Below are positions 1-64,000 of a stretch of 64,000 nucleotides of DNA, piece by piece. Within the stretch, counting starts at the first letter, position 1. Each line of letters begins with the position of its first letter. Under the pieces are notes generated by a model, which did no database searches, was not told where the DNA came from, and saw only the letters and a list, made by a program, of their open reading frames with translations. A program made the translations under genes and the position numbers. Source of the stretch: Sediminimonas qiaohouensis DSM 21189. GTDB taxonomy: Bacteria; Pseudomonadota; Alphaproteobacteria; Rhodobacterales; Rhodobacteraceae. Where the stretch lies: contig NZ_AUIJ01000001.1 of the NCBI RefSeq assembly GCF_000423645.1, positions 124,001 through 188,000 of the forward strand. Reading direction: 5' to 3'.

Positions 1-485
1 GTGGGGATGCCTTCGACGCCGGCGGGCAGCTCGGCGGGCCATGTGCCGCAGGCAACCGCATCGACGCGCCGCGCCAGCAGGCGGTTGACCCGGCCCAGCA
101 CGCCGTTTTGTTCATGCACCATGCGCGGACGGCGCAGGATCACCGCGGCGACCAGCGCCGGGATCGACGGGTAGCCACCAAAGCCGACGACGGCGTCGGG
201 GCGTTCGCGCCACATGCGCCATGTGGCCGCAAGGATGCCACCCGCGATGCGCAGCGGCACAAGGGCCCGGGACAGGGCCCCGCCGCGCGCGAAGGTGGCG
301 CTTGAGACCTGCTCGATCTCGACAGAGTGAGGAAAGCCGCCGGTGTAGCGCGCGCCACGCGCATCGGTGGACAGACGCACACGCCAGCCACGGCGCAGCA
401 TCGCCTCGGCCAGGGCCTGCGCGGGAAACATGTGGCCGCCCGTGCCCCCCGCCGCGATCACAAGTAAGGGTTTGCGGCCGCTCAT
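1..485 (-). CDS. murG: MurG, lipid II-forming N-acetylglucosaminyltransferase (3' end cut by window edge)
   Basis: MurG transfers GlcNAc from UDP-GlcNAc to lipid I on the inner face of the cytoplasmic membrane, giving lipid II for peptidoglycan. About 161 N-terminal residues are visible. They begin with the family's glycine-rich loop ([12 protein letters not shown]) close to the start, and later contain GFGGYPSIP and [12 protein letters not shown], both typical of MurG. The ATG at 485 overlaps the ftsW stop (ATGA), indicating translational coupling in the order ftsW-murG. The C-terminal UDP-GlcNAc-binding half lies outside the window. Confidence 0.95.
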
Positions 486-1654
486 CGGTGGCGTCCTCCG
501 CCGCGGAGGATATCGCCGATCTCGCCCTGCGGGCGACTGCGGGTGAAGGCCAAAAGCATACCAACGGCGATTCCCCCCGCGATCAGCGAAGAGCCCCCGT
601 AGCTGACGAAGGGCAAGGTCATGCCCTTGGCGGGCAACAGGCGCACGGCCACCCCCATGTTGACGATCGCCTGCACGCCGAACACGGCGGCAAGGCCGGT
701 GCCGGCTAGGCGGATGAACGGATCACGCTCGCGCATCAGGCGCACCATCGAGCGCACGACGATCACCGCGTAGAGCAGGATGACCGTCAGGACCAGGATC
801 AGGCCGTATTCCTCGGCAGCGACGGCGATGATGAAATCGGTATGGGCATCGGGCAACGACCATTTCACTTCGCCCTCGCCCACGCCGACACCGAAAAAGC
901 CGCCCTCGCGAATGGCGTTGGTGGCATAGCCAAGCTGCGTCGTTGGGTCCACATCGGGGCTGAGGAAGCCATCGATGCGGCGCGCGAAATGCTCGGAGTG
1001 GTTGTAGGCCAGGGTGCTGGCAAGGATGGTCAGCCCCGCGATCCCGACCAGCAGGTAGATCGGGGCGCCGGCCACGAAATACATCACGCTCCAGCCAAAC
1101 AGGATCAGCGCCGCCTGCCCGAAATCGGGCTGCACCGCCAGCATCCCCGCGATGCCAACGGCCAGCATCAGCGACAGCCTTTGCCCCGGCGGGCCGTTGA
1201 TTTCCTGGCTGGCGGCCAGAAGCCACGCCGCGACGACGATGAAGCCGGGTTTGAGGAACTCGGACGGCTGGAAACTACCGAAGCCAAGCGAATACCAGCG
1301 CACCGCGCCCTTGCCGAAATCGGTGCCAAAAAACGGCAGGCCGATCACCGCCGCGAGGGCGCAGAAAAACCCGATCACCGCCAGGCGTCGCACCAGATCG
1401 GGCCGCATCATCGACAGGATCAGCATGGTCATCAGCGCCACGGTGCCGAACAACGCCTGCCGCTGGACATAGTGAAAGGGCTCGAACCCGTTCTTGGCGG
1501 CCAAGGGCGGAGACGCGGCAAAGCCAAGCAGCAAGCCGATGGCAAACAGGATCATCACGCAGGACATCGACCATTTGTCGATGGTGCGCCACCACTTGGG
1601 CAAAACCGGTTCGCCATCGCGCACCGGCACCGTGCCATAGACCATTTCCGTCAT
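482..1654 (-). CDS. ftsW: FtsW, SEDS-family septal peptidoglycan polymerase
   Basis: The protein is 390 aa and polytopic, with about ten hydrophobic segments. It carries the C-terminal SEDS signature [12 protein letters not shown] and the adjacent glycine-rich loop. FtsW polymerises lipid II at the division septum together with a class B penicillin-binding protein. The FtsW rather than RodA assignment rests on direct coupling to murG, the usual dcw order. The N-terminus ([15 protein letters not shown]) is a short cytoplasmic tail before the first membrane segment. In the canonical cluster murD lies immediately upstream of ftsW. Here murD is about 14 kb away and the gene upstream of ftsW is an unrelated peroxiredoxin-like gene. 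Confidence 0.93.
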
Positions 1655-1813
1655 GGGAACCGCCGCTTACTGCCTCAATCACTGTCCCTTTTCGGGATCT
1701 GATAGGAATACTATCACGGCTTTGCAAAGTTGGGAAGGCATGCCGCCGCGCCCGGCGGGGGATTGTGCATGTTTCGGCGGATCCCCCCTTGTACCGTCGC
1801 GGCGGCCCATGTG

Positions 1814-2341
1814 TCAGGCGGCGTAGGTTCCGCGGATCGGATAGTTCTTGGAGCGGATGAAGGCCAGGCCACCAGCCAACCCTTCCAGGTCGGGGCGGGC
1901 AAAGGGGGCGTTCGAGATATCCACGAGCTGCAGCGCGCCGTCGGCGTTGATCACGAAGGTGCCGGGCTCGGGGAACGGGCGATCGGTTTCCTCTGGCGAG
2001 CGGGGGTGCGACACGTAAAGGCCCAGCTCCTGCATCTGCGCGATGCTCAATCCATAGCCGACCGGCATGCTGAGGCCCAGCTCCTGCGCGAAATCGCGTG
2101 CCTTTTCCTCGGGATCGCCGGACACGACGACGACATCGATGCCGATGTCGTGGAACTTGCCTTGCAGGTTTTCCAGCGTTGACAGGTATTTGCGGCACAG
2201 GGGGCAATGCTTGCCCCGATAGACGACGACGAGTTGCCAGTCATGCCCCGCGCGCGGCTGCCCAAGCACCAACTCGCCGCTCCCAAGGCGGGCGACGGGG
2301 ATGTTGGGAAATAGCTGGCCGGACTCAAGTTTGCGGTTCAT
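1814..2341 (-). CDS. Peroxiredoxin-like AhpC/TSA family protein
   Basis: A 175-aa thioredoxin-fold protein. The active-site region reads VVYRGKHCPLCRKYL, giving a CxxC pair (CPLC) near residue 48 in the position of the peroxidatic cysteine. It is followed by VVVVSGDPEEKARDFAQELGL and a C-terminal FVINADGALQ strand typical of AhpC/TSA redoxins. It probably reduces peroxides or acts as a thiol oxidoreductase in the cytoplasm, as no signal peptide is seen. The start at 2341 is chosen because AGGAG lies 7 bases upstream; the longer open frame to 2605 has no family similarity. It is a single gene, divergent from the flavoprotein gene at 2497. The physiological substrate is not deducible. Confidence 0.8.
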   Translation of the reverse strand: MNRKLESGQLFPNIPVARLGSGELVLGQPRAGHDWQLVVVYRGKHCPLCRKYLSTLENLQGKFHDIGIDVVVVSGDPEEKARDFAQELGLSMPVGYGLSIAQMQELGLYVSHPRSPEETDRPFPEPGTFVINADGALQLVDISNAPFARPDLEGLAGGLAFIRSKNYPIRGTYAA

Positions 2342-2496
2342 TGTGCGCTCCTGTTTTCGGGTTGAATTTCGGGTAGGCGTGGCGGGTTCGCAGCCAAGAG
2401 GCAACCACCTCCCGGCGCATGTCACCGTGTTGTGAGCGGATGTGTTCGGCGCCTGTCCCCTTGCCAATGCGCGCCCACTGGGGCAGGCAGCGCGGC

Positions 2497-3699
2497 ATGA
2501 GTGATGCATCCTACGATACGCTGATCCTTGGTGCAGGCGCGGCGGGGCTGATGTGCGCCGCGCATGCGGGCGGGCGGGCCTTGGTGATCGACCACGCCAA
2601 GGCACCGGGCGAGAAGATCCGCATTTCGGGCGGCGGGCGGTGCAATTTCACCAACATGTATGCCGCGCCCGAGAACTTCCTGGGCGGCAACCCGCATTTC
2701 CACAAATCCGCGCTCAGCCGCTACACGCAGTGGGATTTCATCGCGTTGATGGACAGCCACGGCATCGCCTGGCACGAAAAGACGCTGGGGCAGCTTTTTT
2801 GCGACGGCTCGGCGCGGCAGGTGGTTGCGATGCTCATGCAAGAGGCGCGGGCCGCCGGGGCCGAGGTGGCATTGCAGACGCGGCTTGTCGATCTGGACAA
2901 GAGCGACAACGGCTTTGCCGCAGTGATCGAGACCGAGGGGCGGCAAAGCCGCGTGCATGCGCGGTCCGTGGTGGTGGCGACGGGCGGCAAGTCGATCCCC
3001 GCGATGGGTGCCAGCGGCATGGCCTATGACATCGCACGGCAGTTCGACCATGACATTACCGACACGCGCGCGGCGCTGGTGCCGCTGACGTTTCCCGACG
3101 GGCGGTTCAAGCCGCTGGCGGGCGTGTCGTTGCCTGTGCGCTCGGGCGCCGGCGGCGTCAGCTTCGACGAGGCGATGCTGTTCACGCATCGGGGGTTGTC
3201 GGGGCCAGCGATCCTGCAAATCTCGTCCTACTGGCGGGAGGGGGAGGCGATCACGCTGGACCTATTGCCGGGGCAGGACGCGTTCACGGTGCTGCGCGAG
3301 GCCCGCCAAAGCGCCGGGCGTCGCAACCTGTCGACGGTGCTGGCGCAGTTGTTGCCATCGCGGTTGGCGGCGTGGATGACCGAAGAGTTGGACCTACGCG
3401 GAAACCTCGCCGATCAGGGCGACGCTGCGCTGCGGGAGCTGGCCGCGCGGTTGCAGCACTGGCAACTCACCCCGGCGGGCACCGAGGGGTACCGCACCGC
3501 CGAGGTCACGCTGGGCGGAGTGGAAACCGGGGCGCTGTCGTCAAAGACGATGGAATCGCGCCACGTGGGCGGCCTTTATTTCATTGGCGAGGCGGTGGAT
3601 GTCACCGGCTGGCTGGGGGGCTACAATTTTCAGTGGGCTTGGTCCTCGGGCGCGGCGGCGGGGCGCGCGATCAGCGCAGCACGGCGCGGCGGGCCCTGA
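2497..3699 (+). CDS. BaiN/RdsA-family NAD(P)/FAD-dependent oxidoreductase
   Basis: A 400-aa flavoprotein of the HI0933/BaiN family. The N-terminus carries the dinucleotide-binding loop ILGAGAAGLMCA (residues about 9-20), then GEKIRISGGGRCNFTN, the family signature around the FAD. The C-terminus has the second FAD-contact motif GEAVDVTGWLGGYNFQW. The family is often annotated as aminoacetone oxidase-like, but few members are characterised, so the substrate is unknown. An open frame reaches back to 2419, but family alignment begins at MSDASYDTLILG, so the ATG at 2497 is preferred despite a weak ribosome site. It is monocistronic, convergent with dctM, and ends 31 bases before the dctM stop. Confidence 0.82.
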   Translation: MSDASYDTLILGAGAAGLMCAAHAGGRALVIDHAKAPGEKIRISGGGRCNFTNMYAAPENFLGGNPHFHKSALSRYTQWDFIALMDSHGIAWHEKTLGQLFCDGSARQVVAMLMQEARAAGAEVALQTRLVDLDKSDNGFAAVIETEGRQSRVHARSVVVATGGKSIPAMGASGMAYDIARQFDHDITDTRAALVPLTFPDGRFKPLAGVSLPVRSGAGGVSFDEAMLFTHRGLSGPAILQISSYWREGEAITLDLLPGQDAFTVLREARQSAGRRNLSTVLAQLLPSRLAAWMTEELDLRGNLADQGDAALRELAARLQHWQLTPAGTEGYRTAEVTLGGVETGALSSKTMESRHVGGLYFIGEAVDVTGWLGGYNFQWAWSSGAAAGRAISAARRGGP

Positions 3700-3730
3700 G
3701 GTAGGCCGCGCCGTGTCGTGCCGCCGCAGG

Positions 3731-5131
3731 TCAGGCCAGCGAGGGCAGCCACAAAACGATCTGCGGAAAGACCAGCAGCAGACCGATCGTCACCGCGTCA
3801 GCGACGAAGAACGGCATCACGCCGCGGAACACGTCCTGAACGCTTAGATCGTCGCGCACGCCTGCGACAACGAAACAGTTCAGCCCAATGGGCGGTGTGA
3901 TCAGGCAGAACTCGGCCATCTTGACGACGAGGATCCCGAACCAGATCGCGCACATCGGCCCCGACATGCCAAAGGCGCTGTCGGCGGCGCTGACGAAATC
4001 GCCGCCATTGAGCGCCATCACCGCCGGATAGACCACCGGCAGCGTCAACAGCAGCATGCCGATCGCATCCATGAACATGCCCAGCACCGCGTAGGCCAGC
4101 AGGATCAGGATCAGCGTCAGCATCGGCGATTGCTCAAGCGAGGTGATCCAGTCGGCAAAGGCGCCAGGCAGGTCCGCGAAGCCCAAAAACCGCACGTAGA
4201 TCAGCACGCCCCAGATGATCGTGAAGATCATCGCGCTGAGCTTGGCGGTTTCCAGCAGCGCATCCTTGAGCTGGCTCCAGCGCATGCCGTGATAGAGCGC
4301 CACCACGAACACCACGAAGGCGCCGATGGCGCCGCCCTCGGTCGGGGTGCCCCATGCATCGCCGCCGAACGGGTTGTAGATAAACAGGATGATGATCGCG
4401 ACGACAAAGAAGATCGGGAATGCCGGCGGGATAGACGCAAAGCGCTGCGCCCAGGTGTAGCCTTCTACCGGCGGGCCGAACCGGGGCAGGACCAGCGCCA
4501 GCCCCACAATCAGGGTGCCGTAAACCAGCGCCGAGAACGCGCCGGGGATAAAACCCGCGAGCAGCAGCTTGCCGACGTCCTGCTCGACGATGATCGCGTA
4601 GATCACCAGGATCGCCGAGGGCGGAATGAGCGAGGCCAACGTGCCGCCCGCCGCGACGACGCCCGCCGCGAACCGCTTGTCATAGCCGACCTTGAGCATC
4701 TCGGGAATGGCGATGCGGGCGAACACGGCCGCCGTTGCCACGCTGGCACCGGAGACCGCCGAGAACCCGGCGGTGGCGAACACGCTGGACACGGCAAGCC
4801 CGCCCGGAAGCCACCCGACCCAGCGTTTTGCGGCCTCGAACAGAGCCTTGGTCAGGCCCGCGTAGTAGGCAAGGTAGCCGATCAGGATGAAGGTGGGAAT
4901 CAGGCTGAGCGCTTGGCTGCTGACCTTGGAATGGGGCACCTGCCCGGCGATCTTGACCGCGACGGTCAACGCCCAGTCGAATTCGGCGGGGTCGTAGCCC
5001 TTCTTGGACCAGAAGATCCAAATCAGTCCCAACAGCCCGGCCAGGCCGGCAGCAAAGGCCACGCGCATACCAAGTGCCACGAGAACCAGCAGCACGCCCG
5101 AGACGGCGATGCCGATTTCAATCGGTTCCAT
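3731..5131 (-). CDS. dctM: TRAP transporter large permease (DctM-type)
   Basis: A 466-aa polytopic membrane protein with the extended run of hydrophobic helices of the DctM/SiaM family. Examples include the N-terminal ISGVLLVLVALGMRV-type helix and internal segments rich in TAGFSAVSGASVATAAV and LIPPSAILVIYAI, both characteristic of DctM. It forms the sodium-driven transport channel of a tripartite ATP-independent periplasmic (TRAP) transporter. The start at 5131 (MEPIEIGIAVSG) overlaps the dctQ stop as ATGA. The longer frame to 5371 runs antisense-like into dctQ and is not used. Operon order is dctP-dctQ-dctM. Confidence 0.92.
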   Translation of the reverse strand: MEPIEIGIAVSGVLLVLVALGMRVAFAAGLAGLLGLIWIFWSKKGYDPAEFDWALTVAVKIAGQVPHSKVSSQALSLIPTFILIGYLAYYAGLTKALFEAAKRWVGWLPGGLAVSSVFATAGFSAVSGASVATAAVFARIAIPEMLKVGYDKRFAAGVVAAGGTLASLIPPSAILVIYAIIVEQDVGKLLLAGFIPGAFSALVYGTLIVGLALVLPRFGPPVEGYTWAQRFASIPPAFPIFFVVAIIILFIYNPFGGDAWGTPTEGGAIGAFVVFVVALYHGMRWSQLKDALLETAKLSAMIFTIIWGVLIYVRFLGFADLPGAFADWITSLEQSPMLTLILILLAYAVLGMFMDAIGMLLLTLPVVYPAVMALNGGDFVSAADSAFGMSGPMCAIWFGILVVKMAEFCLITPPIGLNCFVVAGVRDDLSVQDVFRGVMPFFVADAVTIGLLLVFPQIVLWLPSLA

Positions 5132-5778
5132 CAATCTTTCTCCGTCTCTTCCTGAAGGCCACCGACATGTTCGGCCTCGGCCGCGGCCTGTTCGGCCGCC
5201 GACAGGACCATCGGCACGGCAACCGGCTCGGACAGCCCAAGGATCAGGGCGCGGCCATAGCCCCACGCCTGCAGCACGAGGCGCAGGCAAAGCACGCTGA
5301 ATGCGACAGGCGCCAGCAGCTTGCCGGGCCAGAGCGGCAAGGCGATGTCGATCGAGCTGTCGCGGCTCCAAAGCGGCGCGGCCCAGTCAAAGCTGCGCTG
5401 GAAATGCGCCCAGCTACCCCATACCAGCAGCACCATCAGCGCCAGCGTGACCAACGTGGTCAGCAGCTCCGCCCCCCACAAAAGCCGCCCGTTGAAGCGG
5501 CCTACGATGATATCCATTCGGATGTGCCCGCCGTAGCGCATCGTGTAGGACGCGCCCATGAACGCGATCAGTGGCATCGCCTGTTCGATCCAGTCGACAT
5601 AGCCCGGCAATGGCTGGTTGAAAGCGTTGCGCCCGCCGACCGAGATCACCGCGATAACCATCAGGGAAAACACCGCCAGGCCGCTGAGCAAGGCGAGAAC
5701 GCGCTCGACGCTCAGCAGTCCCGTGTCCAGACGGCTCAGGACAGACCTGTCCTCGAGCACTGACGCTCCTCCTGACAT
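5131..5778 (-). CDS. dctQ: TRAP transporter small permease (DctQ-type)
   Basis: A 215-aa protein with four hydrophobic segments. It carries the DctQ hallmark region FNQPLPGYVDWIEQAMPLIA followed by YTMRYGGHIRMDII, including the HIRMD motif seen in most DctQ proteins. It bridges the periplasmic binding protein and DctM. The C-terminal tail (AAEQAAAEAEH...) is charged and probably cytoplasmic. It lies between dctP (95-base gap) and dctM (4-base overlap). Confidence 0.9.
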   Translation of the reverse strand: MSGGASVLEDRSVLSRLDTGLLSVERVLALLSGLAVFSLMVIAVISVGGRNAFNQPLPGYVDWIEQAMPLIAFMGASYTMRYGGHIRMDIIVGRFNGRLLWGAELLTTLVTLALMVLLVWGSWAHFQRSFDWAAPLWSRDSSIDIALPLWPGKLLAPVAFSVLCLRLVLQAWGYGRALILGLSEPVAVPMVLSAAEQAAAEAEHVGGLQEETEKD

Positions 5779-5873
5779 GGTCGGGCTCTCCTTGATTGTC
5801 AGAAATGGAAATCACCCGCCCCGGCGCCGCCAGATGACAGGCCGGAGCGGCGATTGTCATGCGTTGAACGCGC

Positions 5874-6890
5874 TCAGTTGTTGGCGCGGTGATCTTCCAG
5901 CGTGGTGATCACCAGGTCATACAGCTCTTGCGCGGGGATGCCCTGCGCGCTCATGTCCTTGATCCATGCCTCGCGGATCGGATCGGCGGCCTTGGCGCGG
6001 AACTTGGCCAGTTCCTCTTCCGAGATCATGACTTTTTCGACGTTCTTTTCCTCGAGCACCTCGTCCCAACGCTTGAGCAGCTTGGCGTAGTTGTCCAGGT
6101 AATGATCGATCGCCTCGTCGACCGAGCCGTCCAGCACCTCGCGGTGCTCATCTGACAGCGCCTCGTACGCGTCGGTGTTGACCACGATCGGGCAGTTCAC
6201 CGTGCCGGGGTTGAGGTTTGCCGTCCACCAATCGGCCTGATCGATGGTGCGGAAGGCCAGATGCGCGTGCTGCGCAAAGGCGACGGTATCGACAACGCCC
6301 GATTCCATGGCCTGGTACGCCTCGGAGCTGGTGACGGAGGTCGGCACGGCGCCGATCGCCTCGAACGCGTTGCCGATGCCGCCGGTGGCACGCACGCGCA
6401 TCCCTTCCATCTTGGCCAGGGTGTCGCGCGGCTCGCCCCGGCCGACGATGTTGTATTGCGGCATGGGGCTGGTCATCAGCAGCTTGGCGTTCCAGCGCGC
6501 AAGGTCGGCCTGCACGGCGGGGTGGTCATAGACCGCGTGGCTGACGGCGACCTCTTCCTCGAGCGTGTTAACGCCGATGAAGGGCAGCTCCAGCACGGTG
6601 ATCGTAGGGTTCTTATCGCGGTGATAGCCGGCGCAGAACTGTGCCATCTCGAAGGCGCCGAAGCTGATGCCATCAAGGTTTTCGCGGTTCTTGGACAGCC
6701 CGCCATAGCTGACGTTCATGGTAAACTCGCCATCGGTTTTCTCGGCGACAAGCTCGGCCAGTTTTTCAACGTGTTCGGTAAACGCGCGGCGCTTGCCCCA
6801 GACCGAGACGTTCCATTCGGTAGCCATGGATTCCGTCGCAAGCCCGAATCCCAGGGTCGCAACAACGGCTGTTGACAGCAATTTGTTCAT
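5874..6890 (-). CDS. dctP: TRAP transporter substrate-binding protein (DctP family)
   Basis: A 338-aa periplasmic protein with an N-terminal Sec signal (MNKLLSTAVVATLGFGLA, cleaved near ATEW). The DctP fold is evident from MEGMRVRATGG, whose arginine normally holds the ligand carboxylate, and from VTSSEAYQAMESGVVD, the family's helix-hinge region. The ligand is therefore most likely a carboxylate. A GGGAGGAAG-type ribosome site precedes the ATG at 6890. The gene lies directly downstream of putA on the same strand (190-base gap with a stem-loop). Co-transcription or a link to proline metabolism is possible but not shown. Confidence 0.9.
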   Translation of the reverse strand: MNKLLSTAVVATLGFGLATESMATEWNVSVWGKRRAFTEHVEKLAELVAEKTDGEFTMNVSYGGLSKNRENLDGISFGAFEMAQFCAGYHRDKNPTITVLELPFIGVNTLEEEVAVSHAVYDHPAVQADLARWNAKLLMTSPMPQYNIVGRGEPRDTLAKMEGMRVRATGGIGNAFEAIGAVPTSVTSSEAYQAMESGVVDTVAFAQHAHLAFRTIDQADWWTANLNPGTVNCPIVVNTDAYEALSDEHREVLDGSVDEAIDHYLDNYAKLLKRWDEVLEEKNVEKVMISEEELAKFRAKAADPIREAWIKDMSAQGIPAQELYDLVITTLEDHRANN

Positions 6891-7050
6891 ATCTTCCTCC
6901 CTTAGCGCGACCGGTTCGCGAGGTCGCTCGCGCCGAAGCTAGCGTACCGCCCGAGTGCTGCCAACCCAGACGCGGAAGAAAGTCACAACCATCGGTCATG
7001 TGCAGGCGCGCGGCAGGGCGAATTGCCCGGCCCTGCCGCTTGCCAATCAT

Positions 7051-7075
7051 GGGATGCCCAAGAAATGGGCATCCC
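7051..7075 (-). terminator. Stem-loop just 3' of putA
   Basis: A perfect 10-bp inverted repeat (GGGATGCCCA / TGGGCATCCC) with a 5-base loop starts 6 bases beyond the putA stop. There is no U-run in either direction, so it may be a transcript-stabilising stem or a factor-assisted terminator separating putA from the TRAP genes rather than a classical intrinsic terminator. Confidence 0.55.
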
Positions 7076-7080
7076 CAGGA

Positions 7081-10000
7081 TCAGGCGCTTAGCGCTTTTG
7101 CATGCGCGTCGGATTCCGCGGCCAGAAGTGCGGCGTTGCCCCCCGCGGCGGTTGTGTCGATGCAGATGTGCCGTTCCAGCCGGCAGCGCGCGGCCAAATC
7201 GTCGGGGCCACAAGCCAGCCCGACGATTGCGCCCTCGCGCACGGCTAGGGCCTGGCTCGCGGCGCGGGTGTCGGCCTCGTCAGACCAGAGCGCGACCACA
7301 TCGACGCCCGTCAGCCGCGACAGCGCATCACGCGGCAGCACGCCGTCGATGCAATCGACGCCCGAGATACCCGGCGCGACCGACAGGGTGCGGCAGCCGT
7401 TTTGCTGTGCGATGCGGGCCTGCTCGGCGGCGTCCTCGACGGTGGGGCCAAGGCACAGAACTGTGCCGCGCCCGACTATCGACAGGCGATTCGATTCCCC
7501 CGTCGGGCCGGGCAGTTCCTGCGCATCGAGGCTGGCAAGTGGTTGCTGCGACAGCGAACTTAGCCGCGCCTGCACCTGATCGACAGAGGCATCCGCGCCC
7601 GATGGCGCCTCGTGCGCGACGCGGGTTTGCTGTGCGAATCGCGGCACGTAGGACGGGCCGCCCGCCTTGGGGCCGGTGCCCGACAGGCCCTCGCCGCCAA
7701 ACGGCTGGCTGCCGACAATGGCGCCGATCTGGTTGCGGTTGACGTAGGCGTTGCCGACACGCAGGCGCGATGTGACCTGTTCGACCCGGCCATCGATGCG
7801 GGTGTGCAGACCAAAGGTCAGGCCATAGCCGGTGCCGTTGACGGCATCCACGACGGCGTCGATCTGATCGGCGCGGAAGGTTGCGAGGTGCAACACGGGG
7901 CCGAAAATCTCGCGCTCCAAGTCGGCGATACCGTCCACGCGGATCACGGCGGGGCCGAAGAAATGCCCGCCCTCCGGCGCGTCGAGTTGCTTGATCAGGC
8001 GCCCTTCCTTGGCGGCCTGCGCGACGTAATCGTCGAAATCGGCCTTGGCGGTGCCGTCGATCAGCGGGCCGACATCGGTGGCAAAGGACCACGGATCACC
8101 GAGGCGCAACTCGTCCATCGCGCCGAACAGCATCTTGAGGAAGCCATCGGCGACGTCCTCTTGCAGATAAAGGCACCGTAGGGCCGAGCACCGTTGCCCC
8201 GCCGATTGGAAGCTGGAGGCGATGATATCGCGCACCGCCTGTTCCGGCAAGGCGGTGCTGTCCACGATCATGGCGTTGAGGCCGCCCGTTTCGGCGATCA
8301 TCAGCGCCTCGGGCGACAGGCCCTCGGCCATGGTGCGGTTGATGCGCTGCGCCGTCCCGGTAGAGCCGGTAAAGCAGACCCCCGACACGCGCGAATCGCC
8401 GGTCAGGGCCGGGCCAACGTCGCGCCCGTGCCCAGGCACCAGTTGCAGCACGTCGCGCGGAACGCCGGCCTGGTGCATCAGTTGCACGGCGCGGTGCGCC
8501 AGCAGGCCGGTGGGCTCGGCCGGTTTCGCCAAAACCGCGTTGCCCGCCGACAGAGCCGCCGCGATCTGGCCGGTGAAGATGGCCAGCGGGAAGTTCCACG
8601 GCGAGATGCAACTGATGGTGCCGCGCGGCCCGGCGCTCAATTCCTGCCCGCGAGCGGCATAGTAGCGCATGAAATCCACCGCCTCGCGCAGCTCGGCCAC
8701 CGCATCGAGGGGGGTCTTGCCGGCCTCGCGCCCGAGGATGGCGAAGATCTCGCCGAAATGTTCCTCGTAAAGGTCAGCGGCACGGTTCAGGATCGCGGCG
8801 CGTTGATCGGCGGGGGCCTGCCAGACGCGGGCATCCTCAAGCGCGCGCTCAAGATCGTCGGGGGCGCAGAGCGTCAGCTCGCCCACCGGCTCGTTCGTGT
8901 TGGCCGGGTTGGTCACGGACAGAACCTCGCCGCCCGTCACGTCGCCGGCGATCAGCGGCCCGCCCTGCCACAGGTGCGGAGGGGCAAAGGCGGCGCGGGC
9001 GTCTTCGATGCGGGCGATATCGCGCACCTCGTGCAGGTCGAACCCCTTGGAATTCGGTCGCTCCGGCTCATAAAGCGCGACCGGGTCCACCACCGCATCA
9101 GAGCGCTGCCCGGCTGGACCGTCCAGCGCATCGAACGGGTCGGCGGCCACAACCTCGGGCGGCACGTCCTCATCGACGATCTGGTTGACGAAGCTGCTGT
9201 TGGCGCCGTTTTCCAGAAGGCGCCGCACCAGATAAGCCAGCAGATCGCGATGCGCGCCCACGGGGGCATAAATGCGGCAGCGGGTATCGCCGTCCTTCAT
9301 CACCACGTCATAGAGCGTCTCGCCCATGCCATGCAGGCGCTGGAACTCGAACAGCGACCGATCGGGCGCCATCTCAAGGATCGCGGCGACGGTATGGGCG
9401 TTGTGGGTGGCGAATTGCGGATAGATCCGATCGGTCATCGCCAGCAGCTTGCTGGCGCAGGACAGGTAGGACACGTCCGTCGCGGCCTTGCGGGTGAACA
9501 CGGGGAACACCTCGACGCCTTCGACCTGGGCACGCTTGATCTCGGTATCCCAGTAGGCGCCCTTGACGAGGCGCACCATGATGCGGCGGTCCAACTCGTC
9601 CGCCAGCGCATGCAGCCAATCCAACACCGGCGCCGCGCGGGTGCCATAGGCCTGCACCACCACGCCAAAGCCGTCCCAGCCCGCCAAATCGGGGCTGCGC
9701 AGCACCTCTTCAATCACATCGAGCGACAATTCAAGGCGATCCGCCTCTTCGGCGTCGATGTTAAGGCCCATGCCAGCGTCGCGCGCCATGCGCGCCAGTT
9801 CCAGCGTGCGGGGCACCAGTTCGGCCATCACGCGGTCGCGCTGCCCCTCCTCATAGCGGGGATGCAGCGCGCTGAGCTTGATCGAGATGCCGGGGTTGTT
9901 GCGGATGTCGGAGGAGGTGCATTGCGCCGCCAGCTTCTGAATCGCGTCGGCATAGGCCTTGTGATAGGTGTTGGCGTCTGCGGCGGTCAGGGCCGCCTCG

Positions 10001-10599
10001 CCCAGCATGTCATAGGAAAAGGTATACCCTTGGGCGGCGCGGGCTTTGCCGCGCTTGACCGCCTCGCCGATATCACGGCCCAGCACGAACTGGTGGCCCA
10101 TCTCGCGCATCGCGCGCCCCACCGCGGTGCGGATGACAGGTTCGCCCAAGCGCTTGACCGCGCCGTGCAGGGTGGCGGCGATGCCCGGCGTCTCGTCCTC
10201 TTTGAGGACCTTGCCAGTCAGCATCAGCCCCCAGGTCGAGGCATTGACGAGGCTGGACGACGATTTACCGAGGTGCGCGCCCCATTCGGAGGGGGCGATC
10301 TTGTCCTCGATCAGGTCGTCGATGGTTTCGCGGTCCGGCACGCGCAGCAATGCCTCGGCCAGGCACATGAGCGCGATCCCCTCGGACGTGGACAGGCCGT
10401 ATTCCGCCAGGAACACCTCCATCAGGCCGGGACGCCCCGAACCGCGGATCGACCGGACCAGCCCCATCGCACGCTGACGGGCCGCCTCGCGCACCTGTTC
10501 ATCCAGCGCCGCGTCCGCACGCAGATCGGCAAGGATCGCATCCTCATTGCGGTAATGGGTGGCGCGAATGGTTTCACGCAGATCGGACAAGTTGGTCAT
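7081..10599 (-). CDS. putA: PutA, bifunctional proline dehydrogenase / L-glutamate-gamma-semialdehyde dehydrogenase
   Basis: A 1172-aa enzyme that oxidises proline to P5C (FAD, quinone-linked) and then to glutamate (NAD+), with internal channelling. The N-terminal half has the ProDH barrel signatures YTFSYDMLGEAALT, GISIKLSALHPRYE and VRLVKGAYWDTEIKRAQ. The C-terminal half has aldehyde dehydrogenase motifs SPWNFPLAIF, ETGGLNAMIVD and the catalytic cysteine in SAGQRCSALRCL (residue about 800). No ribbon-helix-helix DNA-binding domain precedes the barrel, so it is a non-autoregulating PutA, consistent with the adjacent Lrp-type regulator. The start at 10599 has AAGGAG 8 bases upstream; the frame extends to 10641 without a better site. 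Confidence 0.97.
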   Translation of the reverse strand: MTNLSDLRETIRATHYRNEDAILADLRADAALDEQVREAARQRAMGLVRSIRGSGRPGLMEVFLAEYGLSTSEGIALMCLAEALLRVPDRETIDDLIEDKIAPSEWGAHLGKSSSSLVNASTWGLMLTGKVLKEDETPGIAATLHGAVKRLGEPVIRTAVGRAMREMGHQFVLGRDIGEAVKRGKARAAQGYTFSYDMLGEAALTAADANTYHKAYADAIQKLAAQCTSSDIRNNPGISIKLSALHPRYEEGQRDRVMAELVPRTLELARMARDAGMGLNIDAEEADRLELSLDVIEEVLRSPDLAGWDGFGVVVQAYGTRAAPVLDWLHALADELDRRIMVRLVKGAYWDTEIKRAQVEGVEVFPVFTRKAATDVSYLSCASKLLAMTDRIYPQFATHNAHTVAAILEMAPDRSLFEFQRLHGMGETLYDVVMKDGDTRCRIYAPVGAHRDLLAYLVRRLLENGANSSFVNQIVDEDVPPEVVAADPFDALDGPAGQRSDAVVDPVALYEPERPNSKGFDLHEVRDIARIEDARAAFAPPHLWQGGPLIAGDVTGGEVLSVTNPANTNEPVGELTLCAPDDLERALEDARVWQAPADQRAAILNRAADLYEEHFGEIFAILGREAGKTPLDAVAELREAVDFMRYYAARGQELSAGPRGTISCISPWNFPLAIFTGQIAAALSAGNAVLAKPAEPTGLLAHRAVQLMHQAGVPRDVLQLVPGHGRDVGPALTGDSRVSGVCFTGSTGTAQRINRTMAEGLSPEALMIAETGGLNAMIVDSTALPEQAVRDIIASSFQSAGQRCSALRCLYLQEDVADGFLKMLFGAMDELRLGDPWSFATDVGPLIDGTAKADFDDYVAQAAKEGRLIKQLDAPEGGHFFGPAVIRVDGIADLEREIFGPVLHLATFRADQIDAVVDAVNGTGYGLTFGLHTRIDGRVEQVTSRLRVGNAYVNRNQIGAIVGSQPFGGEGLSGTGPKAGGPSYVPRFAQQTRVAHEAPSGADASVDQVQARLSSLSQQPLASLDAQELPGPTGESNRLSIVGRGTVLCLGPTVEDAAEQARIAQQNGCRTLSVAPGISGVDCIDGVLPRDALSRLTGVDVVALWSDEADTRAASQALAVREGAIVGLACGPDDLAARCRLERHICIDTTAAGGNAALLAAESDAHAKALSA

Positions 10600-10722
10600 C
10601 GGGCGCTCCTTGCAGACGGACATATATCGCGACATTACCACAAGACGAACAGGCGATTTTCCTGTAGAATGAGGCCAAGCAGTCGTTTATACGGTATTTG
10701 ACGTTAACACGTGAGGATTTGA
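10600..10722. promoter_or_regulatory. Divergent putA-putR control region
   Basis: This 123-base intergenic gap carries the outward ribosome sites of both genes (AAGGAG for putA, GTGAGGA for putR) and AT-rich stretches, including TAGAAT around 10673 and TATACGGTATTTGACG further right. In related bacteria an Lrp-type PutR binds such a region to activate putA in the presence of proline. No binding box can be defined from this sequence alone. Confidence 0.5.
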
Positions 10723-11193
10723 ATGCCGGGACCGGATGAAAATGATCAATTAGACCGGATTGATCGCAAGATTCTCAGGGTGCTGAGCACCGACGGAAGG
10801 ATCGCGGTCACCGACCTTGCCAAACAGGTAGGGCTATCCAAGAGCCCCTGCCAGGTTCGGATGAAAAAGCTGCAGGCGCAGGGGTACATCCAGGGGTTTC
10901 GCGCCGTTCTCAACCCCGAGAAACTGGGTCTGGAGCATGTGACCTTTGTCGAAGTGCGTCTGACCGACACGACCGAGACCGCGCTGGAGGATTTCAACCG
11001 CGCGGTGATGGACGTGCCCGAGATCGAGCAATGCCACATGATCGCCGGCTCGTTCGATTACCTGCTCAAGATCCGCACCACCGACATCCACAGCTACCGG
11101 CAGACGCTGGGCGATGCGATATCGAATCTGCCGCATGTCGGCTCAACCTCGACGCATGTGTCGATGCAGGCGGTGAAGGACACCGCGTTCTAA
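10723..11193 (+). CDS. putR: PutR, Lrp/AsnC-family proline-responsive regulator
   Basis: A 156-aa protein. The N-terminal winged HTH reads DRIDRKILRVLSTDGRIAVTDLAKQVGLSKSPCQVRMKKL. The C-terminal RAM ligand domain includes IEQCHMIAGSFDYLLKIRTTD, a typical Lrp effector-binding segment. It is divergent from putA with a 123-base shared gap, the classic arrangement for the proline-sensing activator PutR of alphaproteobacteria. A role in activating putA is inferred from the family and the neighbourhood. Confidence 0.9.
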   Translation: MPGPDENDQLDRIDRKILRVLSTDGRIAVTDLAKQVGLSKSPCQVRMKKLQAQGYIQGFRAVLNPEKLGLEHVTFVEVRLTDTTETALEDFNRAVMDVPEIEQCHMIAGSFDYLLKIRTTDIHSYRQTLGDAISNLPHVGSTSTHVSMQAVKDTAF

Positions 11194-11199
11194 GCCAGC

Positions 11200-12327
11200 T
11201 TAGCGTATCACGCCATCGCCGCGCAGCCGGGCGACGTCGTCCGCGTCCATGTTCAGGCCTTGCAGAATGCTGTCGGCGTCGCCTCCCGGCGCGCGCGGCG
11301 GTGCGGGCGCGCCGGGCGGCGTGCGGTCGAACCGCGGCGCCGGTGCGGCCTGCATCACGCCGCCGACCCGGGTAAAGGTGCCGCGCGCGGCGTTGTGGGG
11401 GTGCTGCTCGACCTCGTCCCAATCCAGAACCGGCGCGACGCAGGCATCGGTTCCGTCGAAAATCTCAATCCATTCGTCGCGCGTTTTGCGGGCAAACACC
11501 TGCGCATAGAGCGCGCGGCGATCGGCCCACGTGGCGCGGTCGTTCTGATCCTCCAGATGCTCGGGCGGCAGGCCGGCAAGGCGCACCAGTTCGGCAAAGA
11601 ACTGCGGCTCCAGCGGGCCGACGGAAATCGCGCGCCCGTCGCGCGTGGCATAGCAGCGATAGAACGGCGCGCCGCCATCCAGTAGGTTGTTCTCGCGCTC
11701 TTTCGTCCAATCGCCGCGGGCAAGCCACTGATGAATAAGCCCCATCATGGCCGGCACCCCGTCGACCATGGCCGCATCCACCACCTGCCCCTGCCCCGAG
11801 CGGGACCGCTCAAACAGGGCCGAGAGTACGCCAAGCAGCAGGAACATCGACCCGCCGCCGTAATCCGCCACCAGGTTAAGCGGCGGCACCGGCACGTCAT
11901 CGGCGCGCCCCATGGCGCCAAGGGCCCCAGACAATGACAGGTAGTTGAGGTCATGCCCGGCGGTCATCGCAAGCGGGCCCTCCTGCCCCCAGCCCGTCAT
12001 GCGGCCAAACACCAGGCCGGGGTTTTCCGCGTGGCAATCGGCCGGGCCGAGGCCCAGCTTTTCCATCACGCCGGGGCGGAACCCCTCGATAACAATATCG
12101 GCGTTCGCGATCAGGTCCCGCGCCAGCGCCAGCCCCTCCTGCGCCTTGAGGTTCAGCGCGATCGAGCGCTTGCCGCGCCGGTTGACATCGGTCGTGTCGG
12201 CCGGGGCCGAAGCCCTGTCGATCACCACGACATCCGCCCCCAGATCGGCCAGCAACTGCCCCGCCAGCGGGCACGGCCCAAGGCCTGCCATCTCTATCAC
12301 CTTCAACCCATCAAGTGGACCAGCCAT
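11200..12327 (-). CDS. Alpha-methylacyl-CoA racemase (CaiB/BaiF family III CoA-transferase fold)
   Basis: A 375-aa protein. The opening MAGPLDGLKVIEMAGLGP with LLADLGADVVVIDR is the family III CoA-transferase start. The racemase branch rather than a transferase is favoured by AGHDLNYLSLSGAL (catalytic histidine), NLVADYGGGSMFL (aspartate) and the downstream glutamate in PLEPQFFAEL. These three positions match the His/Asp/Glu set described for mycobacterial MCR. It would invert 2-methylacyl-CoA stereochemistry so that branched chains can enter beta-oxidation. The C-terminus contains a proline/alanine-rich stretch. It is convergent with putR (6-base gap), divergent from selD, and has no obvious operon partner. 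Confidence 0.85.
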   Translation of the reverse strand: MAGPLDGLKVIEMAGLGPCPLAGQLLADLGADVVVIDRASAPADTTDVNRRGKRSIALNLKAQEGLALARDLIANADIVIEGFRPGVMEKLGLGPADCHAENPGLVFGRMTGWGQEGPLAMTAGHDLNYLSLSGALGAMGRADDVPVPPLNLVADYGGGSMFLLLGVLSALFERSRSGQGQVVDAAMVDGVPAMMGLIHQWLARGDWTKERENNLLDGGAPFYRCYATRDGRAISVGPLEPQFFAELVRLAGLPPEHLEDQNDRATWADRRALYAQVFARKTRDEWIEIFDGTDACVAPVLDWDEVEQHPHNAARGTFTRVGGVMQAAPAPRFDRTPPGAPAPPRAPGGDADSILQGLNMDADDVARLRGDGVIR

Positions 12328-12514
12328 GCCTTTCCTCCCTCAGCCCCGGCGCGCGTTTCCGGCACGGTCGCAGCCTTGCGCCGGGTTGCCAAGCCGAAAC
12401 CGTAGCCGATCCGCGCGCCGCCGCCGGGGGCAGATGTCGCAGCCCCGTGAATGGCACATCGCGCGGGGATGGGTTAAAGCGTGGGAAACCGTGCAGCCAC
12501 CCGCAAGGATTGCC

Positions 12515-14710
12515 ATGCAACCACAGATCCCCCTGACCCGAGATGTCGTATTGATCGGCGGCGGGCACACACATGCCCTGGCGCTGCGCAAATGGGGAAT
12601 GGCCCCCCTGCCCGGCGCGCGGCTGACCCTGATCAACCCCGGCCCGACGGCGCCCTATTCGGGGATGCTGCCGGGGCATATCGCAGGGCATTACACGCGC
12701 GAGGAGCTGGATATCGACCTGGTTCGGCTGGCGCGGTTCGCCGGCGCGCGCCTGGTCCTGGCGCGGGCGACGGATATCGACCCGCAGGCGCAAGTCGTCA
12801 CCACCTCGGACGGGCGCGAGATCGGGTATGACCTGGCCTCGATCGACATCGGGATCACAGCGGAGATGCCGCGCTTGCCGGGGTTTGCCGAACACGGCGT
12901 GCCGGCCAAGCCGCTGGACATCTACGCGCGGTCGTGGCGGGCGTTCCTTGATCGCGTCGCGGCAGGCGAGGCGCCGCCCGAGGTTGCCGTGATAGGCGCC
13001 GGCGTGGCCGGTGTGGAGCTGTCGATGGCCATGGCCCACGCGATGCGGCCCCACAGCGCCGAGATCAATGTGACCCTGATCGAGCGTAGCGCGGCCCTGA
13101 CCGGGGTCGGCCCGCGCGCCGAGGCGCGGCTGCGGCGCGCGCTGCGGTCCAACGGCGTGACGCTTCTGACCGAGGCGGAGGTGAGCCGCGTCACCGAAGA
13201 CGCGGTCGAGCTATCCAGCGGGAAAAGTGTGCCGAGCGCCTTCACGGTCGGGGCGGCGGGGGCGTTCGCGCATGGCTGGATCGCGCAAGCGCCGCTGCCG
13301 CAGGACGAGGGGTTCGTCAAGGTTGGCAGCGACCTGCGCGTCGAGGGGGTAGAGACCCTGTTCGCCGTCGGCGATTGCGCCCACATGAGCCACGCGCCGC
13401 GCCCCAAGGCCGGCGTTTTCGCCGTGCGGGCGGCGCCGGTGCTGCACCACAACCTACGCGCCGCGCTGACGGGGCGGCGATTGCGCGCGTTCCGGCCGCA
13501 GGGGGATTACCTCAAGCTGATCTCGCTTGGCGGCAAATCCGCCATGGCCGAGAAATGGGGCTGGCCGGTATCGGGGCCACTTTTGTGGCGGTGGAAGAAC
13601 AGGATCGACCAGGGATTCATGGACAAGTTCCGCCACCTGCCCCGCATGGCCGCCCAGCGGCACCCGGCCCGCATTTCCGCCGCCGGGGTGGACGAGGCGC
13701 TGGCGGGCGGCAAGCCGCTTTGCGCCGGTTGCGGTTCCAAGCTGGGCGCGGACAGGCTGGGCGCGGCGCTGTCGGCGCTGCCGGTGCCGCGGCGGGCCGA
13801 CGTTCTGTCGCGGCCCGGCGACGATGCCGCGATCCTCGATATCGGCGGGGGGCGCCAGCAGGTCATCACCACCGATCATCTGCGCGCTTTTACCGAGGAT
13901 ACCGCCTTGATGGCGCGGATCGCGGCGGTGCATGCCCTGGGCGATATATGGGCCATGGGGGCGGCGCCGCAGGCGGCGCTGGCGACCGTCATCTTGCCGC
14001 GCATGTCCGGGCCGCTGCAATCGCGCAGCATGGCCGAAATCATGGCCGCCGCCGCCGAGGTTTTCACCGCCGAGGGCGCCGAGATCGTCGGCGGACATTC
14101 CACCATGGGGGCCGAGACGACGCTTGGCTACACTATCACCGGGCTGTGCGAAGGGACGCCGATCACCCATGCAGGGGCGCGGGCGGGCGACACCCTGATC
14201 CTGACGCGGCCCATCGGGAGCGGCACCCTCTTGGCCGCCGAGATGGCAGGCGAGGCGGATGGGCGCGACATCGCGGCGCTGCTGAAGCAGATGGCGCGCC
14301 CGCAGGGCGACGCGGCGCGACTGCTGAAGGGGGCGCATGCGATGACGGACGTGACGGGCTTTGGCCTGGCCGGACACCTGCTGAGCATCGCCAGGTCGTC
14401 GGTCCTGGGTGCCGAGATCGACCTTGCGGCGGTGCCTGTCTATGACGGCGCGCTGGCGCTGGCCGAAGCGGGGCATAGATCGAGCCTATATCCCGACAAC
14501 GCCGCCGCCGCGCCGGTGACGGGGGCGGCGGGCGCACGAGGGGCGCTACTGCACGATCCGCAAACAGCAGGCGGGTTGCTGGCCGCAGTGGATGCGGCGG
14601 AGGCCGAGAAGATCCTGAGCGATCTGCACGCGGCCGGGGTTCCGGCGGTGGCGATCGGGCGGATGATCGAAGGACCGCCGGGGGTGGTTTGCGCGAGGTC
14701 ATTGCTGTGA
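12515..14710 (+). CDS. selD: SelD fused to an N-terminal NDH-like FAD oxidoreductase
   Basis: A 731-aa fusion. Residues about 1-370 are a pyridine-nucleotide-disulfide/NDH-2-like flavoprotein: VVLIGGGHTHALAL at the start, EVAVIGAGVAGVELSMA as the second Rossmann loop, and LFAVGDCAHM as the FAD-contact motif. Residues about 400-731 are selenide water dikinase: the active-site loop LCAGCGSKLGADRL with cysteine in place of selenocysteine, then GDDAAI, GDIWAMGA, GGHSTMG and DVTGFGLAGHL. It makes selenophosphate from selenide and ATP. The oxidoreductase half may supply reduced selenium, but its reaction is unproven. The ATG at 12515 is chosen for AAGGAT upstream; the frame opens at 11945 inside the divergent racemase gene. 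It faces selU, which consumes selenophosphate. Confidence 0.93.
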   Translation: MQPQIPLTRDVVLIGGGHTHALALRKWGMAPLPGARLTLINPGPTAPYSGMLPGHIAGHYTREELDIDLVRLARFAGARLVLARATDIDPQAQVVTTSDGREIGYDLASIDIGITAEMPRLPGFAEHGVPAKPLDIYARSWRAFLDRVAAGEAPPEVAVIGAGVAGVELSMAMAHAMRPHSAEINVTLIERSAALTGVGPRAEARLRRALRSNGVTLLTEAEVSRVTEDAVELSSGKSVPSAFTVGAAGAFAHGWIAQAPLPQDEGFVKVGSDLRVEGVETLFAVGDCAHMSHAPRPKAGVFAVRAAPVLHHNLRAALTGRRLRAFRPQGDYLKLISLGGKSAMAEKWGWPVSGPLLWRWKNRIDQGFMDKFRHLPRMAAQRHPARISAAGVDEALAGGKPLCAGCGSKLGADRLGAALSALPVPRRADVLSRPGDDAAILDIGGGRQQVITTDHLRAFTEDTALMARIAAVHALGDIWAMGAAPQAALATVILPRMSGPLQSRSMAEIMAAAAEVFTAEGAEIVGGHSTMGAETTLGYTITGLCEGTPITHAGARAGDTLILTRPIGSGTLLAAEMAGEADGRDIAALLKQMARPQGDAARLLKGAHAMTDVTGFGLAGHLLSIARSSVLGAEIDLAAVPVYDGALALAEAGHRSSLYPDNAAAAPVTGAAGARGALLHDPQTAGGLLAAVDAAEAEKILSDLHAAGVPAVAIGRMIEGPPGVVCARSLL

Positions 14711-14792
14711 AACCGCAAGGTTAATTTGTTGTTTTTAATGTTTATTTTGTGACTTAGTGGAGTTGAAGTAGCCGGTGACTCGCCCAACATAA

Positions 14793-14930
14793 GGGCGACG
14801 CCCGTACCGCATGGGGCGGGGTTTAGCTGTGTGCGGCAGGGATGCAAGCAACAGCGGTGCGGCAGAGGACAGGCCTTCGCCAATGCGCCCGCCCCGTGGG
14901 GGGGGGGGGGGGGGGGTACGGGCGCCGCCC
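14793..14930. repeat. Long imperfect inverted repeat between selD and selU
   Basis: The left arm at 14793-14820 pairs with the right arm at 14888-14930. The outer 16 bases (GGGCGACGCCCGTACC against GGTACGGGCGCCGCCC) have one mismatch, and an inner 8 bases (GGGGCGGG / CCCGCCCC) also pair. The right arm is expanded by a G homopolymer at the junction. A second small hairpin follows at 14926-14943. The loop holds a direct repeat, TGCGGCAG, twice. Lying between convergent genes, it may act as a bidirectional terminator or be a small repeat element. No gene is seen in 14711-14992. Confidence 0.6.
14898..14916 (+). repeat. 19-base G homopolymer
   Basis: An uninterrupted run of 19 guanines lies within the right arm of the inverted repeat between selD and selU. 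It is outside any supported gene. Such a tract is prone to slippage in replication and to length error in sequencing. Confidence 0.9.
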
Positions 14931-14992
14931 GGCGAGCCGGGCGATATGCGTGGCAAATGGCGCGCGCCAAGGAGAAGGCAGCGCGCGGCTCG

Positions 14993-16045
14993 CTAGGCGC
15001 TTTGCCGGGCCAGCTCGGCGAGGCGGGCCACCGCGCCCATGAGCGTGGCGTCCTCCAGATCGGGCAAGGGCAGCACCGCCGCGGGCGGGGTGGCGCGAGT
15101 TGCGGACTTGGCGTAGCGCGGATCGTAGTGCCGGGTGATCAGCGCCGCCGCGAGGGCGGTAAAACGCCCCTCCTGCGCCATCTGCTGCCACTCGGCGACG
15201 CACTCGCGGCCATGATAGGGGATCAGCCCGGCCAACCGCTCGGACAGGCGGGCGGGATCGGCCAGCAGGTCGGCATAGGCGTTGGTCAGGAACGCCGCGC
15301 GCGCCTCCAGCGGCGCCTCGACCCGGATGCGCGGCGCGCCAAGCATGGCGGCCCAAAGGCTGGGCGGGATGAGGATATCACCGATCTTGTTGCTTTCGGC
15401 CTCGATGAACAACGGGCGCGCCGGATCGAGCCGCGCCAGCGCCATCGCGACGCGGGATTCGAATGCTTTCTGGCTGGGTTGCGCGGCATCCATCCCCCCC
15501 AGAAGCGAGCCGCGATGCGCGGCCATGCCTTCAAGGTCGATCACTTGCTCGCCCGCCTGTGCAAGGTGGTGCAATAGCCGCGTCTTGGCGGTTCCGGTGC
15601 CGCCATCGATCAGCACCGGCGACAGGCGCAGCGGATGCCGATAGAGCGCATCAACAACCAGCTTGCGATAGGATTTGTACCCGCCCGCGATCAGATCGAC
15701 ACGCCAGCCGATCTGCGCGAGGATGGCCGCGAATGAACCTGACCGCTGCCCGCCGCGCCAGCAATAAACCAGCGGGCGCCAGCCACCATCGCGATCGCTC
15801 AACGCGCCCTCGATGTGGCTCGCGGCGTTGCGCGCGACCAACGCGGCGCCTACCTTGCGCGCAAGAAAGCGGTCCTGTTGCACGTAGATGGTGCCGACGC
15901 GGGCGCGCTCGGCATCCGACAGGACCGGCAGGTTGATGGCGCCGGGCACATGATCCTCGGCGTATTCCGAGGGGCTGCGCACGTCGATGATATCGTCGAA
16001 CGGCAGCTCCGATAGCGCGGCAAGCGATGTCAGTCTCTGCGCCAT
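14993..16045 (-). CDS. selU: SelU/MnmH, tRNA 2-selenouridine synthase
   Basis: A 350-aa protein that replaces sulfur by selenium in the 2-thiouridine at the wobble position of certain tRNAs, using selenophosphate. The N-terminal rhodanese domain starts with DIIDVRSPSEYAEDHVPGAINLP and holds the catalytic cysteine in VYCWRGGQRSGSFA. The C-terminal part has the P-loop LIDGGTGTAKTRLL. Length and domain order match the family. It converges on selD, which makes its substrate. No selA, selB or tRNA-Sec is seen in the window, so selenouridine may be the main use of selenophosphate here. It lies 8 bases downstream of murD on the same strand and may be co-transcribed with it. Confidence 0.92.
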   Translation of the reverse strand: MAQRLTSLAALSELPFDDIIDVRSPSEYAEDHVPGAINLPVLSDAERARVGTIYVQQDRFLARKVGAALVARNAASHIEGALSDRDGGWRPLVYCWRGGQRSGSFAAILAQIGWRVDLIAGGYKSYRKLVVDALYRHPLRLSPVLIDGGTGTAKTRLLHHLAQAGEQVIDLEGMAAHRGSLLGGMDAAQPSQKAFESRVAMALARLDPARPLFIEAESNKIGDILIPPSLWAAMLGAPRIRVEAPLEARAAFLTNAYADLLADPARLSERLAGLIPYHGRECVAEWQQMAQEGRFTALAAALITRHYDPRYAKSATRATPPAAVLPLPDLEDATLMGAVARLAELARQSA

Positions 16046-16053
16046 GGCCGCGC

Positions 16054-17460
16054 CTAAGCCCCGGCAAGGGCAGCGCGGACGCGGGTCATGAAATCCTCGC
16101 CGCGCTGCTCAAAGTTGTCGTATTGGTCAAAGCTGGCGGCGGCGGGGGCCAGAAGGACGGTATCGCCCGGCTCGGCCTCGGCGGTGGCGCGGGCGACGGC
16201 GGTTTCCATGGTGGTGCAGACCTCGGCCTCGATCCCGTCGAGTTGCAGGGCAAAGCCGGGCGCCTCGCGGCCAATGACATAGGCCTTGGCGACGTTACCG
16301 AGCGCGCCCTTGAGCGCATCCAGCCCGCCATCCTTTTCCAACCCCCCGCAGATCCAGCGGATGCGCGTAAACGCCGACAGGGCACGCGCGGCGGCGTCCA
16401 CGTTGGTGGCCTTGGAATCGTTAACGAAACTGACGCCGTTCGCCTCGGCGACGACCTGGCTGCGGTGGGGCAGGCCTGCAAAGCTGGCAAAGCCCGCCTC
16501 GATCACGCGCGGGGCAAGGCCCAGCGTACGCAGGGCGGCATAGGCGGCGCAGGCGTTCTGGTGGTTGTGCACCCCCGGCAGGCCCTTGATCGCGCGCAGA
16601 TCGATCGATCCGGCCTGCCGCCCCTTGCGGTATTCCGACAAGAACCCCTTGCGCGCGAACACGTGCCAGCCCGGCCCGGTCAGCTTGCGCGTGACCGAGA
16701 TGTCGATCATACGGTCATCGCCCGGCGCCTCGCGCATCTGGCCAGCAAGGAACGCGCCTTCGGCCTCATCCACACCGATGATCGCGCGCTCTGGTCCGCC
16801 CTCGGCAAAAAGGCGCCTCTTGGCGGCGAAATAGCCGCCGATGCCGCCGTGACGGTCCAGGTGATCGGGCGACAGGTTGGTGAACACCGCCACGTCGGGC
16901 GTGAGGGCGCGGGCCAGCTCGATCTGGTAGCTGGACAGCTCCAGCACGATAACATCGCCGTTGACGGCCGGGTCGATGTCCAGCACCCCGCGCCCGATAT
17001 TGCCGGCCAGTTGCGCGGGCCTGTTGGCGTGCTCCAGCACGTGATGGATCAAGGCCGAGGTGGTGGATTTGCCATTCGATCCGGTCACCGCGACGACCTG
17101 CGGCGTGACGTCGAAACTGTTCCAGTCGCTGGTGGCGAAAGAGCGGAAGAACAGCCCGATATCGTTGTCCACCGGCACGCCCTGGCGCTGTGCCTCGACG
17201 ATGGCGGGGTGTGGCGCGGGGTAGAGGTGCGGGATGCCGGGGCTGACGATCTGGATGGCAACGCCCTCATACGCGGCGGGGCGCGTCAGATCGGTGATGG
17301 CAAATCCTTCGGCCCCGGCCGCGGCGCGCGCGTCCGGCATGTCATCCCAGCAACGCACATCGGCGCCGCCGGCGCGCAGGGCGCGCGCCGCTGACAGACC
17401 CGAGCGGCCCAGCCCGAGGACGGCCGCCGCTTTGCCTTGGACCCCGCGCACAGGTATCAT
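16054..17460 (-). CDS. murD: MurD, UDP-N-acetylmuramoyl-L-alanine:D-glutamate ligase
   Basis: A 468-aa cytoplasmic ATP-dependent ligase adding D-Glu to UDP-MurNAc-L-Ala. It shows the N-terminal nucleotide fold ([17 protein letters not shown]), the ATP loop [17 protein letters not shown], central [14 protein letters not shown], and the C-terminal domain with [17 protein letters not shown] and [19 protein letters not shown], all diagnostic for MurD. The start at 17460 ([12 protein letters not shown]) is chosen by alignment; the frame continues upstream without similarity. It is separated from ftsW-murG, with which it is usually contiguous, by about 14 kb. Confidence 0.95.
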
Positions 17461-17528
17461 CACGCACTCCGTTTTTGCCTGCCGTAGCGCTATCCGATTG
17501 CGGGGGCCTTGACCAGAGGGCGCGCGTA

Positions 17529-18332
17529 TCAGACGCCATCGAAGCGGCCGCTGCGCCCGGCCCCGGCGGCGAAGCGCGCGGCGCCCGCGATGCCCTCCTG
17601 CTCGAACGTGCCGAGCGACGCCCATTCGCGCGTAAGAGCTGCGGCAAGGGCGCGCGGGGACAGGCGCGCGGACAGGTGATCGGCGCGCATGCACCCTTGT
17701 GGGAAGCGCGTGAGGTCGCGGGCCAGCTCAAGCGCGGCCGGCAGGGCCTGCCCGGGAGCGACGCGGCGATCAGCCAACCCGATCGCGACCGCCTCATCGG
17801 CGGTCACCGCGCGGCCGGTCAGGATCATGTCATTGGCGCGCCCCTGCCCGATTATCCGCGGCAAGCGCACGGTGCCACCGTCGATCAGCGGCACGCCCCA
17901 GCGGCGGCAGAATACGCCGAACACCGCATCATCGGCAGCGACACGCATGTCGCACCACGCCGCCAGTTCCAGCCCGCCAGCGACGGCGTGCCCCTCGACG
18001 GCGGCGATCACCGGCTTGCGCAGCATCAGGCGCGACGGCCCCATAGGCCCCGGCAGCGGCTGCGCCATGGCATCTTTCCAGCCGCCGGGGATATCGACCT
18101 GCGCAATCCAATCGCGCGCCACGCCGCCCGCCGCCGCCTTGAGGTCAAAGCCTGCGCAGAACGCGCCTTGCGCGCCGGTCAACACGGCAGCGTCCACGGT
18201 ATCGTCGGCGTCGAAGGCCATGAAGACATCGAACAGGCACTGCGCGGTGGCCGGATCGACCGCGTTGCGCTGTGCCGGGCGGTTGATCGTGATCACCCGC
18301 ACGCGGCCGTCGTCATGGATTTCCAGCGTCAT
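17529..18332 (-). CDS. Enoyl-CoA hydratase/isomerase (crotonase) family protein
   Basis: A 267-aa crotonase-fold protein. [19 protein letters not shown] is the N-terminal strand-helix signature and [16 protein letters not shown] forms the first oxyanion-hole loop. [27 protein letters not shown] is the second, including the glycine that completes the hole and a glutamate (LELA) in a catalytic position. The acyl-CoA substrate cannot be assigned. It is monocistronic. Its upstream region is now occupied by the Mu-like element, whose left end lies about 125 bases from the start codon. Confidence 0.85.
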
Positions 18333-18441
18333 TTTTCATCCCTCGCTGCGGTGGCTGTTGGCGGCCACCCTGCCCCGCGGATGCAGGACAGGGCAAGGTG
18401 TGCGAGGGTGTGGGCGCGCGCGGTGCCTTTTGTCCGCGCGG

Positions 18442-18457
18442 AAAAAAGGCGCGAAAC
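18442..18457 (-). terminator. Left half of an intrinsic terminator split by the Mu-like element
   Basis: Removing the element and one copy of the target duplication rejoins GGCGC-GAAAC-GCGCC preceded by six A. Read on the minus strand this is a GGCGCG stem, TTT loop, CGCGCC stem and six T, a textbook rho-independent terminator for leftward transcription (from the dnaE direction). The other half lies at 26409-26418. In the present arrangement the hairpin is broken. Confidence 0.65.
18453..18457 (+). repeat. Target-site duplication, left copy (GAAAC)
   Basis: The five bases immediately outside the left TG terminus are GAAAC, identical and in the same orientation as the five bases outside the right CA terminus at 26409-26413. 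Five base pairs is the duplication length made by Mu transposase. Confidence 0.9.
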
Positions 18458-18464
18458 TGACGGC

Positions 18465-18479
18465 TTTCAGCGGGTTTGA
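18465..18479 (+). repeat. Left-end transposase site L1
   Basis: TTTCAGCGGGTTTGA, seven bases inside the TG terminus. It matches the right-end motif (TTTCACCGGGTTTGA read inward) at 14 of 15 positions. It is inferred to be the MuA-type binding site next to the cleavage point. Confidence 0.8.
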
Positions 18480-18529
18480 GCCAGTTGAAAAATTTTTCAT
18501 ATACTTTTCAGGTAGTTAATCTGGGACGA

Positions 18530-18544
18530 TTTCACGGGGTTTGA
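18530..18544 (+). repeat. Left-end transposase site L2
   Basis: TTTCACGGGGTTTGA, same orientation as L1 and starting 65 bases after it. The shared GAGCC(A/G)GT continuation extends the similarity to about 22 bases. A spaced L1/L2 pair mirrors the left end of phage Mu. Confidence 0.8.
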
Positions 18545-18664
18545 GCCGGTGCGTGCGCCTATCGCCCTCTGGTGACAGTTGACACGGAAGTTTGCAGAAA
18601 AAAATCCAATGAAATCAAGCGCTCGCTTTCTAAGGTGTGGGGAGATTTGCCCACACCCCACAGC

Positions 18665-19177
18665 TTATTTGGGCAGTCGCCATTCGGGGGTTGTTGAGAA
18701 TGCACCCGAAGTATTCAGTCTGCGGATATCCCTCTCAAGCGAAGCCTGTGGGTCTGCGAGGTCTTCGTAGATCGCGGTGGACAGGGCGGTGTGCAGCGGT
18801 TGTTCGTACGCTGCCAGATCGCGCTGACAAAAGTCCTGCAATATCCAAATGTCGGGCGCGGCCAGCCCCGAGAAATAGGTCAACGTCTCGACGTAGTTGC
18901 TCAGATTAGCTTTCTCCTTCATTATCCGCGAAAAGCGGAAGAGCGCGAGATCGAATGCAGCCTTTTCATGCTCGCTCCACTTGATCGGCGAAACACCTAC
19001 CGTCGAGCTGGAAGAGCCTTCCAAGATGCCCTGATACCGCACTGGGATGCTATCCCGCGCCTTCCAAGAAGAGATCGTGCTCTTGTCTACGCGCAGCTTG
19101 CGCGCCAGATCGGCATCCGTTTCCACACCGAAGTGCCGTTTCAAAGCTGCAAGGACTTCCTCAACCGGGCGTTCCAC
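18665..19177 (-). CDS. Phage repressor, CI-like helix-turn-helix protein (Mu c position)
   Basis: A 170-aa protein. The N-terminal HTH reads FGVETDADLARKLRVDKSTISSWKARDSIPVRY, as in the phage CI repressor HTH family. The remainder (about residues 60-170) is helical with no recognised domain. It starts with GTG at 19177, preceded by AGAGG. It diverges from the Ner-like and transposase genes with a 51-base gap containing a palindrome, so it is expected to silence the early operon, as c does in Mu. A GGTGTGGG/CCCACACC stem at 18634-18657, just beyond its stop, could end its transcript. Confidence 0.8.
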   Translation of the reverse strand: MERPVEEVLAALKRHFGVETDADLARKLRVDKSTISSWKARDSIPVRYQGILEGSSSSTVGVSPIKWSEHEKAAFDLALFRFSRIMKEKANLSNYVETLTYFSGLAAPDIWILQDFCQRDLAAYEQPLHTALSTAIYEDLADPQASLERDIRRLNTSGAFSTTPEWRLPK

Positions 19178-19188
19178 ACCAGTACCTC

Positions 19189-19217
19189 TTGACTGCGTTA
19201 TGCGGTTGGCATAGTTT
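19189..19217 (+). promoter_or_regulatory. Candidate early promoter of the Mu-like element
   Basis: TTGACT at 19189-19194 is followed after 17 bases by TAGTTT at 19212-19217, a plausible -35/-10 pair reading into the Ner-like gene. The -10 lies inside the palindrome at 19209-19232, so a protein bound there would block it. Confidence 0.45.
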
Positions 19218-19232
19218 GCATGTAAACTATGC
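19209..19232. promoter_or_regulatory. 24-bp palindromic operator between repressor and Ner-like gene
   Basis: The half-sites GCATAGTTT and AAACTATGC flank a short centre; 11 of 12 base pairs of the symmetric 24-mer match, with one mismatched pair near the centre. It lies exactly between the divergent repressor and Ner-like genes and overlaps the predicted -10 and the first possible ATG of the Ner-like gene. It is the obvious candidate operator for either regulator. Confidence 0.75.
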
Positions 19233-19453
19233 AGGCCGCAGAGATGATAGACCTATCGCATACACCATCGCCCGAATTATTGAAAGCCGTCCGCGCAGCT
19301 CTGCTGCTCAGGGATCAATCGCTTACGGGGTGGGCACGCGCCAACGGGGTCAAGCGTCAGAACCTCTGCAAGGCGCTCACCGGTCAGTGGACTGGACCCA
19401 GAGCGGGCGCGATTGTGAAGCAGGTGCGCGCCGATCTGAAGGTTGAACACTGA
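19229..19453 (+). CDS. Ner-like small DNA-binding protein
   Basis: A 74-aa protein with one predicted HTH (SLTGWARANGVKRQNLCKALTGQWTGP). Position between the c-type repressor and transposase, size and HTH fit Mu Ner, which represses early transcription to steer the lytic/lysogenic choice. The first ATG (19229) lies inside the operator palindrome. An in-frame ATG at 19244 (MIDLSHTPSP) would give a more usual leader from the predicted promoter, and neither has a strong ribosome site. Its stop overlaps the transposase start (TGATG). Sequence identity to Ner itself is not evident. Confidence 0.7.
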   Translation: MQAAEMIDLSHTPSPELLKAVRAALLLRDQSLTGWARANGVKRQNLCKALTGQWTGPRAGAIVKQVRADLKVEH

Positions 19454-21399
19454 TGTTGGTCGCGGTCAGATCGCTGCAAGGGGTCGGGAAGATCCCATGC
19501 GACCGTACATCAGCCTCAAAATGGCTTGCGCGCAAAGGGGTCCCGATACTTAGCCAGTGCGGCAACGGTGGTACGTTCGATGCTGTTCGCACATCTGACC
19601 TACCTGACGAAGAGCGTCTCGCTTTCCATCGGAAGCGTATTTCGGAGCTTCACCTTTGCCCAGGCACCTACGACGATGATGCCCATGACGTGTTCATGCA
19701 GGCGTCCCCGTCGCGGCGGGCAAGGGCTGAACGCAAGGCCGCTATTGCGCAGCTTCTGGTGTCGTTGGGGACTTCGGTCGGTTGGCCTGAGCGTATCCGG
19801 CTGGTGCAGGAGAAATTCGGGGATGAAGGCACCTCGAAACCCTCCTTGAAACGGCTTTTAAGCGCGGTCGAAGGGGCCGATCCGATCAACTATGCGCCCG
19901 CGCTGCTGGACGGCTACAAGGCGACGGCAAGGCATGCGGAGATGAGCGAAGACGCGTGGCGTTTTTTCATGACGACAATCCGCGATGCAGGCCCGGATTT
20001 TCCGCTAAAGTCGGCGTGGCGCGACACTCGGGATGCTGGTCGGTTCTTGGGGTGGTTGGTCCCGTCATACCCCACGTTTTATCGTCGCTGGGAGGCATTG
20101 AGCGAAGCTGAGCGCCTACACGCGCGGTATGGGCGCGATGCGACACATACCCGCCTAGTGCAACCTTCGCACCGCGACAAGAGCAGTCTTCCGCCCCTTG
20201 CTTGGGTTTCGCTGGACGGGCGAGTGCAGGACTTCTGGGTTGATTTCGGAGACGGCAAGCCGGTGCGTCCTGTCATGCTGGCCCTTGTCGATGTGGGTTC
20301 CAACATCGTTCTGGGGTGGGAGCTGGCCCCCTCCGAGAACGCCGCGCGAACGGTGCGGCTCATCAAGAATGTCTGTCAACGACATGGCATCTTCGACCGA
20401 CTATACACCGATAACGGATCTGCCTTCGCGGGCCACCTCGTTGCTGGCGGCAACGTGCATAGGTTCAGGAACGGGCGAAAAAAGGCCGAAGGCGTGCAAC
20501 CCCCCGGTATTTGTCAGATCATGGGTATCGACCTGACCTTCGCCCTACCCAAGAATGCCCAAGCGAAGATCGCCGAGCGAACTTTCGCCGTGCTTTCCCG
20601 CGTGATTGATGACAGACCGGAATTCAAGGGGTGCCACGCGGGCCATGCCCCTGGGGCCACCCCGACGCCGGGCGTGAATCCGGTGCCTGTCGAAGTCGCG
20701 CAATCCGTGATTAGGCGAGAAATTCAACGCCACAATCAGGAGCCTGGGCGGCGCAGTCAAGGAGCGCGCGGTCGGTCCTACGAACAGGTATTCAATGATG
20801 GGCTACAAGATCGCATCAAGCGGCAACCTACGGCGCGGCAGCTCTATCTTGCGGGCCTGATCTATAGCCCCGTGTCAGTCGATAGGTTCGGCCAGGTTCG
20901 CAAGAACGGCTGGATTTACGGTGGCCCTTCCACGCAACAGGCAATGCTGGAGCACCACGGCACGGGTAGGAAAATCCTGTTGGGCCGTGATCCTGACGAT
21001 TTCAGCGCACCGGCCATCGCGTTTGACGAAGACGGGCGCTTGATCTGCGAGAACATCGAGCCGGTGCAGTCGGGTTCGTATGGAAGCGTTGACGGCATTC
21101 GTGATGCGGCGCGTAACCGGAAGGCGGCTCGGGCCGCAGTCGCCGCCGCCGAGACGGCGAACAACTATTTGGATGACGCACAATTCGCGAACGCTCTGGC
21201 CGCCTTGGATCAGAGCGTGGCGTCGCCCGAGGAGCCGGACCGCCCTGCGCAGAGAGTGGTTGCGGGGCATTTCGGATCGCCCCTCACGGACGCGCCCGCC
21301 GCCGAGGAAACCGCCGACGAAGCTATCCCGGCTGAGTTTTACAGGAACATGGATACCGCGCTTGCGGCCAAGCGGTCGCGGGGCGGGAAGTCGGCATGA
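19453..21399 (+). CDS. MuA-type DDE transposase
   Basis: A 648-aa protein, close to the 663 aa of phage Mu A. The catalytic core is readable: first aspartate in WVSLDGRVQDF (residue about 254), second in YTDNGSAFAGH (about 320), glutamate in KIAERTFAVL (about 375). The spacing is very like the D269/D336/E392 triad of MuA. The N-terminus (VRSLQGVGKIPCDRTSASKWLARKG) resembles the Mu-type DNA-binding region that contacts end sites. A C-terminal region rich in alanine and acidic residues could contact MuB. It would carry out strand transfer using the 18465/18530 and 26364/26387 sites. The reading frame is intact. Confidence 0.93.
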   Translation: MLVAVRSLQGVGKIPCDRTSASKWLARKGVPILSQCGNGGTFDAVRTSDLPDEERLAFHRKRISELHLCPGTYDDDAHDVFMQASPSRRARAERKAAIAQLLVSLGTSVGWPERIRLVQEKFGDEGTSKPSLKRLLSAVEGADPINYAPALLDGYKATARHAEMSEDAWRFFMTTIRDAGPDFPLKSAWRDTRDAGRFLGWLVPSYPTFYRRWEALSEAERLHARYGRDATHTRLVQPSHRDKSSLPPLAWVSLDGRVQDFWVDFGDGKPVRPVMLALVDVGSNIVLGWELAPSENAARTVRLIKNVCQRHGIFDRLYTDNGSAFAGHLVAGGNVHRFRNGRKKAEGVQPPGICQIMGIDLTFALPKNAQAKIAERTFAVLSRVIDDRPEFKGCHAGHAPGATPTPGVNPVPVEVAQSVIRREIQRHNQEPGRRSQGARGRSYEQVFNDGLQDRIKRQPTARQLYLAGLIYSPVSVDRFGQVRKNGWIYGGPSTQQAMLEHHGTGRKILLGRDPDDFSAPAIAFDEDGRLICENIEPVQSGSYGSVDGIRDAARNRKAARAAVAAAETANNYLDDAQFANALAALDQSVASPEEPDRPAQRVVAGHFGSPLTDAPAAEETADEAIPAEFYRNMDTALAAKRSRGGKSA

Positions 21400-21467
21400 G
21401 AGGCGCTGAACCACCTCTCATGCCATTCACCGGGGGCGAATAACCCCCACAACGAACGGAGCAATGA

Positions 21468-22244
21468 ATGACACAGCATTTGAGACTTGCCAAGACCAGC
21501 GATGCCAGGCGGCGTCTGGGCGACTGGGCCGACACTGAAACCGCCCGCGACATTATCCGATCCCTCGATCTGGTCTATGAGACGGATCGCCCGTCCATGA
21601 CGATGATCGCTGGCGCGCCTGGTGTAGGAAAAACCAGGGCGATCAGGCGTTTTTGCGAGCGGATCGGCCATGACGGCATCTATATTCAGGCTGCCAGCGG
21701 TGAAGGAACCGCATGGAACTTCGCTCACTCCCTGGGCAACCTCTGGGGGCACGCCAAGCCCCAATTTTCCTGCCATACTGAGGCTCGCCAGGAAATCGCA
21801 CGCTACATCGGCACGGGGCGCGTGTTGATCGTTGATGAGGCGCAGTACCTCAATCAGCGCAACAAGAAGACCGGGCAAGTTGGTGAGGCGTTCGAGTGGC
21901 TTCGCGCCGCCGCTGAGGCTGGTGAATTCAAGTTGGTGTTTTGCGGCGATATGAGCCTCGCGCCCGCTATAGACAGCATGCCGCAGCTCCAAAGCCGAAT
22001 GATGCGCCCCGTCATCATTCCTTCGGCGCGCAGGGTGGATGTGGCCGGTATCGTTAAGGGTACGCCCTTCGACAATGAGGCGTCAATCGACGCGCTACAC
22101 GCCGTCGCGCGCCTGAAGGGCGGTTTGCGTAACGTCGAAAACGTCACGAGGATTGCCCTACTTTTCGCAGGGTCTGAGCACCCGCGCGCGGAGCACCTCA
22201 AGGCAGCCATCCATGACATGAAACTCGCACCGAAGGGGCGCTAA
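21468..22244 (+). CDS. MuB-like AAA+ ATPase, target-DNA selector
   Basis: A 258-aa protein with Walker A in MIAGAPGVGKTRAI (residues about 47-60) and Walker B in VLIVDEAQYLNQRN (about residue 125), followed by a sensor region FCGDMSLAP. It follows the MuA-type transposase, as B does in Mu and as TniB/IstB-like ATPases do in related elements. It would bind target DNA, stimulate the transposase and confer immunity on sites near the ends. Mu B is 312 aa, so this is a shorter form. A ribosome site (GGAG) precedes the ATG. The 68-base gap after muA holds a small GGGGG/CCCCC hairpin. Confidence 0.88.
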   Translation: MTQHLRLAKTSDARRRLGDWADTETARDIIRSLDLVYETDRPSMTMIAGAPGVGKTRAIRRFCERIGHDGIYIQAASGEGTAWNFAHSLGNLWGHAKPQFSCHTEARQEIARYIGTGRVLIVDEAQYLNQRNKKTGQVGEAFEWLRAAAEAGEFKLVFCGDMSLAPAIDSMPQLQSRMMRPVIIPSARRVDVAGIVKGTPFDNEASIDALHAVARLKGGLRNVENVTRIALLFAGSEHPRAEHLKAAIHDMKLAPKGR

Positions 22245-22246
22245 GT

Positions 22247-22552
22247 ATGAAGACGGTATACGTGAAACTCAAGGACGATGAAGCGGCGCTGATGATCGAC
22301 GGGACGCCTGTAGAATTCATGGAACTCAAGCGCGCAATGGCTGATCTGGAAGGCATGCTTGAAGCGCTGGGGGATGCGAGTGCTCTGGCCGCGTTTCAGG
22401 CCATTGGTGAAATGGTCGCGCGCGCCCGAGTGGTGAACTGTGAGCCGCTTGATCCCGACCGCTCGGGCGAACGCGGCAACTCGCATGGGGCCGAAAGCAA
22501 CGGCCCTCAGCGACATTTCCGAAACACGCGGCAAGGGGAATTCGACGCATGA
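22247..22552 (+). CDS. Hypothetical early-region protein of the Mu-like element
   Basis: A 101-aa protein starting 3 bases after the muB-like stop. The N-terminal 65 residues are mixed alpha/beta (VKLKDDEAALMIDGTPVEF, then a helix MELKRAMADLEGMLEAL). The C-terminal third is polar and low in structure. There is no recognisable family. It lies in the semi-essential early region of Mu-like phages and ends in an ATGA overlap with the next gene, so it is part of the same transcript. Confidence 0.6.
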   Translation: MKTVYVKLKDDEAALMIDGTPVEFMELKRAMADLEGMLEALGDASALAAFQAIGEMVARARVVNCEPLDPDRSGERGNSHGAESNGPQRHFRNTRQGEFDA

Positions 22553-22917
22553 AACAGATGGAAACGGACCGCGAATTCAAGACGAGAATGGCCGCAGAAG
22601 GGAAGGCCATCTACACCCCCGGCAAGACGGTCGAGCAGGTCAAGGCCGATCTTCGTGGGGAAAAACTGACCCTTGAAATCCACGAAGGCGACTTGAAACA
22701 GATGCGTGAAGATGCGCAGGAAGTCGAGGGCACGCTTTTCTGTATCAGCCAAGCGGCGGAGTACCTGTCCAGGACCGCAACCGAACAATGCCCTGGCATG
22801 GGCGCTGTCTTGGAACTTCTGGGCCGCGCCACCAACCTTGACGCCGCCCCCTGCGCTTCCCGGCTGATTGCCGCGCTTCGCAACCTAGACGCCGTCGAGA
22901 AAAAGGGGCGGTCATGA
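22549..22917 (+). CDS. Hypothetical early-region protein of the Mu-like element
   Basis: A 122-aa protein with a charged N-terminal half (EFKTRMAAEGKAIYTPGKTVEQVKADLRGE) and a more helical C-terminal half with five cysteines and several alanine runs. There is no signal peptide or membrane segment. It is coupled at both ends by ATGA overlaps, to the 101-aa gene upstream and to the GemA gene downstream. I do not recognise a family. Confidence 0.6.
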   Translation: MKQMETDREFKTRMAAEGKAIYTPGKTVEQVKADLRGEKLTLEIHEGDLKQMREDAQEVEGTLFCISQAAEYLSRTATEQCPGMGAVLELLGRATNLDAAPCASRLIAALRNLDAVEKKGRS

Positions 22918-23324
22918 CCATCACGCGCAATCAGATCGCCCTTCTGCATGTTGCCAAGGGCAAGCTCGGCCTCAAGGACGCTGAGTATCGAACGGCGCTT
23001 GTCCACATCTGCGGTGTGACAAGCTCGACCGAGCTGGATCAGTACGGCTTCGAGGCGCTTTTGGGGTTCTTCGAACACCTGGGCTTCAAGCCCCTCTCGT
23101 CTCGCGGTTCGGACTACGGTGCGCGCCCTGGCATGGCGAGTTTCGCGCAGCTCGAATTGATCCGGGCGCTGTGGCGCGAATACACGGAAGGCCGTGCCGG
23201 GGAAGACGAACTGAACAAATGGCTTGAGCGATGCTGGAAGGTTTCGAGTCTTCGGTTCGTGCGCGCCGAAACTGCCCCCAAGATCATCACGGCGCTGAAG
23301 TCGATGAAGGCGCGGGCGGCATGA
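22914..23324 (+). CDS. GemA / Mu gp16-family regulatory protein
   Basis: A 136-aa protein with the gp16/GemA (DUF1018) pattern: the opening ITRNQIALLHVAKGKLGLKDAEYRTAL, followed by SFAQLELIRALWREY and a C-terminal RFVRAETAPKIITALK. In Mu, GemA modulates host gene expression and DNA supercoiling, and it sits at the end of the early operon, as here. A strong intrinsic terminator follows within 35 bases, closing the early transcript. Confidence 0.8.
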   Translation: MTITRNQIALLHVAKGKLGLKDAEYRTALVHICGVTSSTELDQYGFEALLGFFEHLGFKPLSSRGSDYGARPGMASFAQLELIRALWREYTEGRAGEDELNKWLERCWKVSSLRFVRAETAPKIITALKSMKARAA

Positions 23325-23357
23325 GATAGCCGGGGGTTTCAGCCTTGTCCCTCGGCT

Positions 23358-23401
23358 GGAAGGGGCGGCGGTTTGCAGGTCCGTCGCCCCTTCCGCTTTT
23401 T
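23358..23401 (+). terminator. Rho-independent terminator of the early operon
   Basis: The 14-bp stem GGAAGGGGCGGCGG / CCGTCGCCCCTTCC has one mismatch and a 9-base loop. It is followed by GC and five T. It lies 33 bases after the GemA stop. Confidence 0.85.
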
Positions 23402-23628
23402 CAGAGCGCCTGAGCGGCCCGTACAGCGCCGTTGATCGCTTTGGCCCCCATTTCCCGCAAATGGTCGGCATGGCTATTAAATGGGTATTTAACGGCGCTC
23501 TGCGAGCCTACCGCGCCCGACAGGCGGGAAACCCTTGCGCAAACGGCCCGAATTTGTGACTGTCTGAGAAACGGTCTGGTGCCTCGCGTGGAACCTGCGC
23601 CTCGAATTCTTTCTAGGCCGAAAGACAT
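23401..23628 (-). CDS. Possible small minus-strand gene inside the Mu-like element
   Basis: A 75-aa open frame opposite to the element's other middle genes. The last 50 residues (starting QIRAVCARVSRLSGAVGS and ending in alanine-rich MGAKAINGAVRAAQAL) look protein-like and use GC-rich third positions. The first 24 do not, so the true start may be internal. Its stop abuts the T-run of the early terminator, an arrangement expected for a convergent gene. The alternative is that the 328-base stretch 23325-23652 is simply a promoter region for the Mor-like gene. No family is recognised. Confidence 0.35.
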   Translation of the reverse strand: MSFGLERIRGAGSTRGTRPFLRQSQIRAVCARVSRLSGAVGSQSAVKYPFNSHADHLREMGAKAINGAVRAAQAL

Positions 23629-23652
23629 TCAGGGTTGCGCTAGAACGAGCGC

Positions 23653-24096
23653 ATGACCGGAACGCCGCCCCGAGACCTTCCAGCACCGACTTGCTCCGAG
23701 GCATACGCCATCGGCGTTTACATCCCACCGCACTTGCTTTCTATCGAGCGGACGGTCGGAGTGGAGCCGTTGCGTGCATTTCTGGAAGAATGGGGCGGTC
23801 GGGAATTCGGTATCCCCACCACTGTCACAGCGGACACGCCGCATACCGAGGTTGTCGATGCCTTGCGGGCGCAATTTGGACCGGGGCGCTTCACGATTGC
23901 CGTTGGGCCGCTGGGGTCGAATGTGCGGGTCGCCTGGTCTGTCTACCTGGGCCTCAAGAACGGCATGTCTCTGGCCGATATTGCCAGGCAATGCGGCTGT
24001 CACGCCCGGACAGTTTCCGGGCACAAAAAGCGCCTGATGGATCGCGGCCTTTTGAGCGCGACCGAGGCTTCCACCCCGAAAGGAACTGCGAAATGA
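23653..24096 (+). CDS. Mor-like transcriptional activator
   Basis: A 147-aa protein with a central strand-rich part (GGREFGIPTT, GRFTIAVGPLGS) and a C-terminal HTH (YLGLKNGMSLADIARQCGCHARTVSGHKKRL). In Mu, Mor is made from the middle region after the early terminator and switches on later genes. Size, position (after GemA and a terminator, before head genes) and HTH placement fit, though the match is by architecture rather than strong motif identity. Its stop overlaps the head gene start as ATGA. Confidence 0.6.
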   Translation: MTGTPPRDLPAPTCSEAYAIGVYIPPHLLSIERTVGVEPLRAFLEEWGGREFGIPTTVTADTPHTEVVDALRAQFGPGRFTIAVGPLGSNVRVAWSVYLGLKNGMSLADIARQCGCHARTVSGHKKRLMDRGLLSATEASTPKGTAK

Positions 24097-24989
24097 TCGT
24101 GAATGCGGAAAGTATCGAGCTGGCCTTCAAGGGCTTCAAGACGGTGTACACCGACGCCTACGAGGCGGCAACGGCATATTCTGGCCAGATCGCGATGACG
24201 GTGCCAAGCTCTTCGCGCGATGAAACCTACGGGTGGCTCGGGCAGTTTCCGCAGCTTCGCGAGTGGCTTGGGGGCGACCGGGTTGTCAAAGACCTTCAGG
24301 CCCACAGCTTCGCGATCACCAACCGGAAATTCGAAAGCACGGTTGGCGTCAGCCGCGATGACTTCGAGGATGACAGGCTGGGCATTTTCAAGCCCATGTT
24401 CGCGGAGATGGGCCACCTCGCGAAGTTGCACCCCGACGAGCTGGTGTTCGGCCTCCTGAAGGACGGCTTCACCACGACCTGTTTCGACGGGCAGTACTTC
24501 TTCGACATCGACCACCCGACAAAGGACGCGACCGGTGCGGATGTGACCGTGAGCAATATGGCCGACGGCACCGAGACACCCTGGTATCTTCTGGACACCT
24601 CGCGCGCTATCAAACCGATGGTGTTCCAAGAGCGGAGCAAGTACGATTTCCAGGCGGTCACGGCACCGAGCGACCACACTGTGTTCATGACCGATCAGCA
24701 CCTCTACGGTGTTCGGGCGCGGGTGAACGCCGGACTTGGGTTGTGGCATATGGCTTTCGGCTCGAAGCAGGCGCTGACTGCGGCAAACTACGCCGCCGCG
24801 CGCGCAGCCATGCAGGAATTCCGGGGCGACAGTGGGCGCGTTCTGGGCATCAAGCCGACCGTCATGGTTGTGCCGCCGTCGCTTGAAGACGCCGCGATGC
24901 ACGTGCTCAACACCGAAACCAACGACGGCGGCGGCTCGAACCCTTGGAAGGGCACCTGCGACCTGATCGTAACGCCGTTCGTGGCATGA
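24093..24989 (+). CDS. Mu T-family major head subunit
   Basis: A 298-aa protein, close to the ~305 aa of Mu gpT. The T family's central block is present: WYLLDTSRAIKPMVFQERSK, then VFMTDQHLYGVRARVNAGLGLWHMAFGSK. Further family features are FFDIDHPTKD and the C-terminal GSNPWKGTCDLIVTPF. It forms the icosahedral capsid shell. The whole length is present with no frameshift. It is coupled by ATGA to the Mor-like gene before it and the protease gene after it. In Mu the protease/scaffold gene precedes T; here it follows. Confidence 0.92.
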   Translation: MIVNAESIELAFKGFKTVYTDAYEAATAYSGQIAMTVPSSSRDETYGWLGQFPQLREWLGGDRVVKDLQAHSFAITNRKFESTVGVSRDDFEDDRLGIFKPMFAEMGHLAKLHPDELVFGLLKDGFTTTCFDGQYFFDIDHPTKDATGADVTVSNMADGTETPWYLLDTSRAIKPMVFQERSKYDFQAVTAPSDHTVFMTDQHLYGVRARVNAGLGLWHMAFGSKQALTAANYAAARAAMQEFRGDSGRVLGIKPTVMVVPPSLEDAAMHVLNTETNDGGGSNPWKGTCDLIVTPFVA

Positions 24990-25894
24990 CGGATCAGCCG
25001 ATCATATCGCTTTGTGAGGGAGCGCCCCTGGCCGAGGGGCGCGCACCCGATCTGGTCCATCTTCTTCCTTTAGGGGAAATCAAGGGGCGGGATGGTCGGC
25101 GCTGGACCCTCTCCGACGCAAACGCGCTGGTGCGCGCTTCGATGCGCGAGGGGGTTGATCTGGTTATCGACTATGAGCACCAGGTTGACGACCCAGATCA
25201 GCGTACGCCCGGCCCGGTGCCTGCCGCCGGGTGGGTTCGTGACCTTACGGTGAAGTCCGATGGTATCTGGGGTCGCGTGGTATGGACGCAGAAGGCGCGT
25301 AACATGATCGAGGCGCGTGAATACCGCTACCTCAGCCCGGTCATCACGCACCGTCGCGACGGTCAGATCATCCGCCTCAAGGGGGCAAGTCTCGTACATC
25401 GTCCCAATCTCGAACTCACCGCCCTGTCACGTCAGGAGGAAACCATGCCCGAACTTGAAAACGACATTGGCCGCATCGCTACTGCGCTCGACCTGCCCGA
25501 GGATGCCGGAACCGATCAAATTCTTGACGCCATCCGGGCTTTGTCCCAAGAGCCTGACCCGAGCCGATATGTGCCGGTGGCGGCGGTCCAGGAGATGCTC
25601 CGCGACCGCGCATCGCTTCAATCCGAACTTGGCGAGCAACATGTCGAGCGCCGTGTAGACGAGGCCACGGCAGGCGGGTACATCACGCCGGGCATGCGCG
25701 ACTGGGCCGTGTCTCTTTGCAGACGCGACCCGGATGCCTTCGAAGACTTTCTATCCACCACGCCGCCCGCCTTCGCGCACCTTTCGCGTGACACTGCGGC
25801 CGGTCAATTGCCGACCAAGCGCGTGGCCGCGCGCAGCGACGTAACCGAAAGCATCTGTGCACAACTGGGTATCTCTCCCGATGCGCTCGACTGA
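24986..25894 (+). CDS. Mu I-type head maturation protease with scaffold C-terminus
   Basis: A 302-aa protein. Residues about 1-150 are the Mu I-type prohead protease: WTLSDANALVRASMREGVDLVIDYEHQ (probable catalytic histidine), PAAGWVRDL, EAREYRYLSPVI (probable serine) and LTALSRQEE at the domain end. The C-terminal half is helical and charged, like the scaffold (Z) part of Mu I. An internal ribosome site and ATG at 25445 would produce the scaffold alone. The start is the ATG overlapping the T stop. The protease would process the prohead assembled around the scaffold. Confidence 0.85.
   Translation: MTDQPIISLCEGAPLAEGRAPDLVHLLPLGEIKGRDGRRWTLSDANALVRASMREGVDLVIDYEHQVDDPDQRTPGPVPAAGWVRDLTVKSDGIWGRVVWTQKARNMIEAREYRYLSPVITHRRDGQIIRLKGASLVHRPNLELTALSRQEETMPELENDIGRIATALDLPEDAGTDQILDAIRALSQEPDPSRYVPVAAVQEMLRDRASLQSELGEQHVERRVDEATAGGYITPGMRDWAVSLCRRDPDAFEDFLSTTPPAFAHLSRDTAAGQLPTKRVAARSDVTESICAQLGISPDALD
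25445..25894 (+). CDS. Internal-start scaffold protein (Mu Z-like), nested in the protease gene
   Basis: AGGAGG at 25435-25440 lies four bases before an in-frame ATG at 25445, giving a 149-aa product (MPELENDIGRIATALDLP...). The site falls exactly at the junction between the protease domain and the scaffold region. In phage Mu, Z is made in this way from within I. Expression as a separate protein is inferred. Confidence 0.65.
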   Translation: MPELENDIGRIATALDLPEDAGTDQILDAIRALSQEPDPSRYVPVAAVQEMLRDRASLQSELGEQHVERRVDEATAGGYITPGMRDWAVSLCRRDPDAFEDFLSTTPPAFAHLSRDTAAGQLPTKRVAARSDVTESICAQLGISPDALD

Positions 25895-26336
25895 CCAGCC
25901 AGCGTCGGACCGCGAAATTGCTCTCGCGGATCAGCTACGCCAGGCGAAGGAGCAAATCGACAGTGCGAACCGCCTGTTTGACGAGGGCTTAAACGCCGTT
26001 TCAATGGCGCGTGAAACGGTTGCCGAATGCGCGCGGCTGGCGTCCGATCAGTCTCTTTCGGAGGGTGTGCTGGCGTCAGCGCCTGTTACGGAGCACCGCC
26101 GTCTACGCCGCTCGGGGTGCCCTCCGAAAATCGACCAAGACCCCGCGTTGCAAACCTTCATTCTGGCGCGGCTCGACCGCCTGACATACCAGGAAATTGC
26201 CGATGAAATCGCGGCGGCTTTCCCCGAGGATCGGCGTGTGAGCAAGAGCACCGTTCACGCTTGGCACAAGCGCCGCCGAAAAGCCCCAAGGTTCACGCGG
26301 TCACGCCGGTCTCGCCAAGTGGATCATCCGGGATAG
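25881..26336 (+). CDS. Helix-turn-helix protein at the right end of the Mu-like element
   Basis: 151 aa from the ATG at 25881, or 159 aa from a GTG at 25857; both overlap the protease gene. The N-terminus is coiled-coil-like (REIALADQLRQAKEQIDSANRLFDEGL). A C-terminal HTH reads FILARLDRLTYQEIADEIAAAF, then RRVSKSTVHAWHKRRRKA, and ends in a basic tail. The layout (HTH with the SKSTVHAW recognition helix) is reminiscent of Mu-type small terminase subunits, but it could equally be a regulator. No large terminase is present. It is the last gene before the right end (72 bases remain). Confidence 0.6.
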   Translation: MRSTDQPASDREIALADQLRQAKEQIDSANRLFDEGLNAVSMARETVAECARLASDQSLSEGVLASAPVTEHRRLRRSGCPPKIDQDPALQTFILARLDRLTYQEIADEIAAAFPEDRRVSKSTVHAWHKRRRKAPRFTRSRRSRQVDHPG

Positions 26337-26363
26337 CCCCGGTACACCCGCCCACTTCCGGGT

Positions 26364-26378
26364 TCAAACCCGGTGAAA
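26364..26378 (-). repeat. Right-end transposase site R2
   Basis: TCAAACCCGGTGAAA on the plus strand, i.e. TTTCACCGGGTTTGA read inward from the right end. It is identical to R1 and starts 23 bases from it, about two helical turns, as for the adjacent R1-R2 sites of Mu. Confidence 0.8.
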
Positions 26379-26386
26379 CGGGGGTA

Positions 26387-26401
26387 TCAAACCCGGTGAA
26401 A
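26387..26401 (-). repeat. Right-end transposase site R1
   Basis: The same 15-mer as R2, with its outer edge seven bases from the CA terminus at 26407-26408. This is the same offset as L1 from the TG terminus. Confidence 0.82.
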
Positions 26402-26408
26402 ACTAACA

Positions 26409-26413
26409 GAAAC
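26409..26413 (+). repeat. Target-site duplication, right copy (GAAAC)
   Basis: Direct repeat of 18453-18457, immediately outside the right terminus. The next bases, GCGCC, are the right half of the interrupted terminator stem. The remaining 184 bases to slyX contain GC-rich sequence and presumably the slyX promoter; no gene is seen there. Confidence 0.9.
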
Positions 26414-26597
26414 GCGCCGCCGCGCAGCACCCGACCGCCCCCCCCCTCGGGCGGGGAACTGCGCGGCTCTTCAGGCGGGCGCGTGCCTGATTGCTCTTGC
26501 TTTTCGGCGCTCTGCAACCCAGTTTCACGGCACTGGGAGTTGGCATCGCTGTCGCCCCGGCGGTAAAGATCATATTCCGGCGAAAAATGGAATTTGC

Positions 26598-26795
26598 ATG
26601 ATGCAGCATCTTGAAGAGCAACTCGCGCACCTGACGCGCACGGTGGACGATCTATCGGAGATCGTGCGCGCGCAGCAGGAGACGATCGACGTGCTGACAC
26701 GGCGGGTGGCCATGCTGATGCAGCGCGAGGCGGGGCGCGATGCCGATGGCGGCAGCCATATCTATAGCGCGGACCAGCGCCCGCCGCATTGGTGA
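26598..26795 (+). CDS. slyX: SlyX family protein
   Basis: A 65-aa protein made of a coiled coil (LEEQLAHLTRTVDDLSEIVRAQQETIDVL) followed by a tail ending DQRPPHW, the typical proline-histidine-aromatic end of SlyX proteins. The function is unknown in most bacteria. GGAA precedes tandem ATG codons at 26598 and 26601. It converges on dnaE with a 13-base gap. Confidence 0.85.
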   Translation: MMQHLEEQLAHLTRTVDDLSEIVRAQQETIDVLTRRVAMLMQREAGRDADGGSHIYSADQRPPHW

Positions 26796-26808
26796 TGCTG
26801 CGCCTGCC

Positions 26809-29800
26809 CTAAACCTCTTCCACGGCCATCACGCCGGGCAGCGATTTGATCGCGCTGCGCACCTGCGGCGTCAGGGGGTATTCGCGGCCGGTGTCTATCT
26901 CGACCTCGCCGGGCAGGCCGGGGTCCATCAGGCAGAAGTGGACCGGGCCGCGGCCCGCCGCCTTGACGTTTTGCACCGCGCCGTCAAGGACCGTGGCCAC
27001 CGGCGGGATCGCCTCTGCGTCCTCGATCAGGATGCGCAGGCCGCTTGAGCCGGCATCGGCCACCACCGCATCCATCGGCGCGGCGGAGCGGCCGACGGGA
27101 TCGAACTGCCCCTCGTTGAAGCGCGCCTCGAGCGTCATGACAACCTGATTGGTTTGCTCCAGCACGCGGCGGGTGGCCTCGAAATCATCGCAGAACATGA
27201 CCATGCCACTAACCTGCCCGGTCGGGTCGGATATGCTCATGCGGAAAAACCGCGTCCCGCGGCCCGATTTGCGCTCCTGAAGGCCAGACACGATGACGCC
27301 GACCTTGGCAAAGGCGCCCCCGTCCTGTTCGGCCTTTTGCTGTAGCTGCTCGATCGTCAGCACATTCTTGCGCTTGAGCGCCGGCAGGTAATCATCAAGC
27401 GGATGCCCCGACAGGTAGAAGCCGATGGCCTTGTGTTCCTCGGCCAGCCGCTCGACCGGCAACCAATCGTCGACGGGGGCAAGGCGCGGCTCGGGCAGGT
27501 CATCGCCCGCCTCGCCGAACAGCGACACCTGGTCGGAATGCTTCTGCTCCTGCACGGCAGCGGAGTAGCTGACCAGCGCATCGAGGCTCTCGAAGACGCG
27601 CCTGCGGTTCGGCTCCAACTGGTCAAAGGCGCCGGCGCGGGCCAGCATTTCAAGCGAGCGTTTGCCAACGCGCTTCAGGTCGGTGCGGCGGGCCAAATCA
27701 AAGATCGTGACGAAGGGCGCATCGCCGCGCGCGCCGGTAATCAGGCGCATCGCCTCGATCCCGACATTCTTGAGCGCGCCCAGCCCGTAAACGAGCCTCC
27801 CTTTCGACACCGAGAACGTCTCTTGCGAGCGGTTCACGCAGGGCGGCACAATCTCGATATCCAGGCCGCGCCGGACCTCTTCGGCGTAAATCGCCAGCTT
27901 GTCGGTCAGGTGGATATCGCAGTTCATGACGCCTGCCATGAACTCGACCGGATGATTGGCCTTCAGCCATCCGGTTTGGTAGCTGACCACCGCGTAGGCG
28001 GCGGCGTGGCTTTTGTTGAAGCCGTAATTGGCGAACTTTTCCAGCAGGTTCCAGACATCCAGCGCCTTGTCGTCGGGCACCCCGTTTTCCTTGGCGCCCT
28101 TGATGAATTTCGGGCGCTCGGCATCCATCGCCTCCTTGATCTTCTTGCCCATGGCGCGGCGCAGCAGGTCGGCGCCGCCAAGGGTGTAGCCCGCCATCTC
28201 CTGCGCGATCTGCATCACCTGCTCCTGGTAAACGATGATGCCCTGCGTCTCGTCCAGGATATGATCGATCGAGGGGTGGATGCGGTCGCGCTCGCTCTGG
28301 CCGTTCTTGACCTCGCAGTATTTCGGGATGTTCTCCATCGGGCCCGGGCGATACAGCGCAACCAGCGCGACGATGTCCTCGATGCAGTTGGGTTTCATCC
28401 GGCGCAGCGCGTCCATCATGCCCGAGCTTTCCACCTGGAACACCGCGACGGTCTTGGCGCTGGCATAGAGCTTGTAGGTCGCCTCGTCGTCCAGCGGGAT
28501 CGCGCCGATGTCATCGATGGCGGAGGCCTCGGGCGGCTCATAAAGCTGCCGGCCATCGGGGGCGATATGCAGGTGCCGACCGCCCTGCTTGATCAGATCG
28601 ACCGCGTTCTGAATCACGGTCAGGGTCTTGAGGCCAAGGAAATCGAACTTGACCAGCCCGGCCTGTTCGACCCATTTCATGTTGAACTGCGTCGCCGGCA
28701 TGTCCGAGCGCGGATCCTGGTAGAGGGGCACCAGCCGGTCCAGCGGGCGATCGCCGATCACCACCCCGGCGGCGTGGGTCGAGGCATTCCTGAGCAGCCC
28801 TTCGACCTTCTGGCCGTAATCAAGCAGGCGCTGAACCACTTCCTCGTTCCGAGCCTCTTCGCGCAGGCGGTCCTCTTGCACCAGCGCCTCGGCGATCGAC
28901 ACGGGCTTGACCCCTTCGACGGGGATCAGCTTGCTCAGGCGGTCCACCTGGCCGTAGGGCATCTGCAAAACGCGGCCGATGTCGCGCACGGCGGCCTTGG
29001 ACAAAAGCGCTCCGAAGGTGATGATCTGACCCACCTTGTCGCGCCCGTATTTGCCCTGCACGTAGGTGATCACCTCTTCGCGGCGATCCATGCAGAAGTC
29101 GATATCGAAGTCGGGCATGCTGACGCGTTCGGGGTTCAGGAACCGCTCGAACAGCAGCTTGTAGCGCAGCGGGTCCAGGTCGGTGATGGTCAGGGCGTAG
29201 GCGACAAGGCTGCCCGCCCCCGAACCGCGCCCCGGGCCGACGGGAATGTCATGGTCCTTGGCCCATTTGATGAAATCGGCAACGATCAGGAAATAACCCG
29301 GAAAGCCCATGCCCTCGATAATGCCCAGCTCGAACTCAAGCCGGGCCTCGTAATCGGCGACGGGGGCCGCGTGGGGGATGACGCGCAGGCGCTCGGCAAG
29401 GCCCTCCTTGGCTTGGCGGCGCAGCTCATCAACCTCGTCATCGGCGAAACGCGGCAGGATCGGATCGCGGCGATAGGCCTTGAACGCGCAACGGCGGGCT
29501 ATCTCGACGGTATTTTCCAGCGCCTCGGGCAGGTCGGCGAACAGGGTGGCCATTTCTTGCTGCGACTTGAAATAATGCTGCGATGTCAGGCGCCTGCGCG
29601 GCTCTTGCTGATCGACATAGGCGCCTTCGGCGATGCAGATCAGGGCATCATGCGCTTCATACATGTCGGCGTCGGGAAAATAGACATCGTTGGTCGCAAC
29701 CAACGGCAGGTCCATCGCGTAGGCCATTTCGATAAACCCGCGCTCGGTCAGGCGCTCGGCCTCGGGTTGTCCTTCGTCGGTTGGGTGGCGCTGCAGCTCG

Positions 29801-30318
29801 ACATAAAGGCGATCGGGGTAGATACCGGCAAGGCGGCGCATCAGGTCCTCGCCCGCCGCGTGCGCGCCGTGCCTGAGCAGCCGCCCGACCGGCCCGTCGG
29901 GGCCGCCGGTCAGGCAAATCAGGCCGCCCGCATTCGCCTCCAACTCGTCCAGCGTGACCAGCGGCACGTCCCCGCCGCGGCTGACATAGAGGCAGGTATT
30001 GAGGCGCATCAGGTTTTCATAGCCCGCCTCGCTCTGGGCCAGGAGGACCAGTGGCGCGGGCGGTTTGGGCTGCGCACCGGGGGCGGTTTCCTGATAGGCC
30101 AGATCGACTTGGCAGCCGACGATCGGCTGCACCCCCGCATCCGACGCGGCGACCGAAAATTCCAGTGCTGCGAACATGTTATTGGTGTCGGTCACCGCGA
30201 CCGCGGGCATGCCTGCTGCCTCACACAGAGCGGGCAATTTTTTGAGCCGCATCGCCCCTTCGAGAAGGGAGTATTCGGTGTGCACGCGCAGGTGGATGAA
30301 TCGGGGGGAATTGCTCAT
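26809..30318 (-). CDS. dnaE: DNA polymerase III subunit alpha
   Basis: A 1169-aa replicative polymerase. The N-terminal PHP domain begins FIHLRVHTEYSLLEGAM and continues AVAVTDTNNMFAALEF. The catalytic palm has PVGPGRGSGAGSLVAYAL and MPDFDIDFCMDRREEVI, with the metal-binding DxD aspartates. The fingers include VFQVESSGMMDALRRMKPN and YGFNKSHAAAYA. A C-terminal OB-fold (VGVIVSGLQERKSGRGTRFF) is present. Length and domain order are standard for DnaE1. The start at 30318 (MSNSPRFIHL) follows family practice; the frame opens at 30456. It has its own promoter region shared divergently with xdhA. Confidence 0.97.
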   Translation of the reverse strand: MSNSPRFIHLRVHTEYSLLEGAMRLKKLPALCEAAGMPAVAVTDTNNMFAALEFSVAASDAGVQPIVGCQVDLAYQETAPGAQPKPPAPLVLLAQSEAGYENLMRLNTCLYVSRGGDVPLVTLDELEANAGGLICLTGGPDGPVGRLLRHGAHAAGEDLMRRLAGIYPDRLYVELQRHPTDEGQPEAERLTERGFIEMAYAMDLPLVATNDVYFPDADMYEAHDALICIAEGAYVDQQEPRRRLTSQHYFKSQQEMATLFADLPEALENTVEIARRCAFKAYRRDPILPRFADDEVDELRRQAKEGLAERLRVIPHAAPVADYEARLEFELGIIEGMGFPGYFLIVADFIKWAKDHDIPVGPGRGSGAGSLVAYALTITDLDPLRYKLLFERFLNPERVSMPDFDIDFCMDRREEVITYVQGKYGRDKVGQIITFGALLSKAAVRDIGRVLQMPYGQVDRLSKLIPVEGVKPVSIAEALVQEDRLREEARNEEVVQRLLDYGQKVEGLLRNASTHAAGVVIGDRPLDRLVPLYQDPRSDMPATQFNMKWVEQAGLVKFDFLGLKTLTVIQNAVDLIKQGGRHLHIAPDGRQLYEPPEASAIDDIGAIPLDDEATYKLYASAKTVAVFQVESSGMMDALRRMKPNCIEDIVALVALYRPGPMENIPKYCEVKNGQSERDRIHPSIDHILDETQGIIVYQEQVMQIAQEMAGYTLGGADLLRRAMGKKIKEAMDAERPKFIKGAKENGVPDDKALDVWNLLEKFANYGFNKSHAAAYAVVSYQTGWLKANHPVEFMAGVMNCDIHLTDKLAIYAEEVRRGLDIEIVPPCVNRSQETFSVSKGRLVYGLGALKNVGIEAMRLITGARGDAPFVTIFDLARRTDLKRVGKRSLEMLARAGAFDQLEPNRRRVFESLDALVSYSAAVQEQKHSDQVSLFGEAGDDLPEPRLAPVDDWLPVERLAEEHKAIGFYLSGHPLDDYLPALKRKNVLTIEQLQQKAEQDGGAFAKVGVIVSGLQERKSGRGTRFFRMSISDPTGQVSGMVMFCDDFEATRRVLEQTNQVVMTLEARFNEGQFDPVGRSAAPMDAVVADAGSSGLRILIEDAEAIPPVATVLDGAVQNVKAAGRGPVHFCLMDPGLPGEVEIDTGREYPLTPQVRSAIKSLPGVMAVEEV

Positions 30319-30479
30319 GCAAATGAAACTACCCGTGCCGGTGTCAGAACAAAAGACTTGCCAAACGCCTGATTCATAGTTTTCATCGGGGACCAGCAAA
30401 TACGCCCGCCGCCTTCTACGCCGCATCGAAGGCGGGCACATGACGGGCAGGATCATTGGTAAGGCGGCAGGTTTTCAAA

Positions 30480-31883
30480 ATGAATATCTCCTTTCGGCTG
30501 AACGGAGAGAGCGTGCAACTGCGCGACGTGGAGGCAACCACCACGTTGCTGGACTGGTTGCGCGGGACCCGCGGCCTGACCGGGACCAAGGAGGGCTGCA
30601 ACGAAGGCGATTGCGGCGCCTGCACCGTCGTGGTCACCGACGCGGACGGCACACGGGCGATGAATTCATGCATCCTGTTCCTGCCGCAACTGGCGGGCAA
30701 GGCGGTGCGCACGGTCGAGGGTGTCGGCGGGCCGGACGGGCAATTGCATCCGGCGCAAGACGCGATGATCGCGCACCACGGATCGCAATGCGGGTTTTGC
30801 ACGCCGGGGTTCATCACCTCGATGGCGGCGGCCCATCTGAACGGCGAGCGCGATCATGAGACCGCGCTGGCGGGGAACCTGTGCCGCTGCACCGGGTACG
30901 CGCCGATCCTGCGCGCCGCCCGCAGCGCCGAGGCGGCGCCGGTGCCCGATTGGATGACGCAGGACGCGCAGCCGGACAGATGTGGCGATGCGCCCCCCTA
31001 CACGCCCGACGGGGAGGTGTCGCATGCGGCGGTCGTGCCCGAAACATCCGACGAGTTGGCCGCGTGGTACGCCGCCAACCCCGATGGCACGCTGGTGGCC
31101 GGGGCGACGGATGTCGGCCTGTGGGTGACCAAGCAATTGCGCGAGCTGCCGCATGTGGCGTTCCTGAACCGCTGCACCGATTTGCAACAGATCACCGAGA
31201 CGCCCGAGGAAATCCGCATCGGCGCGGGCGTGACCATCGCGCGGCTGATTCCGCTGATGGACCGGCTGCACCCGTCCTTTGGTACAATGCTACGCCGTTA
31301 CGGCGCGACGCAGGTGCGCGCAGCGGCCACTATTGGCGGCAACATCGCCAACGGCTCGCCCATCGGCGACGGGCCGCCGGCGCTGATTGCGCTGGGGGCG
31401 CGGCTCCATCTAAGGCACGGCACCACGCGGCGCGACATGCCGCTTGAGGAGTTCTTTATCGAGTATGGCAAGCAAGACCGCCAGCCCGGCGAGTTCGTCG
31501 AGGCGGTCAGCATCCCGCGGCAGGCCGATACGCTGGCCTGCTACAAGGTGTCGAAGCGGTTCGATCAGGATATCTCGGCGCTGCTGGGGTGCTTCAACAT
31601 TGTCGTAGAAAGCGGCACGATTCGCCACGCGCGCATCGCCTATGGCGGCATGGCGGGCACGCCCAAGCGCGCCAGCGCGCAGGAGGCGGCATTGATCGGC
31701 GCGCCGTGGTCGCATGAGACGGTGCAGGACGCCGCCGGGGCGCTGGAGCGCGACTTCACCCCGATGAGCGATATGCGCGCCAGCGCGGAGTACCGCATGG
31801 AGGCGGCGAAGAACCTGCTGCACAGGTATTTCCTTGAGCGCACGGGCGGGGCACCCGGCTCGGTACAGGAGGTGACGGCATGA
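30480..31883 (+). CDS. xdhA: Xanthine dehydrogenase small subunit (2Fe-2S and FAD)
   Basis: A 467-aa protein. The N-terminal ferredoxin-like domain has the first cluster ligands in [12 protein letters not shown], and the second cluster domain has [10 protein letters not shown] and [11 protein letters not shown]. The FAD domain (residues about 180-350) contains [14 protein letters not shown] and [15 protein letters not shown], which grip the flavin. It passes electrons from the molybdenum site in XdhB to NAD+. The start at 30480 ([10 protein letters not shown]) is chosen by alignment; TTG at 30456 is an unlikely alternative. It is divergent from dnaE and overlaps xdhB by 4 bases. Confidence 0.95.
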
Positions 31884-34231
31884 GCGTGCCCAAGCCCCTG
31901 CCCCACGACGCCGCGCGGATGCATGTGACCGGGGCGGCGCGGTATGTCGATGACATCCCCGCGCCTGCGGATACGCTGCACCTTGCCTTTGGCCTGAGCA
32001 CGATCGCGGCGGGGCGCATCACGGATATGGACCTTTCGAAGGTGCGCGCCGCGCCCGGAGTGGTTGCGGTGTTGACGGCGGATGATCTGCCGTTCGACAA
32101 TGATGTCTCGCCCTCGGTGCATGATGAGCCGCTACTGTCGGATGGGGCGGTGCATTACCTTGGGCAGGCGATGTTCCTGGTGATCGCGCGCTCGCACCTG
32201 GCGGCACGGCGGGCGGCGCGGCACGGCGATGTCAGCTACGCGGAAGAAACGCCGATCCTGACGGTGGACGATGCATTGGCGGCCGGGAGCCATTTCGAGG
32301 ACGGCCCGCGCATCTACGAGAAGGGCGACGCGGACGCTGCCATAGCGGCCGCGCCCCACCGCATAGAGGGCGTCATCGAGATCGGCGGGCAGGAGCATTT
32401 CTATCTTGAAGGTCAGGCGGCGCTGGCGCTGCCGCAAGAAGACAGCGAGATGGTCGTGCACAGCTCGACCCAGCACCCCAGCGAGATCCAGCACAAGGTT
32501 GCCGACGCGCTTGGCGTACCGATGCACGCGGTGCGGGTGGAATGCCGCCGGATGGGCGGCGGTTTCGGCGGCAAGGAAAGCCAGGGCAACGCGCTGGCGG
32601 TGGCGTGCGCCGTGGCGGCGCGCGCGACCGGGCGGCCCTGTAGGATGCGTTATGACCGCGACGACGACATGGTCATCACCGGCAAGCGTCACGATTTCCG
32701 CATCACCTACGAGGCCGGGTTCGACGGCGATGGAAGGCTTGCGGGGGTGTCCTTCGTGCAATACGCGCGCTGCGGCTGGGCGCGGGATTTGTCGACGCCG
32801 GTCGCGGACCGCGCGATGCTGCATGCCGATAACGCCTACCTGCTGCCCGCGGCGCGCATCGAGAGCCACCGCTTGCGCACCAATACCCAAAGCGCCACCG
32901 CGTTTCGCGGCTTTGGCGGGCCGCAGGGCATGGTCGGGATCGAGCGGGTGATTGACGAGGTGGCGCATACCTTGGGCCTTGACCCGGCCGAGGTGCGGCG
33001 GCGCAATTACTATGCGGCCTGCAGCGAAAGGGGGCTGTCTGCCCCCCGCCCTTCGGGCCCCCCCGAGGATATTTCGGGCCAGAAGAAGCCGCAAACGACG
33101 CCTTATGGGCAAGTGGTCGATGATTTCATCCTGCACGAGATGACCGAGGCATTGAGCCGGAGCGCCGATTATGACGCGCGGCGCCGGGCGGCGGCGCAGT
33201 GGAACGCGCGCGGCGGCGTGATCCGCAAGGGGTTGGCGATGACGCCCGTGAAGTTCGGGATTTCCTTTACGCTGACCCATCTCAACCAGGCGGGGGCGCT
33301 GGTGCATGTGTACCGCGACGGGTCGGTGCGGATCAATCACGGCGGCACCGAGATGGGCCAGGGCCTCTATCAAAAAGTGGCGCAGGTGGCTGCCACGCGG
33401 TTCGGGTTGGACATCGAGGCGGTAAAGATCACCGCCACCGACACCGCGAAAGTTCCCAACACCTCGGCCACGGCGGCCAGTTCGGGCAGCGATTTGAACG
33501 GCATGGCGGTCAAGGCCGCCTGCGACACGATCCGCGCGCGCATGGCGCAGCATTTGGCGGACACCCACGGCTGCGCGGCGGAGGGCGTGGAGTTCAGCGG
33601 CGGGCGCGTGCAGTTACCCGACGGGCGCAGCATGGGCTTTGTCGAGGTGGTGGAGAGCGCCTACCTCGCCCGGATCAGCCTGTCATCGACGGGGTATTAC
33701 GCGACGCCCGATATTTCGTGGGATCGTATCAAGGGCGAGGGGCGGCCGTTCTACTACTTTGCCTACGGGGTGGCGGCGACAGAGGTGGCGCTGGACACGC
33801 TGAGCGGGGAGTATCGCATCCTGCGCACCGATATCGTGCATGACGCGGGCGCCAGCCTGAACCCCGCGATCGACATTGGCCAGATCGAGGGCGGATATGT
33901 GCAGGGCGCCGGGTGGCTGACATCCGAGGAACTGGTGTGGGATGGGCGCGGCGCGCTGCGCACGCATGCGCCGTCGACCTACAAGATCCCGGCGGTCTCA
34001 GATGCGCCGGATGTGTTCAACGTCACGTTGTGGGACGGAGCCAATCGCGAGGCGACGATCTACCGCTCCAAGGCGGTGGGTGAGCCGCCGCTGATGCTGG
34101 GCATATCGGCGCTGATGGCGGTGTCGGATGCGGTGGCATCTTGCGGCGAGGTCTATCCCGCGCTGGATGCGCCAGCGACGCCCGAGCGGGTATTGATGGC
34201 AATAGGGCGGGTGCGCGGCGATGGCGTTTGA
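31880..34231 (+). CDS. xdhB: Xanthine dehydrogenase molybdenum-binding large subunit
   Basis: A 783-aa protein that oxidises hypoxanthine and xanthine to urate at a molybdopterin centre. It has [12 protein letters not shown] (cofactor contact), [25 protein letters not shown] and, near the C-terminus, [11 protein letters not shown] with the essential glutamate. An anomaly lies at residues about 384-403: [20 protein letters not shown] is the in-frame translation of a GC-rich repeat (33029-33087) also found between two genes downstream. Flanking protein (RRRNYYAA before, [11 protein letters not shown] after) would join naturally without it. The frame stays open, so the enzyme may tolerate a surface insertion. 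It overlaps xdhC by 11 bases. Confidence 0.95.
33029..33087 (+). repeat. GC-rich chromosomal repeat inserted in frame in xdhB
   Basis: The unit reads AGGGGGCTGTCTGCCCCCC, then a GCCCTTCGGGC mini-hairpin, then a 24-base block beginning CGAGGATATTTCGGGC and ending CAGAAGAA. The final 24 bases are identical to 36746-36769, and the GGGGGCT...GCCCCC part recurs in inverted form at 36831-36846. It is translated within xdhB without stop or frameshift. Confidence 0.85.
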
Positions 34232-35201
34232 CCTGACGGCCCTTGCGGACGCGGTGGCACGGCACGGGCGTGTCGTGCGGGTGGTCATGGCCGAGATTGC
34301 CGGATCGTCGCCGCGCGAGGCGGGGGCGGTGATGCTGGTCTGGCAGGGCGGTCAATCGGGCACCATTGGCGGCGGCACGCTGGAGCATGGCGCGGCGCAA
34401 GCGGCGCGCCGGATGTTGGCGCAGGGCGATGGCGGCGGCACTACGCGGCCGGTGCTGGAGCGGCATGCGCTAGGTCCTGACCTGGGCCAGTGTTGCGGCG
34501 GCGCGGTGAAGCTGCTGTTCGAGGCTTATGATGCAGACGGCGTCGCAAAGGTACAAAGCGTGGCGGAGCCGGGCATTGTCGCGCGCCCCGTCGCGCCCGG
34601 CGCACCGCGCGAGATGCCGCTGGCCGTGCGGCGCATGATCTCTGGCGCGCGCGCGCAGGGCACGCGCCCAGATCCGCAGCTTATCCACGGCTGGATGATG
34701 GAGCCGGTGCACCAATTGCAAACGCCGGTCTGGATATGGGGGGCGGGGCATGTCGGCCGGGCGCTGGTGTCGGTGCTGTCGGCCCTGCCCGATACCGAGA
34801 TCACGTGGATAGACACCGCGCGCGCGCGGTTCCCGCAATCGGACCCGGACGGGGTGCACATCCTGCCCGCCGCCGAACCCGCGCGCCTTGTGCCGCACGC
34901 GCCGGCCTTCGCGCGTCACCTGATCGTGACCTATTCGCATGCGCTTGATCTTGAGCTGTGCCATCGCCTTCTGAGCCATGGCTTTGCCGAGGTGGGGCTG
35001 ATCGGGTCGGCCACGAAATGGGCCCGGTTTCGCAAGCGCCTGTCGGCACTTGGCCACACGGATGCACAAATCGCGCGCATCACCTGCCCGATCGGGCGGC
35101 CTGAGTTGGGCAAACATCCGCAGGCCATTGCCGTGGGCGTGGCCGCCGCGCTACTAGAAGACAAGGCACGACAGATCGCCACACAAGGGAAAACCGCGTG
35201 A
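34221..35201 (+). CDS. xdhC: XdhC, xanthine dehydrogenase accessory/molybdenum-cofactor insertion protein
   Basis: A 326-aa protein. The N-terminal XdhC/CoxI domain has VVMAEIAGSSPREAGAVMLVW and GTIGGGTLEHGAAQAARRML, and the C-terminal Rossmann domain starts VWIWGAGHVGRALVSVL. It binds molybdenum cofactor, promotes its sulfuration and hands it to XdhB. It is not part of the mature enzyme. It overlaps xdhB by 11 bases and the ABC ATPase by 4 (GTGA), tying the oxidation enzyme to the purine importer in one transcript. Confidence 0.92.
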   Translation: MAFDLTALADAVARHGRVVRVVMAEIAGSSPREAGAVMLVWQGGQSGTIGGGTLEHGAAQAARRMLAQGDGGGTTRPVLERHALGPDLGQCCGGAVKLLFEAYDADGVAKVQSVAEPGIVARPVAPGAPREMPLAVRRMISGARAQGTRPDPQLIHGWMMEPVHQLQTPVWIWGAGHVGRALVSVLSALPDTEITWIDTARARFPQSDPDGVHILPAAEPARLVPHAPAFARHLIVTYSHALDLELCHRLLSHGFAEVGLIGSATKWARFRKRLSALGHTDAQIARITCPIGRPELGKHPQAIAVGVAAALLEDKARQIATQGKTA

Positions 35202-36715
35202 CAGGGACATTGTTATCAATCGATGGGCTGACCAAGGCCTATCCAGGGGTCATCGCCAACGACGACGTCTCCTTCGACATACGCGAGGGCGAAGTGCACG
35301 CCCTTCTGGGCGAAAACGGCGCGGGCAAGTCCACGCTGGTCAAGATGATCTACGGGCTGGTCAAACCAGACGAGGGGCACATGCGCCTCAATGGCAGCCC
35401 CTATGCGCCGGCGGCGCCGCATGCCGCGCGCGCCTCGGGCGTGGCGATGGTGTTCCAGCACTTTTCGCTGTTCGAGGCGCTGGACGTGGCGGAAAACATC
35501 GCCCTTGGCATGGAAAGCCCGCCGCCGATGCGCGACCTGGCAAAGCGCATCCGCGAGGTGTCCGAGCTTTACGGCCTACCACTGGATCCGACGCGTACGG
35601 TGGGCGAGCTATCGGCCGGGGAGCGCCAGAGGGTCGAGATCATCCGCTGCTTGCTGCAGGAGCCGCGCCTTTTGATCATGGACGAGCCGACCAGCGTGCT
35701 GACCCCGCAGGAGGTGGAGATCCTGTTCGAGACGCTGCGCAAGCTGCGCGATGAGGGGGTGGCGATCCTTTATATCAGTCACAAGCTGGAAGAGATCCGC
35801 GCGCTGTGCGATCACGCGACGATCCTGCGGCTGGGCAAGAAGGTGGCCACCTGCACCCCGTCCGAGACAACCGCGCGGGAGCTGGCCGAGATGATGGTCG
35901 GCAGCACCCTGCAAAGCCCCGAAAGCGCCCCGCACGCGGCCGGCGACGTGGTACTGGAGCTTGACCGGCTGTCGGTGGCCTCGCCCTCGCAGTTCGGCAC
36001 GTCGCTGCGCGACCTGTCGCTGGAGCTGCGCATGGGCGAGGTTCTGGGCATCGGCGGCGTGGCGGGCAACGGGCAGGACGAGCTGCTGGCGGCGCTGTCG
36101 GGCGAAATCCGCTCCGCCAAGGGGGCGCTGCGGCTCAAGGGGCGGGATATCGGCCCACTGGGGCCGATCGCGCGACGGCGGATGGGCCTGCTGTCGGCGC
36201 CCGAGGAACGCCTTGGGCACGCCGCCGCCCCCGATATGAGCCTGACCGAGAACGCCATGCTGACCGGCGCGCAACGCGAGGGGCTGGTACGGCACGGGCT
36301 CTTGCAATGGGGCAAGGCGCGCAGCTTTGCCGAGGCGATCATCGAGCGGTTCGATGTCCGCACCCCCGGCGCGGGCACGGTGGCGCGCGCCCTGTCGGGA
36401 GGCAATTTGCAGAAATTCGTGATCGGCCGCGAGGTCATGCAGCGGCCCGAGGTCCTCATCGTCAATCAGCCGACATGGGGCGTCGATGCCTCGGCCGCGG
36501 CGGCGATCCGCCAGGCGCTGCTGGATCTCGCCTCGCAGGGCGCGGCGGTGCTGGTGATCAGCCAGGACCTCGACGAGTTGATGGAAATCAGCGACCGCTT
36601 CGGCGCCCTGAACGAGGGGCGGCTTTCTGAAATCCGCCCCGCGCGCGGCCTGAGCGTCGAAGAGGTGGGCCTGATGATGGGCGGCGCCCATGGAATGGAG
36701 GTGGCGCATGTCTGA
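35198..36715 (+). CDS. Purine/nucleoside ABC transporter, dual-domain ATPase
   Basis: A 505-aa protein with two ABC cassettes, as in the ribose/nucleoside (CUT2-like, BMP-linked) class. The first has Walker A LLGENGAGKSTLVK, signature LSAGERQRVEI and Walker B LLIMDEPTSVLTP. The second is degenerate at its P-loop (IGGVAGNGQDELL), with signature LSGGNLQKFVIGRE and VLIVNQPTWGVD. This degeneracy is normal for the class. It starts with GTG overlapping the xdhC stop. It energises uptake of a purine base or nucleoside, as inferred from the linked xdh genes and BMP-type binding protein. Confidence 0.92.
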   Translation: MTGTLLSIDGLTKAYPGVIANDDVSFDIREGEVHALLGENGAGKSTLVKMIYGLVKPDEGHMRLNGSPYAPAAPHAARASGVAMVFQHFSLFEALDVAENIALGMESPPPMRDLAKRIREVSELYGLPLDPTRTVGELSAGERQRVEIIRCLLQEPRLLIMDEPTSVLTPQEVEILFETLRKLRDEGVAILYISHKLEEIRALCDHATILRLGKKVATCTPSETTARELAEMMVGSTLQSPESAPHAAGDVVLELDRLSVASPSQFGTSLRDLSLELRMGEVLGIGGVAGNGQDELLAALSGEIRSAKGALRLKGRDIGPLGPIARRRMGLLSAPEERLGHAAAPDMSLTENAMLTGAQREGLVRHGLLQWGKARSFAEAIIERFDVRTPGAGTVARALSGGNLQKFVIGREVMQRPEVLIVNQPTWGVDASAAAAIRQALLDLASQGAAVLVISQDLDELMEISDRFGALNEGRLSEIRPARGLSVEEVGLMMGGAHGMEVAHV

Positions 36716-36745
36716 GGTGTCCCGGCAAGAGAAGAGTGCCTTCGG

Positions 36746-36847
36746 CGAGGATATTTCGGGCCAGAAGAAACACCTTCATTGCGCATCTTCTGGCAAAAAA
36801 TATCCCGGGGGAGCCGCGCGGCACGCGCGGTGGGGGCAGAGCCCCCT
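36746..36847. repeat. Inverted pair of the GC-rich chromosomal repeat
   Basis: A forward copy at 36746-36769 (identical to the xdhB copy over 24 bases) faces an inverted copy at 36786-36847. The inverted copy carries the matching TCTTCTGGCAAAAAATATCC end and then the GC-rich block. The facing ends form a stem (GGATATTT...CCAGAAGA). The pair fills the 162-base gap between ATPase and permease genes in an otherwise overlapping operon. Confidence 0.8.
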
Positions 36848-36877
36848 GGCCCGGCAGGCGGAAGGGAGGAGCACGCC

Positions 36878-37960
36878 ATGCTGAAGCTGGAAAAGAGGCC
36901 GCAGCCGTCGCAGCTCTGGATTTACCTGACGCCGCTGATCGCGGTGCTGGCAACGATGGCGGCGGGCAGCGTTTTGTTTGCCTTTCTGGGCAAGGACCCG
37001 GTGGTGGCGATCCGCACGATTTTCTGGGATCCGCTGTTTTCAGAGTTCGCCTTCTACTACCGTCCGCAACTGCTGGTGAAGGGGGCGCCGCTGGTGCTGA
37101 TCGCGATCGGTCTGAGCCTGGGGTTCCGGGCGGGCATATGGAATATCGGCGCCGAGGGGCAATATATCATCGGCGCGTTGACGGGCGCCGGCGTTGGGCT
37201 GGCGTTTTACCCGCTGGACGCGTGGTTCGTGTTTCCGCTGATGGTAATCGCGGGCGCGCTTGGCGGGTGGGCCTGGGCGATGATCCCGGCCCTATTGAAG
37301 GTGCGGTTCGGCACCAACGAGATCCTGGTGTCGCTGATGCTGGTTTATGTCGCCGAGCAGTTGCTGGCGTCGATGTCGCTGGGATTGATGAAGAATCCCG
37401 AAGGCAGGGGATTTCCCGGCTCGCGTAACCTTCAGCATTACGAGAGCGCCCACAACGCCGAGCTGATCACCGGCACAGGCATGCATTGGGGCGTCGTGGC
37501 GGCCTTCATCGCGGTGATCACGGCGTATGTGCTGCTTAACCGTCATATCCTGGGCTACCACATCCGCCTGACCGGGCAGGCGCCGCGCGCGGCGCGGTTC
37601 GCCGGGGTGGTCCCGGCGCGGCTGGTTTTATTTTGCCTGGGCACGGCGGGGGCACTGGCCGGGCTGGCCGGCATGTTCGAGGTAGCGGGCCCCGCCGGGC
37701 AGGTGAGCATTGATTTCAACGTTGGCTACGGGTTCACCGCGATCATCGTAGCGTTCCTGGGCCGGCTCCATCCGGTGGGTATTCTGCTGGCGGGTGCGCT
37801 GCTGGCGCTGACCTATATCGGTGGCGAGATCGCGCAATCGCAGCTTGGCCTGCCCGCCGCGGCGATCCAACTATTCCAGGGGATGTTGCTGTTCTTCCTT
37901 CTGGCGATCGACGTAATGACCAATTACCGCCTGGCATGGCAACGCAGAGAGGTGGCGTAA
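36878..37960 (+). CDS. Purine/nucleoside ABC transporter permease 1
   Basis: A 360-aa polytopic membrane protein of the BPD_transp_2 class, with the recognisable loop GLSLGFRAGIWNIGAEGQYIIGAL and KVRFGTNEILVSLMLVYVAEQLL. It forms half of the membrane channel. The start at 36878 has GGGAGGA eight bases upstream; the frame opens at 36779 inside the repeat pair. It is followed after one base by the second permease. Confidence 0.92.
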   Translation: MLKLEKRPQPSQLWIYLTPLIAVLATMAAGSVLFAFLGKDPVVAIRTIFWDPLFSEFAFYYRPQLLVKGAPLVLIAIGLSLGFRAGIWNIGAEGQYIIGALTGAGVGLAFYPLDAWFVFPLMVIAGALGGWAWAMIPALLKVRFGTNEILVSLMLVYVAEQLLASMSLGLMKNPEGRGFPGSRNLQHYESAHNAELITGTGMHWGVVAAFIAVITAYVLLNRHILGYHIRLTGQAPRAARFAGVVPARLVLFCLGTAGALAGLAGMFEVAGPAGQVSIDFNVGYGFTAIIVAFLGRLHPVGILLAGALLALTYIGGEIAQSQLGLPAAAIQLFQGMLLFFLLAIDVMTNYRLAWQRREVA

Positions 37961-37961
37961 C

Positions 37962-38882
37962 ATGGATTTCGGATCGATCAGCCCGGTACTGTTGCTGGCC
38001 AGCCTGATGGTGGCGGCGACGCCGCTGTTGCTGGCGGCGACGGGCGAATTGGTGGTGGAGCGCTCGGGCGTTCTGAACCTCGGGGTCGAGGGGATGATGA
38101 TAACCGGCGCGATCTGCGGCTTTGCGACCGCGGTCAATACCGGCTCGCCACTTCTGGGCATGGCGGCGGCGGCGGGAGGCGGCGCGGCGCTGTCGCTGCT
38201 GTTCGCGTTGCTGACGCAATTCGCGCTGGCCAACCAGGTGGCGTCGGGGCTATCGCTGACGCTGTTTGGCCTGGGGCTGAGCGCGCTGATGGGGCAAGGC
38301 TACCAAGGCATCAAGCCGCCCCCCTTTCCCGAGCTTCACATCCCGATCCTGAGCGATCTGCCGTTTGTCGGTGGGGTTCTGTTTTCCCATGATCCGATGG
38401 TCTACCTTGGCCTGCTGATCTGCGCGGCGATCTGGGCAATGCTGAAATACAGCCGCGCGGGCCTGATCCTCAGGGCCGTGGGCGAGAACCACGATGCCGC
38501 ACATGCGCTGGGCTATAACGTGGTGCTGATCCGGATCTGCGCGATCATGTTCGGCGGCGCCTGTGCCGGGCTGGGCGGGGCGTATATCAGCCTGATCCGC
38601 GTGCCGCAGTGGACCGAGGGGATGACCGCCGGGATCGGCTGGATCGCGCTGGCGCTGGTGGTGTTCGCCAGCTGGAAGCCCGAGCGCGTCCTGCTGGGTG
38701 CCTATCTTTTCGGCGGGGTGACTGTGATTCAACTCAACTTGCAAGCGGCGGGCGTTGCCATCCCGGTCGAATACTTGGCAATGTCGCCTTATCTGATCAC
38801 CATCCTTGTGCTGGTGATCATGTCCGCCGACCGCAGCCGGGCTCCGGGTTCGCTGGGCCGGCCTTTCCATGCCTCGAGTTGA
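37962..38882 (+). CDS. Purine/nucleoside ABC transporter permease 2
   Basis: A 306-aa protein with about eight membrane segments. The class signature LAATGELVVERSGVLNLGVEGMMITGAICGF is near the N-terminus, and GLILRAVGENHDAAHALGYN forms the cytoplasmic coupling region that contacts the ATPase. It pairs with permease 1. AGAGAGG precedes the ATG. Confidence 0.92.
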   Translation: MDFGSISPVLLLASLMVAATPLLLAATGELVVERSGVLNLGVEGMMITGAICGFATAVNTGSPLLGMAAAAGGGAALSLLFALLTQFALANQVASGLSLTLFGLGLSALMGQGYQGIKPPPFPELHIPILSDLPFVGGVLFSHDPMVYLGLLICAAIWAMLKYSRAGLILRAVGENHDAAHALGYNVVLIRICAIMFGGACAGLGGAYISLIRVPQWTEGMTAGIGWIALALVVFASWKPERVLLGAYLFGGVTVIQLNLQAAGVAIPVEYLAMSPYLITILVLVIMSADRSRAPGSLGRPFHASS

Positions 38883-38927
38883 CCGCGGGGCGCACAACGA
38901 ACGCAAAATCAACAGGGGGATACCTGA

Positions 38928-40001
38928 ATGCAACTTAAGACAATCCTGACAACCGCCGCGATGGCGCTGGGGCTGGCCACGACGGCCATGGCCCAGGACC
39001 CCACCAAGGTCGGCTTTGTATATGTCGGCCCCGTCGGGGATGGCGGCTGGACCTATGAGCACAACCAGGCCCGGTTGGCCGTGGAAGAGGAATTCGGCGA
39101 CAAGGTGGAAACCGTTTTCGTGGAATCGGTGCCCGAGGGTCCCGACGCCGAGCGCGTCATGACGCAGATGGCGCTGGATGGCGCGGACCTGATCTTTACC
39201 ACCTCGTTTGGCTACATGGACCCGACGATCAACGTCGCCAAGAAGTTCCCCGACGTGAAGTTCGAGCACGCGACCGGCTACAAACGCGCCGACAACGTCA
39301 GCACCTACGGAGCCCGTTTTTACGAGGGGCGCGCCGTGCAGGGGCATATTGCCGGCTCGATGACCGAGAGCAACACCGTGGGCTATATCGGGTCCTACCC
39401 GATCCCCGAGGTAATCCGCGGCATCAACAGCGCGTTCATCCACGCGCGCAAGGTCAATCCCGACGTGGAGTTCAAGATCGTCTGGGCCTACACGTGGTTT
39501 GACCCGGCCAAGGAGGCGGACGCCGCCAAGGTCCTGATCGAGCAAGGCGCCGACGTGATCTTGCAGCACACCGATTCGACCGCGCCGCACGCGGCCGCGC
39601 AGAACGCCGGTGGCGTGATCACCTTCGGGCAGGCATCGGACATGGCGGAATACAAGCCCAAGCCGCGCGTTAGCTCGATCATCGACAACTGGGCCCCCTA
39701 CTACATCGAGCGCACCCGCGCCGTGATGGAAGGCACCTGGGAAAGCACCGACACCTGGGACGGCATCGGCGCCGGCATGGTCGAGATCGGCGAGATCACC
39801 GACGCCGTGCCCGAGGACGTGAAGGCCGAGGCATTGGCCCTCAAGGACCGCATCGGCAGCGGCGAGTACCACCCGTTCACCGGGCCGATCAACAAGCAGG
39901 ACGGCTCGGAATGGCTGGCCGAGGGGGAAACCGCCGAGGACGGCACCCTTCTGGGCATGGATTTCTATGTCGAGGGGATCACCGGGAAGATCCCGCAGTA
40001 A
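38928..40001 (+). CDS. BMP-family ABC transporter substrate-binding protein
   Basis: A 357-aa periplasmic protein with a Sec signal (MQLKTILTTAAMALGLATTAMA, cleaved before QDPT). The BMP/PnrA fold shows in KVGFVYVGPVGDGGWTYEHNQ, LIFTTSFGYMDPTINVAKKFP and FEHATGYK. Characterised members of the family bind purine nucleosides or related bases. Together with the preceding xdh genes, uptake of xanthine, hypoxanthine or guanosine-type ligands is likely. AGGGGG precedes the ATG at 38928. It is the last gene of the xdhABC-ABC operon. Confidence 0.9.
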   Translation: MQLKTILTTAAMALGLATTAMAQDPTKVGFVYVGPVGDGGWTYEHNQARLAVEEEFGDKVETVFVESVPEGPDAERVMTQMALDGADLIFTTSFGYMDPTINVAKKFPDVKFEHATGYKRADNVSTYGARFYEGRAVQGHIAGSMTESNTVGYIGSYPIPEVIRGINSAFIHARKVNPDVEFKIVWAYTWFDPAKEADAAKVLIEQGADVILQHTDSTAPHAAAQNAGGVITFGQASDMAEYKPKPRVSSIIDNWAPYYIERTRAVMEGTWESTDTWDGIGAGMVEIGEITDAVPEDVKAEALALKDRIGSGEYHPFTGPINKQDGSEWLAEGETAEDGTLLGMDFYVEGITGKIPQ

Positions 40002-40029
40002 GGCGGCACCAATGCCGCACGGAAGATGG

Positions 40030-40055
40030 CACCCGCCGGTTTGGTCCGGCGGGTG
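40030..40055 (+). terminator. Stem-loop after the BMP gene
   Basis: The 10-bp stem CACCCGCCGG / CCGGCGGGTG with a 6-base loop lies 28 bases after the stop and is followed by the weak U-rich TCTCTGTT. It is a likely end of the purine operon transcript. Confidence 0.6.
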
Positions 40056-40180
40056 TCTCTGTTGCCGGGGTGCGCGAGGGATGCAGGGACTTGCAGAACC
40101 CTGTGAATGTGGGCCTCGCTTCTGCCGTCAGGTTCATATAAGAAACCTCACCTAGGAGTTCGAAAAACCAATTTTCCGAC

Positions 40181-41866
40181 ATGGCCATGCTCAAGAAACC
40201 TTTCTTCCTGACTATCCCTGCGCGCATCCTGCAATTTCCCGGCTACCGGCCCTGCCTTTCGCCCTTGGCGCTGAACTTGCTGGTGGCGGGGTTCATCATG
40301 GCCGCGCACAACGCGACCTTCTGGTCGCTGGGCTACCGGGTGTTCGACGGCATGCTGCTCAAGCAGGCGGTGTTCGGGGTGGCCGCGTTCGCGCTGACGC
40401 TGCTGCTGGTGGCGGGGCTCGGCTTTCGCTGGCTCCAGCGGCCGGCGCTGGCATTCCTGCTGCTGTTGTCGGCGGTGACCTCTTATTACATGGACACGCT
40501 TGGCGTGGTGATCGACCGCGACATGATCCAGAACGCCGCGACAACGACCGTGACCGAGGCCAAACACTTGGTCACGCCCAACTTTGTGCTGCATGTGGCG
40601 GGCTTCGGCATCGTGCCGGCCCTGATGGTGTTCTGGGTGCGGCTAAGCCGGGGGGGCCTATGGCGCGACATTGGCGCGACGATGCTGACGGTGGGGCTGA
40701 GTGCGGCGCTGTTCCTTGGCGCGCTGATGACCGATCTGCGCACCTACGCGGCGGTCCTGCGCAAGAACCGCGAGCTGACCGCGGCGGTACAGCCGGCGGC
40801 GCCCCTGAACGGGGCGATACAATACGCCGCGATGATGCTGCGCACCCGCAACATCGAGGTGCTGCCACTGGGACGCGACGCGCAAAAGGGCGCAAACCTG
40901 AGCGCAGCGGACAAGCCGGTGTTGGCGGTGATCGTCGCGGGCGAGACGGCGCGCGCCCAGAATTTCGGCCTGAACGGATACGCGCGCGATACCACGCCCG
41001 AGCTGGCCGCGCGCGGGGTGATCAATTTCGCGGACGTCAGCAGCTGCGGCACCGCGACGGCCACCTCCCTGCCCTGCATGTTCTCGAAATTCGGGCGGCG
41101 CGAGTTTTCCTACAGCAAGGGCATCGGCAACGAGAACCTGCTGGACGTGCTGACGCATGCCGGGTTCGACGTCGAATGGTGGGAAAACAACACCGGCGAC
41201 AAGGCCATCGCGGATCGCGTGACCGCGCGGCGTATGACCGATCTGACAACCCCGGAACATTGCGCGCGCGGCGAATGCATCGATAGCGTCTTCCTTGATT
41301 TCTTGCGCGACAAGGCGGCGGCGGTCACGCGTGACACGGTGATCGTCATTCACCAGATCGGAAGCCATGGACCGGCCTATTACCTGCGCTACCCGCCCGA
41401 TTTCGCGCGGTTCAAGCCCGATTGCCAGACGCCTGAACTCAAGGAATGCAGCGTTGATGAGATCGTGAATGCCTATGACAACACGATCGCCTTTACCGAT
41501 CATTTCCTGGGCGAGGTGATCGACCTTCTGGATAGCAGCGACACGGTGCTGCCAGCGATGATCTATGCATCCGACCACGGTGAATCGCTGGGGGAAAACG
41601 GCCTTTACCTGCATGGCGCGCCCTATTTCATGGCGCCGCAAGAACAGACCAAGGTGCCGATGGTGATGTGGGTGCCAGACAGGTTCGCCGCGGCGGTGTC
41701 GCTCAACACCGATTGCCTGCGCGCGCGAGGGGCGCAGGCGGCTAGCCATGACAACCTGTTTCACACCGCGCTTGGCCTTATGGACGTTGAGACCGAGGTG
41801 CGACAAGCTGCGCTGGATCTGACTGCAGAATGCAGGCACGACAAGCTATCGAAGGTTTTGAAATGA
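40181..41866 (+). CDS. eptA: Lipid A phosphoethanolamine transferase (EptA/MCR family)
   Basis: A 561-aa inner-membrane enzyme with five N-terminal membrane segments (residues about 20-190) and a periplasmic sulfatase-like domain. Catalytic features are the metal-binding glutamate in VIVAGETARAQNF, the nucleophilic threonine in SSCGTATATSLPCMFS, IHQIGSHGPAYY with a ligand histidine, and ASDHGESLGENG with the Asp-His metal pair. It moves phosphoethanolamine from phosphatidylethanolamine to lipid A, lowering surface charge and polymyxin binding, and releases diacylglycerol. The next gene, dgkA, is translationally coupled and recycles that by-product. Paired cysteines suggest periplasmic disulfides, as in EptA. 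Confidence 0.92.
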   Translation: MAMLKKPFFLTIPARILQFPGYRPCLSPLALNLLVAGFIMAAHNATFWSLGYRVFDGMLLKQAVFGVAAFALTLLLVAGLGFRWLQRPALAFLLLLSAVTSYYMDTLGVVIDRDMIQNAATTTVTEAKHLVTPNFVLHVAGFGIVPALMVFWVRLSRGGLWRDIGATMLTVGLSAALFLGALMTDLRTYAAVLRKNRELTAAVQPAAPLNGAIQYAAMMLRTRNIEVLPLGRDAQKGANLSAADKPVLAVIVAGETARAQNFGLNGYARDTTPELAARGVINFADVSSCGTATATSLPCMFSKFGRREFSYSKGIGNENLLDVLTHAGFDVEWWENNTGDKAIADRVTARRMTDLTTPEHCARGECIDSVFLDFLRDKAAAVTRDTVIVIHQIGSHGPAYYLRYPPDFARFKPDCQTPELKECSVDEIVNAYDNTIAFTDHFLGEVIDLLDSSDTVLPAMIYASDHGESLGENGLYLHGAPYFMAPQEQTKVPMVMWVPDRFAAAVSLNTDCLRARGAQAASHDNLFHTALGLMDVETEVRQAALDLTAECRHDKLSKVLK

Positions 41867-42249
41867 CGCAGCCCCAACCACGTCCCCCACGTATCACCGG
41901 CGTGCGGCATTTCTTTGCCGCGATGGGTTATTCTCTGTCAGGGGCGCGGCGCCTGTGGGCCGAGGACGCGTTTCGCCAAGAGATGATCGGCGGGGTCTCA
42001 ATGCTGATCGTGCTGGCGCTGCTGGACGCATCGGGGGCCGAGTTCGCGGCGTTCGGGGCGCTGTTTGCGATCCTCGTTGCGGTTGAGGCCCTGAACACGG
42101 CGCTGGAATGCGTGGTCGATCACCTGTCGCCCGACTGGTCGGAATTTGCACGCGATGCCAAGGATCTTGGATCGCTCGCGGTGATGTGCGTCCTGCTGGC
42201 GCATGGCGTTTTGCTGGCGCATGTGGCGTGGGGCGCGTTTTTCGGCTGA
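41863..42249 (+). CDS. dgkA: Diacylglycerol kinase
   Basis: A 128-aa integral membrane kinase with three hydrophobic helices and the conserved catalytic stretch VEALNTALECVVDHLSPDWSEFARDAKDLGSLAV (DgkA has ExxNTAxExxxD and the D..S.A motif). It phosphorylates diacylglycerol to phosphatidic acid. It overlaps eptA as ATGA. The longer frame start at 41830 lies within eptA and has no support. DgkA genes also accompany some mobile mcr genes, fitting a dedicated recycling role. Confidence 0.93.
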   Translation: MTQPQPRPPRITGVRHFFAAMGYSLSGARRLWAEDAFRQEMIGGVSMLIVLALLDASGAEFAAFGALFAILVAVEALNTALECVVDHLSPDWSEFARDAKDLGSLAVMCVLLAHGVLLAHVAWGAFFG

Positions 42250-42348
42250 CGCGGGGCGGGCTGCCGGTTTTTGTTGATCCGTGCGAACGAAATCTCTAAC
42301 TGCCGCGCATGGGCCGCCAAACCGCCCGCGCCATGAGAGGGAGCCGCC

Positions 42349-43446
42349 ATGATCCAGACCCCCTGCTACCTGATCGACAAGACCCGCCTGCTGCCCAACA
42401 TGGAACGCATCGCGTGGCTGCGCGAGGCTTCGGGCGCGAAATCCTTGCTGGCGCTCAAGTGTTTCGCGACGTGGTCGGTGTTCGATTTCATGGCGCAATA
42501 CATGGATGGCACGACCTCCTCGTCGCTCTACGAGGCGCGGCTGGGGGCGGAAAAGTTCGGCGGCGAGACGCATGCCTATTCCGTGGCCTGGGCCGATGAC
42601 GAGATCGCGCCGGTCCTGGCGGTGTCCGACAAGGTGATTTTCAACACCCGCAGTCAGCTGGAGAGGTTCGCGACGCCGTCCGAGGGGCATGTGCGGGGCC
42701 TGCGGGTCAACCCCGGGGTCAGCACCTCGGGCTTTGACCTCGCCGATCCGGCGCGCCCGTTTTCGCGGCTAGGCGAGCATGACCCGGCGGCGATCGCGCC
42801 GGTCGCGGACATGATCAGCGGTTTCATGTTCCACAACAACTGCGAGAACGCGGATTTCGACCGGTTCGACGAGATGCTGACCCATATCGAGGACCGCTTC
42901 GGCCCCCTGATCGACCGCATGGAATGGATCAGCCTTGGCGGCGGCATTCATTTCACCGGAGACGGCTACCCGATCGAGCGGCTGGCCGAGCGGCTCAAGC
43001 GGTTCGCGGAACAGCACGGCGTGCAAGTCTACCTTGAGCCCGGCGAGGCCGCGATCACCAATTCCACCACGCTGGAAGTGACGGTTCTGGATACCATGTT
43101 CAACGGAAGGAACCTTGCCATCGTGGACGCCTCGATCGAGGCGCATATGCTGGATCTGCTGATCTACCGCGAAACTGCGCAGGTGGGCGACGATACCGGC
43201 CCCGAAGAATGGATGATCTGCGGCAAATCCTGCCTCGCGGGCGATATCTTCGGCACCTCGCGCTTTCCCGCGCCGCTTGTGCCCGGCGACAGGTTGTCGG
43301 TGCACGATGCGGGGGGCTACACGATGGTCAAGAAGAACTGGTTCAACGGCGTGAAAATGCCCGCAATCGCCGTACGCGAGATGGACGGCACGGTTCGGTG
43401 CGTGCGCAGCTTCGACTACGACGACTTCGCGGCGGCCCTGTCGTGA
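42349..43446 (+). CDS. nspC: Carboxynorspermidine/carboxyspermidine decarboxylase
   Basis: A 365-aa PLP enzyme of the alanine racemase fold. The N-terminal PCYLIDKTRLLPNM and SLLALKCFATWSVF hold the PLP-binding lysine, and SLGGGIHFTGDGYP is the phosphate-binding glycine loop. YLEPGEAAI and CGKSCLAGDIFG (active-site cysteine from the partner subunit) complete the NspC signature. It decarboxylates carboxy(nor)spermidine to the triamine. GGGAGCC precedes the ATG. The partner dehydrogenase follows after 50 bases. Confidence 0.93.
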   Translation: MIQTPCYLIDKTRLLPNMERIAWLREASGAKSLLALKCFATWSVFDFMAQYMDGTTSSSLYEARLGAEKFGGETHAYSVAWADDEIAPVLAVSDKVIFNTRSQLERFATPSEGHVRGLRVNPGVSTSGFDLADPARPFSRLGEHDPAAIAPVADMISGFMFHNNCENADFDRFDEMLTHIEDRFGPLIDRMEWISLGGGIHFTGDGYPIERLAERLKRFAEQHGVQVYLEPGEAAITNSTTLEVTVLDTMFNGRNLAIVDASIEAHMLDLLIYRETAQVGDDTGPEEWMICGKSCLAGDIFGTSRFPAPLVPGDRLSVHDAGGYTMVKKNWFNGVKMPAIAVREMDGTVRCVRSFDYDDFAAALS

Positions 43447-43496
43447 CCGGACGGCATTCAATTCTCACCCCATGACCCCAGATAACGGAGGCTGAC

Positions 43497-44738
43497 ATGA
43501 AACGAAACGTGCTTATCATCGGCGCGGGCGGCGTGGCGCAGGTGACCGCCCACAAATGCGCGCAGCACAACGATGAGCTGGGCGATATCCATATCGCCAG
43601 CCGGACCATCGCCAAGTGCGACGCGATCATCGACAGTATCCGCGAAAAGGGCAGCATGAAGGTTGATGGCGTTCTCGCGTCCCACGCTATCGATGCAACC
43701 GACAGCGCCGCGGTTGCCGCGCTGATCCGTCAGACCGGCGCGCAGATCGTGATCAATGTCGGGTCGGCCTTCGTGAACATGCATGTGCTCGATGCCTGCG
43801 TTGAGACCGGCGCGGCCTACATGGACACGGCCATTCACGAGGAACCCGACAAGATCTGCGAAACCCCGCCGTGGTATGCCAATTACGAATGGAAGCGCCG
43901 CGACACCTGCGCCCAAAAGGGCGTCAGCGCGATCCTTGGCGTCGGGTTCGATCCCGGGGTGGTGAACGCCTATGCCAAGCTGGCCATCGATGAGTATCTC
44001 GACGAGGTGCGCAGCATCGACATCGTGGATATCAACGCCGGATCGCACGGCAAGTATTTCGCCACCAATTTCGATCCCGAGATCAACTTTCGCGAGTTCA
44101 CGGGAACAGTCTATAGCTGGCAAAGCGGCCAGTGGCAGGAAAACAGCATGTTCGAGGTGGGCAAGACCTGGGACCTGCCCGTCGTCGGGCAGCAACAGGC
44201 CTACATGACCGGCCACGACGAGGTGCATTCGCTGGCGACGAATTACCCGCAGGCCGATGTGCGGTTCTGGATGGGCTTCGGCGAACGCTATATCACCGTG
44301 TTCAACGTGCTCAACAACCTTGGCCTTCTGTCCGAGCATCCCGTGACCACCGCCGAGGGGCTCGAGGTGGTGCCGCTCAAGGTGGTCAAGGCGGTTCTGC
44401 CCGATCCGGCCAGCCTTGCGCCCGGGTACACCGGCAAGACCTGCATCGGCGACGTGGTGCGCGGCGTGAAGGACGGCGAAGAGGCCGAAGTGTTCGTCTA
44501 CAACGTGGCCGACCACGAGGACGCCTATGCCGAGGTCGGCAGCCAGGGCATATCCTACACCGCCGGCGTGCCGCCGGTGGCGGCCGCGCGCCTGATCGCG
44601 CGCGGCGACTGGGACACCGGCACCATGGTCAATGTCGAGGAACTGGACCCAAAGCCGTTCCTGACCCTGCTGGACGATATGGGGCTGCCGACCCGGGTGA
44701 AAGATGCCAGCGGCGACCGGGCGTGGAACGCGCGGTAA
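43497..44738 (+). CDS. Carboxynorspermidine synthase (saccharopine dehydrogenase family)
   Basis: A 413-aa NAD(P)-dependent enzyme. The Rossmann loop NVLIIGAGGVAQVTAHKCAQ opens the protein, with IVINVGSAFVNMHVLDACVETGAAYMDTA and GVGFDPGVVNAYAKLA following. These are the carboxynorspermidine dehydrogenase form of the saccharopine dehydrogenase family. It condenses a diamine with aspartate semialdehyde to carboxy(nor)spermidine, the substrate for NspC. The route makes spermidine or norspermidine without S-adenosylmethionine. Which diamine is used cannot be told. GGAGG lies six bases before the ATG. Confidence 0.92.
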   Translation: MKRNVLIIGAGGVAQVTAHKCAQHNDELGDIHIASRTIAKCDAIIDSIREKGSMKVDGVLASHAIDATDSAAVAALIRQTGAQIVINVGSAFVNMHVLDACVETGAAYMDTAIHEEPDKICETPPWYANYEWKRRDTCAQKGVSAILGVGFDPGVVNAYAKLAIDEYLDEVRSIDIVDINAGSHGKYFATNFDPEINFREFTGTVYSWQSGQWQENSMFEVGKTWDLPVVGQQQAYMTGHDEVHSLATNYPQADVRFWMGFGERYITVFNVLNNLGLLSEHPVTTAEGLEVVPLKVVKAVLPDPASLAPGYTGKTCIGDVVRGVKDGEEAEVFVYNVADHEDAYAEVGSQGISYTAGVPPVAAARLIARGDWDTGTMVNVEELDPKPFLTLLDDMGLPTRVKDASGDRAWNAR

Positions 44739-44766
44739 CGTACGCGCCGGAAGGGCGCACCTGATG

Positions 44767-44801
44767 AAAGACCCGCCAGCGGAATACGTTGGCGGGTCTT
44801 T
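44767..44801. terminator. Bidirectional intrinsic terminator
   Basis: A perfect 12-bp stem (AAAGACCCGCCA / TGGCGGGTCTTT) with an 11-base loop. The A/T ends supply short U-runs in both directions. It lies between the convergent polyamine operon and the amidohydrolase operon. Confidence 0.85.
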
Positions 44802-44829
44802 GACGTTCTGAGTTTGCGCGCGGCCCGGA

Positions 44830-45993
44830 TCAGGCGGCGGGCATGCGTCGCTCGACCACCTCGGCCAGCCAGCTACAGCCGGCCGGGATCGCCTCGTCGT
44901 TGAAGTTGTATTCAGGGTGGTGGACCATCGCGGTGTCACCGTTGCCGATCAGGATATAGGCGCCGGGGCGTTCCTCAAGCATAAACGCGAAATCCTCGCC
45001 GCCCATGACCAGCGGCGCGTCCGAGCAGCTGCCGCTGACATCGCGGGCGACCCCGGCGGCGAACTCGGTTTGTTCTTCGCTGTTGACCATCACCGGGTAG
45101 CCGCGGTGGTAATCCACCTTGGCGGTCCCGCCAAAAGTGGCGGCGGTGCCTTCGCAGATGGCGCGCAGGCGTGTCTCGGCAAGATCGCGCACATCGGGGC
45201 TGAGGGTGCGGACGGTGCCGCGCAGATGCACCCGCTGGGGGATCACGTTGAACGCGGTCGAGGAGGTCTCGAACGCCGTCACGGACACGACGATCTGTTC
45301 GATCGGGTCGGCGTTGCGGCTGGCGATGGTCTGCAGCGCCAGAACGGTGTGACTGGCGATCACGGTGCTGTCGATGGTTTCATGTGGCTTGGCCGCGTGG
45401 CCGCCCTTGCCTTCGATCTCGATATCGAACTGGTCCGTGGCGGCAAAAAAGGCGCCTGGGCGGATCGCAAACTCGCCCACTGGTTTGCCGGGCCAGTTGT
45501 GCATGCCATACACTTCCTGGATGCCCCAACGTTTCATCAGGTCATCGTCGCACATCGCCTTGGCGCCGGCGCCGCCCTCTTCCGCGGGTTGAAAGATCAG
45601 CACGACCGTACCGTCGAAATTGCGTGTCTCGGCAAGGTATTGCGCCGCCCCCAGCAGCATCGCGGTGTGCCCGTCATGGCCGCAGGCATGCATGGCGCCG
45701 TCGGTTTTGCTGGCATAATCAAGGCCGGTCTGTTCGTGGATCGGCAGCGCGTCCATGTCCGCGCGCAGGCCGATGACCTTGCCCGCGCTGTCGGACTTGC
45801 CGTGGATGACGCCCACGACGCCGGTCCTGCCGATGCCGGTGACCACCTCGTCACAACCGAACGCCTGTAGCTTCTCCGCCACGATCCCGGCGGTGCGGTG
45901 CGTTTCATAAAGGATCTCGGGATGTTCGTGAAAATCGCGCCGCCATGCGGTGATATCGGCGTGCAGCTCTGCAAGTCGGTTCTTTACGGGCAT
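44830..45993 (-). CDS. M20D-family amidohydrolase (hippurate hydrolase-like)
   Basis: A 387-aa cytoplasmic metallopeptidase. Metal ligands are seen in MHACGHDGHTAMLLG, followed by LIFQPAEEGGAGAKAM (catalytic glutamates) and the late MGGEDFAFMLEERPGAY. These define the M20D group, which cleaves N-acyl amino acids. A dimerisation domain (IEGKGGHAAKPHETID) sits in the middle. It is the third gene of a leftward operon with an ArgE-like peptidase and a peptide ABC ATPase, so it probably hydrolyses imported acylated amino acids or dipeptides. Confidence 0.88.
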   Translation of the reverse strand: MPVKNRLAELHADITAWRRDFHEHPEILYETHRTAGIVAEKLQAFGCDEVVTGIGRTGVVGVIHGKSDSAGKVIGLRADMDALPIHEQTGLDYASKTDGAMHACGHDGHTAMLLGAAQYLAETRNFDGTVVLIFQPAEEGGAGAKAMCDDDLMKRWGIQEVYGMHNWPGKPVGEFAIRPGAFFAATDQFDIEIEGKGGHAAKPHETIDSTVIASHTVLALQTIASRNADPIEQIVVSVTAFETSSTAFNVIPQRVHLRGTVRTLSPDVRDLAETRLRAICEGTAATFGGTAKVDYHRGYPVMVNSEEQTEFAAGVARDVSGSCSDAPLVMGGEDFAFMLEERPGAYILIGNGDTAMVHHPEYNFNDEAIPAGCSWLAEVVERRMPAA

Positions 45994-46016
45994 GTGTTAT
46001 GTCTCTCTTTCCTGTT

Positions 46017-47183
46017 TCACGCGTCCTGAAGGCGGGTCACGAGCCGGCGCATGAAATCATGGCCTGCGTCGAACTGTTCCTGGGTGATGTATTCATCGGG
46101 TTGATGGGCCTGCGCGATGTCGCCGGGGCCGCACACGGCGGCGGAGTAACCGGCGCGCTGAAACAGGCCGGCCTCGGTGCCGTAGCTGACGACATGGCCG
46201 GCATTGTCGCCGGTGATTGCGCGGACCAGCGCCTCGGCGGCGCCATCGGTTTCTGGCTTGAGGCCCGGAACAAAGAACTTCTGCGAGACCTCGATCCGCG
46301 CCTCGGGGCGGACGGCTTGCATCTGCGTCTCGACGGCGCGGACCTGTTCCATGTAGCGCTCGCGCCATTCATCGGGGTCTTCGCCCGGCACAACGCGGAA
46401 GTCCATGCCGAAGCGGCATTCCTTGGCGGTGATGTTGTGGGCGGTGCCGCCCTCGATCGTGCCGACATGCAGGGTGGTCCAGGGGGGATGGAACATCGCG
46501 GCAAGGTCACTGGGCGTGGCTGCCATGTTCTCGGCGTTGGTCCTGTTGGCCCATTCGATCAGTTTCGCGCCGTACATGATGGCATTGACGCCCTCGTGCA
46601 TGATCGATGAATGCACCTCGAACCCGATGATCCGGGTCCAAAACCCCTGCCCGCCCTTGTGGCCGGTGACCGCCTGCATCATCGACGGCTCGCCCACGAT
46701 CACGGTGCTGGCGGGCGGCAGGCGCTCTTGCATGGCGCGGATCATGGGGGGTGCGCCGACGCATCCGATCTCTTCGTCATAGCTAAGCGCGAGTTGCAGG
46801 GGACGCTTGACGCCGGCGTGGTGCGCCTCGACAAGCGCCCAGATGGCCAGCGCGTCAAAGCCCTTCATGTCGACGCAGCCGCGCCCGAAATACTTGCCGT
46901 CGCGCACGTCCACGGTGAACGGATCGGTTGCCCATGGCTGCCCGTCCACGGGGACCACATCGGTGTGGCCCGACAGGACAACGCCGCCCTCCGTCTCGGG
47001 GCCGGCATGGGCGAACAGCGCGGCCTTTTCATTGTCCTCACTATAGTGGCGATGCGCGGTTATCCCGTGATCGGCGAGATAGCCATCGACCCACTCCACC
47101 AAGGCAAGGTTGCTGTCGCGGCTGACGGTGGGAAAGCTGACCAGCTTCTCCATCAGCTCAAAAGGCGTCAAACGCGCGGTCAT
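46017..47183 (-). CDS. argE: M20A-family deacetylase (acetylornithine deacetylase-like)
   Basis: A 388-aa zinc hydrolase with SGHTDVVPVDGQPW and GRGCVDMKGFDAL (first metal ligands), SYDEEIGCVGAP (catalytic glutamate pair) and GPGDIAQAHQPDEYI (last ligand). The ArgE subgroup fits best. The gene context (peptide transporter, second M20 enzyme) makes a broader N-acyl-amino-acid deacylase or dipeptidase role equally plausible. It is 23 bases upstream of the M20D gene and 11 bases downstream of the ATPase gene. Confidence 0.82.
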   Translation of the reverse strand: MTARLTPFELMEKLVSFPTVSRDSNLALVEWVDGYLADHGITAHRHYSEDNEKAALFAHAGPETEGGVVLSGHTDVVPVDGQPWATDPFTVDVRDGKYFGRGCVDMKGFDALAIWALVEAHHAGVKRPLQLALSYDEEIGCVGAPPMIRAMQERLPPASTVIVGEPSMMQAVTGHKGGQGFWTRIIGFEVHSSIMHEGVNAIMYGAKLIEWANRTNAENMAATPSDLAAMFHPPWTTLHVGTIEGGTAHNITAKECRFGMDFRVVPGEDPDEWRERYMEQVRAVETQMQAVRPEARIEVSQKFFVPGLKPETDGAAEALVRAITGDNAGHVVSYGTEAGLFQRAGYSAAVCGPGDIAQAHQPDEYITQEQFDAGHDFMRRLVTRLQDA

Positions 47184-47194
47184 AAAGGGGCCTT

Positions 47195-49015
47195 TCAGTA
47201 TCCGCTATCGGTGGTCAGGACGAAATGGCCCTTTGAAACCTCCTCGTATTCGGAGGGGGCGGGCTCATAATCCAGCGGATGAATGGGAGACGGAATCGGT
47301 TTGAAGTTCAAGTCCTTTTCCGTCTTACGGCGGCGCGGATCGGCAATTGGTACCGCCTTCATCAAGGCCTGCGTATAGGGGTGGCGGGGGTCCTCGAATA
47401 CCGCGCGGCGCGGACCCATTTCCACGATACGGCCCAAATACATCACGCCGACATCATGGCTGACGCGCTCAACCACGGCCATGTCGTGGCTGATGAACAG
47501 ATAGGACAGGCCCAGCTCGGCCTGCAATTCCATCATCAGGTTCAGAACCTGCGCCTGCACCGACACGTCCAGCGCGCTAACTGATTCGTCAGCGACGATC
47601 AGCTTGGGGTTCAACGCCAGCGCGCGCGCGATCGCCACGCGCTGCCGCTGTCCACCTGACAGCTCATGCGGGAACCGGCGCAGGAAGGTGCGCGGCAGCT
47701 CTACCCGGTCGAACAGCATCTCCACCCGCTTGTTCAGCTCGGCGCCCTTGTAGGTGCCGAAATTCCACATCGGCTCGGCCACCTGATCGGCAAGCTGCAT
47801 CTGCGGATTGAGCGACGCGAACGGGTCCTGAAACACCATCTGCATATCAAGGCGCGCACGGCGCAAGTCGCGGTGACTGAGGCCCATCACATCCAGCCCG
47901 GCCAGATCGATGGTGCCCGACTGCGGCTCGACCAGACGCAGCAGGGATCGCCCCGCGGTGGATTTGCCGCAACCCGACTCGCCCACAAGGCTAAGGGTGC
48001 GGCCCTTGTTGATGGTGAACGAGACATCCTCGACCGCGTGCACTTGCGCCACGGTCCGGCGAAAAAAACCACCCTTGACCGGGAAGCGCGTAGTCAGGTT
48101 GCGCACCTTCAAAAGCGGCTCGGTGGTGCCGGGGATCGGGCGCACGTCCTGCCCGTCGACGCCCAGAAGGCGCATTGGCTCCGGCAGGTCCTTGCCGTTC
48201 ATCTCGCCCAGCTTGGGCACGGCGGACAAAAGCGCCTTGGTGTAGTCATGCTGGGGATTTTCGAAAATTTCCTCGACGGTGCCCTCTTCCACCTTGTTGC
48301 CGCGGAACATCACGACGACACGGTCGGCCATCTGCGCGACCACGGCCATGTCATGGGTAATGAACATCACCGCGGTGCCGGTTTCACGCTTGAGCCGGTC
48401 CATAAGCGCCAGGATCTCGGCCTGGATGGTCACATCAAGCGCGGTGGTCGGCTCGTCCGCGATCAGCAGGCGCGGGCGGCAGGCCATGGCCATGGCGATA
48501 ACAACGCGCTGACGCATGCCGCCGGACAACTCGTGCGGGTATTGCTTGAGCCGCGCCTCCGGCTCGGGAATGCGCACCTCGCGCAACAGATCCAGCGCGC
48601 GCGCCTCGGCGTCCTTGCGGCTCATGCCGCTGTGCACGCGCAGGCCCTCGGTCAACTGTCGGCCCACTGTGAACACCGGATTGAGGGCGGTCATCGGCTC
48701 TTGGAAGATCATGCCGATCTCGTTGCCGCGAATGGTCCGCATCAGGTTTTGCGGCATCTTGGCCAGATCGGTCTCGGTGTCATCCTTGCGGTCAAAAATC
48801 AGGCGCCCACCGGCGATCTTGCCGCCGCCAAACTCGACCAAACGCATCAGCGAAAGGCTGGATACCGATTTGCCGGACCCGGATTCTCCAACGATACAAA
48901 CGGTTTCGCCCGGATTGATCGAAAACGAAACATCCTCGACGCCGACAACTTCGCCATCCTTGGTCTGAAATTCGACCCGCAGATTGCGGATATCGACTAT
49001 CGGCTGATCCAGCAT
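47195..49015 (-). CDS. Dipeptide-type ABC transporter, fused dual ATPase (DppD-DppF)
   Basis: A 606-aa protein joining two complete oligopeptide-type ABC domains. Domain one (residues about 1-270): Walker [15 protein letters not shown], signature LSGGMRQRV, Walker [14 protein letters not shown]. Domain two (from about 300): [38 protein letters not shown] (a serine replaces the usual proline-threonine context). Each ends with the peptide-transporter C-terminal extension ([10 protein letters not shown]... and [13 protein letters not shown]). The start at 49015 has AAGGTGG upstream; a GTG at 49024 would add three residues. It is divergent from the cognate binding-protein gene. Confidence 0.93.
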
Positions 49016-49292
49016 CAAGCCCACCTTGTTGTGAAAAACTGTTCAGTTTCGAAGCTACAGACAGCGCGGCGATACTGTCAAACGGCATTCGTAGGGTAAA
49101 CGAGGGGAATCAAGCTTGCTTTTTGCAGCCAGTTTGATTGTGATGAACCCGACCGTGAGGGATGGTCCGGACCCCAAGCACCCGAAAACGGGGCAAGTTC
49201 GTTTGCTTTCCTACCCTTGCGGACCAATGGTGCCAACTCGTGCGCTATTACCAAACAAGAGGCATGAAGATGTGTCCAACAAGGAGGATGAA
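49016..49292. promoter_or_regulatory. Divergent control region of the peptide transporter locus
   Basis: A 277-base gap separates the ATPase/peptidase operon (leftward) from the binding-protein/permease operon (rightward). It carries AAGGTGG (left) and AAGGAGG at 49281-49287 (right) ribosome sites. An open frame from 49116 runs through it in phase with the binding protein but has no coding character. No operator could be defined. Confidence 0.4.
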
Positions 49293-50993
49293 ATGAAAAT
49301 GCGTACCCTATTGCTCGGCGCCGCGGCGGCGTTCGCGATGGCCCCGGCGGCCATGGCTGAACGCGGCAGCGACGGCGAGGTTCGAATCATCTACTGGCAA
49401 GCCCCCTCGATCATGAACCCGTTCCTTTCGGGTGGCACCAAGGACGTGCAGGCCTCGAGCCTGGTGATCGAACCGCTGGCGCGCTTCGATGAAACCGGCA
49501 AGATGGTGCCCTGGCTGGTCGAAGACATCCCGACCGTCGATAACGGCGGCGTGTCCGAGGACCTGAAATCGGTCACCTGGACGATCCGTGACGATGTGAA
49601 ATGGTCGGACGGATCGCAATTCACTTCTGCGGACGTCAAATTCACCGCCGAATACTGCATGAACCCCGACATGGGCTGTGCGCAGCGGACCAAGTTCGAA
49701 GGGGTCGAAAGCGTCGAGGCGCCCGATCCGCAAACCGTGGTGGTCAACTTCGCCAAGCCGACGCCGGTGCCCTACCTGCCGTTCGTCGGCGCGGAAAGCC
49801 CGATCATCCAGAAGGCCCAGTTCGAGGACTGCACCGGCGCCAAGGCGCCCGAATGCACGGAAGAAAACTTCCATCCCGTCGGCACCGGCCCCTTCGTGGT
49901 CACCGATTTCCGTCCCAATGACGTGATCCAGATGGAAGCGAACCAGCACTACCGCGACCCCGACAAGCCGGCCTTTGCGACGGTGACGTTCAAGGGCGGC
50001 GGCGACGCGGCCGCGGCCGGGCGCGCGGTGATGGAAACGGGCGAATACGACTACGCCTGGAACCTCCAACTTGCCCCCGATGTCATCAAGCAGATGGAAG
50101 AAGCCGGCAAGGGCGTTGCGATCAGCGGCTTCGGCACGTTGGTTGAGCGTATCATGGTCAACAACACCAACCCCGACCCCAGCCTGCCCGACGGCGAGCG
50201 CGCGGTCGTGCGCCCGCATCCGGTGCTCAAGGACAAGGCGGTGCGCAAGGCGCTGAGCATGGCGATCGACCGGCCGCTCCTGGTCGAGATTGGCTATGGC
50301 CAGGCCGGCAAGGTGACCTGCAACCTCGTGCCCGCGCCCGAGGCATTCAACTCGGACACGTTCGATTGCAGCACGCAGGATATCGAAGGCGCCAAGGCGC
50401 TTCTGGAAGAGGCCGGATGGGTCGATAGCGACGGCGACGGCGTGCGCGAGAAGGACGGCCTTGAACTGAGCTTTACCTACCAGACCTCGACCAATGCCGT
50501 GCGCCAGGACTTCCAGGCGCTGATCAAGCAGTGGTGGGGCGAGATCGGCGTCGAAACCGAGCTGCGCAACATCGACGCCAGTGTATTCTTCGGCGGCGAC
50601 CCGGGGAGCCCGGACACCTTCCAGAAGTTCTATGCCGACCTGGAGATGTACGCCAACCTGTTCCCCGGAACCGATCCGCAGGCTTATCTGGGCAACTACT
50701 TGTGCGACAAGGCGCCCACCCCCGAAAGCCAGTGGCAGGGCGAAAACGTCAGCCGATTCTGCGACGAGGAATATGACGCGCTGCACGCCAAGCTGACCGA
50801 GACGGCGGGCATTGAAAAGCGCGCCGAGATCGCCAAGCAGCTTAACGATATGCTGATCGAGGCGGGCACGCTTATCCCGCTGGTGCACCGCGGGCGTCTT
50901 TCGGCCAAGTCCAACACGCTGGGCGGTGTCGTGCTCAACACCTGGGACAGCGAGCTGTGGAACGCAGCCGATTGGTACCGCAAGGACATGTAA
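49293..50993 (+). CDS. Peptide ABC transporter substrate-binding protein (SBP family 5)
   Basis: A 566-aa periplasmic protein. The signal peptide MKMRTLLLGAAAAFAMAPAAMA is cleaved before ERGS. Family 5 features are WTIRDDVKWSDGSQFTSADVKFT, HPVGTGPFVVTDFRPND, and VRKALSMAIDRPLLVEIGYG. It binds oligopeptides or similar ligands and delivers them to the permeases encoded next. The ATG at 49293 follows AAGGAGG by five bases, which fixes the start. Four cysteine-containing patches suggest disulfides. A strong hairpin follows before the permease gene. Confidence 0.92.
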   Translation: MKMRTLLLGAAAAFAMAPAAMAERGSDGEVRIIYWQAPSIMNPFLSGGTKDVQASSLVIEPLARFDETGKMVPWLVEDIPTVDNGGVSEDLKSVTWTIRDDVKWSDGSQFTSADVKFTAEYCMNPDMGCAQRTKFEGVESVEAPDPQTVVVNFAKPTPVPYLPFVGAESPIIQKAQFEDCTGAKAPECTEENFHPVGTGPFVVTDFRPNDVIQMEANQHYRDPDKPAFATVTFKGGGDAAAAGRAVMETGEYDYAWNLQLAPDVIKQMEEAGKGVAISGFGTLVERIMVNNTNPDPSLPDGERAVVRPHPVLKDKAVRKALSMAIDRPLLVEIGYGQAGKVTCNLVPAPEAFNSDTFDCSTQDIEGAKALLEEAGWVDSDGDGVREKDGLELSFTYQTSTNAVRQDFQALIKQWWGEIGVETELRNIDASVFFGGDPGSPDTFQKFYADLEMYANLFPGTDPQAYLGNYLCDKAPTPESQWQGENVSRFCDEEYDALHAKLTETAGIEKRAEIAKQLNDMLIEAGTLIPLVHRGRLSAKSNTLGGVVLNTWDSELWNAADWYRKDM

Positions 50994-51003
50994 GCTCGAC
51001 CTC

Positions 51004-51031
51004 CACGCCCCGGCCGCTATGCCGGGGCGTG
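51004..51031 (+). promoter_or_regulatory. Intercistronic stem-loop between binding protein and permease
   Basis: A perfect 11-bp stem (CACGCCCCGGC / GCCGGGGCGTG) with a 6-base loop lies 10 bases after the binding-protein stop and has no U-run. Such stems commonly protect the binding-protein transcript or attenuate downstream genes, giving an excess of binding protein over permease. Confidence 0.6.
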
Positions 51032-51098
51032 TTCCCCCGCGCCCGGTTTGGCCTGTGCCAAGGCATCCGGCGCGGGGCTTTCATACAAAGGCCCGTCA

Positions 51099-52098
<1,000 letters not shown>

Positions 52099-52106
<8 letters not shown>

Positions 52107-53013
52107 ACTGCCTGTCGAACCCGTTCCGGCCAAGGCCCCGCGCAGCAAGCGGCGCGATGTCTGGGATCAGTTCAAGAGCCACAAGGGCGCGCTTCTGGGC
52201 ATGTTCATCTTCGCGGTGATCGTGCTGGGCGTGCTGCTGGGGCCGTACCTGTGGCCGTATGATGCAACCTATATCGACATCCGCGCGCGCAACGAGGGGC
52301 CGAGTTTCGCGCATCCCATGGGCACCGACCAGCTAGGCCGCGATACCATGGCGCGCATGATGGCCGGCGGACAGACCTCGATCTCGGTCGGGGTGACGGC
52401 GATGCTGCTGGCGTTGGTTTTGGGCAGCTTAATCGGCGTCGTTGCCGGCTTTTTCAAGCGGCTGGACGGCCCCCTGATGCGGCTGACAGATCTGTTCCTG
52501 GCGCTGCCGCTGCTGCCATTGCTGCTGGTGATGGTGCTGCTGTTCCGCGAGCCGCTCAGCGCTACGTTCGGGCCGGAAACGGGGATTTTCATCCTGATCG
52601 TGGTGGCCATCGGCATCACCAGCTGGATGCCAACGGCGCGAATCGTGCGGGGCGATGTGCTGGCGCTAAAAGAGCGCGAATTCGTGCTGGCGGCGCGCTC
52701 CATCGGGACGACGAACTTTCGCATGATCACGCGGCACATCCTGCCCAACGTGATGTCGCCGATCATGGTGTCGGCCACACTGGGAATCGCCAACGCGATC
52801 ATCACCGAAAGCGCGCTGTCGTTTCTGGGCCTTGGCTTTCCGCCGGATTTTCCAACATGGGGGCGGCTGTTGTATGACGCGACAAACTACCTGCAGCAAT
52901 ACCCCGAGCGGGTGATCTGGCCCGGCGCGGCAATCTCGCTGACGGTGTTGTCGGTCAACTACCTTGGTGACGGCCTGCGCGATGCGCTGGACCCGCGAAT
53001 TCGCGGACGCTAA
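52099..53013 (+). CDS. Dipeptide-type ABC transporter permease (DppC)
   Basis: A 304-aa protein with a cytoplasmic N-terminus (RSKRRDVWDQFKSHKGALLGMFI), then about six membrane segments. It shows the DppC features HPMGTDQLGRDTMARMMAGGQTS and the coupling loop AARSIGTTNFRMITRHILPNV, and ends NYLGDGLRDALDPRIRGR, the near-universal DppC C-terminus. It is the last gene of the rightward operon. Confidence 0.93.
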
Positions 53014-53042
53014 GGCCAAAAAGAACGGCGCGCCCGGAAACC

Positions 53043-53072
53043 CCGCGCGACCCCGAATTGTGGGTCGCGCGG
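53043..53072. terminator. Stem-loop after dppC
   Basis: A perfect 11-bp GC-rich inverted repeat (CCGCGCGACCC / GGGTCGCGCGG) with an 8-base loop lies 30 bases past the permease stop. There is no U-run, so termination may be factor-dependent. The rest of 53014-53220 contains AT-rich promoter-like sequence for the next gene. Confidence 0.5.
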
Positions 53073-53220
53073 ACGTGGCCGGGTGAAACGCGCGACGTGG
53101 CTTTTACCGCCACTTGGAACATTTTCCCACAATAGCCCGCGCACACCCCATTCACATGACTTGAACGGGCGACATTCCTGCGCCAATTGGAACACAATTC
53201 CAACGCGACGGGAGCGAGTT

Positions 53221-54285
53221 ATGTTTGAGACTTTCGGCTTTGAAACCCTGACGGCGCCGCAAGCGGTGCTGTGGTTCGCGCTTGCCTTGGGGCTGGTGTT
53301 TGGCGCACTGGCACAGATCACGCGGTTCTGCTTGCGCCGCGCCCTCGTTGGCAGCGACCGCCGCGCGGCAGGCGCGGTGTGGCTGACCGCGCTGGCCGTA
53401 GCCGTGGCAGGCACCCAAGGCGCCGTCGCAATGGGATGGATCAGCTTCGCCGGTCACCGCTTCATGGCCTCTGAGCTGCCGATACTGGCGATCGCGGCCG
53501 GGGGGATCTTGTTCGGGGCGGGCATGGTCCTGACGCGGGGCTGCGTGTCGCGCCTGACGGTTCTGGGCGGCTCGGGCAACCTGCGGGCGCTGCTGGTGCT
53601 GGTGGTGTTCGCGATCACCGCGCATGCCACGCTCAAGGGGGTTCTGGCGCCGGTGCGCACCACCCTTGGCAGCGTGACTGTCCCGCTGGGGGACGCCGCC
53701 GCCCTGCCCGGTAATCCGTGGCTGTGGGCGGGCCTTCTGGTGGCTGCTGCGCTGCTGGTTGCCTACCGCGCGGGCGCGGGACGCGGGATGCTGGCGCTGG
53801 CCGCCGTGATCGGGGCGCTGGTGCCGCTGGCGTGGGTTGGCACGGGTTTCATCCTGTATGACGACTTCGACCCGATCGCGATGCAAAGCCTGTCTTTCAC
53901 CTCGCCCTCGGCGGACACGATGTTCTGGCTGCTTGCCTCCACCTCGATCCCGGCCGGGTTCGGCGCGGGGCTGATCGGCGGCGTTCTGGGCGGCGCGTTC
54001 CTTGCCGCCGCAGCGCGGGGCGAGTTCCAATGGCAAAGCTTTGAAAGCCCGCGCCAGACCGGCCGTTACCTGGGCGGTGCGGTCTTGATGGGCGTGGGCG
54101 GTGTTCTGGCCGGGGGCTGCACCGTGGGTGCGGGCCTGTCAGGGGTTCCGACGCTGTCGGTCGCGGCCATTCTCGCGCTGTCGTCGATCGCGGCGGGGGC
54201 GCTCGCGACGCGCGCGGCGCTTAATGAATCCGGGCGTGTATCCGGCGGATCAGCCACCACACCAGCAACACAACCGGCAGAGTAA
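53221..54285 (+). CDS. YeeE/YedE (DUF395) family membrane protein
   Basis: A 354-aa protein with about nine membrane segments. Two repeated signatures mark the family: GALAQITRFCLRRAL with AGMVLTRGCVSRLTVLGGSGNLRAL in the first half, and GVLAGGCTVGAGLSGVPTLSVAAI in the second. The conserved cysteines (FCLRR, RGCVSR, GGCTVG) are those that relay thiosulfate in the characterised YeeE. A sulfur-compound transport role is likely, but the ligand is unknown. The start at 53221 (MFETFGFETLT) follows GGGAGCG; the frame opens earlier at 53083 without support. Its last 65 bases overlap the convergent DUF3422 gene. Confidence 0.82.
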   Translation: MFETFGFETLTAPQAVLWFALALGLVFGALAQITRFCLRRALVGSDRRAAGAVWLTALAVAVAGTQGAVAMGWISFAGHRFMASELPILAIAAGGILFGAGMVLTRGCVSRLTVLGGSGNLRALLVLVVFAITAHATLKGVLAPVRTTLGSVTVPLGDAAALPGNPWLWAGLLVAAALLVAYRAGAGRGMLALAAVIGALVPLAWVGTGFILYDDFDPIAMQSLSFTSPSADTMFWLLASTSIPAGFGAGLIGGVLGGAFLAAAARGEFQWQSFESPRQTGRYLGGAVLMGVGGVLAGGCTVGAGLSGVPTLSVAAILALSSIAAGALATRAALNESGRVSGGSATTPATQPAE

Positions 54286-55501
54286 GCATCGCCGTCAGCT
54301 CGCCCTTGGCGAGGCCGACAAGCTTGGCAAACGGGCTGGCGGCATAGGCCGCCAGCGACACGCCGTAATAGCTGATTGCCACCACGCTCAGGCCCTCGAC
54401 CGTGCGCTGCAGCCGCAATTGCGCCTCGGCGCGACGGTTCATCCCTTCCAGCAGCTTCTGGTTCTGGGCCGATCGATCCACGTCCACCGAGGTCCGCAGC
54501 AACTCGCCCGCGCGCATCGCACGGTCGGCCAGCGTATCAAGGCGCCTTTGGGTTGCCTTGACGGTGCGCATGGCCGGGTCATAGCGGCGCATCATGAACT
54601 CGTTGAACGTCTGGCGCCCCTCAAATCGCTGCTCGCGCAACACCGCGATACGCTGGTGCACGATCGCCTCGTAGGCGGCGGTCGCGCCAAACCGGAACGA
54701 GGTGCGCGCAACCGTGTTTTCCAACTCGGCCGAGATCGCCAGCAACCCGGCAAGCGTCTCCTCGGCGGGGTGATCGCCATGGGTCATCCTGTCCATCAGC
54801 CCGGTCAGGCGGCAATCAAGCGCGCCCATGCGCGGTGACATGTCCTTGACCTTGGCAAAGCCCAGCATCGACATCGTCTTGTATGTCTCGATCTCGCACA
54901 GGCGCTGCACCACGCGGCCGACGCGGCGGCTGCCGGTGCCGGGGGCGACAAAGACCGCGACGCGCTGATGCCCGGCAGAATCGATGCGAAAATCGGCGGC
55001 CACGACCGCCGCATCGTCCAGGACCCGGCTCACGGCCAGGCTTTCAGGCACGAACCACTCGCGCACCCGCTCCATCACGGTATCCTTGTCGTGTAGCGGC
55101 TCGATCCGCATCAGGGCCGAGGTCATCCGCACCCCCGGCATCTGCGCCAGCCAATCCCTGGGAAACACCTCGAAATCGGCGGGGTCGAAGGCGCGATCGC
55201 TCAGCTTGTCGGAAAACACCGTGTAGGTGACGAACTCGGTATGACTTTCCCATTTCAGACGGAAGCGCCCGATCTGGCCGAAATAATGCGTCGCCCCCGG
55301 CTGCGGGTGCGGCGCGCCGTGGCGATCCAGCAGGGCAATCAGGTGATCCATGTCGGCGTTGCGGTCGCGGCCAGCGGCCCCGTCGGCACGTTTGACAGCC
55401 AGGAAAACGGCGCTGCATGGCACATCCAACGAAGGAAACGGCCGCGCATGCAACTCGTTCGCCAGCTCGTAGCGGAGGGGATGATCTTGAATGGGCGGCA
55501 T
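54221..55501 (-). CDS. DUF3422 family protein, membrane-anchored
   Basis: A 426-aa protein starting PPIQDHPLRYELANELHARPFPSL, the DUF3422 opening, with the core VTYTVFSDKLSDRAFDPADFEVFPRDWL and VQRLCEIETYKTMSMLGFAKVKDMSPRM. The C-terminal quarter is helical/coiled-coil (TQRRLDTLADRAMRAGELLRTSVDV) and ends in two membrane segments (VVAISYYGVSLAAYA, MLTLPVVLLVWWLI) with a basic tail. The function is unknown; the layout suggests a large cytoplasmic domain held at the inner membrane. The start at 55501 is chosen by family similarity. Confidence 0.8.
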   Translation of the reverse strand: MPPIQDHPLRYELANELHARPFPSLDVPCSAVFLAVKRADGAAGRDRNADMDHLIALLDRHGAPHPQPGATHYFGQIGRFRLKWESHTEFVTYTVFSDKLSDRAFDPADFEVFPRDWLAQMPGVRMTSALMRIEPLHDKDTVMERVREWFVPESLAVSRVLDDAAVVAADFRIDSAGHQRVAVFVAPGTGSRRVGRVVQRLCEIETYKTMSMLGFAKVKDMSPRMGALDCRLTGLMDRMTHGDHPAEETLAGLLAISAELENTVARTSFRFGATAAYEAIVHQRIAVLREQRFEGRQTFNEFMMRRYDPAMRTVKATQRRLDTLADRAMRAGELLRTSVDVDRSAQNQKLLEGMNRRAEAQLRLQRTVEGLSVVAISYYGVSLAAYAASPFAKLVGLAKGELTAMLTLPVVLLVWWLIRRIHARIH

Positions 55502-55887
55502 GGCGCGATCCGGCTGTACAGCAACAATGGTGCGCCAGCTATATCGCGCCCCGACCACAAAGGAAAGTAAAGTGTTTTGTTTCAGAAGGTTACAGAACAC
55601 GGTCGTATACCGTAGCGCGGCGACGGCCCGAATGGGGTGCTCCACTTACCGGATGCAGGCGGCTTGGCTCCCTTCGCGGCCCTCGCTTTCAACGCAACAT
55701 GAGCCGGGCGTGCGCCTGCCCGTGGGGTGGCGCAACAACGACTGAGCGGGGCGCTTTATCCCGGCAAAACACCTCCGACAGTTCAATGGCAGTTCACCGC
55801 ACCCAAAGCGCCAGCCCGCCCGAACGGGCAGGCGCTCGCCCGGCGCCTGACGGCGCTATTCGGGCGATCCGGGACCATAACGCGCGA
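55502..55887. other. Intergenic region between DUF3422 and aldehyde dehydrogenase genes
   Basis: 386 bases with no supported gene. The left part must hold the DUF3422 promoter. The right part holds the terminator hairpin of the leftward catabolic operon. Open frames crossing it are short and lack coding character. Confidence 0.6.
55807..55836 (-). terminator. Hairpin ending the flavin-monooxygenase operon
   Basis: The arms AGCGCCAGCCCG and CGGGCAGGCGCT pair over 11 of 12 positions around a 6-base loop, 51 bases beyond the aldehyde dehydrogenase stop. On the minus strand it is followed by a short TTT. It is a probable transcript end. Confidence 0.55.
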
Positions 55888-57366
55888 TCAGCGCATGATG
55901 AACGGGTTGGCCATGGGCGTGTCCGATGTGTTGATCCAGGTGGTCTTGGTCCTTGTGTAATCAAGCACCGCCTCAAGCCCCGCTTCCCTGCCATAGCCCG
56001 ATTGATTGAACCCACCGAACGGTGCGATCGGGGAAATGGCGCGGTAGGTGTTGATCCAGCAGATCCCCGCGCGCAACCTTTCGGACACCCGGTGCGCACG
56101 CGCCAGGTTCTGCGTAAAAACGCCCGAGCCGAGGCCGTAAGGCGTGCTATTGGCCAGCGCGATCGCTTCCTCTTCGGTATCGAAGGGCAAAAGCGACATG
56201 ACCGGCCCGAACATCTCGACCTTGAGCGTTTCAGTCTCGGGGCCCGCGCACTCCACCAGCGTTGGCGCCATATAGGAACCGGGCCGCTCAACCCGCGCGC
56301 CGCCGAACCGGATGCGTGCACCCTGCGCACGGGCGTGCGCCAGGCTGTCCTCGATCCGGTTTATCTGCGCCTCGGTACAAAGCGGGCCGATGTGGGTTGC
56401 GGCGTCAAGCGGATCGCCAACCACGATAACGGCCGCCTTTTCCTCGATCCGGCGCACCAGATCGTCAAAGATTGGCCTGTGCACCAATCCCCGCGATCCC
56501 GCGACGCAGCTTTGCCCCGAGGCGCCGAAATTGCCGGCAATGAGCCCGTTCGCGGCACCATCCAGATCGGCGTCGTCAAAGACCAGGATCGGGGATTTCC
56601 CGCCCAGCTCCAGCGTGGTCACCGCGAAATTCTCGGCCGAATTGCGCACCACGTGGCGCGCCGTCTCGGGCCCGCCGGTAAACGCAATCCGGTCGATATC
56701 GGGGTGGCGCGTCAGCGGGATGGCGCAGTTCTCCGCGTCCCCGGTGATGACCGACACTACGCCGCGCGGAAACCCCGCGCGCTCAATCAGCCGGGCCAGC
56801 TCGAACATCGGTGCGGGCGCTATTTCCGAGGCCTTCAAAACCACCGCGCAGCCCGCCGCAAGCGCCGGTCCAAGCTTGGTCGCGGTCAGGAACATCTGCG
56901 CGTTCCACGGCACGACGGCCGCCACCACCCCGATCGGATCGCGCCGGGTAAAGACATGCATATCCGGCTTGTCGATCGGCAGGACTGCGCCTTCGATCTT
57001 GTCCGCCAGCCCCGCATAATAGCGATAGTAATCCGCGACATAGGCGGTCTGGCTGACGGTCTCGGCCAAAAGTTTGCCGCTATCGGTCGTCTCTATCAGG
57101 CCAAGATGCACGGCGTTTTCCGCGACAAGATCGGCAAGCCGATAGAGCAGCTTGCCCCGCGCGGTTTGCGACATATCCCGCCACGCCGGATCGGCCAGAG
57201 CGCGCTGCCCGGCGGCCACGGCGCGATCCACATCCGCGGAGGCAGCGCAGGCAAAACTGGCCCAGTCGGCGCCGGTGGCCGGGTTGCGCGCGGCCATGGC
57301 CTGCCCCTCCGCCCCCTCGGTCCAGTCGCCATCGATGAATAGCTGATAATGCGGTTTCTGTTCCAT
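55888..57366 (-). CDS. Aldehyde dehydrogenase family protein
   Basis: A 492-aa NAD(P)-dependent enzyme with VVPWNAQMFLTATKLGPALAAGC (cofactor-binding motif), FTGGPETARHV, LELGGKSPILVFDDAD (general base glutamate) and FGASGQSCVAGSR (catalytic cysteine near residue 285). It is the last gene of the five-gene catabolic operon, 7 bases after the monooxygenase gene. It probably oxidises the aldehyde released by the upstream enzymes. The substrate is not known. Confidence 0.9.
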   Translation of the reverse strand: MEQKPHYQLFIDGDWTEGAEGQAMAARNPATGADWASFACAASADVDRAVAAGQRALADPAWRDMSQTARGKLLYRLADLVAENAVHLGLIETTDSGKLLAETVSQTAYVADYYRYYAGLADKIEGAVLPIDKPDMHVFTRRDPIGVVAAVVPWNAQMFLTATKLGPALAAGCAVVLKASEIAPAPMFELARLIERAGFPRGVVSVITGDAENCAIPLTRHPDIDRIAFTGGPETARHVVRNSAENFAVTTLELGGKSPILVFDDADLDGAANGLIAGNFGASGQSCVAGSRGLVHRPIFDDLVRRIEEKAAVIVVGDPLDAATHIGPLCTEAQINRIEDSLAHARAQGARIRFGGARVERPGSYMAPTLVECAGPETETLKVEMFGPVMSLLPFDTEEEAIALANSTPYGLGSGVFTQNLARAHRVSERLRAGICWINTYRAISPIAPFGGFNQSGYGREAGLEAVLDYTRTKTTWINTSDTPMANPFIMR

Positions 57367-57373
57367 TCATTCC

Positions 57374-58408
57374 TCACTGAAATGCGGGCATCACATCGTC
57401 GATAAAGCGCCCGAGCGAGGCGCGCTTGCGCTCGGTGTCCATCCCGGAATCGACCCAGAAGGAAAACTCGTCATAGCCGAGATCCTCGTAGCGCTTGAGC
57501 TGATCGATCACCTCTTGCTTGGTGCCAAAGGCCAGATCGCGCTGCAGGTTGTCGGGGGCAATCATCGGGTTCGACGCAATCTCGGCCTCTGACAACGCCT
57601 TGATCAGGCCCTGATCGACCGGCCGCTCGTTCTTGAACCAGGCAAAGAAATACGCGTAGTAGCGCGAGATTTCCTGCGCCGCCCGCGCGACATCGTCGGA
57701 ATCGCTCCCGACATAGGCGTGCTGTAGCAGCATGATTTTTGAGCGCGGGCCAGAATGGCTTGCGCAGGCGGCATTGAAGCGGGCCATCAGGGTTTCGACC
57801 TCTTCCATACCCTGCCACAGCGGCGTGACCTGTATGTTAAAGCCGTTATGAACGCCAAATTCGTGGCTGTTGGGATCGCGCGCGGCAATCCAGATCGGCG
57901 GCCCGCCGGCCTGTACCGGCTTCGGGGTGGAACTGGTCGAGGGGAAATCGAAAAACGCGCCATTGTGGGTGCAATCGCCCTTCCACAGCCGCGGCACCAG
58001 CGGCGCGGTCTCGCGCATCCGCTGGCCCGCTTCCCAGGCGTCCATTCCCGGCATAAGGCGTTCGTATTCATAGGCATAGGCGCCGCGCGCGATGCCCAGC
58101 TCGATCCGCCCGCCGGTGATCTGATCGGCGGCGGCGGCCTCGCCCGCCAAACGGACGGGGTGCCAGAACGGCGCGATCACCGTGCCGGTGCCAAGGCGCA
58201 CGTTTTTCGTGTGATGGGCCAGGTCAACCAACGGCAGGAACGGATTCGGCGCAATGGTGAACTCCATCCCGTGATGCTCGCCGGTCCAGATGGCGCGCAT
58301 CCCGCCCTCATCGGCCATCTTGCACAAGCTGACGAAGTCCTCATAAAGCGTCTCGTAGGGTTGGTCGGGGGTCAGGCGCTCCATGTGCGCGAAAAGCGAG
58401 AAATCCAT
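57374..58408 (-). CDS. LLM-class FMN-dependent monooxygenase
   Basis: A 344-aa luciferase-like (beta/alpha) barrel. It begins MDFSLFAHMERL, has AIWTGEHHGMEFTIAPNPF (the EHH motif near the flavin site), VRLGTGTVIAPFWHPVRLAGEAAAADQITGGRIELGIARG (the family's FMN-binding strand-loop), and a C-terminal ELSEAEIASNPM-type helix region. It would use reduced FMN and oxygen to hydroxylate or cleave a C-N, C-S or ring bond. The flavin reductase encoded 11 bases upstream should supply reduced flavin. Confidence 0.9.
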   Translation of the reverse strand: MDFSLFAHMERLTPDQPYETLYEDFVSLCKMADEGGMRAIWTGEHHGMEFTIAPNPFLPLVDLAHHTKNVRLGTGTVIAPFWHPVRLAGEAAAADQITGGRIELGIARGAYAYEYERLMPGMDAWEAGQRMRETAPLVPRLWKGDCTHNGAFFDFPSTSSTPKPVQAGGPPIWIAARDPNSHEFGVHNGFNIQVTPLWQGMEEVETLMARFNAACASHSGPRSKIMLLQHAYVGSDSDDVARAAQEISRYYAYFFAWFKNERPVDQGLIKALSEAEIASNPMIAPDNLQRDLAFGTKQEVIDQLKRYEDLGYDEFSFWVDSGMDTERKRASLGRFIDDVMPAFQ

Positions 58409-58419
58409 CGTGCCTCCTT

Positions 58420-59328
58420 TCAGGGTTGCGTATCTCCCGGCCCTTCATCGCCGAGATACAGCGTGAAGGTCCGGGTTCTGGTTTCCAGGGCAAAGCGGCG
58501 CATCATCGTGGCGATGGCCGGCGTCGCGTAGCGTTGCGCGGGCAGGTCCTCGGGCGCCACGCAACGCGTCCCGCCCTCGGGTGCCCGGCCGGTGGCGCGG
58601 GCCAGCACATAGGTGTGGTGCACGCCAAGCCGACGGTCATCGAAGGCCGAGTAGGCCAGCCCGAACTCGGCCGCGATCCCGCGTGCCGTCAGGCCCGTGC
58701 CCAGGGTTTCAAGCTGACTGGCGCAGCCTTGCACCGTCACTTGCGGCGGGCGCAGCCCGTCGGGCGTTTCATCCAGCAAAACGCCGTCATCGGTCTCGAC
58801 AATCGCGCCGACCACGGCGCCGGTTTCCTGCCGCGTGCCTGCCTCGCGCTCAAGTCCGAGGCTGAAGTAGCGCCCGGCGCCATAGCCCAACCCCGCGCCG
58901 CCGGCGTGGTCGTAATCGATGACCTCGCCCAGAAGGATGCTGTGATCGCCCGCGGGTATCGCCTGCCGCACCGCGCACGAGAACCGCGCCACCGCACCGT
59001 CGATCACCGGGATGCCATGCCGGTCCATCGTGTGGCGCGTCGCGGCGAAGCGGTCCTCTTTCCTGCTGGCGAAGGTGTTCGAGACGTCCTCCTGCCCTTC
59101 GGCCAGCACGCTGACCGCGAATTGGCCCGCGTTGTGGAACGCATCGAAGGACGACAGGAACTTGCCGGGACAAACCAGCAATAGCGGCGGGTCAAGCGAC
59201 ACCGAGCAAAACGAATTCGCGGTGAAGCCGACGGGCGTGCCATCAGGCGCGCGGGTGGTCACCACGGTGACGCCCGTCATGAAGCTGCCAAACGCGTTGC
59301 GCAGCGCGCGCGGATCAAATGCGGTCAT
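58420..59328 (-). CDS. Flavin reductase with extra C-terminal domain
   Basis: A 302-aa protein. Residues about 1-165 are the HpaC-like flavin reductase fold: RNAFGSFMTGVTVVTTRAPDGTPVGFTANSFCSVSLDPPLLLVC and GDHSILLGEVIDYDH. A further ~135 residues (GAVVGAIVETDDGVLLDETP to the C-terminus) form a second domain. Its strand pattern resembles a Nudix-type fold, but without a Nudix box. Stand-alone reductases are about 160-180 aa, so the extension is notable. It overlaps the hydrolase gene by ATGA and precedes the monooxygenase gene it presumably serves. Confidence 0.85.
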   Translation of the reverse strand: MTAFDPRALRNAFGSFMTGVTVVTTRAPDGTPVGFTANSFCSVSLDPPLLLVCPGKFLSSFDAFHNAGQFAVSVLAEGQEDVSNTFASRKEDRFAATRHTMDRHGIPVIDGAVARFSCAVRQAIPAGDHSILLGEVIDYDHAGGAGLGYGAGRYFSLGLEREAGTRQETGAVVGAIVETDDGVLLDETPDGLRPPQVTVQGCASQLETLGTGLTARGIAAEFGLAYSAFDDRRLGVHHTYVLARATGRAPEGGTRCVAPEDLPAQRYATPAIATMMRRFALETRTRTFTLYLGDEGPGDTQP

Positions 59329-60107
59329 GAATGGCACTCCCTTGCGAAATCGACCAAGCTGCGGCTCACGGCGTCCGCGTGGGTCATCGGCATCATGTGC
59401 GCGGCGCCCGCGACGATCTCCGCCTGCCCGCCCGGTGCCAGCGCGGCCATGTCGTGCGCCATTTGCGGGGTCGAATTCGGCTCTGCGTCTCCGGTCATGA
59501 AAAGGGCGGGCACGTGCAGGCTGCGCAGCGCCGCATCCGGGGGGCCGTCCTCGCGGGCGAAAACCGCGTAGGCGGATTTGTAGCCCGCCGGATCGACCGC
59601 GTTCAGCCATCTCGCACAAGCGGCGCGTTCCGGCGACGGCGTGACGCCAAACCACCGCTCCAGCGTTTGGGACGAATCGGGGTTGGTGACCCCGCCGAGC
59701 GCCGATACCCGCGCCGCCACCTGCTCCTTGGCCGCGGCGCTACGCCGGTACACCGCGTTCAACGCGACGACACCGCGCAGGCGCCCCGGGTATCGCGGCA
59801 CCAGGTCGAGGGCGATCATCGCGCCCATCGAATGGCCCACGACAACCGCCGGCTCATCCAGGCAGGCAGCGGCCAGATCGGCATAGCTGCGCAGGTCCCG
59901 CAGATCGGGCAGGTTTGGGCTTTCGCCATGTCCGGGCATATCCGGGGCAATCACCTTGAACCCCGCGCGGACAAGCGCACCGATCTGCCCATTCCACGCC
60001 TCGGCCCGCAGGCCGACGCCATGAAGCAGCACGATCCGTGGCCCTGTCCCTGCGGCATGGGCGGCGAGAGGCCCAGCCTCAGACCGCGGCAGGGTTGTCC
60101 ACGTCAT
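59325..60107 (-). CDS. Alpha/beta-fold hydrolase
   Basis: A 260-aa protein with the oxyanion region RIVLLHGVGLRAEAWNGQ, APDMPGHGESPNLPD, the nucleophile elbow VVVGHSMGAMIALDL (serine near residue 93), the acid region FMTGDAEPNS, and a late histidine in AGAAHMMPMTHAD. It may be an esterase, lactonase or C-C hydrolase; the operon suggests it opens a product of the flavin monooxygenase. It overlaps the DUF1185 gene by 29 bases. Confidence 0.87.
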   Translation of the reverse strand: MTWTTLPRSEAGPLAAHAAGTGPRIVLLHGVGLRAEAWNGQIGALVRAGFKVIAPDMPGHGESPNLPDLRDLRSYADLAAACLDEPAVVVGHSMGAMIALDLVPRYPGRLRGVVALNAVYRRSAAAKEQVAARVSALGGVTNPDSSQTLERWFGVTPSPERAACARWLNAVDPAGYKSAYAVFAREDGPPDAALRSLHVPALFMTGDAEPNSTPQMAHDMAALAPGGQAEIVAGAAHMMPMTHADAVSRSLVDFARECHS

Positions 60108-60678
60108 GACCGAGATCCTTCAAATCCTGGTAGCGGTCGCCGATCCGGTGATGCGGGCGGCCATTCATCGCCGCACCAAGCACGACAACGATCTCGTCGG
60201 CGCGCGGGGCATCGGGGATGGCGAACTGGATCGTCAGATAATGCGAGCGGCGCCCGGCATCGTTCTTGTCCATCAACGGCACCATGATCGGGGCGTTGGC
60301 CCCGCCACGGGTGTTGGTGAAGGCAAGATAGGATTTCGCATCCACGGCTTCGCGGTAGTGATTGCCGAAACGCAGCGTGTGGATCAGGCCCGAAGCATGT
60401 TCCACCTCGCCGTCAAGGCCCACCACCGCCGCCTTGCCATAGGCCTCGATCCGGTCGCCGCCCCCGGCAAGCGTTATCATCCGGTCGGTCATCATCTCGC
60501 CAAGGACGGGGGCATAGGCGTGGATCTCGGGGGTCAGATCCTCGACAAAGCGCCCCGCCCACGGATTGCGCACCACCGCCGCCACCGCAAACATGCGCCA
60601 CGGCTCCTTGGCTGGTCGAAACCCTTCGATCAGAACGTCTTCGTCATAGGTCACTATTTTGCGGATTTCCGGCTGCAT
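60079..60678 (-). CDS. DUF1185 (amino acid synthesis family) protein
   Basis: A 199-aa protein with the DUF1185 features IRKIVTYDEDVLIEGFRPAKEPWRMFAVAAVVRNPWAGRF at the N-terminus and GKAAVVGLDGEVEHASGLIHTLRFGNHYREAV in the centre, ending GRPHHRIGDR. Family members are small hexameric-type proteins of unestablished reaction, often found in ring- or amide-degradation clusters. It is the first gene of the leftward operon, 106 bases from the divergent LysR gene. Confidence 0.82.
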   Translation of the reverse strand: MQPEIRKIVTYDEDVLIEGFRPAKEPWRMFAVAAVVRNPWAGRFVEDLTPEIHAYAPVLGEMMTDRMITLAGGGDRIEAYGKAAVVGLDGEVEHASGLIHTLRFGNHYREAVDAKSYLAFTNTRGGANAPIMVPLMDKNDAGRRSHYLTIQFAIPDAPRADEIVVVLGAAMNGRPHHRIGDRYQDLKDLGHDVDNPAAV

Positions 60679-60784
60679 GATGCTCTCCTGTTCGTCGCCC
60701 GGTCTTTCTCGGTCAGCAGTCGAATTTTGACAAACGATAGAACTTCAGGCTTAAGCATTAGCAACACTAATACCTAGGTTGATC

Positions 60785-61630
60785 ATGAAGCGCGCACTCC
60801 CCCCTCTTACCTGGTACCGCTCTTTCGAAGCGGCCGCCCGACACCTGAGCTTTACCGCCGCAGCCTCTGAGGTGGGGCTGACGCAATCGGCGGTCAGTCA
60901 ACAGGTGAAGGCGCTTGAGACCCGTTTGCGCATCGCGCTTTTTACCCGGCAGCCGCGCGGGCTGGCCCTGACGGATGACGGGCGCCGCCTGCTCCCGCAG
61001 GTAAGCGCGGCGCTTGAGCAACTGGCGGCTGCCGCCGACATGTTCGACGTGGGGCCGACCGACAGCGTTCTGACCGTCGCCATGTCGGTCAGCATGGCGC
61101 AATGGGTCGTCGCGCCCCGCCTTGCCGACTTCACCGCCGCGCATCCCGGGCTGCGCCTGCGCATCCTTAGCGCCATATGGCCCGATGACTTCAGTAGCGC
61201 GATGGCCGATGTCGAGGTGCGCTTCGGCTCGCGCAAGCAGGCGGGCACGGACGCGCGGGAACTTACCCCGAGCCGTCTGATCGCGTTGAAGGCACCGTCG
61301 CTGCAAGCGCCGCTGCCCGAGGCCCCGTTGATCGAGGCGGTCGGCACCTCGGACGGCTGGAAAAACTGGGGACGGGCCACCGGCCTTGACGGATTGCGCC
61401 CGACGTTATTTGCCGACAGCTACGGCATGGCCCTGCAACTGGCCGCGCATGGCAACGGCGTGGCGCTCGCCAGCGAAGTGTTGGCCGGGCATTCGTTGGA
61501 AACGGGCGATCTTGTCCGCGCGCATGCCGCGTCGATCCCCGGCAAGGAAGGCTACTACCTGTCGGTCAACGTGCCCTCCCCCGTGGCCAACGATTTCCAA
61601 GACTGGCTCCTTACGCTGTTGAAGCAATGA
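60785..61630 (+). CDS. LysR-family regulator (GcvA-like) of the adjacent operon
   Basis: A 281-aa protein. The winged HTH reads LPPLTWYRSFEAAARHLSFTAAASEVGLTQSAVSQQVKALE, the GcvA/AmpR branch of LysR. An effector domain (residues about 90-280) follows. It is divergent from the DUF1185-led operon, the standard layout for a LysR activator sensing a pathway compound. The ATG at 60785 is preferred over a TTG at 60779. The 106-base gap contains AT-rich sequence (TTAAGCATTAGCAACACTAATACC) likely to include its binding site. Confidence 0.88.
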   Translation: MKRALPPLTWYRSFEAAARHLSFTAAASEVGLTQSAVSQQVKALETRLRIALFTRQPRGLALTDDGRRLLPQVSAALEQLAAAADMFDVGPTDSVLTVAMSVSMAQWVVAPRLADFTAAHPGLRLRILSAIWPDDFSSAMADVEVRFGSRKQAGTDARELTPSRLIALKAPSLQAPLPEAPLIEAVGTSDGWKNWGRATGLDGLRPTLFADSYGMALQLAAHGNGVALASEVLAGHSLETGDLVRAHAASIPGKEGYYLSVNVPSPVANDFQDWLLTLLKQ

Positions 61631-61750
61631 CGGCATCGGCGGCGTCCGCCCTGCTGCGGCCGCTGAAAACCCGGCACCAATGTGCGGAATCTAGACCTGG
61701 GAGCCCAAAGCCAACACCAGCTCCTCAACGCCCCCACGGCGCACCGCATC

Positions 61751-61782
61751 AAAAAAGGGCGCCCCGGATGGGACGCCCCTTG
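61751..61782 (-). terminator. Rho-independent terminator of pntAB
   Basis: Read on the minus strand: an AAGGGGCGTCCC stem, short loop, GGGGCGCCC return and six T. It lies 21 bases after the pntB stop. The sequence between it and the lysR stop (61631-61750) shows nothing else. Confidence 0.85.
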
Positions 61783-61802
61783 CAGCTGTCATGTGCGGCG
61801 CC

Positions 61803-63245
61803 TCAGTCGATCCGCGTCAGAAGATCATCCAGCGATTTCTTGGCGTCGCCGTAGAACATCTGCGTGTTGTCCTTGAAAAACAGGGGATTCTCGATCCCGG
61901 AATAGCCGGTGCCCTGCCCGCGCTTGGACACGAACACATGCTTGGCCTTCCACACCTCAAGCACCGGCATACCGGCGATCGGGCTGTTGGGATCGTCCTG
62001 CGCGGCCGGGTTCACGATGTCGTTCGAACCGATGACGATCGCCACGTCGGTGTCTGGGAAATCCTCGTTGATCTCGTCCATCTCCAGCACGATATCGTAG
62101 GGCACCTTGGCCTCGGCCAGCAGCACGTTCATGTGCCCCGGCAGGCGCCCGGCGACGGGGTGGATGGCGAAACGCACCTCCTTGCCCTTGGCCCGCAGCC
62201 GCTTGGTCAGCTCACTGACCGATTGCTGCGCCTGCGCCACCGCCATGCCGTAGCCGGGCACGATGATGACGCTGTCGGCCTCGTCAAGGGCCTGCGCCAC
62301 GCCATCGGCGTCGATCGCTGTCATCTCGCCCTCGACCTCCATCTGCGGGCCGGTGGTGCCACCGAAGCCGCCCAGGATCACGCTGATGAAATGGCGGTTC
62401 ATCGCCTTGCACATGATGTAGCTCAGGATCGCGCCCGAGGAACCAACCAGCGCCCCTGTCACGATCAGCAGATCGTTCGACAGGGTAAAGCCGATCGCCG
62501 CAGCCGCCCAGCCCGAGTAGCTGTTGAGCATGGACACGACCACCGGCATATCGGCGCCGCCGATGCCCATGATCAGGTGATAGCCGATGAAGAACGCCAG
62601 GATCATGATGCCCAGCAGCGGCCACATGCCGCCGCCCGACAGGTACATGATGGCGAGGATCAGGCTCAGCGCCGCGGCGGTAGCATTGAGGATGTGCCCG
62701 CCCGGCAGTTTCTTCGGCTTGCCATCGACCTTGCCGGCCAGCTTGCCGAAGGCGATGATCGATCCGGTGAAGGTGACAGCGCCAATGAACACGCCAAGAA
62801 CCACCTCGACCTGCAGGAACATCAGCTCATCCGGCGCCTTTTTCGCCACAAGCGCGGCGAAAGCGGAAAACCCGTCCGCGCCGCTACCGGCCGCCTTGGC
62901 TGCCATGACGCGGGCGCGCTCCATCTCAGCGTTGAGGCCGACGAAAACGGCCGCAAGACCCACGAAGCTGTGCAACGCGGCCACCAGTTGCGGCATTTCC
63001 GTCATGCCGACGCGGCGGGCCACCTCGTAGCCGATATAGGCGCCGATGACGACCATCGGCACCATCACCCAGAAGTTGCCGATACCGGGCCCGAAGGTGG
63101 TGAAGAACACCGCCACCGCCATGCCGATGATACCGTACCAGACGGCGCGCTTGGCCTTTTCCTGGTTGGAAAGCCCCCCGAGCGAGAGGATGAATAGAAC
63201 GCTGGCCGAAATCGAGGCGGCCGCTACAAAACCTTGTCCGAGCAT
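61803..63245 (-). CDS. pntB: NAD(P) transhydrogenase subunit beta
   Basis: A 480-aa protein. The N-terminal ~280 residues are membrane helices (domain II), starting [20 protein letters not shown], with conserved proton-path residues in [15 protein letters not shown]. The C-terminal domain III binds NADP(H) with [37 protein letters not shown] and [11 protein letters not shown]. With PntA it couples hydride transfer from NADH to NADP+ to proton re-entry, supplying NADPH. The start at 63245 follows GGAGGAAAA; the frame opens slightly upstream. It lies 16 bases downstream of pntA. Confidence 0.96.
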
Positions 63246-63261
63246 CTGTTTTCCTCCGCCC

Positions 63262-64000
63262 TCAGGATTTCTGGAACATGGCAAGCATGCGCCGCGTGAC
63301 CATGAAGCCGCCGACGACGTTGATCGTCGCGATCAACACCGAAATGGCGGCCAGGACCACCACGACCCAGTTTCCCGAGCCGATCTGGAGGATTGCCCCC
63401 AGGATGATGATGCCCGAAATCGCATTGGTCACCGCCATCAGCGGGGTATGCAGCGAATGCGCGACACCCCAGATGACCTGAAAGCCCACGAAACAGGCCA
63501 GCGCGAAAACGATGAAATGCTGCATGAAGCTGGCCGGGGCGATCTGCCCCAGCAGCAGCATCAGCGCCCCGCCAACGGCCAGCAACGTAACCTGACTCTT
63601 GGTTTGTGCCTTGAAGGCGGCCACTTCCTGCGCCTTCTTTTCCTCGGCCGTCAGTTCCTTCGCTGCCTCCTTTTTGGGGGCGGCGGCGATTGCGGCCACC
63701 TTGGGCGGCGGCGGCGGGAAGGTGACCTCCTTGTCGTGGGTTACGGTGGCGCCGCGGATCACGTCATCTTCCATGTCATGCACGATCACGCCGTCCTTTT
63801 CCGGCGTCAGATCGGTCATCATGTGGCGGATGTTGGTGGCATAAAGCGTGCTGGATTGCGTCGCCATGCGGCTGGGGAAATCGGTGTAGCCGATGATCGT
63901 CACGCCGCCGTCGGTGACGATCTTGTCGTCCATCACCGTCAACTTGCAGTTGCCGCCCTTCTCAGCCGCCAGGTCCACGATGACCGAGCCGCGCTTCATC
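63262..64000 (-). CDS. pntA: NAD(P) transhydrogenase subunit alpha (5' part outside window)
   Basis: The C-terminal ~245 residues of PntA. The visible part starts within the NAD-binding domain I ([17 protein letters not shown], then [29 protein letters not shown]). It continues through a proline/alanine/lysine-rich linker ([22 protein letters not shown]) and ends in four membrane helices (from [16 protein letters not shown]). The methionine at 63999 is internal. Alphaproteobacterial transhydrogenases are often split into three genes; here the linker and helices are continuous with domain I, so it is a two-subunit form. Confidence 0.95.

Follow-up and report, generated by a model that had tools for sequence, protein, structure and literature searches.

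Small Mu-type transposable elements with their own capsid genes, probable phage satellites

A 7,951-bp element in the 64,000-nt stretch of Sediminimonas qiaohouensis DSM 21189 DNA analysed here (the window) belongs to what is almost certainly a naturally small, mobile, capsid-encoding Mu-type family. Judged from its sequence, the window element is probably a Mu-type transposing, capsid-encoding phage satellite that is packaged with the help of a larger phage. It is the capsid and protease pair that gives it the look of a satellite rather than of a stripped transposon.

Ends and extent of the element

Direct reading of the sequence places the window element at 18458–26408 (plus strand), where it opens with TGACGGC at 18458 and closes with ACTAACA at 26408. 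An earlier note on this DNA had given its length as 7,951 bp, with TG...CA termini, a 7-nt offset to the first transposase site at each end and a GAAAC duplication, and all of these held to the base. The motif TTTCA[C/G]CGGGTTTGA starts 7 nt inside each terminus. The terminal features are as follows.

18453–18457, no strand: 5-bp target duplication GAAAC, left copy (direct sequence)
18465–18479, plus strand: end site L1, TTTCAGCGGGTTTGA, 7 nt from the left terminus (ends aligned in relatives)
18530–18544, plus strand: end site L2, TTTCACGGGGTTTGA (sequence; spacing recurs in relatives)
26364–26378, minus strand: end site R2 (sequence; aligned in relatives)
26387–26401, minus strand: end site R1, TTTCACCGGGTTTGA, 7 nt from the right terminus (aligned in relatives)
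26409–26413, no strand: 5-bp target duplication GAAAC, right copy (direct sequence)

The L1–L2 spacing (65 nt in the window element, 64–65 nt overall) and the R1–R2 spacing (23 nt) are repeated in relatives in which both sites are matched, and the ends of relatives align with those of the window element. With these recurring spacings and aligned ends, the site pattern is far beyond chance. TG...CA ends, repeated A-binding-type sites and a 5-bp duplication are together those of a Mu-type transposable element.

A transposition module followed by head genes

The 11 genes of the window element were scanned with Pfam and PHROG profiles, with the following assignments.

18665–19177, minus strand: c repressor, 170 aa, phage CI HTH (Pfam PF07022, E 4.1e-6)
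19229–19453, plus strand: Ner-like HTH, 74 aa (phrog_15281, E 3.9e-9; phrog_925, HTH DNA binding, E 3.7e-4)
19453–21399, plus strand: Mu-type transposase A, 648 aa (PF02914, E 6.4e-15; PF09039, E 1.9e-8; phrog_310, E 1.4e-77)
21468–22244, plus strand: transposition ATPase B, 258 aa (PF09077 Phage-MuB_C, E 1.6e-10; PF13401, E 1.9e-13)
22247–22552, plus strand: small ORF, no Pfam or PHROG family; weakly matched by tblastn in one other element
22549–22917, plus strand: small ORF with a short KxxxAAEGKAxYxPGKT-like stretch near its start, also found in several relatives
22914–23324, plus strand: GemA (Mu gp16-like), 136 aa (PF06252, E 5.6e-25)
23653–24096, plus strand: Mor-like late activator, 147 aa (phrog_836, E 1.7e-8)
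24093–24989, plus strand: major capsid protein, Mu gpT type, 298 aa (PF10124, E 5.8e-126; phrog_371, E 2.6e-116)
24986–25894, plus strand: head maturation protease/scaffold, Mu gpI type, 302 aa (PF10123, E 8e-71; phrog_328, E 8.3e-74)
25881–26336, plus strand: terminal HTH protein o11, 151 aa, position conserved in delimited relatives

The repressor, Ner-like, transposase, ATPase and activator genes that the earlier note listed are all open; its list passed over gpT, gpI, GemA and the terminal HTH protein. A Mu A family DDE transposase and a MuB ATPase are both present, as in the Mu transposition module, and residues D255, D320 and E375 of transposase A, invariant in 12 homologues (alignment A2), are its probable DDE triad. 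The gene of the relative L028 at the position equivalent to the Mor-like activator matches Pfam Mor (PF08765, E 4.6e-8). The His (DYEH motif) and Ser (SP motif) of the gpI protease appear conserved when the alignment is inspected by eye, catalysis being a prediction only. Profile scans of the 11 genes found no terminase large subunit, portal or tail genes, and the window element is without the full virion set (large terminase, portal, tail, lysis) of an autonomous Mu-like phage.

The terminal protein o11 has a long N-terminal helix and a C-terminal HTH (AF2, pLDDT 85). It matches the small-terminase family phrog_426 at E 0.0024, with 4 of 16 members below 0.1, and is small-terminase-like at best. 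Its assignment as a small terminase was rejected, as weak profile matches stood alone, with no significant fold match and no phage homologue by tblastn. When the o11 profile was run over 385 class-level genomes, only the window's own genome matched among the best 10 candidates per genome.

Relatives in many genera are also small

The transposase was matched in 16 of 395 genomes of the same bacterial family. Eighteen stretches around transposase matches were retrieved, and more relatives were added from genome-collection matches: single-sequence scans with A gave no match in the genome and viral collections, and alignment A2 as query retrieved relatives from both where the single A had failed. 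Sixteen elements could be bounded at both ends: the window element and 15 others, which occupy distinct sites in genomes of various genera, mostly Rhodobacterales. Their lengths are 7951, 8263, 8892, 8173, 9102, 8301, 8621, 7952, 8527, 8272, 6716, 7496, 8128, 9274, 8233 and 10815 bp, a range of 6.7–9.3 kb without insertion sequences (IS), the 10815-bp element carrying an inserted IS. Perfect 5-bp duplications, differing in sequence, flank 14 of the 16 (13 of the 15 besides the window's). L030 and L077 have no duplication and carry inverted GGGGGC...GCCCCC hairpins on both flanks, which suggests that their junctions are rearrangements between two target palindromes. The gene order c-ner-A-B-gemA-T-I-HTH holds in most relatives, and their gaps contain no unassigned ORF approaching portal or TerL size, tape-measure and IS genes set aside.

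The earlier note had named internal gene loss and natural smallness as alternatives without deciding between them, and had proposed searching related genomes for the end motif and comparing lengths. Conserved ends were found, and since the 15 relatives, spread over different genera and insertion sites, have a similar length and the same end architecture, the window element is naturally small. A and B, acting with the end sites, have transposed the element to new places, with 5-bp duplications, and the wide occurrence across genera implies horizontal transfer. Pairs of relatives have dN/dS values of 0.08–0.50, indicating purifying selection.

IS insertions or frameshifts have decayed several copies (L037, L034 and L050–L052). 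One genome holds several related small-element copies (L037, L050, L051 and L052), all of them disrupted by insertions or deletions. L041 (3874–6463) is a 2.6-kb internal deletion derivative that keeps both end motifs and has no matching duplications, and L026 (10001–10476), on the Paracoccus pantotrophus plasmid pPAN2, is an unannotated remnant that shares 63.5% identity with a section of the transposase. In L028, a 245-aa ORF between o11 and the right end (11079–11816 in oriented locus coordinates) is possible cargo; it matches phrog_17296 alone, a family of unknown function (E 1.3e-10).

These observations bear on the idea of a plain cut-down Mu-type transposon in which the virion genes are carried along and serve no function today. 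Transposition by itself accounts for the target-site duplications and the copies, and decayed copies would be expected of such an element; yet dN/dS is low, the T and I frames are intact across deep divergence, and virion genes have repeatedly been retained at the same place. We regard this explanation as quite improbable.

Insertion into palindromes

The window element lies within a repeat that is dispersed in its host.

18436–18457, plus strand: insertion target, dispersed palindromic repeat GCGCGGAAAAAAGGCGCG[AAA]CGCGCCGCCGCGC, left half (repeat copies aligned)
26414–26455, plus strand: same dispersed repeat, right half (repeat copies aligned)

When the two flanks were joined into a 1200-nt query, positions 579–642, spanning the junction at 600, gave dispersed matches in three congeneric genomes, and the bulk of the remainder matched the syntenic locus only. 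The aligned repeat copies form a stem-loop with the window insertion in its apical loop. At the syntenic locus, the flank halves are separated by about 125 bp of a single contig in one congener (G001) and by about 660 bp in another (G002), the interior being absent from both. The prospect raised by the earlier note, that the end sequences might be fixed flanks in related genomes, thereby falls away, as the two congeners hold the flanks without the interior, an empty site. The dispersed repeat is about 65 bp long and comprises two stem-loops, with T-rich sequence after the second in many copies (L139–L156); the flank query matches 27 times in the genome that carries the element and 20 times in one congener, mostly to this repeat. 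Rfam returned nothing useful at the insertion site.

Other insertions resemble this one. Rejoined flanks fold as palindromes at or next to the insertion, for example GGCGCG[AAA]CGCGCC in the window and GGGGGC[AGA]GCCCCC at L032. A palindrome score of at least 18 was reached at 8 of the 14 duplication-bearing sites, a level that 4.2% of background positions within these loci attain; the binomial p of about 2.5e-8 is descriptive, as the score was devised after the first sites had been seen and insertions in genes are selected against. The L032 site belongs to a repeat with at least 40 copies dispersed through its genome, and similar repeats occur in four of five other genomes searched, with a single match in the fifth. 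At L028 there are few partial matches only, so not every insertion site is a dispersed repeat. Together, these results show that insertion prefers palindromes, at their centre or edge, and that these are often dispersed REP-like repeats. IS1397 and ISPpu9 are IS elements that insert into REP/BIME palindromes, and the window element is like them in sitting in the loop of a dispersed extragenic palindrome; those are single-transposase elements, whereas here a Mu-type A/B pair is accompanied by virion genes.

The same mobility bears on whether the elements are GTA-like, or carry a domesticated capsid kept by the host. GTAs are known from the bacterial group of these hosts, and the capsid genes are under purifying selection. 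Against this, the elements occupy differing sites rather than a fixed locus and have perfect target-site duplications, and the window element's locus is empty in congeners, all of which marks them as mobile; portal and large terminase are absent. A host-kept capsid is therefore highly improbable.

Order and phylogeny of the head genes

The head genes run T-I in the small elements and I-T in all full-length Mu-like prophages tested. In a tree of 55 gpT proteins, whose full-length side includes prophages, Mu, RC1 and Fc02, 26 T-I rows and 26 I-T rows require a single change of order, and none of 500 shuffles was as low. The main small-element clade (26 rows, support 99/96) holds all but two of the small-element rows. 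The deepest branch, at the T-I/I-T split, is weakly supported (60/20). No full-length phage has a close A, phage-collection matches reaching at most about 31% identity.

That the element arose by deletion from a full-length Mu-like phage would agree with the homology of its genes to Mu genes and with the existence of deletion derivatives in the family, such as the 2.6-kb L041. The independent 6.7–9.3-kb relatives with one gene order, the T-I order and separate capsid placement that set them apart from all full-length prophages tested, the distance of A from its closest phage-collection match and the purifying selection all oppose it. We consider this origin largely refuted, and scarcely credible for the window element.

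Modular variants

The structural genes vary among members. In L053, L054 and L055, the gemA-mor-T-I-o11 block stands beside a different transposase and ATPase, which gave no tblastn match to the window's A and B; the ends of these three elements were not located by a search for 5-bp duplications. A decoration-like gene lies between T and I in L030 and L158 and before T in L032, where it matches phrog_1731 (E 8e-44), and a gpG/Neck1-like gene (PF05069, E 3e-25) is found in L030, L031, L040 and L157. L098 and the viral contig L070 keep T and have a tape-measure gene in the position of I, and L043 has a tape-measure gene with T and I undetected. These tape-measure genes (627–700 aa) match two different profile families (phrog E 5e-61 and 5e-105).

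L043 6826–8709: tape-measure gene
L098 15367–17250: tape-measure gene
L070 6597–8699: tape-measure gene

Such variation could also be expected of an anti-phage transposon, in which the capsid, protease, neck or tape-measure proteins would poison the assembly of an invading phage and so protect the host, and the element itself would not be packaged. A tape-measure protein without detected head genes, as in L043, could interfere although it would be unable to enclose DNA. The structural set differs from member to member, and purifying selection is compatible with either role; staphylococcal islands, by analogy, redirect assembly with capsid homologues. However, capsid, protease, late activator and terminal HTH protein, present together in most members, exceed what a poison needs, and occurrence in many genera implies horizontal transfer. 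We judge an anti-phage role without packaging unlikely; it is compatible with a satellite role, and the two are not mutually exclusive.

Candidate helpers and viral contigs

Mu-type portal genes were found in 51 of the 395 genomes of the same bacterial family: in 8 of 23 with small elements or remnants and in 43 of 372 others (odds ratio 4.1, p 0.005). The lambda-type portal, taken as a control and found in 141 of 395, was likewise enriched (14 of 23 against 127 of 372; odds ratio 3.0, p 0.013), so the co-occurrence is not specific to a Mu-like helper. The window's own genome contains no Mu-type portal. Because of this and of the enriched control, we claim no specific helper.

Five IMG/VR contigs carry such elements, several with host flanks. 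The contig of L070 ends exactly at the right terminus (9157) and has a 116-bp flank on the left. A virion origin of these contigs was considered and set aside: the contig end of L158 resembles host DNA and L157 has non-element sequence past o11, and for that reason the contigs are not used as evidence of packaging.

Comparison with known systems

The window element is like Mu and Mu-like phages (Mu, D108, SfMu, Rhodobacter phage RC1 and Rhodovulum phage RS1) in its DDE transposase A, MuB-type ATPase, Ner-like protein, repressor, GemA, Mor-type activator, gpT/gpI, TG...CA ends and 5-bp duplications. It is unlike them in length (8 kb against 37–40 kb), in having no large terminase, portal or tail set, and, as described above, in head-gene order and transposase sequence. 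Among satellites it resembles cfPICIs, as a small mobile element with its own capsid genes (gpT, gpI) and a presumed need of a helper to complete the particle. cfPICIs are a PICI-related family reported primarily from Enterobacteriaceae and Firmicutes-type hosts (PMC10803314). The window element differs from them in that Mu A/B replaces the integrase, neither large terminase nor portal is present, and a PICI-type module for integration and packaging is lacking. P4-like, PICI/SaPI, PLE and PICMI satellites share with it a small size, an own repressor and presumed helper dependence; PICMIs, which are marine, are among the smallest satellites and have no capsid remodelling genes (PMC10803314). 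The accessible part of a 2024 review names P4-like, PICI, cfPICI, PLE, PICMI, VEIME and tycheposon families and describes no Mu-type transposing satellite (PMC11389934). In the open-licence literature, we found no description of a Mu-like or transposable satellite family.

A model for a transposing satellite

If the window element is a satellite, we suggest that growth of a larger phage in its host would derepress it, and that it would then replicate by transposition. Its own Mor-like activator would switch on the late genes, and the element's gpT and gpI would form the proheads; portal, large terminase, tail and lysis would come from the helper. The terminal HTH protein o11 may steer packaging towards element DNA. 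Scaling by volume from a 38-kb head of T=7, we estimate that an 8–9-kb element with its flanks would fit a head of T=3 or T=4. Variants with a decoration, neck or tape-measure protein may alter the helper particle in other ways, and remodelling of the tail by the tape-measure variants is speculative. A wider generalization, which we offer only tentatively, is that Mu-type satellites of about 8 kb target dispersed palindromes, each supply a few virion proteins and rebuild the helper particle, tail included.

If this reading is true, the family would represent a new mode of satellite mobilisation, with no fixed attachment site and potentially many copies, and a natural case of capsid genes separated from portal and terminase. 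Its tape-measure variants would point to possible satellite control over tail length, and it would offer a palindrome-preferring Mu-type transposase. It would also explain some Mu gpT/gpI annotations in Rhodobacterales that are otherwise filed as broken prophages.

Follow-up and report, generated by a model that had tools for sequence, protein, structure and literature searches.

The window analysed here is a stretch of 64,000 nucleotides from the genome of Sediminimonas qiaohouensis DSM 21189, and it contains a Mu-like element of 7,951 bp with the late genes T, I and H at its end. The termini of the element are of the TG...CA type: the left end (18458-18557, forward strand) opens with TGACGGCTTTCAGCGGGTTTGA and bears two MuA-type sites (18465-18482 and 18530-18547), and the right end (26361-26408, reverse strand) shows the inverted counterpart of these first bases together with two MuA-type sites in inverse orientation (26361-26378 and 26384-26401). 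Both flanks carry a perfect 5-bp target-site duplication, GAAAC, at 18453-18457 and 26409-26413, and the GC content inside the element is mostly 59-63%, against 65-72% in most of the adjacent kilobases. An earlier note on this DNA had described a capsid cargo at 24093-26336; the late genes reported there are real, but the element is bigger, and its ends and duplication place it at 18458-26408. Moreover, the site is empty in both other genomes of the genus, the flanks lying 125 bp apart in one (G394) and about 660 bp apart in the other (G354), where the element is absent; therefore the insertion is young and occurred in intergenic DNA. The case of close relatives carrying the full phage at the same site, which the note had held to speak against a satellite, is thus not what these congeners present.

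The genes of the element are arranged in the order repressor, ner, A, B, o1, o2, GemA, Mor/C-type activator, T, I and H, with the repressor alone on the reverse strand. The early part comprises a phage CI-type repressor (18665-19177, reverse; PF07022, E 4e-6), and on the forward strand a Ner-like HTH regulator (19229-19453; phrog_15281/925), the MuA transposase (19453-21399; phrog_310, E 1.4e-77, with PF02914 DDE_2 and PF09039), whose DDE_2 domain is the sole one in the genome, the MuB ATPase (21468-22244; PF13401 and PF09077), two small ORFs, o1 and o2 (22247-22917), of which o2 is present in part of the relatives, and GemA (22914-23324; PF06252, E 5.6e-25). The late part, likewise on the forward strand, begins with a Mor/C-type late transcriptional activator (23653-24096; phrog_836, E 1.8e-8), followed by T, the major head protein (24093-24989; phrog_371, E 7e-116), I, the head maturation protease with its scaffold region (24986-25894; phrog_328 / PF10123, E 1e-70), and H (25881-26336), a predicted DNA-binding protein of small-terminase-like character with a helix and a C-terminal HTH. 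Within I, a GGAGG followed by an in-frame ATG at codon 154 marks a probable internal scaffold start (Z, 25445-25894, forward), and a similar SD-like stretch with ATG lies 146-162 residues before the end of I in the related loci L035, L036, L038, L044 and L048. The stop of the activator gene and the start of T share ATGA at 24093, the stop of T and the start of I share ATGA at 24986, and the start of H at 25881 overlaps the end of I at 25894 by 14 bp. The start methionine of T is invariant in A2, and I has motifs common to Mu and Rhodovulum phage RS1. The full-length head protein, the full-length protease with a scaffold start and the undamaged, coupled genes of the earlier description are all borne out by these profile matches and by the junctions read in the sequence.

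The design is not confined to this genome. A search with T in 394 family genomes gave a match in 77, and 40 stretches of up to 20 kb around T matches were read and sorted into two kinds, namely full Mu-like prophages, in which I precedes T and T is 43-48% identical to that of the window, and short elements, in which T precedes I and is followed by H, T being 52-75% identical. Elements of the short design, with repressor, ner, A, B, GemA, activator, T, I and H, are found again and again in Rhodobacterales and in metagenomes; among the named carriers are Maritimibacter fusiformis, Roseovarius dicentrarchi, Primorskyibacter aestuariivivens, Ruegeria sp. PrR005 and Rhodobacter capsulatus SP108. 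A search for ends on 22 loci, the window and 21 others, revealed an exact 5-bp duplication with MuA-type ends outside repressor and H in 10 of them (the window and 9 of the 21), where the ends of L051 are weak and fourth by score and those of L035 second by score. These type-1 elements measure 7,951-8,892 bp, apart from one whose A gene has an insertion and which reaches 10,815 bp, and in all ten the ORF on the repressor side stops 194-263 bp from the left end. The remaining loci are decayed, cut by contig ends or without duplication, L046 and L040 for example having end-like sites but no matching 5-mers. A second end search bounded 5 of 37 loci, giving 15 bounded elements in all. Furthermore, the genome and IMG/VR collections were each scanned once and yielded 80 loci apiece; in 45 of the 160, T precedes I and no TerL, portal, F or sheath is present.

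In a T tree built by a quick method from 123 out of 192 rows (without duplicates or decayed copies and with only some of the full phages), 51 rows form one group with an SH-aLRT of 98, and all of them are of the short kind (48 with T before I, and three in which I was not detected). The 53 rows with the T-I order require 6 changes on this tree, against 40 when shuffled, and no INPHARED phage has a T closer than 48%. The NG86 estimates of dN/dS between sufficiently close copies range from 0.06 to 0.33 in 18 of 21 pairs for T and from 0.10 to 0.23 in 10 of 12 pairs for I, the near-identical pairs (three and two, respectively) being set aside; these values are similar to those of GemA, and the pairs are formed by other copies of the family, as the copy in the window has no relative close enough. 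Among the family copies compared, T and I are under purifying selection. Two of the checks proposed in the earlier note, a search for the same short gene set in related genomes and dN/dS of T and I, have come out in favour of a satellite, the former with a gene set that is bounded by duplications and conserved in many genomes, the latter for close copies other than that in the window. A recurrent, transposable lineage of elements with a capsid module is almost certainly real, and at the level of sequence our analysis demonstrates the mobility of the unit, its gene content, its conserved lineage and the purifying selection on the capsid pair.

As for what the elements are missing, 56 phage proteins of RS1 and Mu were used as queries against the 15 duplication-bounded elements. 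No match to TerL, portal, F, endolysin or head-tail adaptor was obtained in any of the 15, and none to the tape measure in the element of the window, whereas the same queries found TerL, portal, F and adaptor in all three full Mu-like prophages of the family that served as positive control, and endolysin and tape measure in two of the three each. Tube and sheath also gave no match in the 15 elements, a result that is uncontrolled, as the Mu queries matched none of the three full prophages either. Accordingly, the claim of a capsid and protease without portal or large terminase stands, and that of absent tails stands as far as tape measure and adaptor are concerned, tube and sheath having been sought with queries that lack a positive control. 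All 15 bounded elements are thus missing genes required for making infectious particles alone, as is characteristic of phage satellites. With Mu and RS1 the element has in common the repressor, Ner, A, B, GemA, the Mor/C-type activator and the T and I families, and with Mu-like phages in general MuA and MuB, the TG...CA ends and the 5-bp duplication. However, it does not have the complete head, packaging, lysis and tail set of such phages, it amounts to 8 kb against 37-40 kb, genes for TerL, portal, F, lysis and tail were not found in it, and it differs further in having T before I (the reverse of Mu), an extra gene H, and a T clade apart.

The rest of the late region shows a certain variety across the family. 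All ten type-1 elements have a Mor/C-type activator, its gene lying either before T or between I and H. In the window, L038, L044 and L052 it was recognised by its PHROG, in L041, L048 and L051 through BLAST with phage C, and in L035, L036 and L053 through BLAST with the C of the window. Some elements also bear extra genes, namely a decoration-type head protein in L041 (phrog_1731), the neck/tail-completion protein G of Mu in L053 (phrog_26) and L048 (BLAST), and an unassigned cargo gene in L052, and a block in the order T, Dec, I, G, H is present in other loci.

Protein H merits separate attention. A search with a profile of H gave 39 rows, of which L037 accounts for two; they place the protein downstream of T in 34 loci and, as a weak match, in another 4. 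Moreover, 33 aligned H proteins share the C-terminal pattern G-x-P-x-K-I-D-x-D-P-E-L...F-P-P-x-R-R-V-x-x-S-x-I-H-x-W-W. When compared by hhalign with 25 Mu-type small terminases, H gave a probability of 80% and an E of 1.4e-5 over 59 columns, against control values of 0.1% for H with the Mor/C family and 9.5% for Mor/C with the small terminases; the alignment covers the N-terminal part of the terminase, and in H the matching domain is at the opposite end of the protein. Moreover, phrog_426 (terminase small subunit) is matched by 10 of the 33 H proteins at E up to 0.1, the best being 0.0024. Both comparisons relate the HTH of H to the Mu-type small terminases, in keeping with the earlier suggestion of an HTH protein that could be a small terminase, and the HTH is conserved. 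An AlphaFold2 model of H consists of one long helix and a three-helix HTH with a mean pLDDT of 86, and the small terminases of G20c (Z 6.2) and P74-26 (Z 5.6) are in the top six when its fold is compared with solved structures, in a Z range that is common for generic HTH domains. A fold search of BFVD returned 88 matches, none at E<=0.001, and a sequence search of the PDB returned seven rows of E 0.17-7.7, mostly coiled-coil proteins, which we take as chance. Altogether H is probably a small-terminase-like specificity factor, for which ring assembly and binding to pac and TerL would be expected.

Several relatives depart from the type-1 design. In the bounded element of Rhodovulum marinum (L102), A, B, GemA, T and H are accompanied by a tape measure, and I was not detected; two elements in Rhizobium (L111, L120) and one in a Rhodospirillales MAG (L122) have T, I and a tape measure without a recognisable transposase; and in Pleomorphomonas koreensis (L108) I precedes T, again with a tape measure and no recognisable transposase. 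The tape measures of these five belong to PF10145 or PF06791. A lone MuA N-terminal DNA-binding domain (PF02316) is found in three of the four transposase-less elements, and L111 has a ParB_N protein. MuA is present in 5 of the 10 genomes asked, one being the L102 element itself and the others the genomes of L111, L120, L122 and L097, where it lies elsewhere, and is not found in the genome of L108. For L122, the left end differs from that of a resident Mu-like prophage, itself cut by a contig end, by 3 mismatches in 26 positions and can be aligned with it over 46 bp (80%, E 5e-4); the lone DNA-binding protein of the element is similar to the N-terminus of the MuA of that prophage (E 7e-8). The genomes of L111 and L120 show no end common to element and Mu-like prophage, so that ends match in one of three such genomes.

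Now we consider where a helper could be. The Mu portal (PF06074) occurs in 7 of 20 carriers of short elements and in 44 of the 374 other family genomes (odds ratio 4.0, p 0.008), a comparison that ignores kinship and counts as carriers genomes with decayed or cut copies only (G346, G178, G066, G293). Restricted to well-assembled genomes the counts are 7 of 19 and 40 of 327; if G298, left out because its I precedes T, is added to the whole sample, they are 8 of 21 and 43 of 373. This co-occurrence fits a Mu-like helper, although 13 of the 20 carriers are without a Mu portal. The genome of the window, a 3.55-Mb draft in 67 contigs, contains neither the Mu portal PF06074 nor TerL_ATPase PF03354, a domain which alone does not cover all terminases (the TerL of an element on contig C8, for example, belongs to another family), and it has a single MuA gene, so that no Mu helper was found in this genome. 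The helper that the earlier note had proposed to look for is thus reflected in the portal being commoner among carriers, but not in the host itself; G354, a congener, carries a full Mu-like prophage elsewhere in its genome. An end common to a type-1 element and a full phage was not seen in any of 17 loci, the best case having 4 mismatches over 19 fixed positions.

The satellites known so far rely for the most part on site-specific recombination for integration and on capsids that they steal or replace. The cf-PICIs integrate by an integrase at an att site, which is not so for our element, having instead MuA and MuB with a 5-bp duplication. As described in the available text of one paper (PMC10690885), cf-PICIs produce their own heads, portal and motor but use borrowed tails; the element resembles them in its own major capsid protein and head protease and, judging from its genes alone, in needing a helper for tails, but cf-PICIs also encode portal, head-tail connectors, large and small terminase and HNH, and in the element portal, connectors and large terminase are absent. 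The same text describes the Streptomyces satellites MulchRoom and MiniFlayer, which likewise have capsid genes and no tail genes of their own but carry TerS, TerL, portal and scaffold, MulchRoom with a tyrosine integrase, and SaPIs, some of which bring their own TerS and so redirect packaging, as proposed for H, but which use the capsid protein of the helper where the element encodes its own (PMC10690885). The accessible part of a review of helper-dependent elements lists P4-like, PICI, cfPICI, PLE, PICMI, VEIME and tycheposon families with no mention of "Mu-like" or "phage Mu" (PMC11389934), that of a survey of Rhodobacteraceae prophages does not mention "satellite" (PMC8224337), and another helper-satellite pair is described in Pseudomonas (PMC4936722, in part). 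No description of a Mu-type satellite was found in titles and abstract openings, with subscription papers and preprint servers outside that scope.

Since the elements have shell genes of their own without portal, motor or tail, and since this design recurs, they are therefore probably hitch-hiking satellites. We consider it quite likely from the genes that the family is a transposable, capsid-encoding phage satellite using the portal, motor and tail of a Mu-like helper, and the satellite reading of the earlier note gains support from the recurrence, the purifying selection and the empty congener sites. Also in its favour are the small-terminase match of H, the extra virion parts of relatives, the co-occurrence with the Mu portal and the left end that L122 has in common with the prophage of its genome; against it speak the want of a Mu portal in the genome of the window and in 13 of 20 carriers, the shortness of the H match and its different place in the protein, the generic HTH range of the fold matches of H, and the unmatched ends in the genomes of L111 and L120. 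Under such a scenario the element would lie dormant under its own repressor, and on induction its own A and B would multiply it by replicative transposition; T, I and H would then be turned on by the Mor/C-type activator, T and I would assemble proheads of the element itself, and H would recognise the element DNA and bring the large terminase of the helper to it, while a co-resident or infecting Mu-like phage would provide portal, motor, tail and lysis. The optional genes of the relatives (decoration, neck protein G, tape measure) might be further parts that replace those of the helper, and the transposase-less relatives would borrow its MuA as well. In a wider form, to which we give a little better than an even chance, these would be Alphaproteobacterial transposable satellites forming hybrid virions. 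They would contribute a head of T and I, sometimes with decoration, and through H the specificity of packaging, certain branches adding a neck protein or a tape measure, and would borrow no more than the portal, the motor and the rest of the tail; one branch without transposase would keep only the MuA DNA-binding domain and helper-like ends, and so depend on a single Mu helper for replication as well as for particles.

A capsid protein without a portal may also have a role other than DNA packaging. Unlikely as it seems on balance, a Mu-like transposon could retain T, I and H in order to spoil, by decoy heads and a competing small terminase, the assembly or packaging of a Mu-like phage that infects the cell, the host being protected and the transposon itself unpackaged. 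Such interference would agree with a T that is 43-48% identical to those of the full Mu-like phages of the family and could co-assemble with them, with the want of a portal or motor, and with a transposition that is independent of packaging; however, the conserved protease with its scaffold start and the decoration, neck and tape-measure genes of the relatives point to particle building, spread between species needs a vehicle, and the transposase-less relatives require a helper anyway. Ordinary decay of a full Mu-like prophage by loss of the genes from portal to tail, which the earlier note held to be simpler, is very improbable in spite of the decayed copies that exist (G066, G346, G178) and of an ancestor that surely was a full Mu-like phage. 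As an account of the family it is ruled out by the same short design with intact ends and duplications at ten independent sites, by a T-I order opposite to that of the full phages seen, by the single T clade, and by the purifying selection and the empty congener sites. Still less probable is a domesticated shell on a transposon, either an encapsulin-like compartment or a part of a gene-transfer agent, for though T is of the Mu head family and the portal is absent, the maturation protease with scaffold, the late activator and the small-terminase-like H are retained, no cargo enzyme recurs, and the distribution is patchy with target-site duplications. Least probable of all is an autonomous minimal virus whose portal and motor have diverged beyond recognition, for which o1, o2 and a few small ORFs are without assignment, but no unassigned sense-strand ORF of the window element comes near the size of the TerL (about 550 aa) or portal (about 500 aa) of Mu and RS1.

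If the satellite reading holds, portal and motor can be common to heads from two genomes, and the relatives with their own tape measure could show what a satellite gains from resetting tail length or injection. Moreover, if headful packaging in the manner of Mu starts in an 8-kb element, each particle would contain host DNA, and the satellite would be a natural transducing agent.

Four bounded relatives of the short element, two in Rhizobium (L111 and L120), one in a Rhodospirillales MAG (L122) and one in Pleomorphomonas koreensis (L108), have Mu-type ends, a length of 8.1-9.5 kb and genes for capsid, protease and tape measure; no transposase was found in any of these elements. Three of them carry a lone MuA DNA-binding domain and one a ParB_N protein. 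In the L052 locus, a cargo gene matching phrog_17296 lies at the right end, behind the small-terminase-like H (element positions 8083-8820), and is possibly an accessory gene. In another Rhodobacteraceae genome, G066, the short element is present in several copies, all of them decayed (L065-L069); in some of these a GemA fragment lies within T, the major head gene.

In the window, the insertion is adjoined by a short GC-rich sequence (26420-26468), which is present at many places in its own genome and in congeners and by its look is REP-like. The same genome has a second capsid element without tails (L267, contig C8, about 98-113 kb), comprising a primase/helicase, TerL (phrog_15), portal (phrog_21), a protease-major head fusion (phrog_4523) and head decoration (phrog_122), with no tail matches among the ORFs after the last of these; it looks like a capsid-forming satellite of the cf-PICI (capsid-forming PICI) kind.
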